This document shows, piece by piece, positions 1-40,864 of a DNA stretch of 40,864 bases. This DNA comes from a virus. Both the position numbers and the translations under genes were made by a program. The stretch's first letter is position 1; the number at the start of each line of letters is the position of its first letter. Below the pieces are notes generated by a model, which worked only from the letters and a program-made list of their open reading frames with translations, ran no database searches and had not been told where the DNA came from. The stretch covers positions 1 to 40,864 of the IMG/VR virus record IMGVR_UViG_3300024263_000002. One strand, 5' to 3'.

Positions 1-368
1 GCGAGATAGTGGGCTACGAACGGCTTGGCGAATGCCTTGGTTGCGGGGAATGCTGTGAGCGGCTTGCCTATGGTTGTCTAATGGCCGAATCCCCCAAAGA
101 GGCCACGGACGGAAAGTATGCGGACTTAACAAAGAAAGAAGGCTGGGTCGTAGAAGATTGGGATGATCCCAATAAATGGCGATGGTGGGGACCTTTCGAT
201 ATTACTGAGCGCAAGGAGCCGTGTCAATCGTTCAATCCCGAAACCAAGCGATGCAAGGTATTTAAGGAGAAGGAATGGCCAGAACTTTGCCGCAAGTTCC
301 CATTAAGACCAGAAGATATGGCGGGGTTATCCAACTGCGGATTCAGATTCGAGAGGCTTGAGGCGTAG
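1..368 (+). CDS. YkgJ-like cysteine-cluster protein, copy 1 (5' partial)
   Basis: Small metal-binding-type protein with the motif CLGCGECCERLAYGC near its start and further cysteines near its end. The CxxCxxCC pattern is that of the YkgJ zinc/iron-chelating family; its role in a phage is unknown. The gene is open to the window edge: reading from base 3 gives Glu-Ile-Val-Gly-Tyr, matching the complete copy at 36820-37212, so about 9 residues are missing. A GTG at 9 would give 119 residues but lies inside the conserved part. It is followed within 4 bases by a small membrane gene and then the portal. Family call moderate, role unknown. Confidence 0.75.
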   Translation, partial: EIVGYERLGECLGCGECCERLAYGCLMAESPKEATDGKYADLTKKEGWVVEDWDDPNKWRWWGPFDITERKEPCQSFNPETKRCKVFKEKEWPELCRKFPLRPEDMAGLSNCGFRFERLEA

Positions 369-371
369 GAA

Positions 372-536
372 ATGGTGAAAAAAGATATCACGATCACCTT
401 TAAAGTCAAGGGGCTTTGGAAGATCAAGATATTCCTTTGGCTTTGCCAAGCCATGATACCGTTTTTGCCCGGCGAAGTCATTTACAAGGCTGCTTACAAC
501 TTTGTATCGAACAACTTGGAATTGGAGATAGGGTGA
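372..536 (+). CDS. Small hydrophobic protein, 54 aa, present only in copy 1
   Basis: Open frame starting ATG GTG AAA AAA and ending at a TGA that overlaps the GTG start of the portal (GTGA at 533-536), the usual sign of translational coupling. AGGA at 367-370 can serve as ribosome site, best placed for the GTG at 375. The middle (WKIKIFLWLCQAMIPFLPG) is hydrophobic and could span or sit on the membrane. I do not recognise a family. The diverged copy at the other end of the window has no counterpart: there the YkgJ-like gene runs straight into the portal. Confidence 0.6.
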   Translation: MVKKDITITFKVKGLWKIKIFLWLCQAMIPFLPGEVIYKAAYNFVSNNLELEIG

Positions 537-2626
537 TAGCCGACATCATCAAAGAGATGCGAAGGCAACTGGTGGGTGAGAAGAAGGCGGTGACGGGCCT
601 CCCCGTGGGATGGGGGCCATCCACCAGCACTCCCAAGGTGGATTTCGCCACGCTTTCCAAAGACGGGTACGAAAAGAACGCCCTGATCTTTGCTTGCATC
701 AATGAGTTGGCATCATCGGCTTCCGAGGCCAAGTGCATCGTGGAGAAGCGGAACCGCAAGGGGGAATGGGGGCCGTGGCCCCAAAGCCGTCTACAAAGGC
801 TTTTGGATAGCCCCAACCCGTTAATGTCGGCCTACGAATTTTGGTTTCACGTGATCCTCTATCAATCGTTGGCTGGCAATTGCCTTTTTGAGAAGGAGCC
901 GAGCAAGGCCGGTTTAACAGTGGGCCTTTGGCTCATGCGGCCCGATTATGTGAAGATCAAGGCCATGGAGGTCAAGACCGGAGAGCGCACGAGGAAAAAG
1001 ATTGAGTTTTACAAATGGCAACCGCCGGCAGGGGGCTTGGTGAACTTCGTGCCCGAAAAAGTCATCCACTTCAAGCACCCTCATCCCAGGGATGAACTTT
1101 GGGGCTTCCCCCCATTAGCCGCGGCAGCCAGGGCGGGGGACACCGACAACTTCGCCACCGATTTCGTCCAAGCGTTCTTCAGGAACGCCGCCGTGCCGTT
1201 CGGGATACTGAAGATTGGTGGATTCGTTGATGAGGCCATGCGGAAAGAAGCGAAGCAGCGTCTTCAACAGTTGTACGGAGTTGTCACTGGGCAGGCCAGA
1301 TGGTTCGACCCGATGATATTGGGCGACGATTCCGAGTGGATCGAGATGGGCAAGTCGATGAGCGACATGGATTTCCCGCAGTTGCGGATGATCACCGAGA
1401 CGCGGATATGCGAGGTCTTTCAGGTGCCCCCGATCTTGGTTGGGAGTTATGCAGGATCGATCGCGACGACATACGCCAACTACGCCGAGGCCCGCAAATC
1501 CTTCTGGTTGGAAACGCTCATGCCGATCTACAAGAAGCACGCCGATACGCTCAACTTGCAATTGGTCCCGGAGTTCGGCAAGGACATACGGGTGATATGG
1601 GACTTTTCGCAAGTCAAGGCGCTCCAGGAGGATAAGGATGCCGCCTGGGCCAGGGCCACCCAGGCGTTCGGCGCGGCCATGATTACCCGTAATATGGCTC
1701 TTGAAGAAATCGGCAAAAAACCCGTACCCGGGGGCGACATCTTTTTGCAGCCAATGATGCTATTGCCTGTGTCCGCCGAGGAAAAGCCAACGGCCCCTGG
1801 GGTGAAGGGCTTTGAATTGAAGAGTGCCCAAGTCCCCGAAGAGGCCAAGGAGCGGTGGGCCAAAGCGGTTGATCTAGTGGCCCGATCATACGAAAGCATC
1901 TTCAAGAAAACCGCCCGGGGACTATTCAAGGCAGAGAAGGAAGCCCTGTTGAAGATATTGAGGAAGGAAGGGAAGGCTTCCACGAAGGGGGCACCATTCA
2001 ACACTTTCTTGATGTTTGCGGCGGCTTACTTGGCTGGGAGCAAGGACGAATGGGTGGATGAATTTCAGCCCCTCTTCGCAGGGCTAGTGGCTGCTCAAGG
2101 CGAGAACATCTTGGCTGCTTATGGGATTTCCTTCGACATTGCCAGGCCGGAAGTTCAGGAGTTCTTGCAGAAGTACACGATGAAATTCGCGCAGGGGCTA
2201 TTCGAGAATAGTGACGAAAAACTGAAAGCCCTCATCATGCAGGCGCAATCCGAAGGTTGGTCTGTGCCCACGACAAGGAATGGCATCATGGAATTGTGGG
2301 ACGGGTTCGAAAAGAATCGAGCGGAATCTATCGCCAGGACCGAGACGATAAGAAGTTCCAATCACGGAGCGGTGGAAGCCTGGGCGCAAGCGGGGATAGA
2401 GAAGAAGGAATGGTATACAACCAAAGATGGCCGGCAATGCGGGTGGTGTGATGCGATGCACGGGAAGATCATCAGCATAAGGAGCAATTTCTTGGGAATG
2501 GGCGATGACCTATCCATAACGGATGAGCAAGGCAAGACACGGGTAATGCGCATTGATTACCAGGACGTTTATGCGGGTTCTCTTCATCCCCAATGCCGAT
2601 GCGGAGTGTTGGCCTATTTCGAGTAA
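533..2626 (+). CDS. Portal protein fused to a MuF-type head morphogenesis domain, copy 1
   Basis: The portal is the dodecameric ring at one capsid vertex through which DNA is packaged and to which the tail attaches. Residues about 30-430 are an HK97-type portal (DYVKIKAMEV, VIHFKHPHPRDELWGFPPL, ETRICEVFQVPP). Residues about 600-697 match MuF (Mu gpF-like), with ARTETIRSSNHGA, DGRQCGWCDAMHG and the closing HPQCRC metal-site pattern. Start chosen at GTG 533 (GGAG at 524-527) because the copy at 37213 begins at the same residue; a longer frame from 416 overlaps the upstream small gene and lacks support. Fusion of portal and MuF in one chain is known but less common than separate genes. Confidence 0.93.
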   Translation: MIADIIKEMRRQLVGEKKAVTGLPVGWGPSTSTPKVDFATLSKDGYEKNALIFACINELASSASEAKCIVEKRNRKGEWGPWPQSRLQRLLDSPNPLMSAYEFWFHVILYQSLAGNCLFEKEPSKAGLTVGLWLMRPDYVKIKAMEVKTGERTRKKIEFYKWQPPAGGLVNFVPEKVIHFKHPHPRDELWGFPPLAAAARAGDTDNFATDFVQAFFRNAAVPFGILKIGGFVDEAMRKEAKQRLQQLYGVVTGQARWFDPMILGDDSEWIEMGKSMSDMDFPQLRMITETRICEVFQVPPILVGSYAGSIATTYANYAEARKSFWLETLMPIYKKHADTLNLQLVPEFGKDIRVIWDFSQVKALQEDKDAAWARATQAFGAAMITRNMALEEIGKKPVPGGDIFLQPMMLLPVSAEEKPTAPGVKGFELKSAQVPEEAKERWAKAVDLVARSYESIFKKTARGLFKAEKEALLKILRKEGKASTKGAPFNTFLMFAAAYLAGSKDEWVDEFQPLFAGLVAAQGENILAAYGISFDIARPEVQEFLQKYTMKFAQGLFENSDEKLKALIMQAQSEGWSVPTTRNGIMELWDGFEKNRAESIARTETIRSSNHGAVEAWAQAGIEKKEWYTTKDGRQCGWCDAMHGKIISIRSNFLGMGDDLSITDEQGKTRVMRIDYQDVYAGSLHPQCRCGVLAYFE

Positions 2627-2638
2627 GGAGGTGAACTT

Positions 2639-3511
2639 ATGACCGAGAGATGGGAACCGAAGGAACGCAAATCCTTCCCGTTCGTCCTTGAAGAAAAGGG
2701 CGTTGATATGGAAGAGCGCACTTTCAAAGGCTATGCGGCCGTGTATGGCCACTTCGACGGCAAGGACATTATCGACAAGGGAGCGGGCAAGAAGACGCTC
2801 GCCGAAGCGGGTCATCGTGTCAAAATCTATCATATACACAATTGGAACGAGCCGACGGGGAAGCCAATCGAATTAAGGGAGGTCCCCAGAAGCAAACTGC
2901 CGCCGAAGGTCTTGGAACGCGCCCCTGATGCTACGGGTGGGCTTTATGTGCATGGTTATATTAGCAAGACCACGAGGGGCGAAGATGACTTGGTGTTAAT
3001 GAGGGATGGTGTCCTCGATGAACTCTCGATAGGCTTCGATACTGTCAAGGAGGAACGGGAGGAGCACGAAAAATTCGGCAACGTGCGCCACATCAAGGAA
3101 TATAAACTTTACGATATTTCCCTTGTCCCCCTGGCCATGCAAGAAGGAGCCATCGTTGTGGATGTGAAGGCGGCATGGGAAGAGAAGGTTGAGGAAACCG
3201 ACGATTTCATTCATGTTCCCGCCCCGGGCGAGGCCGGGAAACACGAAGGCGACGATCACCGCCTGAGGACTATCATGCTCAGCGAAGACGAAGGCATCCA
3301 AGCCGTTTTTTGCGGCGTGTGTAAAGTGAATACCAAGTATATCTTCGAGAAGGAAAAGACCTGGACAGTCAAGAAGGCGGTGGCCTGGGTCAAAGAGCAT
3401 CACGAGAAGGAAAGCGACAAGGCCATCTTCCTATTCGACTTCGAAGCGGCCGATTTAGAGGCCCGTATACAGCGGGCGAGGATTCAAAGGCAAGGGATAG
3501 AAGCAATTTAG
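2639..3511 (+). CDS. HK97-family prohead protease, copy 1
   Basis: Serine protease that cleaves the capsid N-terminal delta domain and then itself during prohead maturation. Residues 1-180 carry the family pattern: FKGYAAVYGHFDG, the IHNW histidine region, then DGVLDELSIGFDT and YDISLVPLAMQ. After residue about 190 there is an added C-terminal part with CGVCKV and TWTVKKAVAWVKEHH, kept in the second copy, so probably functional; its role is unknown. A strong site (GGAGGTGA) lies 7 bases before the ATG. It sits between portal and capsid as expected. 290 residues. Confidence 0.93.
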   Translation: MTERWEPKERKSFPFVLEEKGVDMEERTFKGYAAVYGHFDGKDIIDKGAGKKTLAEAGHRVKIYHIHNWNEPTGKPIELREVPRSKLPPKVLERAPDATGGLYVHGYISKTTRGEDDLVLMRDGVLDELSIGFDTVKEEREEHEKFGNVRHIKEYKLYDISLVPLAMQEGAIVVDVKAAWEEKVEETDDFIHVPAPGEAGKHEGDDHRLRTIMLSEDEGIQAVFCGVCKVNTKYIFEKEKTWTVKKAVAWVKEHHEKESDKAIFLFDFEAADLEARIQRARIQRQGIEAI

Positions 3512-3519
3512 GGGGAAGA

Positions 3520-3696
3520 ATGGCAAGACCAGGGGATGTCAAACTTGAACTCGGTCCTTTTGGGATATGGACAAACATCATTACGGACGTTGATGACGAA
3601 GGTAAAGATACTGGTGGTTGGCTTTTACCGCCAGGACAACCTAAGGAACTCATCGATGATCTAGTTCAAGAAGCAAAGAGACTAGCAGCACTTTAG
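3520..3696 (+). CDS. Small conserved head-operon protein, 58 aa, copy 1
   Basis: Starts MARPGDVKLELGPFG with GGGGGAAG just upstream, and ends with a charged helix (LIDDLVQEAKRLAAL). The diverged copy at 40308-40481 has the same size and keeps PGDV, GGWL, PPGQP and the C-terminal helix. Conservation of the reading frame across two diverged copies argues for a real protein. I do not recognise the family. Confidence 0.7.
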   Translation: MARPGDVKLELGPFGIWTNIITDVDDEGKDTGGWLLPPGQPKELIDDLVQEAKRLAAL

Positions 3697-3704
3697 GGGG
3701 AAAC

Positions 3705-3842
3705 GTGGAAGAGAAGACAGCAATAGAGATAGTAGAGCAATATCTAAGAGAATTGATGGCGGCCCATTTAGAAGCCTGGGGAAAGGAATTGGATGCTTTA
3801 ATAATGGGCGAGATAGAGGAGCAAAAAATAGAAAAACCTTAA
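3705..3842 (+). CDS. Small acidic helical protein, 45 aa, copy 1 only
   Basis: GTG start with TAGGGGGAAAC upstream. Sequence VEEKTAIEIVEQYLRELM continues as a charged amphipathic helix. No family recognised. The second copy lacks it: after the 58-aa gene that copy goes directly into the capsid leader. Confidence 0.5.
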   Translation: MEEKTAIEIVEQYLRELMAAHLEAWGKELDALIMGEIEEQKIEKP

Positions 3843-3904
3843 CAGCCTATTTTGGTCAAAATATCCAAGGGCAAGCCGAGCCGGGCCTGGTGTTCCACTC
3901 ACTT

Positions 3905-3954
3905 GCGGTCAACTTGGAGGCTTGGGTCTCCAAGAGGACGAGGACTACGACCGC
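3905..3954 (+). promoter_or_regulatory. Structured capsid mRNA leader, copy 1
   Basis: Outer stem GCGGTC (3905-3910) with GACCGC (3949-3954) encloses an inner 7-bp stem CTTGGAG (3913-3919) with CTCCAAG (3928-3934). It lies about 28 bases before the capsid start. In the second copy (40546-40595) the outer stem is identical, and two substitutions in the inner stem turn A-U pairs into G-U pairs, so the fold is kept. No open frame covers it. A role in stability or translation of the capsid message is inferred. Confidence 0.55.
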
Positions 3955-3982
3955 ATTACACCTTGAAAGGAGGTGAAACAGA

Positions 3983-5281
3983 GTGGAACACAAAGAAAGG
4001 TACGAACAGGCACTGGCGGAGAACGAAAAGGGGCTTGCCCTCTTTGCTGCCATCCAGAAGGGCGACGAGCCCTATGAGAAGATGGCGGAGGCCGAGGCTC
4101 ACATTGCCGAGGCCGGGAAGTTGATGGACCAGGCCAACCTGGTCAAGAAGGCCGCGGAGCAAGCGGCGTTCCTGACCGAGGGCATTGGTTCTCTCACTGC
4201 CGCGCCGCCAGAGGGCAATGGTGATACGCCCCCAGAGTCCAAGTGGGGCTCCCTTAGCGAATTTGGCGTCGCCGTAGCCGCCATGGGCGATCCGGCTCTC
4301 AGGGCAGAGGTGGAGGCCAAGGGGCTTCTCTCGGACGACTGGCAGACAAAGTTGCTCCAGGAAGCCGTGGGCGCAGCCGGGGGGTTCCTCGTCCCGATCG
4401 AGTACAAGCCGGAACTCTTCCAGAAGGCATACGAGGCCAGTATCGTGCGGCCTCGCGCGACCGTATTACCGATGACTGTGACGCAACTCCAGATGCCGAG
4501 CCTCGACCAGACCATCCTACCCGCAGCGCCGCTCTCGGCCTTCTTCGGAGGGCTGAGATTCTTCTGGACGGAGGAAGGCGCACCCAAGACGCTCACGGAC
4601 ATGGACTTCAAACTCATCGACCTCATTGTCCATGAGTATTCCGGCTATCTGCCGGTTACCAATAGGCTGATCGCCGATAGCGCCATCTCGCTAGAGACGC
4701 TAATCCGCACCCAGTTCGGCAAGTGTGCCGCTGGCTACGAGGATTGGCATTACCTCAACGGCAACGGCGTGGGCCAGCCGCAGGGAGTCATTAGCGCGGG
4801 TGCGACCATCCAGCCGACCAGGGACACGGCTAACTGCATCGACTGGGACGACATCAAGAGGATGTTGCATGCGTTCCAACCGGGTGCCAACGGTGTATGG
4901 GTCGCTCATATCTGCACGATGGAGCAACTCATGGCCATGCAAGATGCGACTGGGCACAATATGTGGGTGCCCAATATGCGGGACGGCATACCGGAGAAGT
5001 TGATGGGCTATCCGCTCATCTTCACGGAGAAGGTCCCGAACCTCGGCACCAAGGGGGACATCAACCTCTGCGACTTCTCCTACTACCTGATCGGCGACCG
5101 TGAGCAGCCAACCATCGACTCCAGCATCCATTACAAGTTCGTGGAGAACCAGACGGTTTTCCGTCTATCCGCGAGGGTGGACGGCAAGCCGTGGTTGACG
5201 GCTCCCATCAGGTTGATGCCGGACGGCACCACGAGCATCAGCCCGTTCGTGTCGCTGAGCGAGGACATAACGCCTACGTGA
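3983..5281 (+). CDS. Major capsid protein, HK97 fold, copy 1
   Basis: Forms the icosahedral shell. Residues 1-70 are a charged helical stretch (EHKERYEQALAENEKG) resembling the HK97 delta scaffold domain, and residues about 130-430 are the shell domain, opening AAGGFLVPIEYKPEL and with RPRATVLPMT, a typical HK97-fold capsid start. The length of 432 is normal for an uncleaved precursor. GTG start with perfect AAAGGAGGTGA 8 bases upstream. Cleavage by the protease next door is expected between about residues 70 and 130; the exact site is not visible. Confidence 0.93.
   Translation: MEHKERYEQALAENEKGLALFAAIQKGDEPYEKMAEAEAHIAEAGKLMDQANLVKKAAEQAAFLTEGIGSLTAAPPEGNGDTPPESKWGSLSEFGVAVAAMGDPALRAEVEAKGLLSDDWQTKLLQEAVGAAGGFLVPIEYKPELFQKAYEASIVRPRATVLPMTVTQLQMPSLDQTILPAAPLSAFFGGLRFFWTEEGAPKTLTDMDFKLIDLIVHEYSGYLPVTNRLIADSAISLETLIRTQFGKCAAGYEDWHYLNGNGVGQPQGVISAGATIQPTRDTANCIDWDDIKRMLHAFQPGANGVWVAHICTMEQLMAMQDATGHNMWVPNMRDGIPEKLMGYPLIFTEKVPNLGTKGDINLCDFSYYLIGDREQPTIDSSIHYKFVENQTVFRLSARVDGKPWLTAPIRLMPDGTTSISPFVSLSEDITPT
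4106..4224 (+). repeat. 119-bp exact repeat, first occurrence
   Basis: Identical base for base to 40746-40864, which is the end of the window. It lies inside the capsid N-terminal region. The base just before it differs (T at 4105, C at 40745). Sequence to the left of the repeat differs between the copies at many places. Confidence 0.95.
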
Positions 5282-5288
5282 TCTTAAC

Positions 5289-5314
5289 GGGGAGGGGTTC
5301 CAAATCCCCTCCCC
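5289..5314 (+). terminator. Hairpin after the capsid gene
   Basis: Perfect 9-bp stem GGGGAGGGG (5289-5297) with CCCCTCCCC (5306-5314), loop TTCCAAAT. No T-run follows, so it is more likely a partial terminator or an mRNA-stabilising 3' hairpin for the abundant capsid message. Confidence 0.5.
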
Positions 5315-5342
5315 TATACCCTAATGTAAAGGAGGTGAACAA

Positions 5343-5897
5343 GTGGGAACAGAACGAAAGATGACCGAACGCGACCGCTACACCGCCGATTACGATACAG
5401 TGGAGACGGACGGTCCCGCTCCCGAGGCAGGCCCATGCTTGCTCCCGCCGATAAACTTGGTAGCGGGCACATATTACACGCCCACGGTGGACATGCAGGG
5501 ATACGAGAAATGCCTCTTCGACATCCTGGGCGGGGCGGCCCTTGATGCAGGTTCGACGCTGGCTATCACGGTCTTACAGTCGACCACCCCCGTGGCAACC
5601 TATACCCAGGCCGCCAGTGCTAAGGTATTAGCGGGCTTGGCCGGCTCCAAATTCATCGCGGACGATGGGTCAGGCGGAGATTACAGTTACAGCGGTTACT
5701 ATTTCTACAAGATGAACCGCAAGTGGCTGATCGAGGTCGACGTGGAAGAGATGGACGTGGATAACCTCTTCCGCTACCTGCAACTGGAGATCATCGTTTC
5801 CAGTGGCGATGAGTGGATGCTGGCCATTGAGGCCATCAGGAGCGTGGCGAGTTATGAGCCGTGCCCGCAGACCTACGCGGACCAAGTGGTTGCGTAA
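5343..5897 (+). CDS. Probable virion protein after the capsid gene, 184 aa
   Basis: GTG start with perfect AAAGGAGGTGA. No family recognised. The sequence is rich in small polar and aromatic residues, with predicted beta-type stretches (LAITVLQSTTPVATYTQ, LFRYLQLEIIVSS) and no membrane segment. Its position directly after the capsid, strong ribosome site and flanking GC-rich hairpins (5289, 5911) fit an abundant structural protein such as a capsid decoration protein; this is inference. Another possibility is a substrate for the adjacent glycosyltransferase cassette. Confidence 0.6.
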   Translation: MGTERKMTERDRYTADYDTVETDGPAPEAGPCLLPPINLVAGTYYTPTVDMQGYEKCLFDILGGAALDAGSTLAITVLQSTTPVATYTQAASAKVLAGLAGSKFIADDGSGGDYSYSGYYFYKMNRKWLIEVDVEEMDVDNLFRYLQLEIIVSSGDEWMLAIEAIRSVASYEPCPQTYADQVVA

Positions 5898-5910
5898 AAG
5901 AGCATAAGAT

Positions 5911-5938
5911 GGGGGCGGAGCAGATCGCCTCCGCCCCC
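5911..5938 (+). terminator. GC-rich hairpin before the LicD gene
   Basis: 10-bp perfect stem GGGGGCGGAG (5911-5920) with CTCCGCCCCC read as 5929-5938, 8-base loop. No T-run. It separates the capsid and 184-aa genes from the accessory cassette, and may reduce read-through or protect the upstream message. Confidence 0.5.
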
Positions 5939-5953
5939 GGTGGATCGTGTCAA

Positions 5954-6472
5954 ATGGCCAAAGAGTGGATGTGGCATGGTATCCCGCGCGATCGTCCAAG
6001 CGGACGCAAGGATGCGGCAGACCGGATGCTAAGGGAGTTCGACGACCTGTGCAAACGCCTGGGCGTGAAATACTTTGTCGGTTGGGGGGCGTGCCTCGGT
6101 TTCTACCGCGGGGGCGACTACATACCCTGGGACAACGACATCGACGTCGGGGTGATGTGCAACGGCGAGCAGTTCGCCGAATTAGTGGGGGGCTTGTGCG
6201 AGTTGGGATACAAGACGGAGGGCCCCCCGCATTACAACCGCCATTGGTGGCGGGATTCACTTTTGCTCGACGTTTTCAGGGTCCGTCAGGATGGTGCCGG
6301 GGCTAGATTTTACACGAACTTGGGAACGATCAACCATAAAGGCCGGGATTACCCGGTGCCGGCCCCGATAGAGCCCTATTTTGTATGGCGATATGGGCCG
6401 GATTGGAGGATACCGAAACGAAAGCAGTCTACATCTCTGGTTGCTGGGACCTATTTCACATTGGCCATCTGA
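5954..6472 (+). CDS. LicD/fukutin-family phosphotransferase-like protein
   Basis: LicD-type enzymes transfer phosphocholine or phospho-sugar groups from nucleotide donors to glycans or teichoic acids. The signature is clear: ACLGFYRGGDYIPWDNDIDV matches the family IPWDDDID metal-binding motif, and the end YGPDWRIPK matches the usual C-terminal YGpdW motif. The start is uncertain: ATG 5954 lacks a good ribosome site, and an in-frame ATG at 5909 would begin at the hairpin. Only 172 residues, short for the family. The 3' end overlaps the cytidylyltransferase gene by 88 bases, so the two are probably coupled. Confidence 0.82.
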   Translation: MAKEWMWHGIPRDRPSGRKDAADRMLREFDDLCKRLGVKYFVGWGACLGFYRGGDYIPWDNDIDVGVMCNGEQFAELVGGLCELGYKTEGPPHYNRHWWRDSLLLDVFRVRQDGAGARFYTNLGTINHKGRDYPVPAPIEPYFVWRYGPDWRIPKRKQSTSLVAGTYFTLAI

Positions 6473-7026
6473 ACGTTCTTAAACGGGCCAAGGAATTGGG
6501 CGACACCTTGATTGTGGGGGTGGCCACCGATCAATTCGTGGCATCTTACAAAGCAGGCCCGGTGATGCCGTTCAAGGAACGGTGGCGGATCGTGGAGGCG
6601 CTTCGCTGCGTGGATCTTGTTGTGCCGGCCAAAGGCTTCAAGGATATCTCGTGGCTGGATAAACATGGCGTGGACATACGGGTTGTCGGAACGCTCTATG
6701 GTTTCCATCGGGAACAGCGAGAATGCCTTGAGGAAGTCAAGAGAAGGGGGGTGGAAATTGTAGTTGTCCCAAGGACGCCACGCATTTCAAGCGAGAAAAT
6801 CAAGGAGGTATGTTGTGAAAAACTGGTTGCTTTTGGCGCTTGTCCTCTCCGCCGCGATTCTCGGGGCTTGTCGATCTCCGAGCAAGCCGTTGACCATGGC
6901 CATCATTCCGGCAGAGGAAGCCGCGCTATCTCGCGAGCAATTCGGCCCCCTGATCGACTATCTGGGCAAGGAGTTGGGAAGCGAAGTGAAGTTGCTCATC
7001 GTGTCCGACTACACCGCCGTCGTTGA
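6385..7026 (+). CDS. Glycerol-3-phosphate cytidylyltransferase-like protein (TagD family)
   Basis: Makes a CDP-activated alcohol or related CDP donor. Motifs: VYISGCWDLFHIGHLNVLKR contains the catalytic HxGH, followed by AKELGDTLIVGVATD; RTPRISSEKIK matches the C-terminal RTxGISTTKI motif. Family members are about 130 residues, ending just after that motif. Here the frame runs 212 bases into the PhnD gene and yields a basic, unrelated tail, which suggests a lost stop or an indel near 6800 (a TGA sits one frame away at 6816-6818). ATG 6385 has no ribosome site; TTG 6403 is another option. It could supply the donor for the LicD-like enzyme. Confidence 0.82.
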   Translation: MAIWAGLEDTETKAVYISGCWDLFHIGHLNVLKRAKELGDTLIVGVATDQFVASYKAGPVMPFKERWRIVEALRCVDLVVPAKGFKDISWLDKHGVDIRVVGTLYGFHREQRECLEEVKRRGVEIVVVPRTPRISSEKIKEVCCEKLVAFGACPLRRDSRGLSISEQAVDHGHHSGRGSRAISRAIRPPDRLSGQGVGKRSEVAHRVRLHRRR

Positions 7027-7642
7027 GGCGCTGAAATACGGACACACCGACATCGCCCGCATCGGGCCGTCTGGCTATGCCCTTGCCACCAAGGAAGCCG
7101 ATATCGAGGCGATTGCCGTCGCCATTAAGAAGAAAACCGGCAAACCTAGTTACCATTCGTTGATTGTGGTACGGGCAGATCGGGACATAGTTGACCTCAA
7201 TGGCAAGTCGTTCGCGTACGTCGACGTTGGCTCGACTTCGGGCTACCTTGTGCCGGCGACCTACATAGCGAGGGAAGAAATTGAACTAGGAGAGGTTTTC
7301 TTTGCCGGAAGCCATAGCGCAACGATAGAGGCTGTCAAGAACGGCACCGTGGACGCGGGGGCCATCGCCGACAACCGTTACTATATCGCCCTTGAGGAAG
7401 GGGTCATCGGGGAAGGGGAATTCGTAATCTTTTGGCAATCCGACCCGATATTCAACGCGCCCGTTGTGGTTCGGAAGTCAATGGATGCCGAATTGAAAGA
7501 ACGCGTGCGAAGTGCCTTCCTTGCGGCTCCGAGGGAAATCGTGGAGCAGACGGGCATTGGTGAAATCGGATACGTCGAAGTCAAGGACAGCGACTATGAC
7601 GCCATCCGAGAAATCCAAGAAGTGCTGGGGATAACCGACTAA
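6815..7642 (+). CDS. phnD: PhnD-like phosphonate/phosphite ABC transporter binding lipoprotein
   Basis: Extracellular substrate-binding protein of the PhnD/SsuA type. The N-terminus MKNWLLLALVLSAAILGAC is a lipoprotein signal with lipobox LGAC. Then come the family features ARIGPSGYALA, VDVGSTSGYLVPA and AGSHSATIEAVKNGTVDAGA. GTG start with AAGGAGGT placed 6 bases upstream. 275 residues, a normal length. It ends TAATG, overlapping the permease start by one base. Substrate (phosphonate, phosphite, phosphate ester) cannot be read from sequence. Very unusual between capsid and connector genes of a phage. Confidence 0.85.
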   Translation: MKNWLLLALVLSAAILGACRSPSKPLTMAIIPAEEAALSREQFGPLIDYLGKELGSEVKLLIVSDYTAVVEALKYGHTDIARIGPSGYALATKEADIEAIAVAIKKKTGKPSYHSLIVVRADRDIVDLNGKSFAYVDVGSTSGYLVPATYIAREEIELGEVFFAGSHSATIEAVKNGTVDAGAIADNRYYIALEEGVIGEGEFVIFWQSDPIFNAPVVVRKSMDAELKERVRSAFLAAPREIVEQTGIGEIGYVEVKDSDYDAIREIQEVLGITD

Positions 7643-8403
7643 TGGAAAAACGGTGGATTACGATGGCTGTTCTTGGGCTTGTCTTCATGTGGGCCATGAG
7701 TGGGACAATGTATGATTTTCCCCGCGTGATTGTGGGGATGCCCTACATTCTCGATTACTTGGCGGCCATGTTTCCGCCCGATTTCACGGTCCTCCCGTCC
7801 CTCATAGTTCCGATGCGCGAGACGATGCAGATGGCCATTGTGGCAATTGTGCTGTCAACGGTGGTGGCCGTGCCATCTTCGTTCTTGGCGGCCAGGAACA
7901 CCTCCCCGAACCTGGGGCTCTACTCGATGACACGGGCGGTAATCAATGTCTTGCGGGTGATCCCGACGCTCCTGTGGGCGATACTTTTCGTGGCGATGGT
8001 GGGCTTGGGACCACTGGCCGGGGTATTCGCCTTGACGTGCCATTGCATCGGAACCCTCGGCAAATTCTTTTCCGAATCTATCGAGGCGATCGAACCGGAA
8101 GTCCGAGAGTCTCTGGATGCCATGCGGGTGGATGGCGCCGACGAATTGAGGGTTATGGTTTACGGCCTTCTCCCGGCGGTTTGGCCATTGTTCATCAGTT
8201 ACATCCTGTATTTCTTCGAATACAACATCCGCGTGGGCACCGTGCTCGGCCTGGTCGGGGCCGGCGGGTTGGGGCTTCAACTAACGATGGCCATTCGGCT
8301 TTTCAGGAGGCAGGAGACGCTTGCTATTATCTTGCTTATCTTGGGTACGGTGATGATTGTCGATCGGTTTAGTCGGTTGGTTAGAAAGAGATGCCTGGCA
8401 TGA
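7642..8403 (+). CDS. phnE: PhnE-like ABC transporter permease
   Basis: Integral membrane subunit of a phosphonate-type importer. There are about six hydrophobic segments, starting ITMAVLGLVFMWAMSG, and a cytoplasmic EAA-type loop near ESLDAMRVDGADELRV. LGLVGAGGLGLQL is typical of PhnE. 253 residues is full length. Overlaps phnD by one base. No PhnC ATPase gene is seen anywhere in the window, so the transporter would need a host ATPase or is incomplete. Confidence 0.85.
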   Translation: MEKRWITMAVLGLVFMWAMSGTMYDFPRVIVGMPYILDYLAAMFPPDFTVLPSLIVPMRETMQMAIVAIVLSTVVAVPSSFLAARNTSPNLGLYSMTRAVINVLRVIPTLLWAILFVAMVGLGPLAGVFALTCHCIGTLGKFFSESIEAIEPEVRESLDAMRVDGADELRVMVYGLLPAVWPLFISYILYFFEYNIRVGTVLGLVGAGGLGLQLTMAIRLFRRQETLAIILLILGTVMIVDRFSRLVRKRCLA

Positions 8404-8416
8404 GGAGGAAGACCTA

Positions 8417-9217
8417 GTGCGGATACTCGTCGCAACGCCGGTCATGCGCGGCGAACTCTACAAGCGGGCGTGGCTGTCCTGGTACGCAACGGACTGGGAT
8501 GGGCAGGTCGATTACATCCAGATGATCGGCGGAGACTACGATGAGAAACCTTATGATAATGTGGTCAGGAAATACAACGACATTCGCCGAGCCATGCTCT
8601 GCGGGGATTACGATGCGTTGTTGACCGTCGAAAGCGACATCATCGTGCCCCGGGACGCATTGAAGCGGTTGACGAGCATAGACGCCGACGTGGTTTACGG
8701 GCTCTACGTCTGGCGGATCGGCTATCCCTGGTGGAACGCCTATCCCGTGCTCAGGGCGGACAGGGGTGAAACGCTCAGCAATAGCCCGGAATTGGCCCGC
8801 GAAAAGTGGGGGCAGGTCATAGACGTGGAGGGCGTCGGGAACGGATGCACGCTCATTCACAGGCATGTTTTGGAAGCCGTGGATTTCAAATGGAAGCCTG
8901 GCGAGTTCGGTTGCTGTGATTGGCATTTGGCGCTGGATTGCCAAAGGCTGGGCTTCGTCCAGAAGTGCGACCTGGGGTTGGTATGCGGGCATATCGCGGT
9001 GGATCCGGTCCATCGCATTATTTGGCCCGATGGCGAGGCCAGGGGGTTGTATCGCCACGAACTGCTGGCGGATTGGGAACCACTCCCGAAAGATGACAAG
9101 TGGCTCACGGGCGTTGATGCGGCTGGTTCGCCCGGTTCGTTCAAAATTCCGAGTAGTGAAGTGCGGGATCGTGCTTATAGACAACTTCATGGCTTGGGGG
9201 ATAAGCAGGAAGCATGA
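8417..9217 (+). CDS. GT-A-type glycosyltransferase-like protein
   Basis: 266 residues. Starts MRILVATPVMRGELYKRAW and has a Rossmann-like front half, with YDALLTVESDIIVP in place of the DxD metal motif. The VYGLYVWRIGYPWWNAYPV stretch, the GNGCTLIHRHVLEAV stretch and CGHI near the C-terminus resemble GT2-like enzymes encoded by phages. GTG start 8417 with GAGGAGGAAG upstream, directly after phnE. Acceptor unknown: a virion protein or a host surface glycan. It ends ATGA, overlapping the next gene. Confidence 0.7.
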   Translation: MRILVATPVMRGELYKRAWLSWYATDWDGQVDYIQMIGGDYDEKPYDNVVRKYNDIRRAMLCGDYDALLTVESDIIVPRDALKRLTSIDADVVYGLYVWRIGYPWWNAYPVLRADRGETLSNSPELAREKWGQVIDVEGVGNGCTLIHRHVLEAVDFKWKPGEFGCCDWHLALDCQRLGFVQKCDLGLVCGHIAVDPVHRIIWPDGEARGLYRHELLADWEPLPKDDKWLTGVDAAGSPGSFKIPSSEVRDRAYRQLHGLGDKQEA

Positions 9218-9417
9218 AAGTCAAAGTGATTGTGCACTTCGCGGAGAGGGGTGTCGTCGGGCGCCCCGGGGAGATCATCGATGTTCCCTGGGAGATGGCG
9301 GAAAGACTCATCCGGGAAGGGATGGCAAAGCCCATCGAATCCCGCAAGCGCAAGGGGCCCACCGAAGACAAGGCTCTTAGGCCGAGCGAGGACAAGAGTG
9401 AAGGTGCGAGTGGTTGA
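9214..9417 (+). CDS. Small PGEIIDV-motif protein, paralog 1
   Basis: 67 residues. A beta-strand start (MKVKVIVHFAERG) is followed by GRPGEIIDVPWEMAERLIREG and a charged tail. The pattern 'PGE, hydrophobic strand, A..LI..G.A' recurs in two other genes here (9398, 12695). Similar small proteins are common beside phage connector and tail genes, but I cannot assign a function. Overlaps both neighbours (ATGA at the 5' side). Confidence 0.65.
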   Translation: MKVKVIVHFAERGVVGRPGEIIDVPWEMAERLIREGMAKPIESRKRKGPTEDKALRPSEDKSEGASG

Positions 9418-9613
9418 CCGTTTCGTGGGCAAAGGGCGGGTGATTATATATCCCGGAGAGATAATAGACGTTTCCATTGAGCAAGCCGACATCCTGGTTC
9501 GGCGGGGCATTGCAGAGGTCATCGATGCCCAGCCCTTCGAGACGACCGTCGAATACGCCCAGCAGGTTTATAAGCAGAAGGCCAAGAGTGGCGACTGCGG
9601 GGGTTGTCCCTAA
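9398..9613 (+). CDS. Small PGEIIDV-motif protein, paralog 2
   Basis: 71 residues from GTG 9398, starting VKVRVVDRFVGKG. It carries YPGEIIDVSIEQADILVRRG, clearly homologous to the preceding gene, and ends with a cysteine pair (CGGCP). It overlaps the preceding gene by 20 bases in another frame. Tandem duplication is the likely origin. Function unknown. Confidence 0.62.
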   Translation: MKVRVVDRFVGKGRVIIYPGEIIDVSIEQADILVRRGIAEVIDAQPFETTVEYAQQVYKQKAKSGDCGGCP

Positions 9614-9625
9614 AGGAGCAAATAG

Positions 9626-10795
9626 ATGAGGCGCATATACGACACCTTCACCGATACCAATGCGGTGTTGCTCCCCAACCATGTCTTGGACATCGATTTG
9701 GTCGGCGGGGGCTGGATCGCGGTTGCCGGGGTTTGGGACATACTCAGCAACGAGGCCAAGGCTACCGCTGTCGTCCAAGCGAGGGCCACCGTCGATAGCG
9801 GTATCTATGATGGGCGGTTCAAAGTCAATCTCATGGTGGGCTTAGCCACCGGCAAGGCATATCTCATCTTCCGCTTGAAGGACGCCGACGAGTATTGGTA
9901 CGCCGGACTCGACGACAGCGGGCAAGTGGCGAACCTGTACGAGATGACCCCCGGGCCCCTTGCGGTTCTCCGGGCTCAGGCCGCTTTCGCCCAGGACGAA
10001 GCCACCTGGTACGAGATAAAGGTCTTGTGCCAGGGCGACTTCATCGAAGTCTACATCGATGACGTACTCTACCTCACCCATACGAGCGAAAGCCTACAAA
10101 CCGAAACCGAAGCGGGAATTCTTGCTCCTTCCAATTCCGATGCCAGATTCGATGATTTTATAGTGGATGACAGGCCCACCTGCCTCTACTGCACGAGCGG
10201 GGATATCAAGGGAAGGATGGGGGTGCAATGGACGAGTGGGACGGCGTTGGATGCCGTGTTGGATGACCTCATCGCTTCCGCCTCTCGCCTGATAGACAAT
10301 GAACTTGGTTGGCCCCATTGCTACTTCGCCGCCGCCGACCTCGCTGATCAAACCCGCCGCTTCGACACGGAAGCGGGGACGGAGATGTGGATCCCCCGCT
10401 GCCTAACTATTACTACTCTTTGGTTGGATACAACCGGCAATGGGGCTGTTGACACGCAATGGTTCCGGGGCACCGATTTCGAGGTCTGGCCTTACGGCGT
10501 TTATGGTACGGACTGGTTCAACAAGATCATCGTCAAGGAAGGGGCTAGTAGATCGTTCCCTACGGGCCAGAGACGCTTGGAAATAGTCGGGAGGTTCGGG
10601 GGGTATAGCACCCCGCCCCAGAAAATCAAGGAAGCCTGCATCATCACCGTCGCCCGCTGGGTCAAGCGGGCGCAGCAGATGTACCAGGACACGGGGGCCA
10701 TCGTGGAGTTGGGCCAGTTGACCTATACGAAAGCATTAGACCCCGACGTGCAGGAGATATTGCGGGTAACTGAACGGAGGGTGGCTATTGGTTGA
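9626..10795 (+). CDS. Head-tail connector with an N-terminal LamG-like domain
   Basis: 389 residues in two parts. Residues 1-185 form a concanavalin/LamG-like beta sandwich (YDTFTDTNAVLLPNH, KAYLIFRLKDADEYWYAG, IEVYIDDVLYL, FDDFIVDD), a fold that often binds glycans. Residues about 200-389 resemble a gp6-type DNA-packaging/head-tail adaptor: a helical part (LDAVLDDLIASASRLIDNE) and a C-terminal helix (KIKEACIITVARWVKRAQQMY). ATG with AAAGGAG upstream. The adaptor assignment rests mainly on position and fold-like pattern. A related sandwich occurs in the gene at 17938. Confidence 0.65.
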   Translation: MRRIYDTFTDTNAVLLPNHVLDIDLVGGGWIAVAGVWDILSNEAKATAVVQARATVDSGIYDGRFKVNLMVGLATGKAYLIFRLKDADEYWYAGLDDSGQVANLYEMTPGPLAVLRAQAAFAQDEATWYEIKVLCQGDFIEVYIDDVLYLTHTSESLQTETEAGILAPSNSDARFDDFIVDDRPTCLYCTSGDIKGRMGVQWTSGTALDAVLDDLIASASRLIDNELGWPHCYFAAADLADQTRRFDTEAGTEMWIPRCLTITTLWLDTTGNGAVDTQWFRGTDFEVWPYGVYGTDWFNKIIVKEGASRSFPTGQRRLEIVGRFGGYSTPPQKIKEACIITVARWVKRAQQMYQDTGAIVELGQLTYTKALDPDVQEILRVTERRVAIG

Positions 10796-11174
10796 ACCAG
10801 GGATCACCTTGAAGGTTGAAGGGCTGGAGGAGTTACAAAAAGCACTCCAGAAGTTTCCGAAGGAATGGCAAAAGATAGCCAGACAATCGCTTGGACCAGG
10901 GATGGCTTTGCTAGAAACGGAAGCCAAACAACTGGCTCCGGTAGATACCAGCCGGCTGATGACGAGCATCGGCTCAGAGATAGTTCGGGGTCCCGGCTCA
11001 GAGATCATTGGGAAAGTCGGCAGCAATGTGGAATACGCATCGTTTCAGGAATATGGCACACGGTTCCAACCAGGCAAGCCCTACTTACGGCCTGCCTTAA
11101 AGAGATACAAGGATAAGGTAGTCAAGATGTTCGAGGAAGGTATCTCTAAGGCGCTCAAGAGACTTCTAGGATGA
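10788..11174 (+). CDS. HK97 gp10-like tail-component protein
   Basis: 128 residues. KVEGLEELQKALQKFP at the start, then LETEAKQLAPVDTSRLMTSI and VEYASFQEYGTRFQPGKPYL match the HK97-gp10-like family (the 'aPvdTG.LrnSi...YA.yvE.GT' pattern), which acts at head-tail joining. TTG start overlapping the upstream stop, with GGAGG 8 bases before. Confidence 0.85.
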   Translation: MVEPGITLKVEGLEELQKALQKFPKEWQKIARQSLGPGMALLETEAKQLAPVDTSRLMTSIGSEIVRGPGSEIIGKVGSNVEYASFQEYGTRFQPGKPYLRPALKRYKDKVVKMFEEGISKALKRLLG

Positions 11175-11623
11175 GTATACCGGCGATCCTCACGGCTATG
11201 GCCACCTTGGAGACCGCGAACCGAGCGGCCCTGGGCATCAATCACGCCTATGACACGCCGCCGGAAGCGTTGGATGTTCACAACCTACCAGTCGCCGTGC
11301 GGTATTTGGACGGAATACCTCAATTGTCGGCTTCTCGCTTAATGGGACGTTACAACATTTACGATGTCAACATCGAAGTCCATTTCCCCAGAGGGGTCTT
11401 GCAGGAAGCGGTGGCATTGACCCTGCCGGTCATCGAGGCTTATCAAACGCTTTACGCGAACAACCTCTCGATAAGCGGGACATGTGACGTTAGCGGCTTT
11501 AGGGAACCAGCGTGTTCGCCGCCAATGGTATTGCGCTTCAAGGAAGGCCACCCGGTGACGATAGGCGTAATTCTTTATATGTGGATTAAAGAGATGTTGG
11601 ACGATATAACGGTCAACCTATAA
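11171..11623 (+). CDS. Probable tail terminator / tail completion protein
   Basis: 150 residues, ATGA overlap with the gp10-like gene. Alpha-beta protein with LDVHNLPVAVRYLDG, YDVNIEVHFPRGVLQEAV and a long helix (LTLPVIEAYQTLYANN). The role is inferred from its place between the gp10-like and tail-tube genes, where siphoviruses encode the tail terminator. No diagnostic motif. Confidence 0.55.
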   Translation: MSIPAILTAMATLETANRAALGINHAYDTPPEALDVHNLPVAVRYLDGIPQLSASRLMGRYNIYDVNIEVHFPRGVLQEAVALTLPVIEAYQTLYANNLSISGTCDVSGFREPACSPPMVLRFKEGHPVTIGVILYMWIKEMLDDITVNL

Positions 11624-11641
11624 CAGAAAGGAGGTGAAAAG

Positions 11642-12685
11642 ATGACTATATGGGGAGTGAGAGACCTACGGGAGATACAGATAAAGTTTTGCACGACGCA
11701 ACCCCCCACGGCCACCTGGGATGCCGCTCAGACGCCCATTGCCCGGATCGTGGGTACTTGCGGGATGAAGAAAGTCGTCAACAGGGTCTTTCCTACTGAG
11801 GCGACGGGCTTGATGTCCGACCACATCATGGGCAGGTATTACGACCCTTGGGTGATGGCCGAACTGCCCATCGCCATGGGCGATGAGGGTTTGACCTACC
11901 AGCAATTCCCCTGGTACTTGGCGATGGGGGCAGTTGGGGTCTTGAATTCCGCAGCCGGGGTTTGGACGTTCACGCCGATGTTGACAGCCGCCGATTATCC
12001 ATACGTGGCTAGTATCATATACGGGGACAATGCCGGAGCGTGGATTGCCAACGCCTGCTTCGCCAGGCAGTTGATGATAAGCGCGGCGTTCAAGGGGCCT
12101 TGGAACCTGGAGGCCGACATCGTGGGCAGGGATATGGACGAAGATTCCCTCGAAGACATCGCCTACCCAACGCCACTCAATACCATCCTGGGGCAGTTGA
12201 CGGTACTCAACACACATCCAAACTGTCAATTTGGCTCCGCCACGAAAATACCGGGCAAACTCATTGATTGGAGATTAACGATCCCCGGCTTCCACCCCAA
12301 GTTCTTCCAGGACGGGATACATTGGTATTCGATCATGGGGCTGGCTTCCCGGCACTTGACTTTTGAAGCCACCGTCGAATGGGATAGCGCTTGGAGCAAA
12401 GCGGAACATGCGATTTGGGCGGCAAGCCACTTTGCGGCCACGCCCAGCGTGCCGCGTTACATGGAATTGGTTGCTACGGGTGGCCCAACCGGTGGTGCCC
12501 CGGCGACCTATTCGACCGAGATCAAGATGGTGCTGATGTACGAATCCTTCGAAACGCTGGAAGAGCGGGATGGCAACGACATCGTGAAGTTCGTGGCCCG
12601 AAGCGTGTATGACGTTGGCCCCTGTGACGGGGGTTTCAACGAGTGGTCAATCGAGGTGAACAACGCTATAGCCGCCTTGCCATAG
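11642..12685 (+). CDS. Major tail (tube) protein
   Basis: 347 residues with a perfect AAAGGAGGTGAAAAG site. Position (after the terminator, before the chaperone with its frameshift) and length fit the tube protein. It includes a phage tail-tube type core (LTFEATVEWDSAWSKAEHA, STEIKMVLMYESFE). No membrane segments. No exact family recognised; the assignment rests mainly on synteny. Confidence 0.7.
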   Translation: MTIWGVRDLREIQIKFCTTQPPTATWDAAQTPIARIVGTCGMKKVVNRVFPTEATGLMSDHIMGRYYDPWVMAELPIAMGDEGLTYQQFPWYLAMGAVGVLNSAAGVWTFTPMLTAADYPYVASIIYGDNAGAWIANACFARQLMISAAFKGPWNLEADIVGRDMDEDSLEDIAYPTPLNTILGQLTVLNTHPNCQFGSATKIPGKLIDWRLTIPGFHPKFFQDGIHWYSIMGLASRHLTFEATVEWDSAWSKAEHAIWAASHFAATPSVPRYMELVATGGPTGGAPATYSTEIKMVLMYESFETLEERDGNDIVKFVARSVYDVGPCDGGFNEWSIEVNNAIAALP

Positions 12686-12694
12686 GAGGACAGC

Positions 12695-12847
12695 ATGAAA
12701 ATCGAAGTAGTTGAGTGCTTCGTGCATGGGGGAGCCGTCAGGCATCCTGGGGAAGTCTTGGAAGTTTCCCCAAAGATGGCGGAAGAACTCATTGAAAGGG
12801 GCGTCGCCAAGCCTGTCAAGCCCCCAAAGCGCAAAGAAACGGAATGA
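12695..12847 (+). CDS. Small PGEVLEV-motif protein, paralog 3
   Basis: 50 residues with AGGAGGA upstream. The start MKIEVVECFVHGG, then HPGEVLEVSPKMAEELIERG and a lysine-rich tail, is homologous to the genes at 9214 and 9398 but lies after the tail-tube gene. Function unknown. Confidence 0.6.
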   Translation: MKIEVVECFVHGGAVRHPGEVLEVSPKMAEELIERGVAKPVKPPKRKETE

Positions 12848-12871
12848 TAACCGCCTACACAGGAGGGTAGG

Positions 12872-13147
12872 ATGACTAAGAAGGCCAAAAAAGCCAGGAA
12901 GGCCAAGAAGGAAACCTGGGAGATCGATATTGACGAAGTGACACTCGACGACCTCATCCTTTTGGAAGAGGGGTCGAAAAGCCTAGCCAAAGCCAGTGAA
13001 CTTCGTGAACTCTTGGGTCGATTGGTGAAGAATAAGAGTGCGAAGCAGATAGGCAAAATACCATTGGCCAAACTCTGGAAGCACATAGACACGATAGGGG
13101 AGGCCATTAAGGATACAATCCCAAAAGAGAACGACACGCCCTCATAG
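12872..13147 (+). CDS. Tail assembly chaperone, short form (gpG-like)
   Basis: 91 residues. A lysine-rich start (MTKKAKKARKAKKETW) is followed by an acidic helical body (TLDDLILLEEGSKSLAKASE), like other gpG-type chaperones that coat the tape measure before tube assembly. AGGAGGG upstream. Position between tail tube and tape measure is diagnostic. A frameshift signal near its end makes a longer form. Confidence 0.82.
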   Translation: MTKKAKKARKAKKETWEIDIDEVTLDDLILLEEGSKSLAKASELRELLGRLVKNKSAKQIGKIPLAKLWKHIDTIGEAIKDTIPKENDTPS

Positions 13148-13329
13148 CATGGCTTGATGGCGCGGAGGGCGTGTCTCCGCCTTGGTGGGTCATTTATCTA
13201 GTGTTGGGGCAATTATGGCACAAGCCTCCTTGGGAACTCAAGAAAGAAGCCCCTCTTATTTGGGTCATCCGCCAGACGGAATATAGCGCACTAAGACAGA
13301 AGATCGAGAATATCAGGCTAAAGGGATAA
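12872..13329 (+). CDS. Tail assembly chaperone, -1 frameshift form (gpGT-like)
   Basis: Predicted 152-residue product: 85 codons of the short form up to AAA at 13124-13126, slip back one base, then 67 codons to TAA at 13327-13329. The downstream frame has no start codon of its own and encodes HALIAWLDGAEGVSPPWW and onward. It is open only after a TAA at 13108-13110, so slippage must occur after that point. The heptamer at 13120 fits. This mirrors lambda gpG/gpGT, where a small fraction of ribosomes make the fusion. Confidence 0.8.
13120..13175 (+). promoter_or_regulatory. Programmed -1 frameshift signal
   Basis: Slippery heptamer C CCA AAA (13120-13126) in the zero frame of the chaperone. 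A 6-base spacer follows, then a perfect 11-bp stem GACACGCCCTC (13133-13143) with GAGGGCGTGTC (13165-13175). The loop GGCG (13159-13162) could pair with CGCC (13178-13181) to make a pseudoknot. Heptamer, spacing and stem fit the standard bacterial/phage -1 signal. Confidence 0.82.
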
Positions 13330-13333
13330 ACAA

Positions 13334-14812
13334 ATGCCTGAAGTAGCAATTATAGTAACCGCGAAGGACCAAGCAAGTGCCACCTTGGGCAAGGTTGGCG
13401 GCAGCCTACAAAAACTTGGGAAGGTCGCAGCCATAGCAGGGGCGGCGGGCGTGGCGGCACTTGCCGGCATTGCGATGGGGGCCACCAAATTGGCCTTGGA
13501 TGCGGCCAAACTGGAACCTACGCGCGTAACCTTCGACAACCTCTCGGCCTCCATAGGATCGACCGCCGATGCCATGCTCAAGAAACTCCGCCCTGCCACA
13601 ATGGGCATCGTCAGCGACGCGGATCTCATGCAAGCGGCCAATAAAATGTTGGCTATGGGCTTGGCAGAGACGGAAGACGAAGCGGCCAAACTTTCTGAAA
13701 TGGCCGTGACCTTGGGCATGGCGATGGGCGAAGATGCTACGGTATCTATGGAAAATTTCGCCTTAATGATGGCAAACCAGTCGATCCCCCGGCTGGACTC
13801 CTTCGGTATCTCTTCGGCCAAGGTTCGGGAACGCATCTTGGAACTCATGGCGGCCACGGAAGACATGAGCCGCGAGGAGGCTTTCAAGATCGCGGTCATG
13901 GAGCAAGGTGCCGTGGCCATGGAGAAGGTGGGCGACATTTCCGGCACAAGCGCGGTCACGATGGGCCAGATGAGTGCTACCATATCCAATCTCAAAATGA
14001 CGATCGGGCAGGCACTTTTGCCGATCCTCAAGAAATTACTGGACTTCCTCGCGCCGATCATCCAAAAGGTCGCGGATTTCATAAGCGGCCTCACCAGCGG
14101 GGAAAAGGTGATCGGCGATTTGCCGGGGCCGATTCAAACGGTGATAGGGGTGATCGGGAAATTCGGGGAATGGGCAAAGAAGGTGGGGGCTTGGGTGATG
14201 GATACGCTCGTACCCGCCATTCAACGGCTCTTTGAATGGCTCGCGGACAACCTCGGCCCCATCTTCAGGGAGTTCGCCGATGAAATGGCTCCCCGCTTCC
14301 AAGCGGTGCTCAAAGCCATCAGTACCTTCGTCACAGAGACCCTGGTGCCAGCCCTGAGATGTTTCTGGGAGCGCACGGAGGGGATTCGCGAGGCCATCGT
14401 GCGCTTCATGGGCTCTGCGGCTGTCCAGGGGCTTAAGGCCTTCCTAGAGGGGTTGGTCATTGTCTGGGATACGGTGGGGGCTGGTATAAGCGGTGTTGTA
14501 GATGTCATTGGTTGGTTGATCGATAAAATCCGGGAAGTCATCGGCTGGTTCCAAACCCTGGGCGATCGGATACCTTCGTGGCTCATAGGGGGTAGTGCTT
14601 CACCGTTGGAAATCAGCATCCGGGGCATCGCCGACGCGTTCAGCCAACTCAACACCCAGATGATGCTCCAGCCCTACACTATGAGTCCGGTGACCGTCGC
14701 TGGGGCCGGCGGGGGCGATACGATCATCAACGTGGGCGGGGTTTACGGGGCCTGGGGGCCAGATGAAGCGATCGAGGATGCCTTTCGCGACGCAGCGAGG
14801 TACAGTTTGTGA
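13334..14812 (+). CDS. Tail tape measure protein
   Basis: Sets tail length and helps DNA pass the membrane. 492 residues: N-terminal helical part, hydrophobic segment (VAAIAGAAGVAALAGIAMGA, about 33-52), an alanine/methionine-rich core, and a second set of long hydrophobic helices (IISGL to VIGWLIDKIREVIGWFQ). At about 0.15 nm per residue the tail would be short, near 70-75 nm. AAGGG at 13321 precedes the ATG. Confidence 0.9.
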   Translation: MPEVAIIVTAKDQASATLGKVGGSLQKLGKVAAIAGAAGVAALAGIAMGATKLALDAAKLEPTRVTFDNLSASIGSTADAMLKKLRPATMGIVSDADLMQAANKMLAMGLAETEDEAAKLSEMAVTLGMAMGEDATVSMENFALMMANQSIPRLDSFGISSAKVRERILELMAATEDMSREEAFKIAVMEQGAVAMEKVGDISGTSAVTMGQMSATISNLKMTIGQALLPILKKLLDFLAPIIQKVADFISGLTSGEKVIGDLPGPIQTVIGVIGKFGEWAKKVGAWVMDTLVPAIQRLFEWLADNLGPIFREFADEMAPRFQAVLKAISTFVTETLVPALRCFWERTEGIREAIVRFMGSAAVQGLKAFLEGLVIVWDTVGAGISGVVDVIGWLIDKIREVIGWFQTLGDRIPSWLIGGSASPLEISIRGIADAFSQLNTQMMLQPYTMSPVTVAGAGGGDTIINVGGVYGAWGPDEAIEDAFRDAARYSL

Positions 14813-15360
14813 TGCCTAGACTAATCATATGCATGGAGTGCGGCGAGGAGAAACCGCTTAAGGCGCGTGGAATGTGTGGTGCTTGCTATCAAACTTGGTG
14901 GAGTCGTCGGAACCCCGCGAAGGCGGCTGCTACCCTGAAGCGATACCGCGTGAAGAACCGAGAGAAGCGTGCCGCAAAAACTAGGCAGTGGAAGGCGGAT
15001 AATCCAGAAAAGGTGGCTGCTTCCCGCAGGCAATATTATGAGGAGAACCGCGAGAGGGAGGCCATCAATAGTAGGCGGTGGGCACAAGAAAATCCAGAGG
15101 CAAAAGCCGCTAAGAAATCGAGGCGACGCGCACGGAAGAAGACACTCCCTGATACGCTTACTGCCCAGGAAGCCGCACGAATCCTCGCTATTGGGCGGGC
15201 CGTTTATCCCAACCAAGAATTGCATCTTGACCATATTGTGCCGATTAGCAAGGGCGGAGGCACAACGCTTGGAAACGTCCATTTTATTCCTGCGAGTCTC
15301 AATTTCGGCAAGGGCAATAGATTGCCGCAAGAGATATACAAACAGGAGGCATTGTTTTGA
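14812..15360 (+). CDS. HNH endonuclease with N-terminal zinc ribbon
   Basis: About 182 residues. CMECGEEKPLKARGMCGACY at the start is a CxxC...CxxC zinc ribbon. The middle is a basic repeated helix (units near NPEKVAASRRQYYEEN). The C-terminus is an HNH core: HLDHIVPISKGGGTTLGNVH and N at FIPASLNFGKGN. ATG 14812 overlaps the tape-measure stop (ATGA); GTG 14809 is possible. Inserted between two tail genes, which fits a free-standing homing-type nuclease; it could instead serve in packaging. Confidence 0.82.
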   Translation: MPRLIICMECGEEKPLKARGMCGACYQTWWSRRNPAKAAATLKRYRVKNREKRAAKTRQWKADNPEKVAASRRQYYEENREREAINSRRWAQENPEAKAAKKSRRRARKKTLPDTLTAQEAARILAIGRAVYPNQELHLDHIVPISKGGGTTLGNVHFIPASLNFGKGNRLPQEIYKQEALF

Positions 15361-17933
15361 CAGAGGTGTTTAGAATCATCGGTAAAAACGATATCCATTT
15401 CGACGCAGGGGCCACCAGCAATTACCTCTTCACCCAAGGTAGGCCTCCCCGCAAGTTGAGTACGGTTCTAACCAGGAAGGAAGTGCTGGCTCTCCTGCCC
15501 CGCTTGCCCCTGGGCGTTAGGCCATTGGCCCTGAAGCACGGCCTATCGGTCATCACTATGGAGTTGAACATCCAGGGAACCGACGATGCCGACATGGAGG
15601 CCAAGGAGCACGCCCTGATTGAGACGTTGGTGGAGACCGACGTGTTCTTCTCCAATGGCGGGACGATGGGCACGAAGGGGGAGTTGCAGATCAAATCGGA
15701 CGGGGCCTCCGAAGTTAGTTTCAAGAGCGTCTTCTTCGGCGTGGTGGACGAATTGGATGCCAGGGATGTTTTGGGGGCGGTGATAAAAGCGCATCGCTTG
15801 GAAGGACTCAGGCTCACCCTTTATTGCGAAGAGAACTGGCGGCCCAGCACCTTCAACCACCTCTTCAACGGCGGCTTCGAATTCTGGGATGGAATTGCCT
15901 ATGGTGGGCCTGTAACAGACGTGGAACCGGATGGGTGGACAGATTTCGAAAGTTTTGCCGCCGGCTCAGGACAAAATGTTAGAGAATCCGCAGCGGGCTA
16001 TTTTCAACAGGGTGTATATTCTTGGAGGATCAATGTCAATGGCATCAACGCTGGTGATTACAAGGGTGCTCGCCAAGATATTCTGCCCCACCTAATACCG
16101 GGAGTAACCTATACCCTTATCGTTTGGATTAGGAACGCCGCCATCACGAATGGAATCCTGAATGTTGGCGCAAGGGGTAGTGTTTCGGGCTGGCATGGGG
16201 CCTTTGGAGTCGGAACCGCGAACCCTGCTTTTACGCGCTATTCAGTCACCTTCATACCACATGTTTTGGATACGTTTTTCCGAATTGAGGGATATATTTC
16301 CGCTTCGTTCAATGGTTGCAGCGGTAGTGTTTTCTTAGACGGCATGATGGTGGTACGGGGCACGCTCGTCCCCGACGACTTCATAGAGTGGCATCCGAAC
16401 CCAGGGATAAGGATAGGGCCGAACCTCCTGTCCAACGCCGACTTTGAGGAGTGGCACGCAGGGACGGTGGATTCGGAGCCGGATTGTTGGATAAATGTTC
16501 ACGTTATCACGGCGGGTACGGGCACAAATAACCGAGAATCCACCGAAGTCTTGCAAGGTTGTTATTCATTGAAAATAGCCGTTAATGCTATCAATAATGG
16601 GGATCGAAAGGGAGTAAGGCAAGACATCCAAGGTAGGCTTGTAGCCGATACAGAATACATTTTTTTGGTCTGGATTAAGAATCCAGCGGTTTCTCTTGGG
16701 TATATTCATCTTAGGGTCACTGGTAGCGTTTCTGGGGATTGGGATGCGTTTTCCGATTTTGCCGCTAATGATGATTTTACAAGATATGCCGTAGCATTCA
16801 CGCCAGCGGCGGGCGATATAGCCGGATTCGTGCGTATCTATGCTGAGATTCGCGCCACCAACAATGGCTGTACGGGCTGGGCCTATATCGACAAGATGAT
16901 GGTCATAGAAGCCTCCGTCTACAACGGCCACAGTTTTGCCCCGGAGGAGTGGACGGGGTGCGGGTGGGTTTGGAACCATTTGGATGGGATATGCGGCCCG
17001 TCTCCACCAGAGAACACTTGCGGCCACGTCAATTATCTCGGTATAGCCGACCTGCGGGGCGACGTGGACGGCAGGGTGCGGATTGAGATGGAATCGCTTT
17101 TCTCTGATACCTATGGCCAAGGGGAGTTGACGGTGGCGAGGAGGACGGACCCTTGCCTGCCTTGCCAATTCGTGCATTTCCTGGAGGCCGAGGATGCCAC
17201 GACGCAATATCAATGGGCGGACGACCATGTTGATAACGACCGTTCTGGCTGCAAAGTTTTATCGAACGGCGGGGTGCAAAATGATGGATATGTCATCTGG
17301 GACTACACGACGCTGGGCTATAATTTGGCTTGTCAGAAGGGGCGATTTCGGGTCTTGGGTGCTCTGTATGCGGAGTATGTTGGCGATGTGGTCGACGACG
17401 ATATCAAATTCAGGCTCACACACGGCCCGGCAGCCTACCAGCAAAGCAGGTGGTTGCAACCGCTTATCGACAAGGTTTGGCATTGGCTGGACTTCGGGGT
17501 CTTCGAAGTGACGGGGCAGTTCTGGGGCGATGAATTGCCCTCGACGCTATACTGGCGGGTCGATTACCAAAAGGCGGCCAATGACATCGTGGAATTTGAT
17601 TTCCTGCTTCTCATACCGGAAGACGAGTCAATGCTTAGGATTCCTCTGGGCGAATACTTCCTTGCAACTAATGAAGACGCTCTCTGGGATGACACCTTCG
17701 ACTTCATCATGGCCATGAAACGAAACGACGCCGATGCCTTCGTGTGGCACCCGCCGATTCAGGCTGAACCCCTGGCCCTTAAGCCGGAGGAGCAGAACCG
17801 TCTTATCTTCGCTATCGGTCATTGGATCTCGGGCACCTTTCAATACAAGGGGTGTTATGTCCATGAAGGCGACGGCGAGCACATGCTTGTGACGCTCAAA
17901 TATCTTCCGCAATTTGTTTCTCCCTTGGAGTAG
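15357..17933 (+). CDS. Distal tail protein with tandem carbohydrate-binding modules
   Basis: 858 residues from TTG 15357 (AGGAGG 8 bases upstream). Residues 1-160 look like a distal tail (Dit) core. Residues about 168-345 and 357-522 are two homologous CBM4/9-like modules, each opening NGGFEFWDG or NADFEEWHAG and sharing a 'YSWRINVN...KGARQDI' pattern. A third possible jelly roll at about 605-760 begins FLEAEDATTQYQWADD, like CBM6/35. It ends with a Dit-like beta part. Likely a host-glycan-binding baseplate component. Translationally coupled to the HNH gene by overlap. Confidence 0.72.
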   Translation: MTEVFRIIGKNDIHFDAGATSNYLFTQGRPPRKLSTVLTRKEVLALLPRLPLGVRPLALKHGLSVITMELNIQGTDDADMEAKEHALIETLVETDVFFSNGGTMGTKGELQIKSDGASEVSFKSVFFGVVDELDARDVLGAVIKAHRLEGLRLTLYCEENWRPSTFNHLFNGGFEFWDGIAYGGPVTDVEPDGWTDFESFAAGSGQNVRESAAGYFQQGVYSWRINVNGINAGDYKGARQDILPHLIPGVTYTLIVWIRNAAITNGILNVGARGSVSGWHGAFGVGTANPAFTRYSVTFIPHVLDTFFRIEGYISASFNGCSGSVFLDGMMVVRGTLVPDDFIEWHPNPGIRIGPNLLSNADFEEWHAGTVDSEPDCWINVHVITAGTGTNNRESTEVLQGCYSLKIAVNAINNGDRKGVRQDIQGRLVADTEYIFLVWIKNPAVSLGYIHLRVTGSVSGDWDAFSDFAANDDFTRYAVAFTPAAGDIAGFVRIYAEIRATNNGCTGWAYIDKMMVIEASVYNGHSFAPEEWTGCGWVWNHLDGICGPSPPENTCGHVNYLGIADLRGDVDGRVRIEMESLFSDTYGQGELTVARRTDPCLPCQFVHFLEAEDATTQYQWADDHVDNDRSGCKVLSNGGVQNDGYVIWDYTTLGYNLACQKGRFRVLGALYAEYVGDVVDDDIKFRLTHGPAAYQQSRWLQPLIDKVWHWLDFGVFEVTGQFWGDELPSTLYWRVDYQKAANDIVEFDFLLLIPEDESMLRIPLGEYFLATNEDALWDDTFDFIMAMKRNDADAFVWHPPIQAEPLALKPEEQNRLIFAIGHWISGTFQYKGCYVHEGDGEHMLVTLKYLPQFVSPLE

Positions 17934-17937
17934 CCCG

Positions 17938-20205
17938 ATGTTGCCCTTGGTTATCGAGATTACCGACCAGAACGGGATACAATGGCGCCCCCCCTTCCGC
18001 AACCTCCGCTTTACCAAAACTTTCTATGGCGGTGAAGACCTGTTGATGGTATTCGTATTGGACAGGGCGGGTGATCTTGATTACCCCGACGTGGCTTATG
18101 GGAACGATGTAATCTTGCGGAACGGTTTGGCCCCACGCTTCGCCGGGGAGATCCGCCAGATAGAAAGTGACCTGGAAACCGTCACGGTCAAAGTCCTGGG
18201 CCGCTTCGTCTATCTCGATGATTATGGCTATGAGGGGATGGGCAAACTGTGGTGTGATTCGAGGTATGGAAGGTGGAAGCCGATAACCGATGCCGATTTG
18301 GCTAACCATACGCCAGAAAAGTATCTAATGGACGCCCAAAACCGAGTTTATATTGCCGTGAGGAAGGATGAGGATTACGGTAATAATATTGATATGGGTG
18401 CCTATTACTACTGGTGTCCCTATGACAACATCGAGCGGGTGAGTTTTGACTATGATGCAAAGGTGTGGGATGCGGGGCAGGGGGCCAACTGGATATTCGA
18501 ACTGATCTCTGCCGATGCGGCTTTCGGGGCGCAGAACGTGGAATGGACGATGGGGGGCGGTGGCGCACTTCCTGCACAGGACGCTAGCGGGGTAAAGGAC
18601 GTGACCCTGGACACTCCCCGTCCATTGATAATGTTCCGGTTGCGCCATCCGTGGGCAATTTGGAGCCCCGCTCTTACTGCTCAACAGAGAGCAATCATTA
18701 CCAACCTCCGCCTCTGGGGCGAGAACGGCCCCCTCAGCAAAGCCATCGAATCCCCCTCCGTCTTTCACGTTGCCGAGGACATCATCGGGCAAGTCCAGGC
18801 CGCCACATCCATCTCCGCTGACGAAGAGAGGGTGCAGGAATCGCTCTTTGTGCGGGATACTTTCACGGATACTCCTGGAACGCTGCTTACCGCGCATACT
18901 CCAGATATAAACAAGCAAAGAGGGCTGTGGAACGAGGCGGTGGGCAATTGGGACATTCAGGGCAATGAAGCCAGATGCTTTACTGCTGGAGGGGTTGCCA
19001 TAATTAATGCGGGGATTGTGGATGGAATCGTCTGCGTTGATACCACCACCGTTGTTACGGGTCTACAATCAGAAGCGATTGTCTTTCGCTACCAGGATAT
19101 AAATAATTACTGGCAATGGATGTTGAGGCCGGACACCGGACAGGTTTTCCTTGGCTATTACCAAGCGGCGGGATGGAATACGGTTTGGTCGTCCGATATA
19201 GGCATCCAAGAAGGCTATACTTATAACCTGATGGTCAAACTCCGGGGCGATAGGATAGATTGCTATGTTGGCGGGATATGGCGATATGGGACGAACAATG
19301 CCCTGTTCCAAACCGAAACCGAGCATGGGATAAGTTCTGGGGCTATGGCTAATCTGACATTCGACAACTTCGAGGTCTTCCAAGCGCTTCCGATATGGCC
19401 TCTTTTCTATGAAAGGGATGAATCCTGCCACAAAGCGTTAAAAGGTATGGTTTCCTACGGCGATTGGGACTTCCGAACCTTGGGTTGGGGGGTAGAGCCG
19501 GGGGGCAACAGATTATACCTGAAACGGGCCGACCGTTCCAAAGTACGCTATATAGTACCTCCACACCATGCTTCCAGGTTATCCGCCAAGGGGCAAACCG
19601 ACAAGGAGTTCGTCACCGAGGCTTGGGGCAAGTACATCGACGAGGACGGCGTGGAACGGTGGACGGAGAAGTATTACGCCCATATCACGCCGACGGGGAT
19701 TGTGGCGAATACGACACCTCCCGTAGCCGGTGATTCTTCCGCCCAGACCGTATATGGAATTCAAAGAGAAAGGACGATCAACTTTGGGAGAGAGGATGCG
19801 ATTCTCGCGGTCGAATATTTGCGGCAATATTTAGAAGAGCACGCCCATCCGCAGGTCAAATCCTCGTTCGAGATATTCGGCCCGGTGCAAGACCGTTTCA
19901 AGGGCGGGGCCTGGATTCAGCCCTACGAATTGGAGATGGGCTACGTGGTACAGATACCCTACTTCCGGGCGGTGGAAGTGGACAGCGTGGCGGGCAGCGA
20001 TATCAGATGGGATGTGGGAGGGGGATCGGACACGACTTTCCTCCTGGTGGCTATGCAGTACGACGTTGAGAAGGGAAGGGCGAGATTGATCCCAGAAGGG
20101 GATTTAGAAGAACTGGAACGGTTGATGAAATATAGCAGAGAATTCGAACGGGGACAGGAAAGGCAATTGAAAGAAAAGAGAGCCGAGGCATCATTCAAGG
20201 GATAG
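17938..20205 (+). CDS. Tail hub / tail-associated protein with inserted LamG-like domain
   Basis: 755 residues from ATG 17938 (GGAG 8 bases upstream; an in-frame TTG at 17914 is less likely). N-terminal about 290 residues resemble a siphovirus tail protein next to Dit. Residues about 305-483 are a LamG-like sandwich starting FVRDTFTDTPGTLLTAH and ending LTFDNFEVFQ, matching the domain of the connector at 9626. The rest (YVVQIPYFRAVEVDSV, YDVEKGRARLIPEG) resembles hub C-termini. Role inferred from order; glycan binding inferred from fold. Confidence 0.65.
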   Translation: MLPLVIEITDQNGIQWRPPFRNLRFTKTFYGGEDLLMVFVLDRAGDLDYPDVAYGNDVILRNGLAPRFAGEIRQIESDLETVTVKVLGRFVYLDDYGYEGMGKLWCDSRYGRWKPITDADLANHTPEKYLMDAQNRVYIAVRKDEDYGNNIDMGAYYYWCPYDNIERVSFDYDAKVWDAGQGANWIFELISADAAFGAQNVEWTMGGGGALPAQDASGVKDVTLDTPRPLIMFRLRHPWAIWSPALTAQQRAIITNLRLWGENGPLSKAIESPSVFHVAEDIIGQVQAATSISADEERVQESLFVRDTFTDTPGTLLTAHTPDINKQRGLWNEAVGNWDIQGNEARCFTAGGVAIINAGIVDGIVCVDTTTVVTGLQSEAIVFRYQDINNYWQWMLRPDTGQVFLGYYQAAGWNTVWSSDIGIQEGYTYNLMVKLRGDRIDCYVGGIWRYGTNNALFQTETEHGISSGAMANLTFDNFEVFQALPIWPLFYERDESCHKALKGMVSYGDWDFRTLGWGVEPGGNRLYLKRADRSKVRYIVPPHHASRLSAKGQTDKEFVTEAWGKYIDEDGVERWTEKYYAHITPTGIVANTTPPVAGDSSAQTVYGIQRERTINFGREDAILAVEYLRQYLEEHAHPQVKSSFEIFGPVQDRFKGGAWIQPYELEMGYVVQIPYFRAVEVDSVAGSDIRWDVGGGSDTTFLLVAMQYDVEKGRARLIPEGDLEELERLMKYSREFERGQERQLKEKRAEASFKG

Positions 20206-20217
20206 ACGAGTTAGGGG

Positions 20218-20349
20218 TCACGGGCCCGGTACGATTGTTATGGTTATCTGGACTTCAGGTTGGCTGGTGGGGATGGCCGGAAGATGAAGAAGAAAGAAGG
20301 CCATCAGAAAGGCTAGAAGCAGTTTTACGATTCTAGGAATGGGATACAT
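20218..20349 (-). CDS. Minus-strand membrane peptide, 43 aa
   Basis: Only convincing gene on the minus strand. MYPIPRIVKLLLAFLMAFFL begins a single membrane segment followed by a short polar tail ending VPGP. GGGAGGAAAG lies directly before the ATG on that strand, and an extended -10 (TGGTATAGT) is 18 bases further up. It fills the gap between the tail and lysis genes. No family recognised; a regulatory or lysis-related role is possible. Confidence 0.55.
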   Translation of the reverse strand: MYPIPRIVKLLLAFLMAFFLLHLPAIPTSQPEVQITITIVPGP

Positions 20350-20367
20350 CTTTCCTCCCTTGTCTCT

Positions 20368-20376
20368 ACTATACCA
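20368..20376 (-). promoter_or_regulatory. Extended -10 element, minus strand
   Basis: TGG followed by TATAGT on the minus strand (TATAGT = 20373 down to 20368). No clear -35. Shares TGTGGTATA with the early promoter at 22588. Confidence 0.4.
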
Positions 20377-20396
20377 CAGTTTTAGAAGGAGGGCGT

Positions 20397-20636
20397 ATGA
20401 CAACCCTAGATTATCTCAAAGTGTTCAGCGAGTTGGGAGCGGTAGGCGTGCTTGGGGCAGTAGTCTATCTTTTCGTCAAGGGCAAGATCGTGAGCGAGCA
20501 CTCTGTCAAGAAACTCATGGCGGCTCAGGCCAACCATATCGGTGACCTCAGAGATGACATCAAGGCCAAGATGAACGAGATGATCAGCCTGCTCAAAGAG
20601 ATTCGCGACAACGGAGCCATGAATAGCAAGAAATGA
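20397..20636 (+). CDS. Holin-like / XhlA-type membrane protein
   Basis: 79 residues: one membrane segment (about 12-30, LGAVGVLGAVVYLFVKGK) and a C-terminal coiled coil (LRDDIKAKMNEMISLLKEIR). AGAAGGAGGG upstream. Size, topology and place before the endolysin fit a lysis accessory protein of the XhlA/BhlA kind; no diagnostic motif. Confidence 0.6.
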   Translation: MTTLDYLKVFSELGAVGVLGAVVYLFVKGKIVSEHSVKKLMAAQANHIGDLRDDIKAKMNEMISLLKEIRDNGAMNSKK

Positions 20637-20645
20637 CGGGGGCAG

Positions 20646-22037
20646 ATGAGCAAATTAGGTCTCCATGTACATTGTTGGAATAATAGAATTCTGGACTACT
20701 GCAAGAACGTAGGGGCGGCAGTCATCAAGAGCCTCGATCACAACGACATCATGGTGAACGAGGTCAAACGGGCACAGCCCAAGACTCTCTTGGTGGCTCG
20801 GTTATGGGTGCCTCATCAGCCACTAGACGACCCGATCAAGAACGCCCGGGACTTCACCGATCTTTTGTTGTTGCATATAGACGGCTGCCACTATGACGCA
20901 GCCGAAGGATACAATGAGTGGGATGGGGACCTGGCCTATCACGGGGGCGGGCCAGAGGGCTTGGAGATATTCAAGAGGTATGGCGACTTCGAGGCGGAAC
21001 GCAGTCGGATACTCCACAGGGAGGGACTACTCTCCGTTGTCGGCGGTTGCTCAGTGGGGACACCGCCGGAGCATTGGTTCTCTCATTTTCTACCCGCATT
21101 GCAGGAAGGCGACTTCCTGCACCTGCATGAATATAGTGCACCTCGGATGTGGGATGCCGTAAACTGGCATTGTTTGAAATACCGCCATGTTTACGACTAC
21201 CTTAAGGAGAACCATCTCCCTATGCTTCCCTTCATCATCTCTGAGTGTGGCATAGATGGAGGGGTTTGTGGAAGGGGAAAGGAAGGGTGGCGGAAGTTCA
21301 CCTTTGCTGGTCATTACATGGAACAGTGGAAGTGGATGGATGCAGAGTGGATGAAGGATTGGTACATCGTAGGGGGTTGCGCCTTTGACTGTGGGCCCGT
21401 ACCCGGTATGGGCTGGCAGTCATTCAAGATGGACCCGGAGATGCTAGACCTGTGGGCTCCCTATGTGCGGGGACAAGGGGTTTCGTATTGGGAGCCAAAG
21501 GAGGAACCGATGGACGGTTGGAAGAACGTACCCCCCGAAATAGCGCGGTGGAAACAATTGGTCGGAAAGATAACGAGTGAACACCATGTACCAATACCCG
21601 ATTACCAAGGCGTTCCCGTGTCTCCCGCCAAAGCCATCGCTTGCCTCATTATGAGGGAAAGTAGGGGTGATCCAGACATCGTGAACCCGGATTCGGGAGC
21701 GACGGGGTTGATGCAGATTATGCCCTTCCACTTTGAAGAGGGGCAGAACCCCTGTGACCCCGAGTGGAACATCAGAAAGGGGTTCTCGATCTTCGAGGAC
21801 AAAATAACCAAGGCCAAGGATCTATACAGAGCCTTGTTTTGGTACAGCGGAAAAGCAGACCGGCTAGAGGCTCCATTCATCGAAGACTATTGGGAGCCCT
21901 TTGTCGCTTGGTACAAGGAGTTCTGGGCAGTCGCCTTGGACGCAGAAGAGGAGGTGAACTACGAGAAGAAGTACAGGGATTTGCGGAACGGGGCGGTGGC
22001 CGCGATAACCACGTTGCAGGCGGTACTGGATGCGTAA
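20646..22037 (+). CDS. Endolysin: clan GH-A-like glycosidase plus SLT lytic transglycosylase
   Basis: 463 residues with two domains. Residues 1-290 look like a TIM-barrel glycosidase of the GH-A type, with putative acid/base Glu in GYNEWDG and nucleophile Glu in IISECGIDGG. Residues about 320-410 are a soluble lytic transglycosylase fold: catalytic Glu in IMRESRGDPD, then GATGLMQIMP and the closing ALFWYSG. A short C-terminal helix follows. Likely cuts the host wall at lysis, though a tail-borne role is possible. No signal peptide, so release would depend on the nearby holin-like proteins. Confidence 0.8.
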   Translation: MSKLGLHVHCWNNRILDYCKNVGAAVIKSLDHNDIMVNEVKRAQPKTLLVARLWVPHQPLDDPIKNARDFTDLLLLHIDGCHYDAAEGYNEWDGDLAYHGGGPEGLEIFKRYGDFEAERSRILHREGLLSVVGGCSVGTPPEHWFSHFLPALQEGDFLHLHEYSAPRMWDAVNWHCLKYRHVYDYLKENHLPMLPFIISECGIDGGVCGRGKEGWRKFTFAGHYMEQWKWMDAEWMKDWYIVGGCAFDCGPVPGMGWQSFKMDPEMLDLWAPYVRGQGVSYWEPKEEPMDGWKNVPPEIARWKQLVGKITSEHHVPIPDYQGVPVSPAKAIACLIMRESRGDPDIVNPDSGATGLMQIMPFHFEEGQNPCDPEWNIRKGFSIFEDKITKAKDLYRALFWYSGKADRLEAPFIEDYWEPFVAWYKEFWAVALDAEEEVNYEKKYRDLRNGAVAAITTLQAVLDA

Positions 22038-22122
22038 GATCATACTCGCGTTGTCACTTTTGGTTTTTCTAGTGGCTATCTACTGGCTGCTCTGCGGAGC
22101 GCTACATTGGGAATTTCTATAG
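22030..22122 (+). CDS. Small membrane peptide of the lysis module, 30 aa
   Basis: ATG overlaps the endolysin stop. MRKIILALSLLVFLVAIYWL is one membrane helix with a positive start, followed by CGALHWEFL. Possibly a holin partner or antiholin; no family recognised. Confidence 0.5.
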   Translation: MRKIILALSLLVFLVAIYWLLCGALHWEFL

Positions 22123-22139
22123 AAAGGAGGTGATGCCTA

Positions 22140-22193
22140 GTGGAGGACCGGTATACTGTCCCCTATATGCAATCCTGTGACGAAAGGAGGTGA
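22140..22193 (+). CDS. Mini-ORF, 17 aa, possible leader peptide
   Basis: GTG start 6 bases after a perfect AAAGGAGGTG (22124-22133). VEDRYTVPYMQSCDERR ends in a TGA that is part of the next gene's AAAGGAGGTGA. The arrangement would make its translation affect the holin-like gene. Weak as a protein-coding call. Confidence 0.3.
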   Translation: MEDRYTVPYMQSCDERR

Positions 22194-22199
22194 GAAAAG

Positions 22200-22508
22200 A
22201 TGGAGGCATTAGCAGCGGCGGTTCTCATAGCGGTCTTCGGGGAGCGAGTCATCGAATACTTCGTCGTTCCCCTGTTCGAAAAGGTGGGCTGGGACAAAGC
22301 GTACCTGCTCTATGTGGGCGCGTTGCCCGGTTTCATCCTGTCCGTGGCCGCAAGGATTGACCTCTTTGCGATGCTGGGCGTGGCCCTGCCCTACTATCTA
22401 GGCGTTATCGCTACTGGCCTAGCGGTGGGCGGAGGGGCCAACCTGATCCACGACATATTTGACCAGAACATCGAATACCTCACCGCAGACATCATCGAAA
22501 GCGAATAA
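22200..22508 (+). CDS. Holin-like membrane protein
   Basis: 102 residues with about three membrane segments (3-25, 34-52, 57-85), including VGALPGFILSVAARIDLF, and an acidic C-terminus (EYLTADIIESE). Perfect AAAGGAGGTGA upstream. Last gene of the lysis block. Size and topology fit a holin; no family-specific motif seen. Confidence 0.62.
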   Translation: MEALAAAVLIAVFGERVIEYFVVPLFEKVGWDKAYLLYVGALPGFILSVAARIDLFAMLGVALPYYLGVIATGLAVGGGANLIHDIFDQNIEYLTADIIESE

Positions 22509-22531
22509 CCATCCCACCATCTTCCTGCATA

Positions 22532-22566
22532 GAGCCAGGGGCGTTCTTCCTCCGCGTCCCTGGCTC
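22532..22566 (+). terminator. Terminator-like hairpin closing the late region
   Basis: 9-bp stem GAGCCAGGG (22532-22540) with CCCTGGCTC (22558-22566), with an inner GCG/CGC pair in the loop. Followed by AAATCTTT, a weak T-tract. Placed exactly at the end of the structural and lysis genes and just before a strong promoter. Confidence 0.65.
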
Positions 22567-22587
22567 AAATCTTTAAGGTTCAAACCC

Positions 22588-22615
22588 TTGACAAGTGTTT
22601 ACTTTGTGGTATAAT
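22588..22615 (+). promoter_or_regulatory. Consensus sigma70-type promoter for the early region
   Basis: TTGACA (22588-22593), 16-base spacer, TATAAT (22610-22615), with TGTGG before the -10. The ATG of the next gene begins 10 bases after the -10, so the transcript would be leaderless or nearly so. Confidence 0.8.
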
Positions 22616-22624
22616 ACTTATAGT

Positions 22625-22783
22625 ATGGTTGAGCAAGAGAACCCCGAAGTAATCAGCCTTCAAGGATACAGATGTCTACGATGTGGGCATACCTGGGTCC
22701 CCCGGATGAAGATCAGGCCCAAGGTGTGCCCTCGTTGCAAGAACCCCTATTGGGATAGGGAACGAAAGACCAGGGATAGGTAG
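22625..22783 (+). CDS. Zinc-ribbon protein, first early gene, 52 aa
   Basis: MVEQENPEVISLQGYRCLRC continues with two CxxC pairs (CLRC and CPRC), a rubredoxin-like zinc ribbon of the kind seen in small nucleic-acid-binding proteins. Start ATG 22625 lies 2-4 bases from the predicted transcription start, with no ribosome site. Likely an early regulator; target unknown. Confidence 0.65.
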   Translation: MVEQENPEVISLQGYRCLRCGHTWVPRMKIRPKVCPRCKNPYWDRERKTRDR

Positions 22784-22854
22784 AGTGCTTTACATAAGTC
22801 GCATAAGATTTATAGTGTGAAGTTTATCCCCCTACCCCACCACAAGGAGAGGAA

Positions 22855-23043
22855 GTGATTTACACAGAAGAACGGTGGGCCCCGGCATTACTCAATTACG
22901 TCTGCTATGAATGCTTTTCCGGACTTGTTCTCGACACCGATGGCCCTGTTTGCCCATTTCACGGCAACACGATGTGGTTACGTAAAGACCGCAGAAACCT
23001 CTTCGCCGGGATTCGGGCGAAATTGATGAGGGTGGTGAAATGA
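22855..23043 (+). CDS. Small cysteine-containing protein, 62 aa
   Basis: GTG start with AAGGAGAGGAA upstream. CYEC and CPFHG form a CxxC...CxxH-like zinc site, followed by a basic C-terminus (RKDRRNLFAGIRAKLMR). Overlaps the next gene by 4 bases (ATGA). Function unknown; nucleic-acid binding is plausible. Confidence 0.6.
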   Translation: MIYTEERWAPALLNYVCYECFSGLVLDTDGPVCPFHGNTMWLRKDRRNLFAGIRAKLMRVVK

Positions 23044-23564
23044 TAACAGAGGAGTTGATACAGAAATTAGGCAAAATCGTATATGACCTTGATAACATTA
23101 ACCTCGATTTTCCTAAAGGCAAGGCAATCGAGAAAGCCATCACCCTTATCCTCTCCGCCGTCCGCGATGGGCTAGATATACCTGCGGAGGCGAGGCGTAC
23201 TTGGTTCGACGAAGGGTTGGGAATCGTGGGGCGGAGCGAGCCATTGAAGGCTTATCAGGCCCTAAAAGTTCTACTTTTTAATACTGTAGATATTGACCCC
23301 GAAGACGATGTAATTCTTATCGCCCTTCGCATCAAGCCCCTCTATGAGCGAGAGCACTTTTGCAAGGTCTGTGGCCGGGTGACGATACACAAATATATTG
23401 GGCCCCAACTGGACAAGAACTTGGAAGTCGCCCTTCATCTGTGGAATTGTACCGAGTGCAAAGCCATGATCTCTTTGGATGCGCCGGAGGACATGGCCTT
23501 GCGTTGTTTCAGGAGGGAAACCCGCCGGACCAGGCAGAGGCGGGCCGCCAGAAGATACGGATAG
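23040..23564 (+). CDS. Early-region protein with C-terminal zinc ribbon, 174 aa
   Basis: Helical N-terminal half (LIQKLGKIVYDLDNINLDFP, KAIEKAITLILSAVRDGL), then a zinc ribbon with CKVCGRVTIH and CTECK, and a basic tail (RRETRRTRQRRAARRYG). No family recognised. The basic tail suggests nucleic-acid binding. Confidence 0.6.
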   Translation: MITEELIQKLGKIVYDLDNINLDFPKGKAIEKAITLILSAVRDGLDIPAEARRTWFDEGLGIVGRSEPLKAYQALKVLLFNTVDIDPEDDVILIALRIKPLYEREHFCKVCGRVTIHKYIGPQLDKNLEVALHLWNCTECKAMISLDAPEDMALRCFRRETRRTRQRRAARRYG

Positions 23565-23578
23565 AAAAGGAGGGGAAG

Positions 23579-23800
23579 ATGAGATTAGAAGGCACGCTTG
23601 AGAATATTCGGCTCCACTTAAAAAGCATCGAAAAGTGTAGGCGCAAGGCTCGTCAGGATGCCATTATGTATTCGAACCAAGGAAGCGCCCTTTTGGAAGG
23701 GTGGGAACATGGAAGGGCTATAGGGCTCTATGCCGGGAAGGTTCGGATGGGTTACGTATATAGGTCGTTACGACGATTAGAAGCGAGGGAAGATGACTAG
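23579..23800 (+). CDS. Small basic protein, 73 aa
   Basis: ATG preceded by AAAAGGAGGGG. MRLEGTLENIRLHLKSIEKC is helical and charged, ending LRRLEAREDD. Overlaps the Gp157 gene by 8 bases. No family recognised. Confidence 0.55.
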   Translation: MRLEGTLENIRLHLKSIEKCRRKARQDAIMYSNQGSALLEGWEHGRAIGLYAGKVRMGYVYRSLRRLEAREDD

Positions 23801-24314
23801 CATATTCGAGATCACCGCAGACGTGGAGGTGCTTGGGAAATTGATAGCACGCCTCGAAGAAGAGGAAGTGCCAGACGAGGAACGGTTGGTTCGGCTTGGG
23901 GCATTCCTTATTTACAAGGAGAAACTGCTGCGCGAAAAGGTAGACGGGTATGTTTCTGTCTATCGCAGCCTGGAGGCCCGCAAGAACGCCAGGAGAGCGG
24001 AAGCCGGTCACCTGCAAGAACTCGCACGGTACGACGAGAATCACATGAAACGCCTCAAAGAAGCCGTCAAGTTCGTCTCCGAGAGGCTGGGCCAACCCAA
24101 ACTCGAAGGCAAGACCCGGAGCATCACCGTTTCCACCAGCAAGCGCCCCGCCATCGATATCACCGATCTCAACCTAGTGCCGCAGGAATTCCTTGAGGAA
24201 GTCCCGGCCTACTACAAGCCGCTCAAGGGTGATATCGCCAAGTACGTCCAGGCCACCGGGGAGATCCCGCCAGGAGTGGAGACGCGCAAGGTCATATCGG
24301 TGAGGTTTAACTAA
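23793..24314 (+). CDS. Siphovirus Gp157-like protein
   Basis: 173 residues. Long coiled coil (about 40-100: EKLLREKVDGYVSVYRSLEA, ARRAEAGHLQELARYDENHM) followed by the typical beta part (RSITVSTSKRPAIDI, NLVPQEFLEEVP, KGDIAKYVQATGEIPPGVE). This is the layout of the Gp157 family, found in early regions of siphoviruses and once linked to phage resistance; its biochemical role is not settled. Confidence 0.8.
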   Translation: MTSIFEITADVEVLGKLIARLEEEEVPDEERLVRLGAFLIYKEKLLREKVDGYVSVYRSLEARKNARRAEAGHLQELARYDENHMKRLKEAVKFVSERLGQPKLEGKTRSITVSTSKRPAIDITDLNLVPQEFLEEVPAYYKPLKGDIAKYVQATGEIPPGVETRKVISVRFN

Positions 24315-24481
24315 TGGCTAAGTGGGAATGCCCGCGTTGCTTATATAGCCACTATCGCTTGATTTCACCCCGGCGATGCCCAAAGTGCGGCGGCAAGTTC
24401 TCACTGGTGCCGAGCGTGCCGAGGAAATTGCCATTGCGTACATTGCGCGGGCCCGGAAGGAGTGGTCGCCTAGTTGACTGA
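24314..24481 (+). CDS. Zinc-ribbon protein, 55 aa
   Basis: MAKWECPRCLYSHYRLISPR is followed by CPKCGGKF: two CxxC pairs 16 residues apart, then a basic tail. Starts one base before the end of gp157 (TAATG). Function unknown. Confidence 0.55.
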   Translation: MAKWECPRCLYSHYRLISPRRCPKCGGKFSLVPSVPRKLPLRTLRGPGRSGRLVD

Positions 24482-24557
24482 CGAAGGCATACGCATCCTT
24501 CTGGCCTTAGAGCCCCCACGGGAGCCACCGAGCGAAGCGGAGCGGAAGGAGACAAAG

Positions 24558-25091
24558 ATGACAATAACAAAGGTCTGGCTTCGGGAAAAATACTGGGAAG
24601 AGGGCTTGTGCCTATCGGAAATGGGCCTTTTGGCAGGGGTGAGTCTCGATACCATCTGGAAAAGGATGAAGACGTTTGGCATACCCAGGCGTACGTTAAG
24701 CGAAGCCCAGCGCCTAAGTCGTGGCGAGAAGAGTCGTCGTTGGAAGGGCGGGCGACGTACCACGACTGATGGGTATATGCTTTGGCATCAGACCCATTTT
24801 ACCAAAGAGGAAATGAAAATTTTGGAGCCCATGTGGAATAAAAGTAACCCATATATTTTTCTACATCGGGCGGTTATGGCTCTATGGCTTGGTCGTCCAC
24901 TAGAATCTTGGGAATGCGTCCATCACATGAATGGCCAAAGGGATGACAATTGTTTAGAGAATCTACAATTAGTAGATAGGCATCGACGACAGATTTGTCC
25001 TCGATGCGGATGGCCAATGCAAAATCCAAGGGAAGGTAAAGATGAGACCCCTGCATCCCTGCCCGATCTGCGGGATGTTGACGCAGAATGA
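24558..25091 (+). CDS. HNH homing-type endonuclease
   Basis: 177 residues. N-terminal helix-turn-helix (KYWEEGLCLSEMGLLAGVSL), central TTTDGYMLWHQTHF, and C-terminal HNH signature ECVHHMNGQRDDNCLENLQL followed by a CPRCG ribbon-like end. Start ATG 24558 chosen for its AAGGAGACAAAG site; an in-frame TTG at 24474 lacks one. Free-standing homing-type nucleases of this kind (H-N-H, HNH_3-like) are common in phages. Confidence 0.82.
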   Translation: MTITKVWLREKYWEEGLCLSEMGLLAGVSLDTIWKRMKTFGIPRRTLSEAQRLSRGEKSRRWKGGRRTTTDGYMLWHQTHFTKEEMKILEPMWNKSNPYIFLHRAVMALWLGRPLESWECVHHMNGQRDDNCLENLQLVDRHRRQICPRCGWPMQNPREGKDETPASLPDLRDVDAE

Positions 25092-25221
25092 GGTGACTTG
25101 TCGCGGCGAATGTGCGGCGGAGAACAAACGCCGGAGAAAAAAGGAGGAGGAAGATGGCAGAACATTACGGGGAAGTACCACCGGAGGAGGAGGTCCTCAG
25201 CAAAAGCCTAGTGCCGATTGA
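25042..25221 (+). CDS. Possible small zinc-finger protein, 59 aa
   Basis: MRPLHPCPICGMLTQNEVTC then RGEC and a lysine/arginine stretch. CxxC plus CxxxC resembles a zinc finger. It overlaps the HNH end and the next gene's start, and its last 20 residues are glycine-rich and may be meaningless. Weak ribosome site (AAGG). Moderate-to-low support. Confidence 0.38.
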   Translation: MRPLHPCPICGMLTQNEVTCRGECAAENKRRRKKEEEDGRTLRGSTTGGGGPQQKPSAD

Positions 25222-25927
25222 AACGCGGCTCACGATGATTGATGTCGATGGGGCCGCCGCCGCCTACGAAGCCTATCTCGAACTATGTCGGCGCATCTTG
25301 GATGAGAGTGACTACGCCACCATCCGGGGCATCAAGGCCAGGAAGCGGAGCGGGTGGGCCAAACTCAGGCGCTTCTATGGGATCACTACGATGATAACCG
25401 AACAGCAGCGCACACCTCGATTTTCGGAATGGGAGCCAGGGCAGGCTTTTGTTTATCGGTTCACGGTAACTGGCCGCCTGGGCGATAGGGTGGAAGAAGC
25501 GGATGGGGCTTGCGAGTCCACGGAACTCGAATACGAAGGCAACAACATCGCCCCCACCGAGCATAACGTCAGGGCCAAGGCACTCACGAGGGCCAAAAAT
25601 CGGGTCACGGCCGACTTGATCGGCGGTGGCGAAGTCAGCGCGGAGGAATTGAACGAAGCGGTGCCAGTCAAAACGAAAAAGGCTCCAAGGCCGCGCAAGC
25701 GAAAGAAGCAACCGGACAACAACTTCCAGGCCAAGATCAAAATCCTCTACAACAAGGCCAACACCGTTCTCAGGGAAGAAGGTCTGGAGCCGTTCTACAA
25801 GACATCGGTGCAGGTCGAGGAAGCGTTGGTCACCGAAGGCGGCTTGAGCCAGAAGCAGGTATTGGCCACGGGTGACGAATCCCTGCTCAACCTTCTCGTT
25901 AAACACGCGAGAGAGGCAACCGAATGA
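25154..25927 (+). CDS. Conserved DNA-metabolism-like protein, possible annealing/recombination protein
   Basis: 257 residues with AAGGAGGAGGAAG upstream. Has ETRLTMIDVDGAAAAYEAYL, KARKRSGWAKLRRFY and EHNVRAKALTRAKNRVTADL with GGGEVSAEEL. The 'KSGWRKL' and 'TRAxNRA...GGGEVSAEE' pattern recurs in phage and archaeal-virus proteins tied to DNA recombination or single-strand annealing, as I remember it; I cannot confirm that here. C-terminal third is lysine-rich, then helical. The best candidate for a replication or recombination gene in the window. Confidence 0.5.
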   Translation: MAEHYGEVPPEEEVLSKSLVPIETRLTMIDVDGAAAAYEAYLELCRRILDESDYATIRGIKARKRSGWAKLRRFYGITTMITEQQRTPRFSEWEPGQAFVYRFTVTGRLGDRVEEADGACESTELEYEGNNIAPTEHNVRAKALTRAKNRVTADLIGGGEVSAEELNEAVPVKTKKAPRPRKRKKQPDNNFQAKIKILYNKANTVLREEGLEPFYKTSVQVEEALVTEGGLSQKQVLATGDESLLNLLVKHAREATE

Positions 25928-25996
25928 AATGGCGATAACATATCCTGGTTAGCCGCCGGGAGCCCGGGGGAGTTCTCTTCCTCTCCTTCTCCGCTG

Positions 25997-26177
25997 GGCG
26001 GTGGGGTCAGACGGCACAAGATGCGCCAGGGAACCGAAAGCGCTCCGAGGCTGATACGGAGTCTGAATAGGGGAACTGATGCCGAACCTGCGAGCGATGG
26101 CTACACCATAGCGGGCATAGCGGCAGAGAGAATGTGTCGCGAGGATACTTACGCAGGTTCACCTCGCCCCCACCGCC
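25997..26177 (+). ncRNA. Predicted structured RNA in a 270-bp gene-free stretch
   Basis: The 25928-26197 gap holds no convincing gene. It shows nested perfect pairings: GGCGGTGGGG (25997-26006) with CCCCACCGCC (26168-26177); TCAGAC (26007-26012) with GTCTGA (26061-26066); GAACCTGCG (26084-26092) with CGCAGGTTC (26152-26160); ATGG (26097-26100) with CCAT (26106-26109). This makes a closed multi-branch fold of about 180 bases. I do not recognise the class. It could be a free RNA, a leader of the 26198 gene, or a small intron remnant. Confidence 0.5.
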
Positions 26178-26197
26178 GAAGGGATAAGGAGGAGAAG

Positions 26198-26377
26198 ATG
26201 AAGTGGGGCGGATATGAATTGCCAAATGATCCCGGTCCTATACACAAGCACATCTTGAGCATCTGGTATGCGATAGAGGACTGGTGGCGCGGGCTGGGGG
26301 GCGAAGAGAGGGCGCTTTTGGGGCTCGTAGTCTTGGCGATGGCCTTGATGATAGTTACCCTGCGGTTCGGCCCATAA
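26198..26377 (+). CDS. Small membrane protein, 59 aa
   Basis: ATG after GATAAGGAGGAGAAG. Amphipathic start (MKWGGYELPNDPGPIHKHIL) and one membrane helix near the end (ALLGLVVLAMALMIVTLRFG). An in-frame extension to 26021 would cross the structured RNA and looks non-coding. Function unknown. Confidence 0.58.
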   Translation: MKWGGYELPNDPGPIHKHILSIWYAIEDWWRGLGGEERALLGLVVLAMALMIVTLRFGP

Positions 26378-26418
26378 GCCACCAGAAAGGCTGCTAAAGG
26401 CTTTAACGAGGCTATTAG

Positions 26419-26835
26419 ATGGGACTTCGGAACCTCAGAAGAAACCTACAAAGGTTTAAACGATATGGATGGACCTGGAAGACAATCGGGTTGGTATGCC
26501 ATAGGAGCGAGGGATGGGCATGCGCAGTTGCCCGGAGAAGGCAGACACCGCCCGATTATGTCGTGGCCGAGGTTGGGGAGAGGTTGTGGCGGGAGATTCG
26601 TTTGTACCCGTTCTTGTGTTGGAACAACGCGCCGGAACTGGATACGCTTGTCCTAATACTTCTCAGGACGGAAGGCGGTCGTCTAACTGGCGGCCAATTG
26701 GCCAGACTTTGTGGCACGACCGACCGGACTATCAGGAAGAGCGTGAAGCGGTTAAGGGATTATGGATACAGCATTGACGGTTCGATGAGGCCTCCGAGGG
26801 GGTATCGTCTCGGTGACCATGCAATTGACGCTTGA
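26419..26835 (+). CDS. Winged-helix DNA-binding protein
   Basis: 138 residues. C-terminal HTH of the HTH_11 kind: LTGGQLARLCGTTDRTIRKS then VKRLRDYGYSIDG and a wing (RPPRGYRLGD). The N-terminal part (GWTWKTIGLVCHRSEGWACA) may be a second HTH. Weak ribosome site. A candidate transcription regulator for the early/late switch, by inference. Confidence 0.65.
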   Translation: MGLRNLRRNLQRFKRYGWTWKTIGLVCHRSEGWACAVARRRQTPPDYVVAEVGERLWREIRLYPFLCWNNAPELDTLVLILLRTEGGRLTGGQLARLCGTTDRTIRKSVKRLRDYGYSIDGSMRPPRGYRLGDHAIDA

Positions 26836-27139
26836 GGGGAAAAGGGTGGTCGTAGGCGACATCTATGATCGTATTTCCTACATCTTGGAAGTGTGGCCGG
26901 AAACCCAGGAGAACTACAAGGCTCTTCAATTCCGCTACTGGATGGAATTCGACGGGTTGCGGGAGGTTCTACGCTCCGGCGATCCATCCCGATTCGAGCA
27001 TTGGTATCGCTTCAGGGCCAAGTCCGCCAAGACGCTGTTGCAGAGATGCCAAGAGGTCCAGAACAGACGGCCTGACCTTGAACCTGCGGAGGTAAGGGAG
27101 AAACGGTTGAAGCAAAGTAGGCGAGGCCCTGTCGGATGA
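26819..27139 (+). CDS. Early-region protein of unknown function, 106 aa
   Basis: MQLTLEGKRVVVGDIYDRIS, then helical with many aromatic residues (FRYWMEFDGLREVL, FEHWYRFRAKSAKTLLQRC) and a basic tail. Starts inside the end of the winged-helix gene (ATG 26819, or GTG 26813) and ends ATGA into the radical SAM gene. Not recognised. Confidence 0.5.
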   Translation: MQLTLEGKRVVVGDIYDRISYILEVWPETQENYKALQFRYWMEFDGLREVLRSGDPSRFEHWYRFRAKSAKTLLQRCQEVQNRRPDLEPAEVREKRLKQSRRGPVG

Positions 27140-27876
27140 AGCGCAAGACCCTCATCGCCAAATGCAACTATCCCTGGGGGGACTTTTCCCCAACCCATGC
27201 CATCAATCATTACCTGGGTTGCGCTTTCAACTGCCCTTATTGTTGGGCGAGGGATGTATGGTGGAAGCGAATGGGCCGAAATCTGACCAAGATCTGGGGG
27301 GTGCCGGAAGATTTCGAGTGGCGGATGGCCTTGCCCTTTGAAGTTTCGCGCCTAGATTTCTTGCGGGAATTGAACCGGCTCCCGACGGATTCACGGATTC
27401 TGCTATGTTCCACAACCGATCCCTACCAATATATAGACGAAAAGGTATCAATGACGCGACGTCTTCTATTATGGCTTGGAGCGAAGGAAATACAGACAAT
27501 CATTTTGACGAAATCCGCCCTACGCCCAGAACGAGATTTCGATGTTCTTAAGGGTATGGATGCGTGGTTCGGGATAACTATGGAATACCCCTTCTCCCAT
27601 TCCAATTGGCACTATGCCAGGATGGCCATGCTCCATGAGGCTCACAGACAAGGTATCAAGACATTCGTAAGCCTGGAACCTTGGCTTCCGGGTGTAAATG
27701 CCAAAGATATTGTGCAGGACATGGCTTCTTTCACCAACCACTGGATCGTCGGCCCCCTGAACTATAAAGGCGTGGATACCAACTTCTATCGAGAGAACCT
27801 GCCGGGGCTCATTGAACTTTTTGAGCGGATGGGAACGTCGTATTTCATCAAGCCTGATTTGATGCGGTATCTTTAA
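27136..27876 (+). CDS. Radical SAM protein (phage Gp37/Gp68-like)
   Basis: 246 residues. Iron-sulfur motif CAFNCPYC (CxxxCxxC) about residue 33-40, preceded by THAINHYLGC. Later ILLCSTTDPYQYIDEKV, IILTKSALRPERDFDV and VSLEPWLPGVNAKDI fit a SAM-radical barrel of the spore-photoproduct-lyase/DUF5131 type. Substrate unknown; roles in DNA repair or base modification are possible. Coupled to the gene before it. Confidence 0.82.
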   Translation: MKRKTLIAKCNYPWGDFSPTHAINHYLGCAFNCPYCWARDVWWKRMGRNLTKIWGVPEDFEWRMALPFEVSRLDFLRELNRLPTDSRILLCSTTDPYQYIDEKVSMTRRLLLWLGAKEIQTIILTKSALRPERDFDVLKGMDAWFGITMEYPFSHSNWHYARMAMLHEAHRQGIKTFVSLEPWLPGVNAKDIVQDMASFTNHWIVGPLNYKGVDTNFYRENLPGLIELFERMGTSYFIKPDLMRYL

Positions 27877-28015
27877 CATCACTATATAGATGTGTAGTAC
27901 CCTGGCCCCGAGGGCGAGGTTAACGGGACGGCTACTTACGCTGGTCTGTTGCAGAATGAAACTGTGGGCGGGCGAGTCTTAAATCTTAAGGGTGGGTTCC
28001 TTTTCGAAAGGCATT
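27877..28015 (+). other. Non-coding gap with several small hairpins
   Basis: 139 bases without a credible gene. Hairpins: ACATC/GATGT (27884-27888 with 27895-27899 region), GCCC/GGGC near 27904-27915, CTTAA/TTAAG near 27978-27990, and CCTTT-TCG-AAAGG just before the 28016 start, where AAAGG is the ribosome site. Confidence 0.4.
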
Positions 28016-28192
28016 ATGTACTTTACCCTCTATTGCAAGAAGTGTGATGAGAAGATATTGCATCGTTTGATTGAAAGGCATAAGGATTATACCCGGTGGA
28101 TGTGCATAAGTTGTGGGACGTTAAGATCCAACACCACGCTGAAAAGGTATAAAAGGAAAAGATGGCCGAAGAATCAATTGAGGCTGTTCTAA
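28016..28192 (+). CDS. Zinc-ribbon protein, 58 aa
   Basis: MYFTLYCKKCDEKILHRLIE, then CISCGTL and a basic tail (RYKRKRWPKNQLRLF). Two CxxC pairs form a zinc ribbon. Its ribosome site can be hidden in a small hairpin. Overlaps the next gene by 31 bases. Confidence 0.6.
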   Translation: MYFTLYCKKCDEKILHRLIERHKDYTRWMCISCGTLRSNTTLKRYKRKRWPKNQLRLF

Positions 28193-28566
28193 TGGAGAGT
28201 CCCAAGGAAACAAGAAGACAATTGCGCCTTGCTCACGATAATGGAGGTGGTCTCACAGCAAGGGGTCTTGGGCGACCATCACCCCAGATGCTTGGTCTTC
28301 TCAACGGCAAGTTAGAAGAAGTGTTTAGTGGCGATGATCATAAGCGGATTTCCTTGCTTCGCTGGCTATGGGAGATAGAGGAATCATCTAAAGAGTTGAC
28401 CTTTGGTCAGGCGAAGACGATGTTGGATTGGCTCATAGATCCGGAGTTAAGTCAGAGGTCATTTCAAGAAGGCGGCGGTTACATGGTGAGCGCGGAAGCC
28501 AAAAGTGCTTGTCACGCGATTATCGCTACTTATTGTGAAGAGCGTGGGCAAATGAGGCTATTATGA
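28162..28566 (+). CDS. Early-region protein of unknown function, 134 aa
   Basis: AAAAGGAAAAG precedes the ATG. Helical, with LSQRSFQEGGGYMVSAEAKS and LTFGQAKTMLDWLIDPELS; 'QAk.mLdwLi' resembles a pattern common in phage replication-region proteins, but no family is clear. Ends ATGA with the next gene. Confidence 0.5.
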   Translation: MAEESIEAVLMESPKETRRQLRLAHDNGGGLTARGLGRPSPQMLGLLNGKLEEVFSGDDHKRISLLRWLWEIEESSKELTFGQAKTMLDWLIDPELSQRSFQEGGGYMVSAEAKSACHAIIATYCEERGQMRLL

Positions 28567-28769
28567 GAATCCTACAAATCAAATCTTTGCAACCCTGCCT
28601 TGTCATCACCGCCGACGGGGTGTTTAAACTCAAAGACGGCAAGATGAAGCGATTGGAGCCGGACCCGGAGTTGGCTTGGAAGAACAGGGCTTTCTGGCTT
28701 CACCTTGCGCTTGATAAGGATTTCGACCCGGGGGAGCACGAACCTTCTTTTATAGCGGAGATCCATTGA
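28563..28769 (+). CDS. Small protein of unknown function, 68 aa
   Basis: MRILQIKSLQPCLVITADGV starts with beta strands, then a helical part (ELAWKNRAFWLHLALDK) and an acidic end. Coupled to the gene upstream by ATGA. Not recognised. Confidence 0.5.
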   Translation: MRILQIKSLQPCLVITADGVFKLKDGKMKRLEPDPELAWKNRAFWLHLALDKDFDPGEHEPSFIAEIH

Positions 28770-28806
28770 ATCTCTTTTACGAAACCCCAGACAAAAGAGC
28801 AAGGCT

Positions 28807-30048
28807 ATGAAACCTACATTTGGCTCTGCTTTTGCCGGGATAGGTGGCTTTGAACTAGGGCTTGAAAGGGCTGGATGGGAGTGCAGATGGCAGATAGAGA
28901 ACGACAAGGCTTGCATCAAGATTCTGGAGAAACATTGGCCTAATGTAAGGAGATATAGCGATGTTGAAGAAGTCAATCCAAAGAAACTCGAAGCAGTTGA
29001 CCTTCTTTGTGGGGGGTTCCCCTGCCAAGACCTCTCCGTTGCTGGCAAGCGTGGCGGACTATCTGGGGAGCGAAGCGGCCTTTTCTGGGAACTGGTCAGG
29101 CTGGCTAGGGGAGTCCGACCCAGATGGCTCCTTATCGAGAACGTCCCTGGTTTCCTGTCTTCGCACGAGGGCGAAGACTTCGCACTCGCAATCGAAACGC
29201 TTGCCGAATGCGGGTATGGTCTGGCGTGGAGAGTGCTGGACAGCCAGTATTTCGGAGTTCCCCAACGACGTCGTAGAGTCTTCATTGTCGGACATCTTGG
29301 AGCGATGTGTCCACCTGAAATACTCTTTGAGTCCGAAGGCGGCGAGGGGCATATTGCGGAGGGCGGAAAAGCGGGGGAGGACATTGCCTACTGTCTTAGA
29401 GAACGCCCTTCGCACAGTGGCGACAAGGGGGACGGGGGAGTCAACACAACCCTTATCGCAACCCTCAGAAGTGGCGGAGCAGGAGGAATCCCGTCAAGCA
29501 GGGGAGAACACATCATCGCAGGATTCTCCGCAGGGCAATCAGCAGGAGCAGGGTCAATCGCCTACGAAGAGGAACGAAGTCCAACGCTTAAAGGAGAGCC
29601 AAGCGGGACAAACCGAGTTCCTTCAATCATCTACCATAGCAAGGGTCAAGACTTCGACCTCAGAGAGTACGAAGGAATCTGCCCCGCAGTTACAGAGCGA
29701 TGGGGAACGGGAGGATGCAATGTTCCCTATGTCGGTGAGGAGGCTGATTCCAAGGGAGTGCGAGAGGCTTCAAGGGTTCCCCGACGGGTGGACTTGTCTG
29801 TGCCGCTAGCATTTGATTGGCGGAGTGGAGGCGATGTTAGACTGAACATCAGCGAAAAACAGACAAGTGCATTACACTCACCACAAGCACCCGCTGTGAT
29901 GACCAAGGAAGAAGCAATAGAGGAGTTTGCAAGAAGACTAAAACATTGTTTGGTTTGCCCCGACAGTCCCCGATACAGAGCATTAGGCAACGCTGTAACT
30001 GTTCAAGTGGCAGAGTGGATAGGCAGAAGGATATTGGAGTTCGGATGA
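28807..30048 (+). CDS. C5 cytosine DNA methyltransferase (Dcm-type)
   Basis: 413 residues. Motif I FAGIGGFELGLE (about 9-20), motif IV GGFPCQDLSVAG with catalytic Cys72, motif VI ENVPG (Glu111), motif VIII QRRRRVFIVG (153-162) and motif X YRALGNAVTVQVAEWIGRRI (390-409). The variable part between holds stretches usual in phage enzymes (GFSAGQSAGAGSIAYEEE). Motif IX is missing in this frame; it is encoded in the +1 frame at 29744-29800. Activity is therefore doubtful. May protect phage DNA from host restriction. Confidence 0.88.
   Translation: MKPTFGSAFAGIGGFELGLERAGWECRWQIENDKACIKILEKHWPNVRRYSDVEEVNPKKLEAVDLLCGGFPCQDLSVAGKRGGLSGERSGLFWELVRLARGVRPRWLLIENVPGFLSSHEGEDFALAIETLAECGYGLAWRVLDSQYFGVPQRRRRVFIVGHLGAMCPPEILFESEGGEGHIAEGGKAGEDIAYCLRERPSHSGDKGDGGVNTTLIATLRSGGAGGIPSSRGEHIIAGFSAGQSAGAGSIAYEEERSPTLKGEPSGTNRVPSIIYHSKGQDFDLREYEGICPAVTERWGTGGCNVPYVGEEADSKGVREASRVPRRVDLSVPLAFDWRSGGDVRLNISEKQTSALHSPQAPAVMTKEEAIEEFARRLKHCLVCPDSPRYRALGNAVTVQVAEWIGRRILEFG
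28961..29809 (+). CDS. Overprinted gene inside the methyltransferase, +1 frame, 282 aa
   Basis: Open for 849 bases in the +1 frame, with its own AAGGAG (28947-28952) 8 bases before ATG. Contains GGSPAKTSPLLASVADYLGS, GECWTASISEFPNDVVESSL, YSLSPKAARGILRRAEKRGR and, at residues 262-280, RRLIPRECERLQGFPDGWT, which is C5 methyltransferase motif IX. The middle (about 155-250) is Gln/Ser/Glu-rich. The ILRRAEKRG-type stretch recalls phage proteins seen beside cytosine methylases, from memory only. Either a real dual-coding gene or an unusual long shadow plus an indel. Confidence 0.5.
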   Translation: MLKKSIQRNSKQLTFFVGGSPAKTSPLLASVADYLGSEAAFSGNWSGWLGESDPDGSLSRTSLVSCLRTRAKTSHSQSKRLPNAGMVWRGECWTASISEFPNDVVESSLSDILERCVHLKYSLSPKAARGILRRAEKRGRTLPTVLENALRTVATRGTGESTQPLSQPSEVAEQEESRQAGENTSSQDSPQGNQQEQGQSPTKRNEVQRLKESQAGQTEFLQSSTIARVKTSTSESTKESAPQLQSDGEREDAMFPMSVRRLIPRECERLQGFPDGWTCLCR

Positions 30049-30560
30049 TCCGTTTCCTACAACACACCCCCCTAATCATAGCCTTCCTTGGCGTCTCTCT
30101 GGTCCAGAAGGTGCGCTGGGAGTGGCGGGTTGCAGGTTCGCCGCCGGGACCGCCAGCCCAGTGCATCGAGGTCCGGCTTCCGCCCCTTGTGGGAACCGAT
30201 GACGGCTGGTTGCGAATGAATCCGAAACTGGAGACGGAGCCAGCATCTTTCATCGAAGGGGCGGAGGTCGACCTTTACCTAGTGACTGGCTATGCCGTAG
30301 GTGATGGATATACCCCTGGCCGCAACACATCCGATGGGTGGCAACAAGGGTTGATCCGCGAGGTCAGACCGGGGATAACGGTGGCTTGTCCGCCGAGCCT
30401 CCCCTTGGGGACGGCACTTTACATTGAGGGATTCGGCGTGAGGATTTGCGAAGACCGGGGCTCTGCTATCGTTGGGAAGCGCCTTGATGTGGCCTTCGAG
30501 ACCCCGGAGGAGGCGATAGCATGGGGGAGAAGATGGATGGGAGTAATAGTTTTACAATAG
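30045..30560 (+). CDS. 3D-domain cell-wall protein
   Basis: 171 residues. N-terminal membrane or signal segment (LQHTPLIIAFLGVSLV), then a 3D domain: VTGYAVGDGYTPGRN, VACPPSLPLGTALYIEGFG, ICEDRGSAIVGKRLDVAF and EAIAWGRR. The fold is related to MltA/RlpA-type wall enzymes; the Asp residues in EDRG and LDV match the named aspartates. Starts ATGA over the methyltransferase stop. Possibly acts on the host wall; odd to find in the early region. Confidence 0.75.
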   Translation: MIRFLQHTPLIIAFLGVSLVQKVRWEWRVAGSPPGPPAQCIEVRLPPLVGTDDGWLRMNPKLETEPASFIEGAEVDLYLVTGYAVGDGYTPGRNTSDGWQQGLIREVRPGITVACPPSLPLGTALYIEGFGVRICEDRGSAIVGKRLDVAFETPEEAIAWGRRWMGVIVLQ

Positions 30561-30739
30561 AGATTCCCAAGCGGAAAAAAGATATATTGAAACAAATGGC
30601 AGAACCCCTTAGGGGAAGATTGATAGATGAGCCGCTTACCCCTGAAGACTGGCGAGAAGTTTTCTGGTTCTGGCAAACCGTGGTGCGCCCGTTTCTGTGG
30701 CGCATTGTTGGCAGGGCAAGATTGAGAGAGCAGAAGTAG
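30521..30739 (+). CDS. Small protein, 72 aa
   Basis: GGAGGAGG 8-9 bases before ATG. FTIEIPKRKKDILKQMAEPL, then an amphipathic part rich in Trp (EDWREVFWFWQTVVRPFLWR). Overlaps the 3D gene by 40 bases. May bind membranes; not recognised. Confidence 0.5.
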   Translation: MGEKMDGSNSFTIEIPKRKKDILKQMAEPLRGRLIDEPLTPEDWREVFWFWQTVVRPFLWRIVGRARLREQK

Positions 30740-30804
30740 CAATCCAATTCGGGAGGCAATGGCTGGCCGTGACGGTCATACAATGAAGGGAAAGGGAGGG
30801 GAAG

Positions 30805-31140
30805 ATGAATGAGTGGACAAAATTGCCACCCTATCAAGGCCATGTTCATCAGGATTGTTTGATTTGTCCTGTTCCACTACGCAAGGCGAAGATGTATAAG
30901 CGAGTGGCGGTAGGCTTTGGCTTTGCGGGCATTGAGAAAGACGGGGAAATCCTCTACTCCGAACCATATAATGCCTCTTGGGAGGACATTCCAACCCTTA
31001 TGACCTTTGAGAACATGGCTCGCAAAGACCCTGACCACGATTGGCGACTGATTCTTGACGGGCCTCTTCACGGAGAAGAGTATCAGCGACAGGGCCGAAC
31101 TCTGTGGATCATGGTGAAATCAAACAAGGGTTTTGCATAG
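30805..31140 (+). CDS. Early-region protein of unknown function, 111 aa
   Basis: GGGAGGGGAAG before ATG. MNEWTKLPPYQGHVHQDCLI, with CxxC (CLIC) near the start, then mixed alpha/beta. No family recognised. Confidence 0.5.
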   Translation: MNEWTKLPPYQGHVHQDCLICPVPLRKAKMYKRVAVGFGFAGIEKDGEILYSEPYNASWEDIPTLMTFENMARKDPDHDWRLILDGPLHGEEYQRQGRTLWIMVKSNKGFA

Positions 31141-31154
31141 AGAGGAGTCCACCG

Positions 31155-31613
31155 ATGACCTTTCCAAGCGACACCTACATCGACCTCTGCACCAAGCCAG
31201 AAGTGGCAGAGAAGTTGAGGGAGGAGTGGGGGCCAAAGGTAGGCGATTGGTGCGTTCTGTTAAATGGATGGGGGCAGAAGGGTGTTGCGCTTTTATTAAG
31301 CACCTTTGTCGGGGGGAAGATACACCTTTATGATAGATTTGGTGAGCATGAATTTATTTGGCGGCCAGACCAACTGACAAAAGAATGCACTTGGCTCCCC
31401 ACCCAACGCCAACTCATAGCGATGATTGAGGAGAGGGGGTATGACTGGCTATTAGAGGTTGGGGCATTGAGAGACAAAGATGAGCGATATGAAGCGGTGC
31501 TTTATGGCTTGTGTACGAAGTCAACTACCGCGGTCAAAATTAGAGTTGGTGGCCCCGACCCCGAAACCGCCCTTCTCAAATGCCTATTGGAGGTGATGAA
31601 TGAAAGTGACTAA
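31155..31613 (+). CDS. Early-region protein of unknown function, 152 aa
   Basis: AGAGGAG 7-8 bases before ATG 31155. TYIDLCTKPEVAEKLREEWG, VGDWCVLLNGW, FGEHEFIWRPDQL and a helical end. The sequence resembles small phage proteins that describe a 'Lp..gqL..mi...g' pattern (TQRQLIAMIEERGYDW), but function is unknown. Overlaps the next gene. Confidence 0.55.
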   Translation: MTFPSDTYIDLCTKPEVAEKLREEWGPKVGDWCVLLNGWGQKGVALLLSTFVGGKIHLYDRFGEHEFIWRPDQLTKECTWLPTQRQLIAMIEERGYDWLLEVGALRDKDERYEAVLYGLCTKSTTAVKIRVGGPDPETALLKCLLEVMNESD

Positions 31614-31884
31614 GAATAAATATGTAAATCGAGCGATTGAAGTATTAAAGCAATATCATCCAGAAGCAGATGACCCGCTAGGTGGTCTTCAATTAACTGA
31701 GTGGTTGCGGCCCTTCCCAAAAAGCGAGATAGAAATGCAAGTATATCAGAATGCGCTTCTCATGATAGGGGCTATGATGGTGCGATCAGAGCAGCCTGCT
31801 TGGTCAGAGCGGATTTACATGGATGGAGGCGAAAGGTCGCCCATTAGGATTTTCATAGAGGAGAAATCTCAGACTACTGGCTGA
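31600..31884 (+). CDS. Early-region protein of unknown function, 94 aa
   Basis: GGAGG 6 bases before ATG. Helical start (MKVTKNKYVNRAIEVLKQYH), then EMQVYQNALLMIGAMMV. Not recognised. Confidence 0.5.
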   Translation: MKVTKNKYVNRAIEVLKQYHPEADDPLGGLQLTEWLRPFPKSEIEMQVYQNALLMIGAMMVRSEQPAWSERIYMDGGERSPIRIFIEEKSQTTG

Positions 31885-31954
31885 CGTTCCCATCCCAAGG
31901 GAAAGGGGAGGGCCAGGGGAGGTGAGGGAGAATGAGAAAAGGAGGTGATGTGGA

Positions 31955-31990
31955 ATGAATGACTATCTCAAATTCTGGATCGAGGCATAG
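31955..31990 (+). CDS. Micro-ORF, 11 aa, possible leader
   Basis: AAAAGGAGGTGATG lies before ATG 31955; product MNDYLKFWIEA. In the 31885-32007 gap, which also has a purine-rich run (GGGGAGGGCCAGGGGAGG near 31905). A strong ribosome site without a long frame suggests a leader peptide. Weak. Confidence 0.25.
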   Translation: MNDYLKFWIEA

Positions 31991-32007
31991 AAGAGGAGGT
32001 AATAAAA

Positions 32008-32178
32008 GTGAGGACTAAAAACAACTTGCCCTGGGATAGACATCTAGCAGGCTGGAGGTTTCAAAGAGTATGTAGAGTCTTTTGCTTCATCGGACTCCAT
32101 CTTGCAAGAACTGGGAATCTCTATGGTAAGCTAGGGCTTGTTTGTTGCGACCATTGCGGTGCAGTAATAGTTGAATAG
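32008..32178 (+). CDS. Small basic cysteine-containing protein, 56 aa
   Basis: GTG after AGAGGAGGTAATAAAA. VRTKNNLPWDRHLAGWRFQR then a hydrophobic, Cys-containing stretch (VCRVFCFIGLHLA) and a C-terminal CCDHCGAVIVE. CxxC with HC suggests metal binding. Not recognised. Confidence 0.5.
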   Translation: MRTKNNLPWDRHLAGWRFQRVCRVFCFIGLHLARTGNLYGKLGLVCCDHCGAVIVE

Positions 32179-32217
32179 GTGCTGGGTGGAGCAGGGGAGG
32201 GGATAGAGAGGCGAACG

Positions 32218-32550
32218 ATGCCTAAACAACAAACAAATGGTACACCATCCCAGGTCAGGGACAGAGAGATACTAGAGGAGGTGTTGGGGCCACACATGGC
32301 GGCTTTTGCCCCAGTAAGTTTTATGGCTGGATACAGGGCTATCAACATAGCCAGTCTCGCCTCCCAAGCCATCATAATACCTGTGGAGGTGGACCATATA
32401 ATTAGTCCTTTTCGGGGAGAGCCCGCTACTCGAATCGGAGTATATACGGAAGGCTTTACCTGTCCGCAGGATACCTATGTGCTTGGCCACCACGGCATCC
32501 CAGGCAAGGGCTATGCGATCATAGTGAGTGGGGAGAAGGATGAAGGTTGA
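32218..32550 (+). CDS. Early-region protein of unknown function, 110 aa
   Basis: GAGAGG 6 bases before ATG 32218. MPKQQTNGTPSQVRDREILE, then mostly beta (SLASQAIIIPVEVDHIISP, GKGYAIIVSGEKDEG). Not recognised. Overlaps the HNH-like gene. Confidence 0.5.
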   Translation: MPKQQTNGTPSQVRDREILEEVLGPHMAAFAPVSFMAGYRAINIASLASQAIIIPVEVDHIISPFRGEPATRIGVYTEGFTCPQDTYVLGHHGIPGKGYAIIVSGEKDEG

Positions 32551-32899
32551 AAGCATGGCCAAAATCAATGAAGCAAACTGGCGCATAGCCCTAGAGGAAC
32601 GTTCTGGGGGTGTCAGCGAAGTCACGGGGCGTCCCGGCGAGGTCGGGCACCACATCTTGGGAAGGGGGAAGCCGAGGGGGTTTAAGGCCCTTCCGGAAGC
32701 CCTCAAAGAGAAGTGGCCCCATGTCCTGATGAATGGGATTGTCCTCACCCGGGGAGAACATCAATGCGCGCACAAGTACAGTAAAATGATGCGGGTACTT
32801 TTGTTGAACTTGCTCTTGTTGCGCCACGGTGATAGAGTGTGGGAAGGACGAAGTTACCGCGAATGGTTGAATGAAGAACCATTCAACTCATGGCTTTAA
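32540..32899 (+). CDS. HNH-fold nuclease-like protein
   Basis: 119 residues; GGAGAAGG precedes ATG 32540. TGRPGEVGHHILGRGKPRG and HVLMNGIVLTRGEHQCAHKY give an H-N-H arrangement (HH, N, H). Compact, as in small phage HNH proteins; could be a recombination nuclease (NinG/Rap-like in size only) or a homing type. Confidence 0.6.
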   Translation: MKVESMAKINEANWRIALEERSGGVSEVTGRPGEVGHHILGRGKPRGFKALPEALKEKWPHVLMNGIVLTRGEHQCAHKYSKMMRVLLLNLLLLRHGDRVWEGRSYREWLNEEPFNSWL

Positions 32900-32908
32900 G
32901 GAGGAAAG

Positions 32909-33202
32909 ATGAAGGTAATTAAAGATTTCCGTATCAATGATATTAAAGCCCATGAGATTCTTTTTGCTATCACGTCGCCAGATGGTTACGAAATGGAGCG
33001 GCTCATCTTACTAGAAATCGGGAATATGGGGGAATATATTTTACTAGAGGGTTACCATTGTTCATGTTATGAGTTTGATATCGCAGATTGGGAAGCGACG
33101 GCATATAGCGAAGAAGAACTTGCAAAATTAATCCAAGCAGAAAAATCAGATCCGCTTCGCATCAGGCTCCGACAATTTTTAGAATATTATAAGAATGGCT
33201 GA
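32909..33202 (+). CDS. Early-region protein of unknown function, 97 aa
   Basis: AAGGAGGAAAG before ATG. Alpha/beta, acidic, with HCSCYEFDIADWEATAYSEE and a helical end. Stop codon lies in the duplicated 27-bp leader (33197). Not recognised. Confidence 0.5.
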   Translation: MKVIKDFRINDIKAHEILFAITSPDGYEMERLILLEIGNMGEYILLEGYHCSCYEFDIADWEATAYSEEELAKLIQAEKSDPLRIRLRQFLEYYKNG

Positions 33203-33223
33203 ACGAACCGCCGTTCAAGGAGT
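33197..33223 (+). repeat. 27-bp duplicated intergenic leader, copy 1
   Basis: Identical to 33432-33458: GGCTGAACGAACC, then GCCGTTCAAGGAGT. Holds the stop of the upstream gene, a small inverted repeat (GAACG...CGTTC) and the ribosome site of the next gene. Confidence 0.85.
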
Positions 33224-33227
33224 TTTT

Positions 33228-33437
33228 ATGAGGGAAGTAAAGATTCTAGGCATTGTTTTTGCGCTTCCGCCCCTGAAATCCCCATCTCTTCTGTTCCGGT
33301 GGTTCTTGGCCTGGAAGAGGGCACAGATTTTAGTGCCAGGATTTCGGCGCATTAAGGAAACGATGCATGGGGCCGCCGAGGCTATTAACGGGCTTGCAAA
33401 GGCCATGAAAGATGCCAATATGGAAGAAGAGGGCTGA
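33228..33437 (+). CDS. Small basic protein, 69 aa
   Basis: ATG after CAAGGAGTTTTT. MREVKILGIVFALPPLKSPS is hydrophobic, then basic (LAWKRAQILVPGFRRIK) and a C-terminal helix. Not recognised. Confidence 0.5.
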   Translation: MREVKILGIVFALPPLKSPSLLFRWFLAWKRAQILVPGFRRIKETMHGAAEAINGLAKAMKDANMEEEG

Positions 33438-33458
33438 ACGAACCGCCGTTCAAGGAGT
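33432..33458 (+). repeat. 27-bp duplicated intergenic leader, copy 2
   Basis: Same sequence as 33197-33223, again spanning the stop of the upstream gene and the AAGGAG of the next. Confidence 0.85.
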
Positions 33459-33465
33459 GGCTGTG

Positions 33466-33750
33466 ATGGAAGAAGGGTTGAAATGTAAACATTGTTGGTG
33501 GCTTGCGCCAGAACGAAATTTGAATTGTTGCGCAGGGTACTATCGCGTCAAGGATGAAGATGGGAAGGTGATAGTGGACCCCGAGCAATCCGCCTGTTCA
33601 CTAATCGTTCTCTTGGGGACACTGTTGGCGGAACGGGCAAGTCTTTGGGAAGCGACAGAAGAATTGAAGGCGGCGATTTTGAAAGAGTGTCCATGGTTAT
33701 TGCGTATATTTGATAAGTTGATCGCGGTGCTAATCAAGGAGAGGTTGTGA
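33466..33750 (+). CDS. Cysteine-containing early protein, 94 aa
   Basis: AAGGAG upstream; ATG 33466 (GTG 33463 possible). MEEGLKCKHCWWLAPERNLN then CC, a hydrophobic helix (CSLIVLLGTLLAE) and a charged end. CxxC...CC pattern suggests metal binding. Not recognised. Confidence 0.5.
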   Translation: MEEGLKCKHCWWLAPERNLNCCAGYYRVKDEDGKVIVDPEQSACSLIVLLGTLLAERASLWEATEELKAAILKECPWLLRIFDKLIAVLIKERL

Positions 33751-33938
33751 TGGACGTATCTGGCGAAGGTCGTTATGAGCATAAGGTTGGTGACAAAGAT
33801 TGCTATGAAGGTTGGTGTGGCGGGGAATATCCAAAGGCTTGTGAATGTGGAGGTCTTATTCATGCCGACTTTGGGGACGAGGATAGTGATTGCAATTATT
33901 GGCTGTTTAAGAAATGTGATAGGTGTGGGGATGAATAG
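33750..33938 (+). CDS. Acidic cysteine-rich protein, 62 aa
   Basis: AAGGAGAGG upstream. MDVSGEGRYEHKVGDKDCYE, then C at WCGGEYPKACECGG and a closing CDRCGDE: zinc-binding pattern. ATG 33750 overlaps the upstream stop; GTG 33747 is an option. Confidence 0.5.
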   Translation: MDVSGEGRYEHKVGDKDCYEGWCGGEYPKACECGGLIHADFGDEDSDCNYWLFKKCDRCGDE

Positions 33939-33946
33939 ATTCGGGC

Positions 33947-33965
33947 TTGACAACCACAAAGGATA
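33947..33965 (+). repeat. 19-bp leader repeat, copy 1
   Basis: TTGACAACCACAAAGGATA, identical to 34222-34240; 34456-34472 has a related form with CAAAGGATA. TTGACA looks like a -35, but no -10 lies 17 bases on; the 3' part runs into the ribosome site of the gene at 33976. Confidence 0.8.
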
Positions 33966-33975
33966 AGGAGGAGGG

Positions 33976-34194
33976 ATGACACAATTATTCAAAACAAAAC
34001 AAACAACCACTTACTATAGGCAAGGGCGTCGAATACATTGCGATATAGAAGAGCGGGGTGGCTTGTATGCCCTTGAAGATGAAGGGCACGAGGAGGCTAT
34101 GATTCTTCATTATCGCCCATTAGTTGACGAAGGCGTGATGGAAGAAAGCGATGAGATACGCATTTCTATAAGGTTAATCTTTGTGCGCGACTGA
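33976..34194 (+). CDS. Small acidic protein, 72 aa
   Basis: AAGGAGGAGGG before ATG. MTQLFKTKQTTTYYRQGRRI, then acidic and beta-rich, ending IRISIRLIFVRD. Not recognised. Confidence 0.5.
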   Translation: MTQLFKTKQTTTYYRQGRRIHCDIEERGGLYALEDEGHEEAMILHYRPLVDEGVMEESDEIRISIRLIFVRD

Positions 34195-34221
34195 AAGATA
34201 AGTGCTTTGAAGTCCGAATAG

Positions 34222-34240
34222 TTGACAACCACAAAGGATA
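34222..34240 (+). repeat. 19-bp leader repeat, copy 2
   Basis: Same 19 bases as 33947-33965, in the same place relative to the next gene's AGGAGG. Confidence 0.8.
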
Positions 34241-34250
34241 GGAGGAAGTG

Positions 34251-34451
34251 ATGGAAGTGTTTAGGCGATGCAACGAATGTGGGTTGTTAAAAGATCCGGG
34301 GCAGGGGCGCTTGATTATCATCAAGGATCACTTAACGACTATTTGTGATGGCCTAGTGGGCGACATTATCGAGCGCGGGATAGAGATAATATGGGTGTGT
34401 ACGAAATGCTTGGGTCCATCATCTGTCGAGGTTGATATTACGCTTCCCTAA
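34251..34451 (+). CDS. Small zinc-ribbon-like protein, 66 aa
   Basis: AGGAGGAAGTG before ATG 34251. CNECGLLKDPG near the start and CTKC near the end form two CxxC pairs. Not recognised. Confidence 0.55.
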   Translation: MEVFRRCNECGLLKDPGQGRLIIIKDHLTTICDGLVGDIIERGIEIIWVCTKCLGPSSVEVDITLP

Positions 34452-34455
34452 CTAT

Positions 34456-34484
34456 TTGACAGTCAAAGGATAGTATGCTATAAT
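34456..34484 (+). promoter_or_regulatory. Consensus sigma70-type promoter before the late genes
   Basis: TTGACA (34456-34461), 17-base spacer, TATAAT (34479-34484). An ATG at 34483 falls inside the -10, so the small gene downstream must start later if read from this promoter. A terminator lies at 34712. Confidence 0.82.
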
Positions 34485-34542
34485 GGCGATTGAACCAAAA
34501 CCAAGAACCCATAGTAGGCAACGCTCGCGCAGGGTTGTCAGG

Positions 34543-34677
34543 ATGGTCAATTGGTTGCGTTGCAATGAGCATCAGATCATTGAGATAGATAAGGGCAAGA
34601 TTAGGCTGGATTTCGCCGGGGATAATTTGGTTGTCCGGTTAGAATCCACGGAACAGATAGAAAAAGAGAAGATTTAG
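34543..34677 (+). CDS. Small protein between late promoter and terminator, 44 aa
   Basis: MVNWLRCNEHQIIEIDKGKI, then beta-rich and a charged end. The same frame is open from ATG 34483, inside the -10; the downstream ATG 34543 is the first that the promoter transcript would contain. Weak ribosome site. Could be a leader product or an antiterminator; not recognised. Confidence 0.42.
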   Translation: MVNWLRCNEHQIIEIDKGKIRLDFAGDNLVVRLESTEQIEKEKI

Positions 34678-34711
34678 GCCCGTAGCAGGGCAGTTGGTCA
34701 GGGAGATAACC

Positions 34712-34739
34712 GCCGACATCGAAAGGTGTCGGCTTTTTT
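34712..34739 (+). terminator. Rho-independent terminator before terminase genes
   Basis: Stem GCCGACA (34712-34718) with TGTCGGC (34727-34733), then six T (34734-34739). It stands between the promoter at 34456 and the terminase operon, so late transcription must read through it or start after it. Confidence 0.85.
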
Positions 34740-34767
34740 GCGTTATTGGGAACCCATGGATCGGTAA

Positions 34768-35316
34768 ATGGCTAGGAACCCATCAAAGAGAAAATGTAAG
34801 GCATGGCTCTCGGATAGAAGCCGTAAATGCAAAAGGTGGGCTATGCGTGGCAAGGAAGTCTGTTACACCCATGGCGGGGCAACCCCCATGGGCATCAAGA
34901 ACCCCAATTTCAAGCATGGCCGTTACTCCAAATACATGAAACCAGCCGTGGCCGAGTTCATGGATAAACTCCGAGATGAGATCAACATAGAAAGCGTTGA
35001 CGAGGAAATCCTGGCAGCCACGGCCCTTTTCGTTTGGCACATGCAAGAGACGGGAGAAGATTGGCTCAAATATGCTAGGGAACTCCTGGTGGCGATCGTG
35101 TCATTCAAGGAGAAGCGCCACCGGATGATGTATGGCGAGAAGGTGGCCATCACGGTGACCGAGGCTCAAGCATTCATAGTGACGGTGGTCAATGTCATTG
35201 ACAAGGAAATTATTGACGCTGAACTCAAGCGCCGGCTCTATCAAGGCATCGGAATCCCCGATGATCTCCTTGCTCGAGCAGGAATTGGAGCGGCGGGGGC
35301 CTTCAGCGAAAATTGA
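34768..35316 (+). CDS. terS: Terminase small subunit (probable)
   Basis: 182 residues. N-terminal SKRKCKAWLSDRSRKCKRWA and CYTHGGATPMGIKNP with HGRYSKYMK match the 'C...G..C...HGG..P....HGlYsk' start common in phage small terminases. Then helical. Overlaps the large subunit gene by 56 bases. No obvious ribosome site. Confidence 0.78.
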   Translation: MARNPSKRKCKAWLSDRSRKCKRWAMRGKEVCYTHGGATPMGIKNPNFKHGRYSKYMKPAVAEFMDKLRDEINIESVDEEILAATALFVWHMQETGEDWLKYARELLVAIVSFKEKRHRMMYGEKVAITVTEAQAFIVTVVNVIDKEIIDAELKRRLYQGIGIPDDLLARAGIGAAGAFSEN

Positions 35317-36574
35317 ATGGCCGGTCAACGAGTTTGGCTGGCTCAACAAAATAGACGGCGCACCTTACAAACCGAATCCCGGGGGACAGGAAGCATTCCA
35401 CGCCAGCGGAGTACGTTTCAGGGCACTCATAGGCTCTAGGGGGTCAGGCAAAACCGCCTGTGGAGTACAGGAGGCTCTAAAGATGATCAGGGAGCGCCCA
35501 GGTATGCCCGGGGCGATGATTGCCCCCGATCACCCACAATGGCTGAAAGCCGCTGAAGAGTTCTGGAAGTGGGTGCCAGAAGACCGGGTCGTTCAGCACC
35601 ACAAGACGGAATGCTGGGTGCTTTTCGACAACGGGGCAAAGGTCTGGTATGGGGGCATTCACGATCCTGATTCCTGGCGCGGGCCGAACTTGAACTGGGT
35701 TTGGTTTGACGAAGCGGCGAGGAGCCCCGAAAGGGCATGGCTGATCCTATTGGCCACAGTGCGTGTACCCCCCGACCCGATGGTGTGGATCACCACCACG
35801 CCTCGGGGGATGCGCCATTGGGTCTACGATTTCTTCGTCAAGAAGGATTGGCCGCAGGAAGTCCTTGACCTTTTCGGGGGCGAAGTCCCGGTCGAATGGT
35901 TCCACGCCAACATCGAACAGAACAAGGAGCATGTGGACCCGGGCTTCTACGCTTCGCTCCTGACGGCCTATACGGGAGCGTTCAAGAGACAGGAAGTCGG
36001 CGGGGAATTCGTGGAAGAAGGAGGGACGCTTGCTTCAAGACATTGGTTCGGGATTGTCGATAAGGCTCCAGTGGAGGCTCGTCGAGTACGGTTCTGGGAC
36101 TTGGCTGCTACTGAAAAGCGATTGGCAAAGGAAGACCCAGATTATACCGCTGGCGCGAGGGTTGCCCTTGCCGATGGCTGTTACTACATTGAACACATGC
36201 TTCGGGATCGTCTCAGCCCTGACGGTGTTCAGCGCTTCATAAGGCGCACGGCGGAGATAGATCAGCCGAAGGTGCGAATCGGGATAGAACAAGAACCGGG
36301 GGCGAGTGGCAAGACATTGGTGGCTCATTATGTACGCGTGTTGACCGGCCACCACACGAAGGGATACCGGCCTACCGGGGATAAAGTTGCAAGGGCGATG
36401 CCCTGGTTGGGCCAGGCAGAAGCGGGAAACGTGAAATTGGTCCGCGGCCCTTGGAACGAGGCTTTCTTGGATGAGGTGGAGAACTTCCCATTGGGTGATC
36501 ACGACGACCAGGTGGATGCCGTGAGCGGGGCGATGCAGATGCTGATGAAGGCACCGGGTATCATATTCTTGTGA
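35261..36574 (+). CDS. terL: Terminase large subunit
   Basis: 437 residues from ATG 35261. ATPase part: Walker A GSRGSGKT, Walker B LNWVWFDEAA, and a motif III-like TTTPRG. Nuclease part: FWDLAAT, IGIEQEPGASG and DHDDQVDA give the acidic metal site. Packages DNA with the small subunit and portal. A slightly longer frame reaches 35192 but would cross the small subunit without support. Confidence 0.93.
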   Translation: MISLLEQELERRGPSAKIEWPVNEFGWLNKIDGAPYKPNPGGQEAFHASGVRFRALIGSRGSGKTACGVQEALKMIRERPGMPGAMIAPDHPQWLKAAEEFWKWVPEDRVVQHHKTECWVLFDNGAKVWYGGIHDPDSWRGPNLNWVWFDEAARSPERAWLILLATVRVPPDPMVWITTTPRGMRHWVYDFFVKKDWPQEVLDLFGGEVPVEWFHANIEQNKEHVDPGFYASLLTAYTGAFKRQEVGGEFVEEGGTLASRHWFGIVDKAPVEARRVRFWDLAATEKRLAKEDPDYTAGARVALADGCYYIEHMLRDRLSPDGVQRFIRRTAEIDQPKVRIGIEQEPGASGKTLVAHYVRVLTGHHTKGYRPTGDKVARAMPWLGQAEAGNVKLVRGPWNEAFLDEVENFPLGDHDDQVDAVSGAMQMLMKAPGIIFL

Positions 36575-36584
36575 GGGAGGAAGA

Positions 36585-36683
36585 ATGAATGCTTTGGAAT
36601 TTGTCATCTTCTTTTGCACCTTCGCATCGGGATTATTAATAGGGACTTATCTTCATCACTTGTATAGATTAAGGCGATTATGA
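36585..36683 (+). CDS. Small membrane protein, 32 aa
   Basis: GGGAGGAAGA before ATG. MNALEFVIFFCTFASGLLIG is one membrane helix, then a short basic end. ATGA overlap with the next gene. Not recognised. Confidence 0.5.
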   Translation: MNALEFVIFFCTFASGLLIGTYLHHLYRLRRL

Positions 36684-36823
36684 GCGAACCCTTCCTTATC
36701 GGCTTTTGGGGCGTCCTGGGGGCATTGGCAGCCGTTCTAACGGTGATTGCGATACTTGGCTTGGGATATTTCACCGTCCTGTTCGCCAGGGTGTCCCTGA
36801 CGGTTTGGAGGAGGCGGAAATGA
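36680..36823 (+). CDS. Small membrane protein, 47 aa
   Basis: MSEPFLIGFWGVLGALAAVL continues as a membrane segment (LTVIAILGLGYFTVLF) with a basic end (VWRRRK). ATGA overlap with the YkgJ-like gene. Not recognised. Confidence 0.5.
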   Translation: MSEPFLIGFWGVLGALAAVLTVIAILGLGYFTVLFARVSLTVWRRRK

Positions 36824-37212
36824 CCATTTGGGTCATTCGTGGTGGAGAGATAGTGGGTTACGAACGCTTTGGTGAATGCTTGGGCTGTGGGGAATGCTGT
36901 GAGCGATTAGCCTATGGTTGCCTGATGGCCGAATCTCCCAAAGAGGCCAAGGACGGCAAGTACGCAGATTTAACAAAGAAAGAGGGTTGGGCCGTAGAAG
37001 ATTGGGACGATGAGGCCAAATGGCGATGGTGGGGGCCGTTCGATATTACCGAGCGGGAAGAACCGTGTGAATGCTTCGTTTCCGACACGAAGCGTTGTAA
37101 ACGGTTTGGCGAAGAGGATTGGAAAGAGATTTGCCGCAAGTTCCCACTAAGGCCAGAAGATATGGCGGGGTTATCCAACTGTGGATTCAGTTTCGAGAGG
37201 CTTGAAGCATAG
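36820..37212 (+). CDS. YkgJ-like cysteine-cluster protein, copy 2 (complete)
   Basis: 130 residues, MTIWVIRGGEIVGYERFGEC then CGECCERLAYGC and later cysteines (PCECF, RCKRF, ICRKF, SNCGF). CxxCxxCC pattern of the YkgJ metal-binding family. Full-length counterpart of the partial gene at position 1. Lies between large terminase and portal in this copy. GGAGGCGG before the start. Confidence 0.78.
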   Translation: MTIWVIRGGEIVGYERFGECLGCGECCERLAYGCLMAESPKEAKDGKYADLTKKEGWAVEDWDDEAKWRWWGPFDITEREEPCECFVSDTKRCKRFGEEDWKEICRKFPLRPEDMAGLSNCGFSFERLEA

Positions 37213-39273
37213 ATGATAGCCGACATCATCAAAGAGATGCGAAGGCAACTGGTGGGGGAGCGTAAACAGGTGACCGGCCTCCCCATTGGATGGGGGCCAT
37301 CCACCAGCACTCCGAAGGTGGACTTCGCCACGCTGTCGAAGGACGGGTACGAGAAGAACGCCTTGATCTTCGCCTGCATCAACGAGTTGGCATCATCCGC
37401 TTCCGAGGCAAAGTGCATCGTGGAGAAGCGGAACCGCAAGGGTGAGTGGGAAGCGTGGCCTCAAAGCCGCCTGCAAAGGCTCCTTGACAACCCCAACCCC
37501 CTGATGTCGGCTTACGAGTTCTGGTTCCACGTCATTCTCTATCAATCCTTGGCTGGCAACTGCCTTTTCGAGAAGGAGCCAAGCGGGGCGGGCTTGACGG
37601 TGGGCCTCTGGTTGATGCGACCCGATTATGTGTCCATCAAGGCCATAGAAGTCAAGGCTGGAGAGCGTACGAGGAAGAAGATCGAGTTTTACAAGTGGCA
37701 ACCCCCGGGGGGCGGCCAGGTGAACTTCGTGCCCGAAAAGATCATCCATTTCAAGCATCCCCACCCCAGGGACGAACTATGGGGCTTCCCCCCGTTGGCC
37801 GCCGCGGCCAGGGCGGGTGACACCGACAACTTCGCCACCGATTTCGTCCAGGCGTTCTTCAAGAACGCCGCCGTGCCGTTCGGGATACTCAAGATCGGCG
37901 GATTCGTCGATGAGGCCATGCAGAAGGAAGCGAAACAGCGGTTGCAACAACTTTATGGAGTAGTCAGCGGGCAGGCGAGATGGTTTGAGCCGATGATATT
38001 GGGCGAAGGCAGCGAATGGATCGAGATGGGCAAGTCGATGACCGATATGGATTTCCCGCAGTTGCGGAGGATCACTGAGACGCGGATATGCGAGGTCTTC
38101 CAAGTGCCGCCGGGTTTGGTGGGGGCATTCGTCTCCGTGGAAAGGGGCGCATTGTCTAGTTCCGACCTGAAAGAAGAGCGCAAAACATTTTGGCTTGACA
38201 AACTCATGCCCACCTATAAGAAGCACGCCGACACGCTCAACCGGCAATTGACCCCGGAGTTTGGCAAGGACGTTCGGATCAGGTTCGATTTCTCGGCGGT
38301 GAAGGCTCTCCAAGAAGAACAAACCGCTATATTCACTAGGGCAAACGAGAGCATATCGGCTGGATGGTTGACGGTAAATGAAGCGCGGAGCATGGCGGGC
38401 TTGGAGGAAATTGGCCCTGCTGGCGATGTATTCTTACGGCCCATGATGCTCTTACCAGTGCAGACCGAGGAGAAGCCGACACCCCCGGGGGCCAAGGCTT
38501 ATCTGAGGACAAAGAGCGCCCATATCCCCGAACAATGGAAGGAGCGGTGGGCCAAGGGGATAGACCTTGTGGCCACCGCCTGGGAAAGCGTATTCCGAAA
38601 GACGGCGGCAGGTCTCTTCCGCAAGGAGAAGGCTGAACTATTGAAGATTCTAAGAAAGGAAGGGAAGGCAACCAAGCAGGGCGACCCATTCGCAACATTC
38701 TTAGAAGAAGGGGCGGCTTACCTCATGGTTGACAAAGACGCTTGGGCGGAGGAGTTCACCCCCCTCTTCTCGGGGCTCGTGGCGGCCCAGGCCGACAACA
38801 TCCTGGGGGCTTACGGGATTTCCTTCGACATCAACCGCCCGGAGGTTCAGGAATTCCTGAAGGGCTACACCTACGAGTTTGCCAAGGGCATTGAGGGGGT
38901 GAGCGAAAAAGGCTTGCGGGAATTGGTGGCGCAAGCCCAGGCCGAGGGGTGGTCAGTCCCAACGCTTCGCAAGGCCATAGAGGAGGACACAAAGCACTAC
39001 TACGACAAGGTGCGGTCGAAACGGATCGCCCGGACGGAAACGATAAGGTCTTCCAATGCGGGGACGGAGGAAGCATGGAAGCAGGCGGGCATTGAGAAGA
39101 AGCAATGGTACGCCACCCTTGACGGGCGACAATGCGCCGAATGCGAAGCCCAGTACGAGTATTCGAAGGCGAACCCGACCATAATGGGGGGCGACTTCCA
39201 AGCGGGTATTCCCTATCCGCCCCTGCACCCTAATTGCCGATGCACGATCTTGGCCTATTTTGAGGAAGGATGA
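37213..39273 (+). CDS. Portal-MuF fusion, copy 2
   Basis: 686 residues, collinear with the first copy. Portal part as there (FKHPHPRDELWGFPPL) and a MuF end with DGRQCAECEAQYEYSK and HPNCRC. The copies differ most after residue about 300: the first has VGSYAGSIATTYANY, this one VGAFVSVERGALSSSD. Follows the YkgJ-like gene directly, without the 54-aa gene of copy 1. Confidence 0.93.
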   Translation: MIADIIKEMRRQLVGERKQVTGLPIGWGPSTSTPKVDFATLSKDGYEKNALIFACINELASSASEAKCIVEKRNRKGEWEAWPQSRLQRLLDNPNPLMSAYEFWFHVILYQSLAGNCLFEKEPSGAGLTVGLWLMRPDYVSIKAIEVKAGERTRKKIEFYKWQPPGGGQVNFVPEKIIHFKHPHPRDELWGFPPLAAAARAGDTDNFATDFVQAFFKNAAVPFGILKIGGFVDEAMQKEAKQRLQQLYGVVSGQARWFEPMILGEGSEWIEMGKSMTDMDFPQLRRITETRICEVFQVPPGLVGAFVSVERGALSSSDLKEERKTFWLDKLMPTYKKHADTLNRQLTPEFGKDVRIRFDFSAVKALQEEQTAIFTRANESISAGWLTVNEARSMAGLEEIGPAGDVFLRPMMLLPVQTEEKPTPPGAKAYLRTKSAHIPEQWKERWAKGIDLVATAWESVFRKTAAGLFRKEKAELLKILRKEGKATKQGDPFATFLEEGAAYLMVDKDAWAEEFTPLFSGLVAAQADNILGAYGISFDINRPEVQEFLKGYTYEFAKGIEGVSEKGLRELVAQAQAEGWSVPTLRKAIEEDTKHYYDKVRSKRIARTETIRSSNAGTEEAWKQAGIEKKQWYATLDGRQCAECEAQYEYSKANPTIMGGDFQAGIPYPPLHPNCRCTILAYFEEG

Positions 39274-39274
39274 A

Positions 39275-39433
39275 ATGAGCGGATTCATCGTATCGAAGTC
39301 TTATGCCAAATTGCTCAAGAAAGCCCATAAAGAGGGCAGGGCAATGCAGGGGCTAGATATATTGGTCAAGATCAGGGATTCGCTTGCCGCTAAGGAGAAG
39401 TTACTTGCAGAACTGAAGGAGGTGAAACCATGA
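39275..39433 (+). CDS. Small helical protein between portal and protease, 52 aa, copy 2 only
   Basis: AAGGATGA upstream of ATG 39275. MSGFIVSKSYAKLLKKAHKE, then a long charged helix (LAAKEKLLAELKEVKP). Overlaps the protease start (ATGA) and carries its AAGGAGGTGAAA. Copy 1 has only 12 bases at this place. Confidence 0.58.
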   Translation: MSGFIVSKSYAKLLKKAHKEGRAMQGLDILVKIRDSLAAKEKLLAELKEVKP

Positions 39434-40299
39434 CCGAAAGATGGGAACCCAAAGAGCGCAAATCCTTCCCGTTTGTCCTTGAAGAGAAAGGCGTGGATAT
39501 GGAGGAGCGCACTTTCAAGGGCTATGCCGCCATATATGGTCACTTTGACGGTCAAGATATCATCGACAAGGGGGCGGGCAAGAAGACGCTTGCTGAATCG
39601 GGGCATCGGGTGAAGATTTACCACATCCATGATTGGAGAGAACCGATAGGCAAGCCGATAGAATTGAAAGAGGTGCCGCGCGGCAAGTTGCCAGCAAAGG
39701 TCTTGGAGCGCGCCCCTGATGCCACGGGTGGACTCTATATTCATGGCCACATTAGCAAAACCACCAGGGGGGAAGACGACCTGATTTTGATGCGTGATGG
39801 TGTGATGGATGAACTCTCTATTGGTTTCGACACAATGAAGGAGGAATGGGTCGAGGACGAAAAGGGTGGAGAGATTCGCCATATCAAGGAATATAAATTG
39901 TATGACATCTCTCCTGTGCCCTTGGCCATGCAAGTTGGGGCTATCGTTGTAGATGTCAAGGCCGCCTGGGAAGAAAAGGTCGAAGAGACGGACGATTTCA
40001 TCCACGTACCCGCCCCGGGTGAGGAGGGGAAGCACAAGGATCACCGCATTCGCTATATCGACATTGACAAAGACAAGGGCATCCGGGCCAAGTATTGCGG
40101 GGAATGCAAGGTGATCATCTCCTATGTCTTCGAGAAGGAAAAGACATGGACGGTCAAGAAGGCGGTGGCGTGGGTCAAGGAGCATCACAAGAAGAGCGTT
40201 GAGACTGTTGCGGGAATCCTTGCGATAGAGCAACAGATGATAACTCAAGCCGCTATGCAAGGGGCAGAGATCCAAAGACAAAAGATAGAAGCGATTTAG
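39430..40299 (+). CDS. HK97-family prohead protease, copy 2
   Basis: 289 residues. FKGYAAIYGHFDG, IHDW, DGVMDELSIGFDT and YDISPVPLAMQ as in the first copy, and the added C-terminal part (CGECKV, TWTVKKAVAWVKEHH). The ends differ most (ILAIEQQMITQAAMQ here). Same order of genes. Confidence 0.93.
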   Translation: MTERWEPKERKSFPFVLEEKGVDMEERTFKGYAAIYGHFDGQDIIDKGAGKKTLAESGHRVKIYHIHDWREPIGKPIELKEVPRGKLPAKVLERAPDATGGLYIHGHISKTTRGEDDLILMRDGVMDELSIGFDTMKEEWVEDEKGGEIRHIKEYKLYDISPVPLAMQVGAIVVDVKAAWEEKVEETDDFIHVPAPGEEGKHKDHRIRYIDIDKDKGIRAKYCGECKVIISYVFEKEKTWTVKKAVAWVKEHHKKSVETVAGILAIEQQMITQAAMQGAEIQRQKIEAI

Positions 40300-40307
40300 G
40301 GGGCAAA

Positions 40308-40481
40308 ATGGCAAAGCCAGGAGATGTGATTCTCCATCCCGAATTTAGGGGTTTCATAGAGATAATTGTGAATGTCAATGAAGGGGGCGAACCAGCTGGT
40401 GGCTGGCTTATACCGCCAGGACAGCCCAAGAAACTCATCGATGCTTTGGTTCAAGAAGCAAAAAGACTAGCAACACTTTAA
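40308..40481 (+). CDS. Small conserved head-operon protein, 57 aa, copy 2
   Basis: MAKPGDVILHPEFRGFIEII, then GGWLIPPGQPKKLIDALVQE. Counterpart of 3520-3696, with the N-terminal half diverged and the C-terminal half kept. Confidence 0.7.
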   Translation: MAKPGDVILHPEFRGFIEIIVNVNEGGEPAGGWLIPPGQPKKLIDALVQEAKRLATL

Positions 40482-40545
40482 CATAGCGATTTTTGGTCTG
40501 AACATCCAAGGGCAAGCCGAGCCGGGCCTGGTGTTCCACTCACTT

Positions 40546-40595
40546 GCGGTCAACTTGGGGGCTTGGGTCTCCAGGGGGACGAGGACTACGACCGC
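40546..40595 (+). promoter_or_regulatory. Structured capsid mRNA leader, copy 2
   Basis: Outer stem GCGGTC/GACCGC unchanged from copy 1. Inner stem now CTTGGGG with CTCCAGG, kept through two G-U pairs. Surrounding 120 bases nearly identical to copy 1. Confidence 0.55.
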
Positions 40596-40622
40596 ATTAC
40601 ACCTTGAAAGGAGGTGAAACAA

Positions 40623-40864
40623 GTGGAACACAAAGAACTGTACGAAGAGGCACTGGCAGAGAACGAGAAGGGGCTTGCCCTCTTTGAGTTGATCAAGAAG
40701 GGCGAGGAGCCCTTTGAGAAGTTCGCGGAGGCCGAGAAGCACATCGCCGAGGCCGGGAAGTTGATGGACCAGGCCAACCTGGTCAAGAAGGCCGCGGAGC
40801 AAGCGGCGTTCCTGACCGAGGGCATTGGTTCTCTCACTGCCGCGCCGCCAGAGGGCAATGGTGA
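40623..40864 (+). CDS. Major capsid protein, copy 2 (3' partial)
   Basis: First 80 codons. EHKELYEEALAENEKG and the same delta-like helix. From 40746 the DNA is identical to copy 1. Runs off the window. Confidence 0.88.
   Translation, partial: MEHKELYEEALAENEKGLALFELIKKGEEPFEKFAEAEKHIAEAGKLMDQANLVKKAAEQAAFLTEGIGSLTAAPPEGNG
40746..40864 (+). repeat. 119-bp exact repeat, second occurrence (window end)
   Basis: Identical to 4106-4224. Ends exactly at the last base of the window. Confidence 0.95.

Follow-up and report, generated by a model that had tools for sequence, protein, structure and literature searches.

Some cytosine C5 methyltransferases work as two polypeptides. In M.EcoHK31I, a working methylase of this kind, the large polypeptide carries motifs I-VIII, the TRD and motif X, and the small polypeptide carries motif IX (PMC3404938). 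M.EaeI is likewise a two-polypeptide C5 methylase, and the small gene of M.EcoHK31I is reportedly nested within the large gene in another reading frame. In M.AquI, too, two polypeptides form one enzyme, with motifs IX and X both located in the small subunit (PMC3404938). A tether to a sliding clamp has been described for the cytosine methylase DNMT1, which is attached to PCNA, and the consensus for binding the bacterial beta-clamp is QL(S/D)LF (PMC9690074). In the open-access literature, the only literature searched, we found no earlier description of overlapping methylase frames, of an overlap in P1 dmt or of clamp-bound phage methylases, and a term search of the GeneTack frame-transition paper revealed no DNA cytosine methylase.

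Results

A +1 open reading frame nested in a phage methyltransferase gene

The window, by which we mean the whole stretch of DNA that was analyzed, comprises the 40,864 bases of an IMG/VR virus record. Among its genes are those for the portal, the major head protein, the tape measure and the terminase. Two portal genes are present (416-2626 and 37213-39273), sharing 71% amino acid identity, and the first 4.2 kb of the window recur in its last 4 kb with 75-91% identity, the final 119 bases being exact. Possibly, the window represents a circular or terminally redundant phage that was assembled from two strains. A radical SAM protein, weakly similar to DUF5131, is encoded by the phage near the methylase gene (27136-27876). 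The main open reading frame (ORF) at this locus matched the methylase profile PF00145 with E=3.1e-58 over residues 5-164 and retains motifs I-VIII and X, but no motif IX was found in the main frame of 28807-30048. The features of the locus are as follows.

28807..30048, plus strand: main-frame C5 methyltransferase ORF (alpha), 413 aa
28831-28851, plus strand: motif I, main frame
28947..28952, plus strand: Shine-Dalgarno sequence AAGGAG of the +1 ORF, 8-nt spacer to the ATG at 28961
28961..29809, plus strand: nested +1 ORF (beta), ATG start, 282 codons, entirely within the methylase ORF
28994..29008, plus strand: QLTFF, +1 residues 12-16, resembling the bacterial beta-clamp-binding pentapeptide QL(S/D)LF
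29011-29037, plus strand: motif IV, main frame
29137-29151, plus strand: motif VI, main frame
29263-29292, plus strand: motif VIII, main frame
29282..29422, plus strand: +1 core domain SLSDILE...ILRRAEKRGRTLP...ALRTVA, delimited by column analysis and predicted to be helical
29735..29794, plus strand: methylase motif IX in the +1 frame, VRRLIPRECERLQGFPDGWT, followed by four residues to the ORF end
29971-30003, plus strand: motif X, main frame

The +1 product consists of a disordered N-terminal tail, a helical core, a linker and motif IX. The core, which can also be written SLSDILE...YSLSPKAARGILRRAEKRGRTLPTVLENAL, sits over motif VIII in the +1 frame. Positions 191-294 of the PF00145 profile matched +1 residues 173-278 (E=1.2e-6). 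The original prediction, made from the sequence alone, had placed an 849-base +1 frame wholly inside the methyltransferase, with its own AAGGAG at correct spacing, and both claims held. It had missed that the +1 product ends in motif IX, and hence is related to the methylase, as well as the clamp-like N-terminus.

The +1 frame is open beyond chance and carries its own start signals

We compared the +1 frame with 5000 synonymous-codon shuffles of the main ORF, a null that preserves codon usage without controlling for dinucleotide bias. The longest +1 open run of the shuffles averaged 84 codons (95th percentile 127), and none of the 5000 reached 286 codons or left 28961-29806 open. The +1 residues that had been quoted as non-random are present, and the non-randomness of the frame is borne out by this result. 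Comparison of related genes revealed the same behavior. All 151 nonredundant genes had a +1 frame without stops over 46 or more upstream codons, against 46.7 expected (z 21), while the +2 frame was open over the same stretch in 22 genes, which is at expectation (19.3). The core region itself was open in +1 in 55/55 survey genes, compared to 17.8 expected. Furthermore, an ATG with a Shine-Dalgarno sequence occurred within the permitted stretch in 99 of the 151 genes, where 24.2 were expected, an approximately fourfold enrichment. A ribosomal frameshift would need no upstream openness. Since the upstream frame was open in every gene and start signals were enriched, we infer, without translation data, that a gene with a start of its own occupies the +1 frame.

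Codon positions show selection on the +1 protein

In 108 nonredundant genes, the core +1 residues L, S, A, G, I, L, R, R, A, R, L, P, L and L were near-invariant. At these sites the entropy of main-frame third positions was close to zero and that of main-frame first positions was mostly 1.3-1.9 bits, the main-frame residues being loose. Just upstream, over motif VIII, the ordinary pattern was found, with fixed main-frame residues and variable main-frame third positions. The reversal of the codon positions begins at SLSDILE. Since these 108 loci had been picked by the +1 peptide, we repeated the test on loci picked solely by the methylase N-terminus. In the 55 nonredundant genes obtained in this way, mean entropy over the core was 1.44, 0.86 and 0.66 for main-frame positions 1, 2 and 3, and 0.71, 0.41 and 1.14 over motif VIII. 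Amino-acid entropy of the core was 1.12 in the +1 frame versus 2.09 in the main frame. Four-fold degenerate sites differed between related genes at a rate of about 0.55 over motifs I-IV; over 29260-29403 the values were 0.17, 0.12, 0.13 and 0.10, and they returned to 0.68 after 29440. These data demonstrate, at the level of sequence, dual coding, protein-level selection on the +1 product, start signals of its own and a split of motif IX. That the +1 ORF is a selected protein-coding gene is nearly certain; its translation is inferred, in the absence of translation data.

The +1 core accompanies a class of phage C5 methylases

A tblastn search with the +1 product against 50,697 phage records returned 147 with a match, and with a core profile IMG/VR yielded at least 584 stretches and GTDB genomes 519. 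In almost every retained locus a methylase ORF had the core in +1 across its motif VIII (QRRRR). The exceptions were L165, which is decayed, and FP_Toutatis and L072, in which frame changes have joined the core to the reading frame of the methylase N-terminus. No stand-alone core outside a methylase was found in 160 core-selected loci, save for the decayed L165. In a first survey by methylase N-terminus, the core was in +1 in 36/36 core-bearing loci, and no locus of that survey that lacked the core had the motif VIII form FGVPQRRRR. In a second, Firmicutes-like survey, the core was in +1 in 71/71 scorable loci, this set being closely related. We conclude that the +1 core accompanies essentially all phage and prophage C5 methylases of the FGVPQRRRR class that were surveyed, P1 dmt included. 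Carriers span phages and prophages of Firmicutes, Proteobacteria, Acidobacteria, Actinobacteria and others. In P1 dmt (NC_005856), the 157-codon +1 ORF begins with the ATG at 66728, GGAG lying just upstream, and ends with the stop at 67201; the reference record carries dmt as the sole annotation at this site.

Several loci deviate in their architecture. In L165, from a Rhizobium MAG, the N-terminus of the decayed methylase is swapped for unrelated sequence and the core persists. In Mycobacterium phage Thibault (L332, 61538-63339) an HNH endonuclease gene apparently splits the methylase, and the hypothetical protein gp104, as which the +1 core is annotated, is apparently the core of this HNH-split methylase. 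Two Omega-cluster mycobacteriophages (L001 and L009) have a split methylase, with motifs IX and X on a separate short ORF downstream of the core.

The original prediction had further proposed a selected dual-coding pair across phage methylases, recognizable by ILRRAEKRG, and this is supported. The search that it suggested for relatives of the +1 product showed these to be near-universal in +1 over one phage C5 methylase class, and the expected openness in homologues was met upstream in 151/151 genes. Synonymous constraint, expected over 28961-29420, proved strong over the core, being strongest at 29260-29403 rather than spread over the whole range. Frequent stops or normal synonymous rates would have identified a chance frame; the opposite was obtained.

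Motif IX of the window lies in the +1 frame

Motif IX in the +1 frame together with motif X in the main frame was found in five nonredundant sequences, namely the window, L011, L017, L021 and L064, and both frames can be aligned among them. Since four other sequences share the split and both frames are alignable, it is not a sequencing accident. The motif distribution resembles that of M.EcoHK31I, and motif IX is missing from the main frame; a two-subunit methylase is therefore the most likely reading, and beta of the window probably is a second methylase subunit that supplies motif IX. This conclusion is inferred from sequence, and assembly and activity are untested. In most relatives (180/275 classified loci of the FGVPQRRRR class) motif IX sits in the main frame, and consequently the +1 protein is dispensable for motif IX there. 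In these relatives it must have another role, for which clamp docking or assembly are conceivable candidates, again by inference. A further arrangement occurs in L128 and L155, which were scored, and in L159, which was judged by eye: here the +1 ORF continues through the variable region and holds motifs IX and X, similar to M.AquI.

A second nested family is found in loci without the core, in which motif VIII is mostly of the GAPHxRDRVWIVAYP type. We examined 36 of these GAPH loci. Their main frames nearly always contain motif X, and with one doubtful exception none of the 36 contains a recognizable motif IX. An IX-like stretch, e.g., LNPxFVEWLMGFPxGWT, was present in the nested +1 ORF in 36/36. 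This ORF was open from -60 to +100 in 28/36 loci (1.5 expected), and a strict QLxLF peptide occurred in it in 12/36 (0.11 expected). GAPH +1 ORFs often begin with M..QLTLFAxDxPAKTS and end in LNPxFVEWLMGFPxGWTDL (L175, L180, L188, L199, L216, L217, L225, L236 and others). Because the GAPH class splits off motif IX likewise, the M.EcoHK31I layout is probably common among phages.

Predicted structure and N-terminal peptide of the +1 product

AlphaFold2 predicted that the first 100 residues are disordered and are followed by a compact helical core, in whose main helices most pLDDT values are 95-98. The core had no structural match in the PDB (Foldseek) and no family in Pfam, and sequence searches of the PDB returned no functional relative of the +1 product. 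In a Foldseek search of BFVD the significant match was a Mycobacterium phage Thibault protein, with a phage methylase next in order, again without a functional relative. PHROG_16143 ("DNA methyltransferase", 139 aa) matched 53/68 +1 products, and no other family was found to cover the core in most members. Its label apparently derives from the overlapped methylase, and the overlapping frame is not marked.

A peptide of the form Q[LM][SDTN][LMFI][FW] was found near the +1 N-terminus in 31/151 genes, compared to 0.3 expected. It usually lies few codons past the start, over several different main-frame contexts and in the tail that is predicted to be disordered. The motif patterns were picked after viewing the data, and the excess is about hundredfold. 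The version in the window, QLTFF, departs from QL(S/D)LF, and the peptide is missing from most low-GC Firmicutes genes. In the absence of binding data, we regard these observations as suggestive only, and the balance leans slightly against clamp docking by the +1 product.

Discussion

Several alternative explanations have to be weighed against an overprinted subunit gene. Long +1 frames are frequent in GC-rich methylase genes, and the frame could have arisen by chance; this is all but excluded by the shuffles, none of which reproduced it, and contradicted by all comparative tests. A conserved RNA or DNA element, rather than a protein, could alone yield synonymous constraint. However, the third positions of the +1 codons vary freely (mostly 1.3-1.9 bits), and variation is much lower at positions 1 and 2. 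A translated +1 frame would behave in this way, and practically no room is left for this explanation. A programmed +1 ribosomal frameshift after motif VIII would give the methylase an alternative C-terminus. In favor of it, the switch in constraint falls exactly after motif VIII, and the methylase N-terminus and the core share one frame in FP_Toutatis and L072. Against it stand the upstream +1 frame, open in all 151 genes without any need in a frameshift model, and the fourfold enrichment of starts with a Shine-Dalgarno sequence, and we consider a frameshift very unlikely.

Two further objections concern the relation to the methylase. Motif IX might have been put in the wrong frame by sequencing or assembly frameshifts or by decay of the methylase. 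Broken copies do occur in some phages, such as L165 and Thibault with its HNH gene, and the ends of the window show strain-mixed assembly. Reading motif IX in the main frame would need two compensating frame changes. Yet, four other independent contigs have the identical arrangement with both frames conserved, and the GAPH class shows it likewise in 36/36 loci, so that error or decay can be almost entirely dismissed. The +1 ORF might instead encode an independent overprinted protein, e.g., a regulator or a counter-defence factor, to which motif IX was fused late in the window. The methylase of most relatives indeed has all motifs in its main frame, and the +1 core does not resemble methylases. 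On the other hand, the core occurred together with a methylase gene in all of the 160 core-collected loci, bar the decayed L165, and an IX-like stretch is present in every member of the nested GAPH family as it is in the +1 ORF of the window. We therefore hold an independent protein to be unlikely.

The best overall explanation, which we consider likely, is an overprinted gene that contributes to a two-subunit methylase, with docking on a clamp as its least certain part; translation, assembly, clamp docking and purpose are all inferred. According to this model, the +1 ORF would be translated from its own ribosome-binding site. Alpha would provide motifs I-VIII, which serve SAM binding and catalysis, together with the variable region and motif X, and beta would supply motif IX, so that both would be subunits of one enzyme in the window phage. 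The helical domain of beta, present in essentially all relatives of the class, may bind alpha or DNA, which is a guess given that no fold or family match was found. The N-terminal peptide of beta would dock on the host DnaN clamp, and the phage genome would be methylated during replication and thereby escape restriction. A bolder reading, for which the evidence falls a little short, is that the widespread overprinted family is a clamp-docking accessory subunit of the methylase and that the form in the window has in addition captured motif IX.

If the model is true, these overlapping genes would be among the broadest in dsDNA phages, and one of them would be unannotated in the dmt gene of P1, a laboratory workhorse. 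Gene callers would overlook a partner that nearly always accompanies a common class of methylases, the M.EcoHK31I split would be the usual condition in a second large class, and phage methylation would perhaps be coupled to replication via the sliding clamp.

The bolder reading likens the family, by analogy, to a bacterial and overprinted counterpart of the PCNA tether of DNMT1. Like the PCNA-binding motif of DNMT1, a QLxLF tail would connect a methylase to the clamp; unlike in DNMT1, the peptide would be located on a separate overprinted subunit and the partner would be the bacterial clamp. With M.AquI, the window shares the proposed division of a C5 methylase into two polypeptides. However, its motif X is in the main frame and not together with motif IX, and the AquI-type criterion is not met. 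The closest match is to M.EcoHK31I in the distribution of motifs, with a large polypeptide that has motifs I-VIII and X without IX and a smaller polypeptide that has motif IX. The window departs from that layout in that beta adds the SLSDILE/ILRRAEKRG core, which is proper to the FGVPQRRRR class, and most members of this class, unlike M.EcoHK31I, keep motif IX in the main frame.
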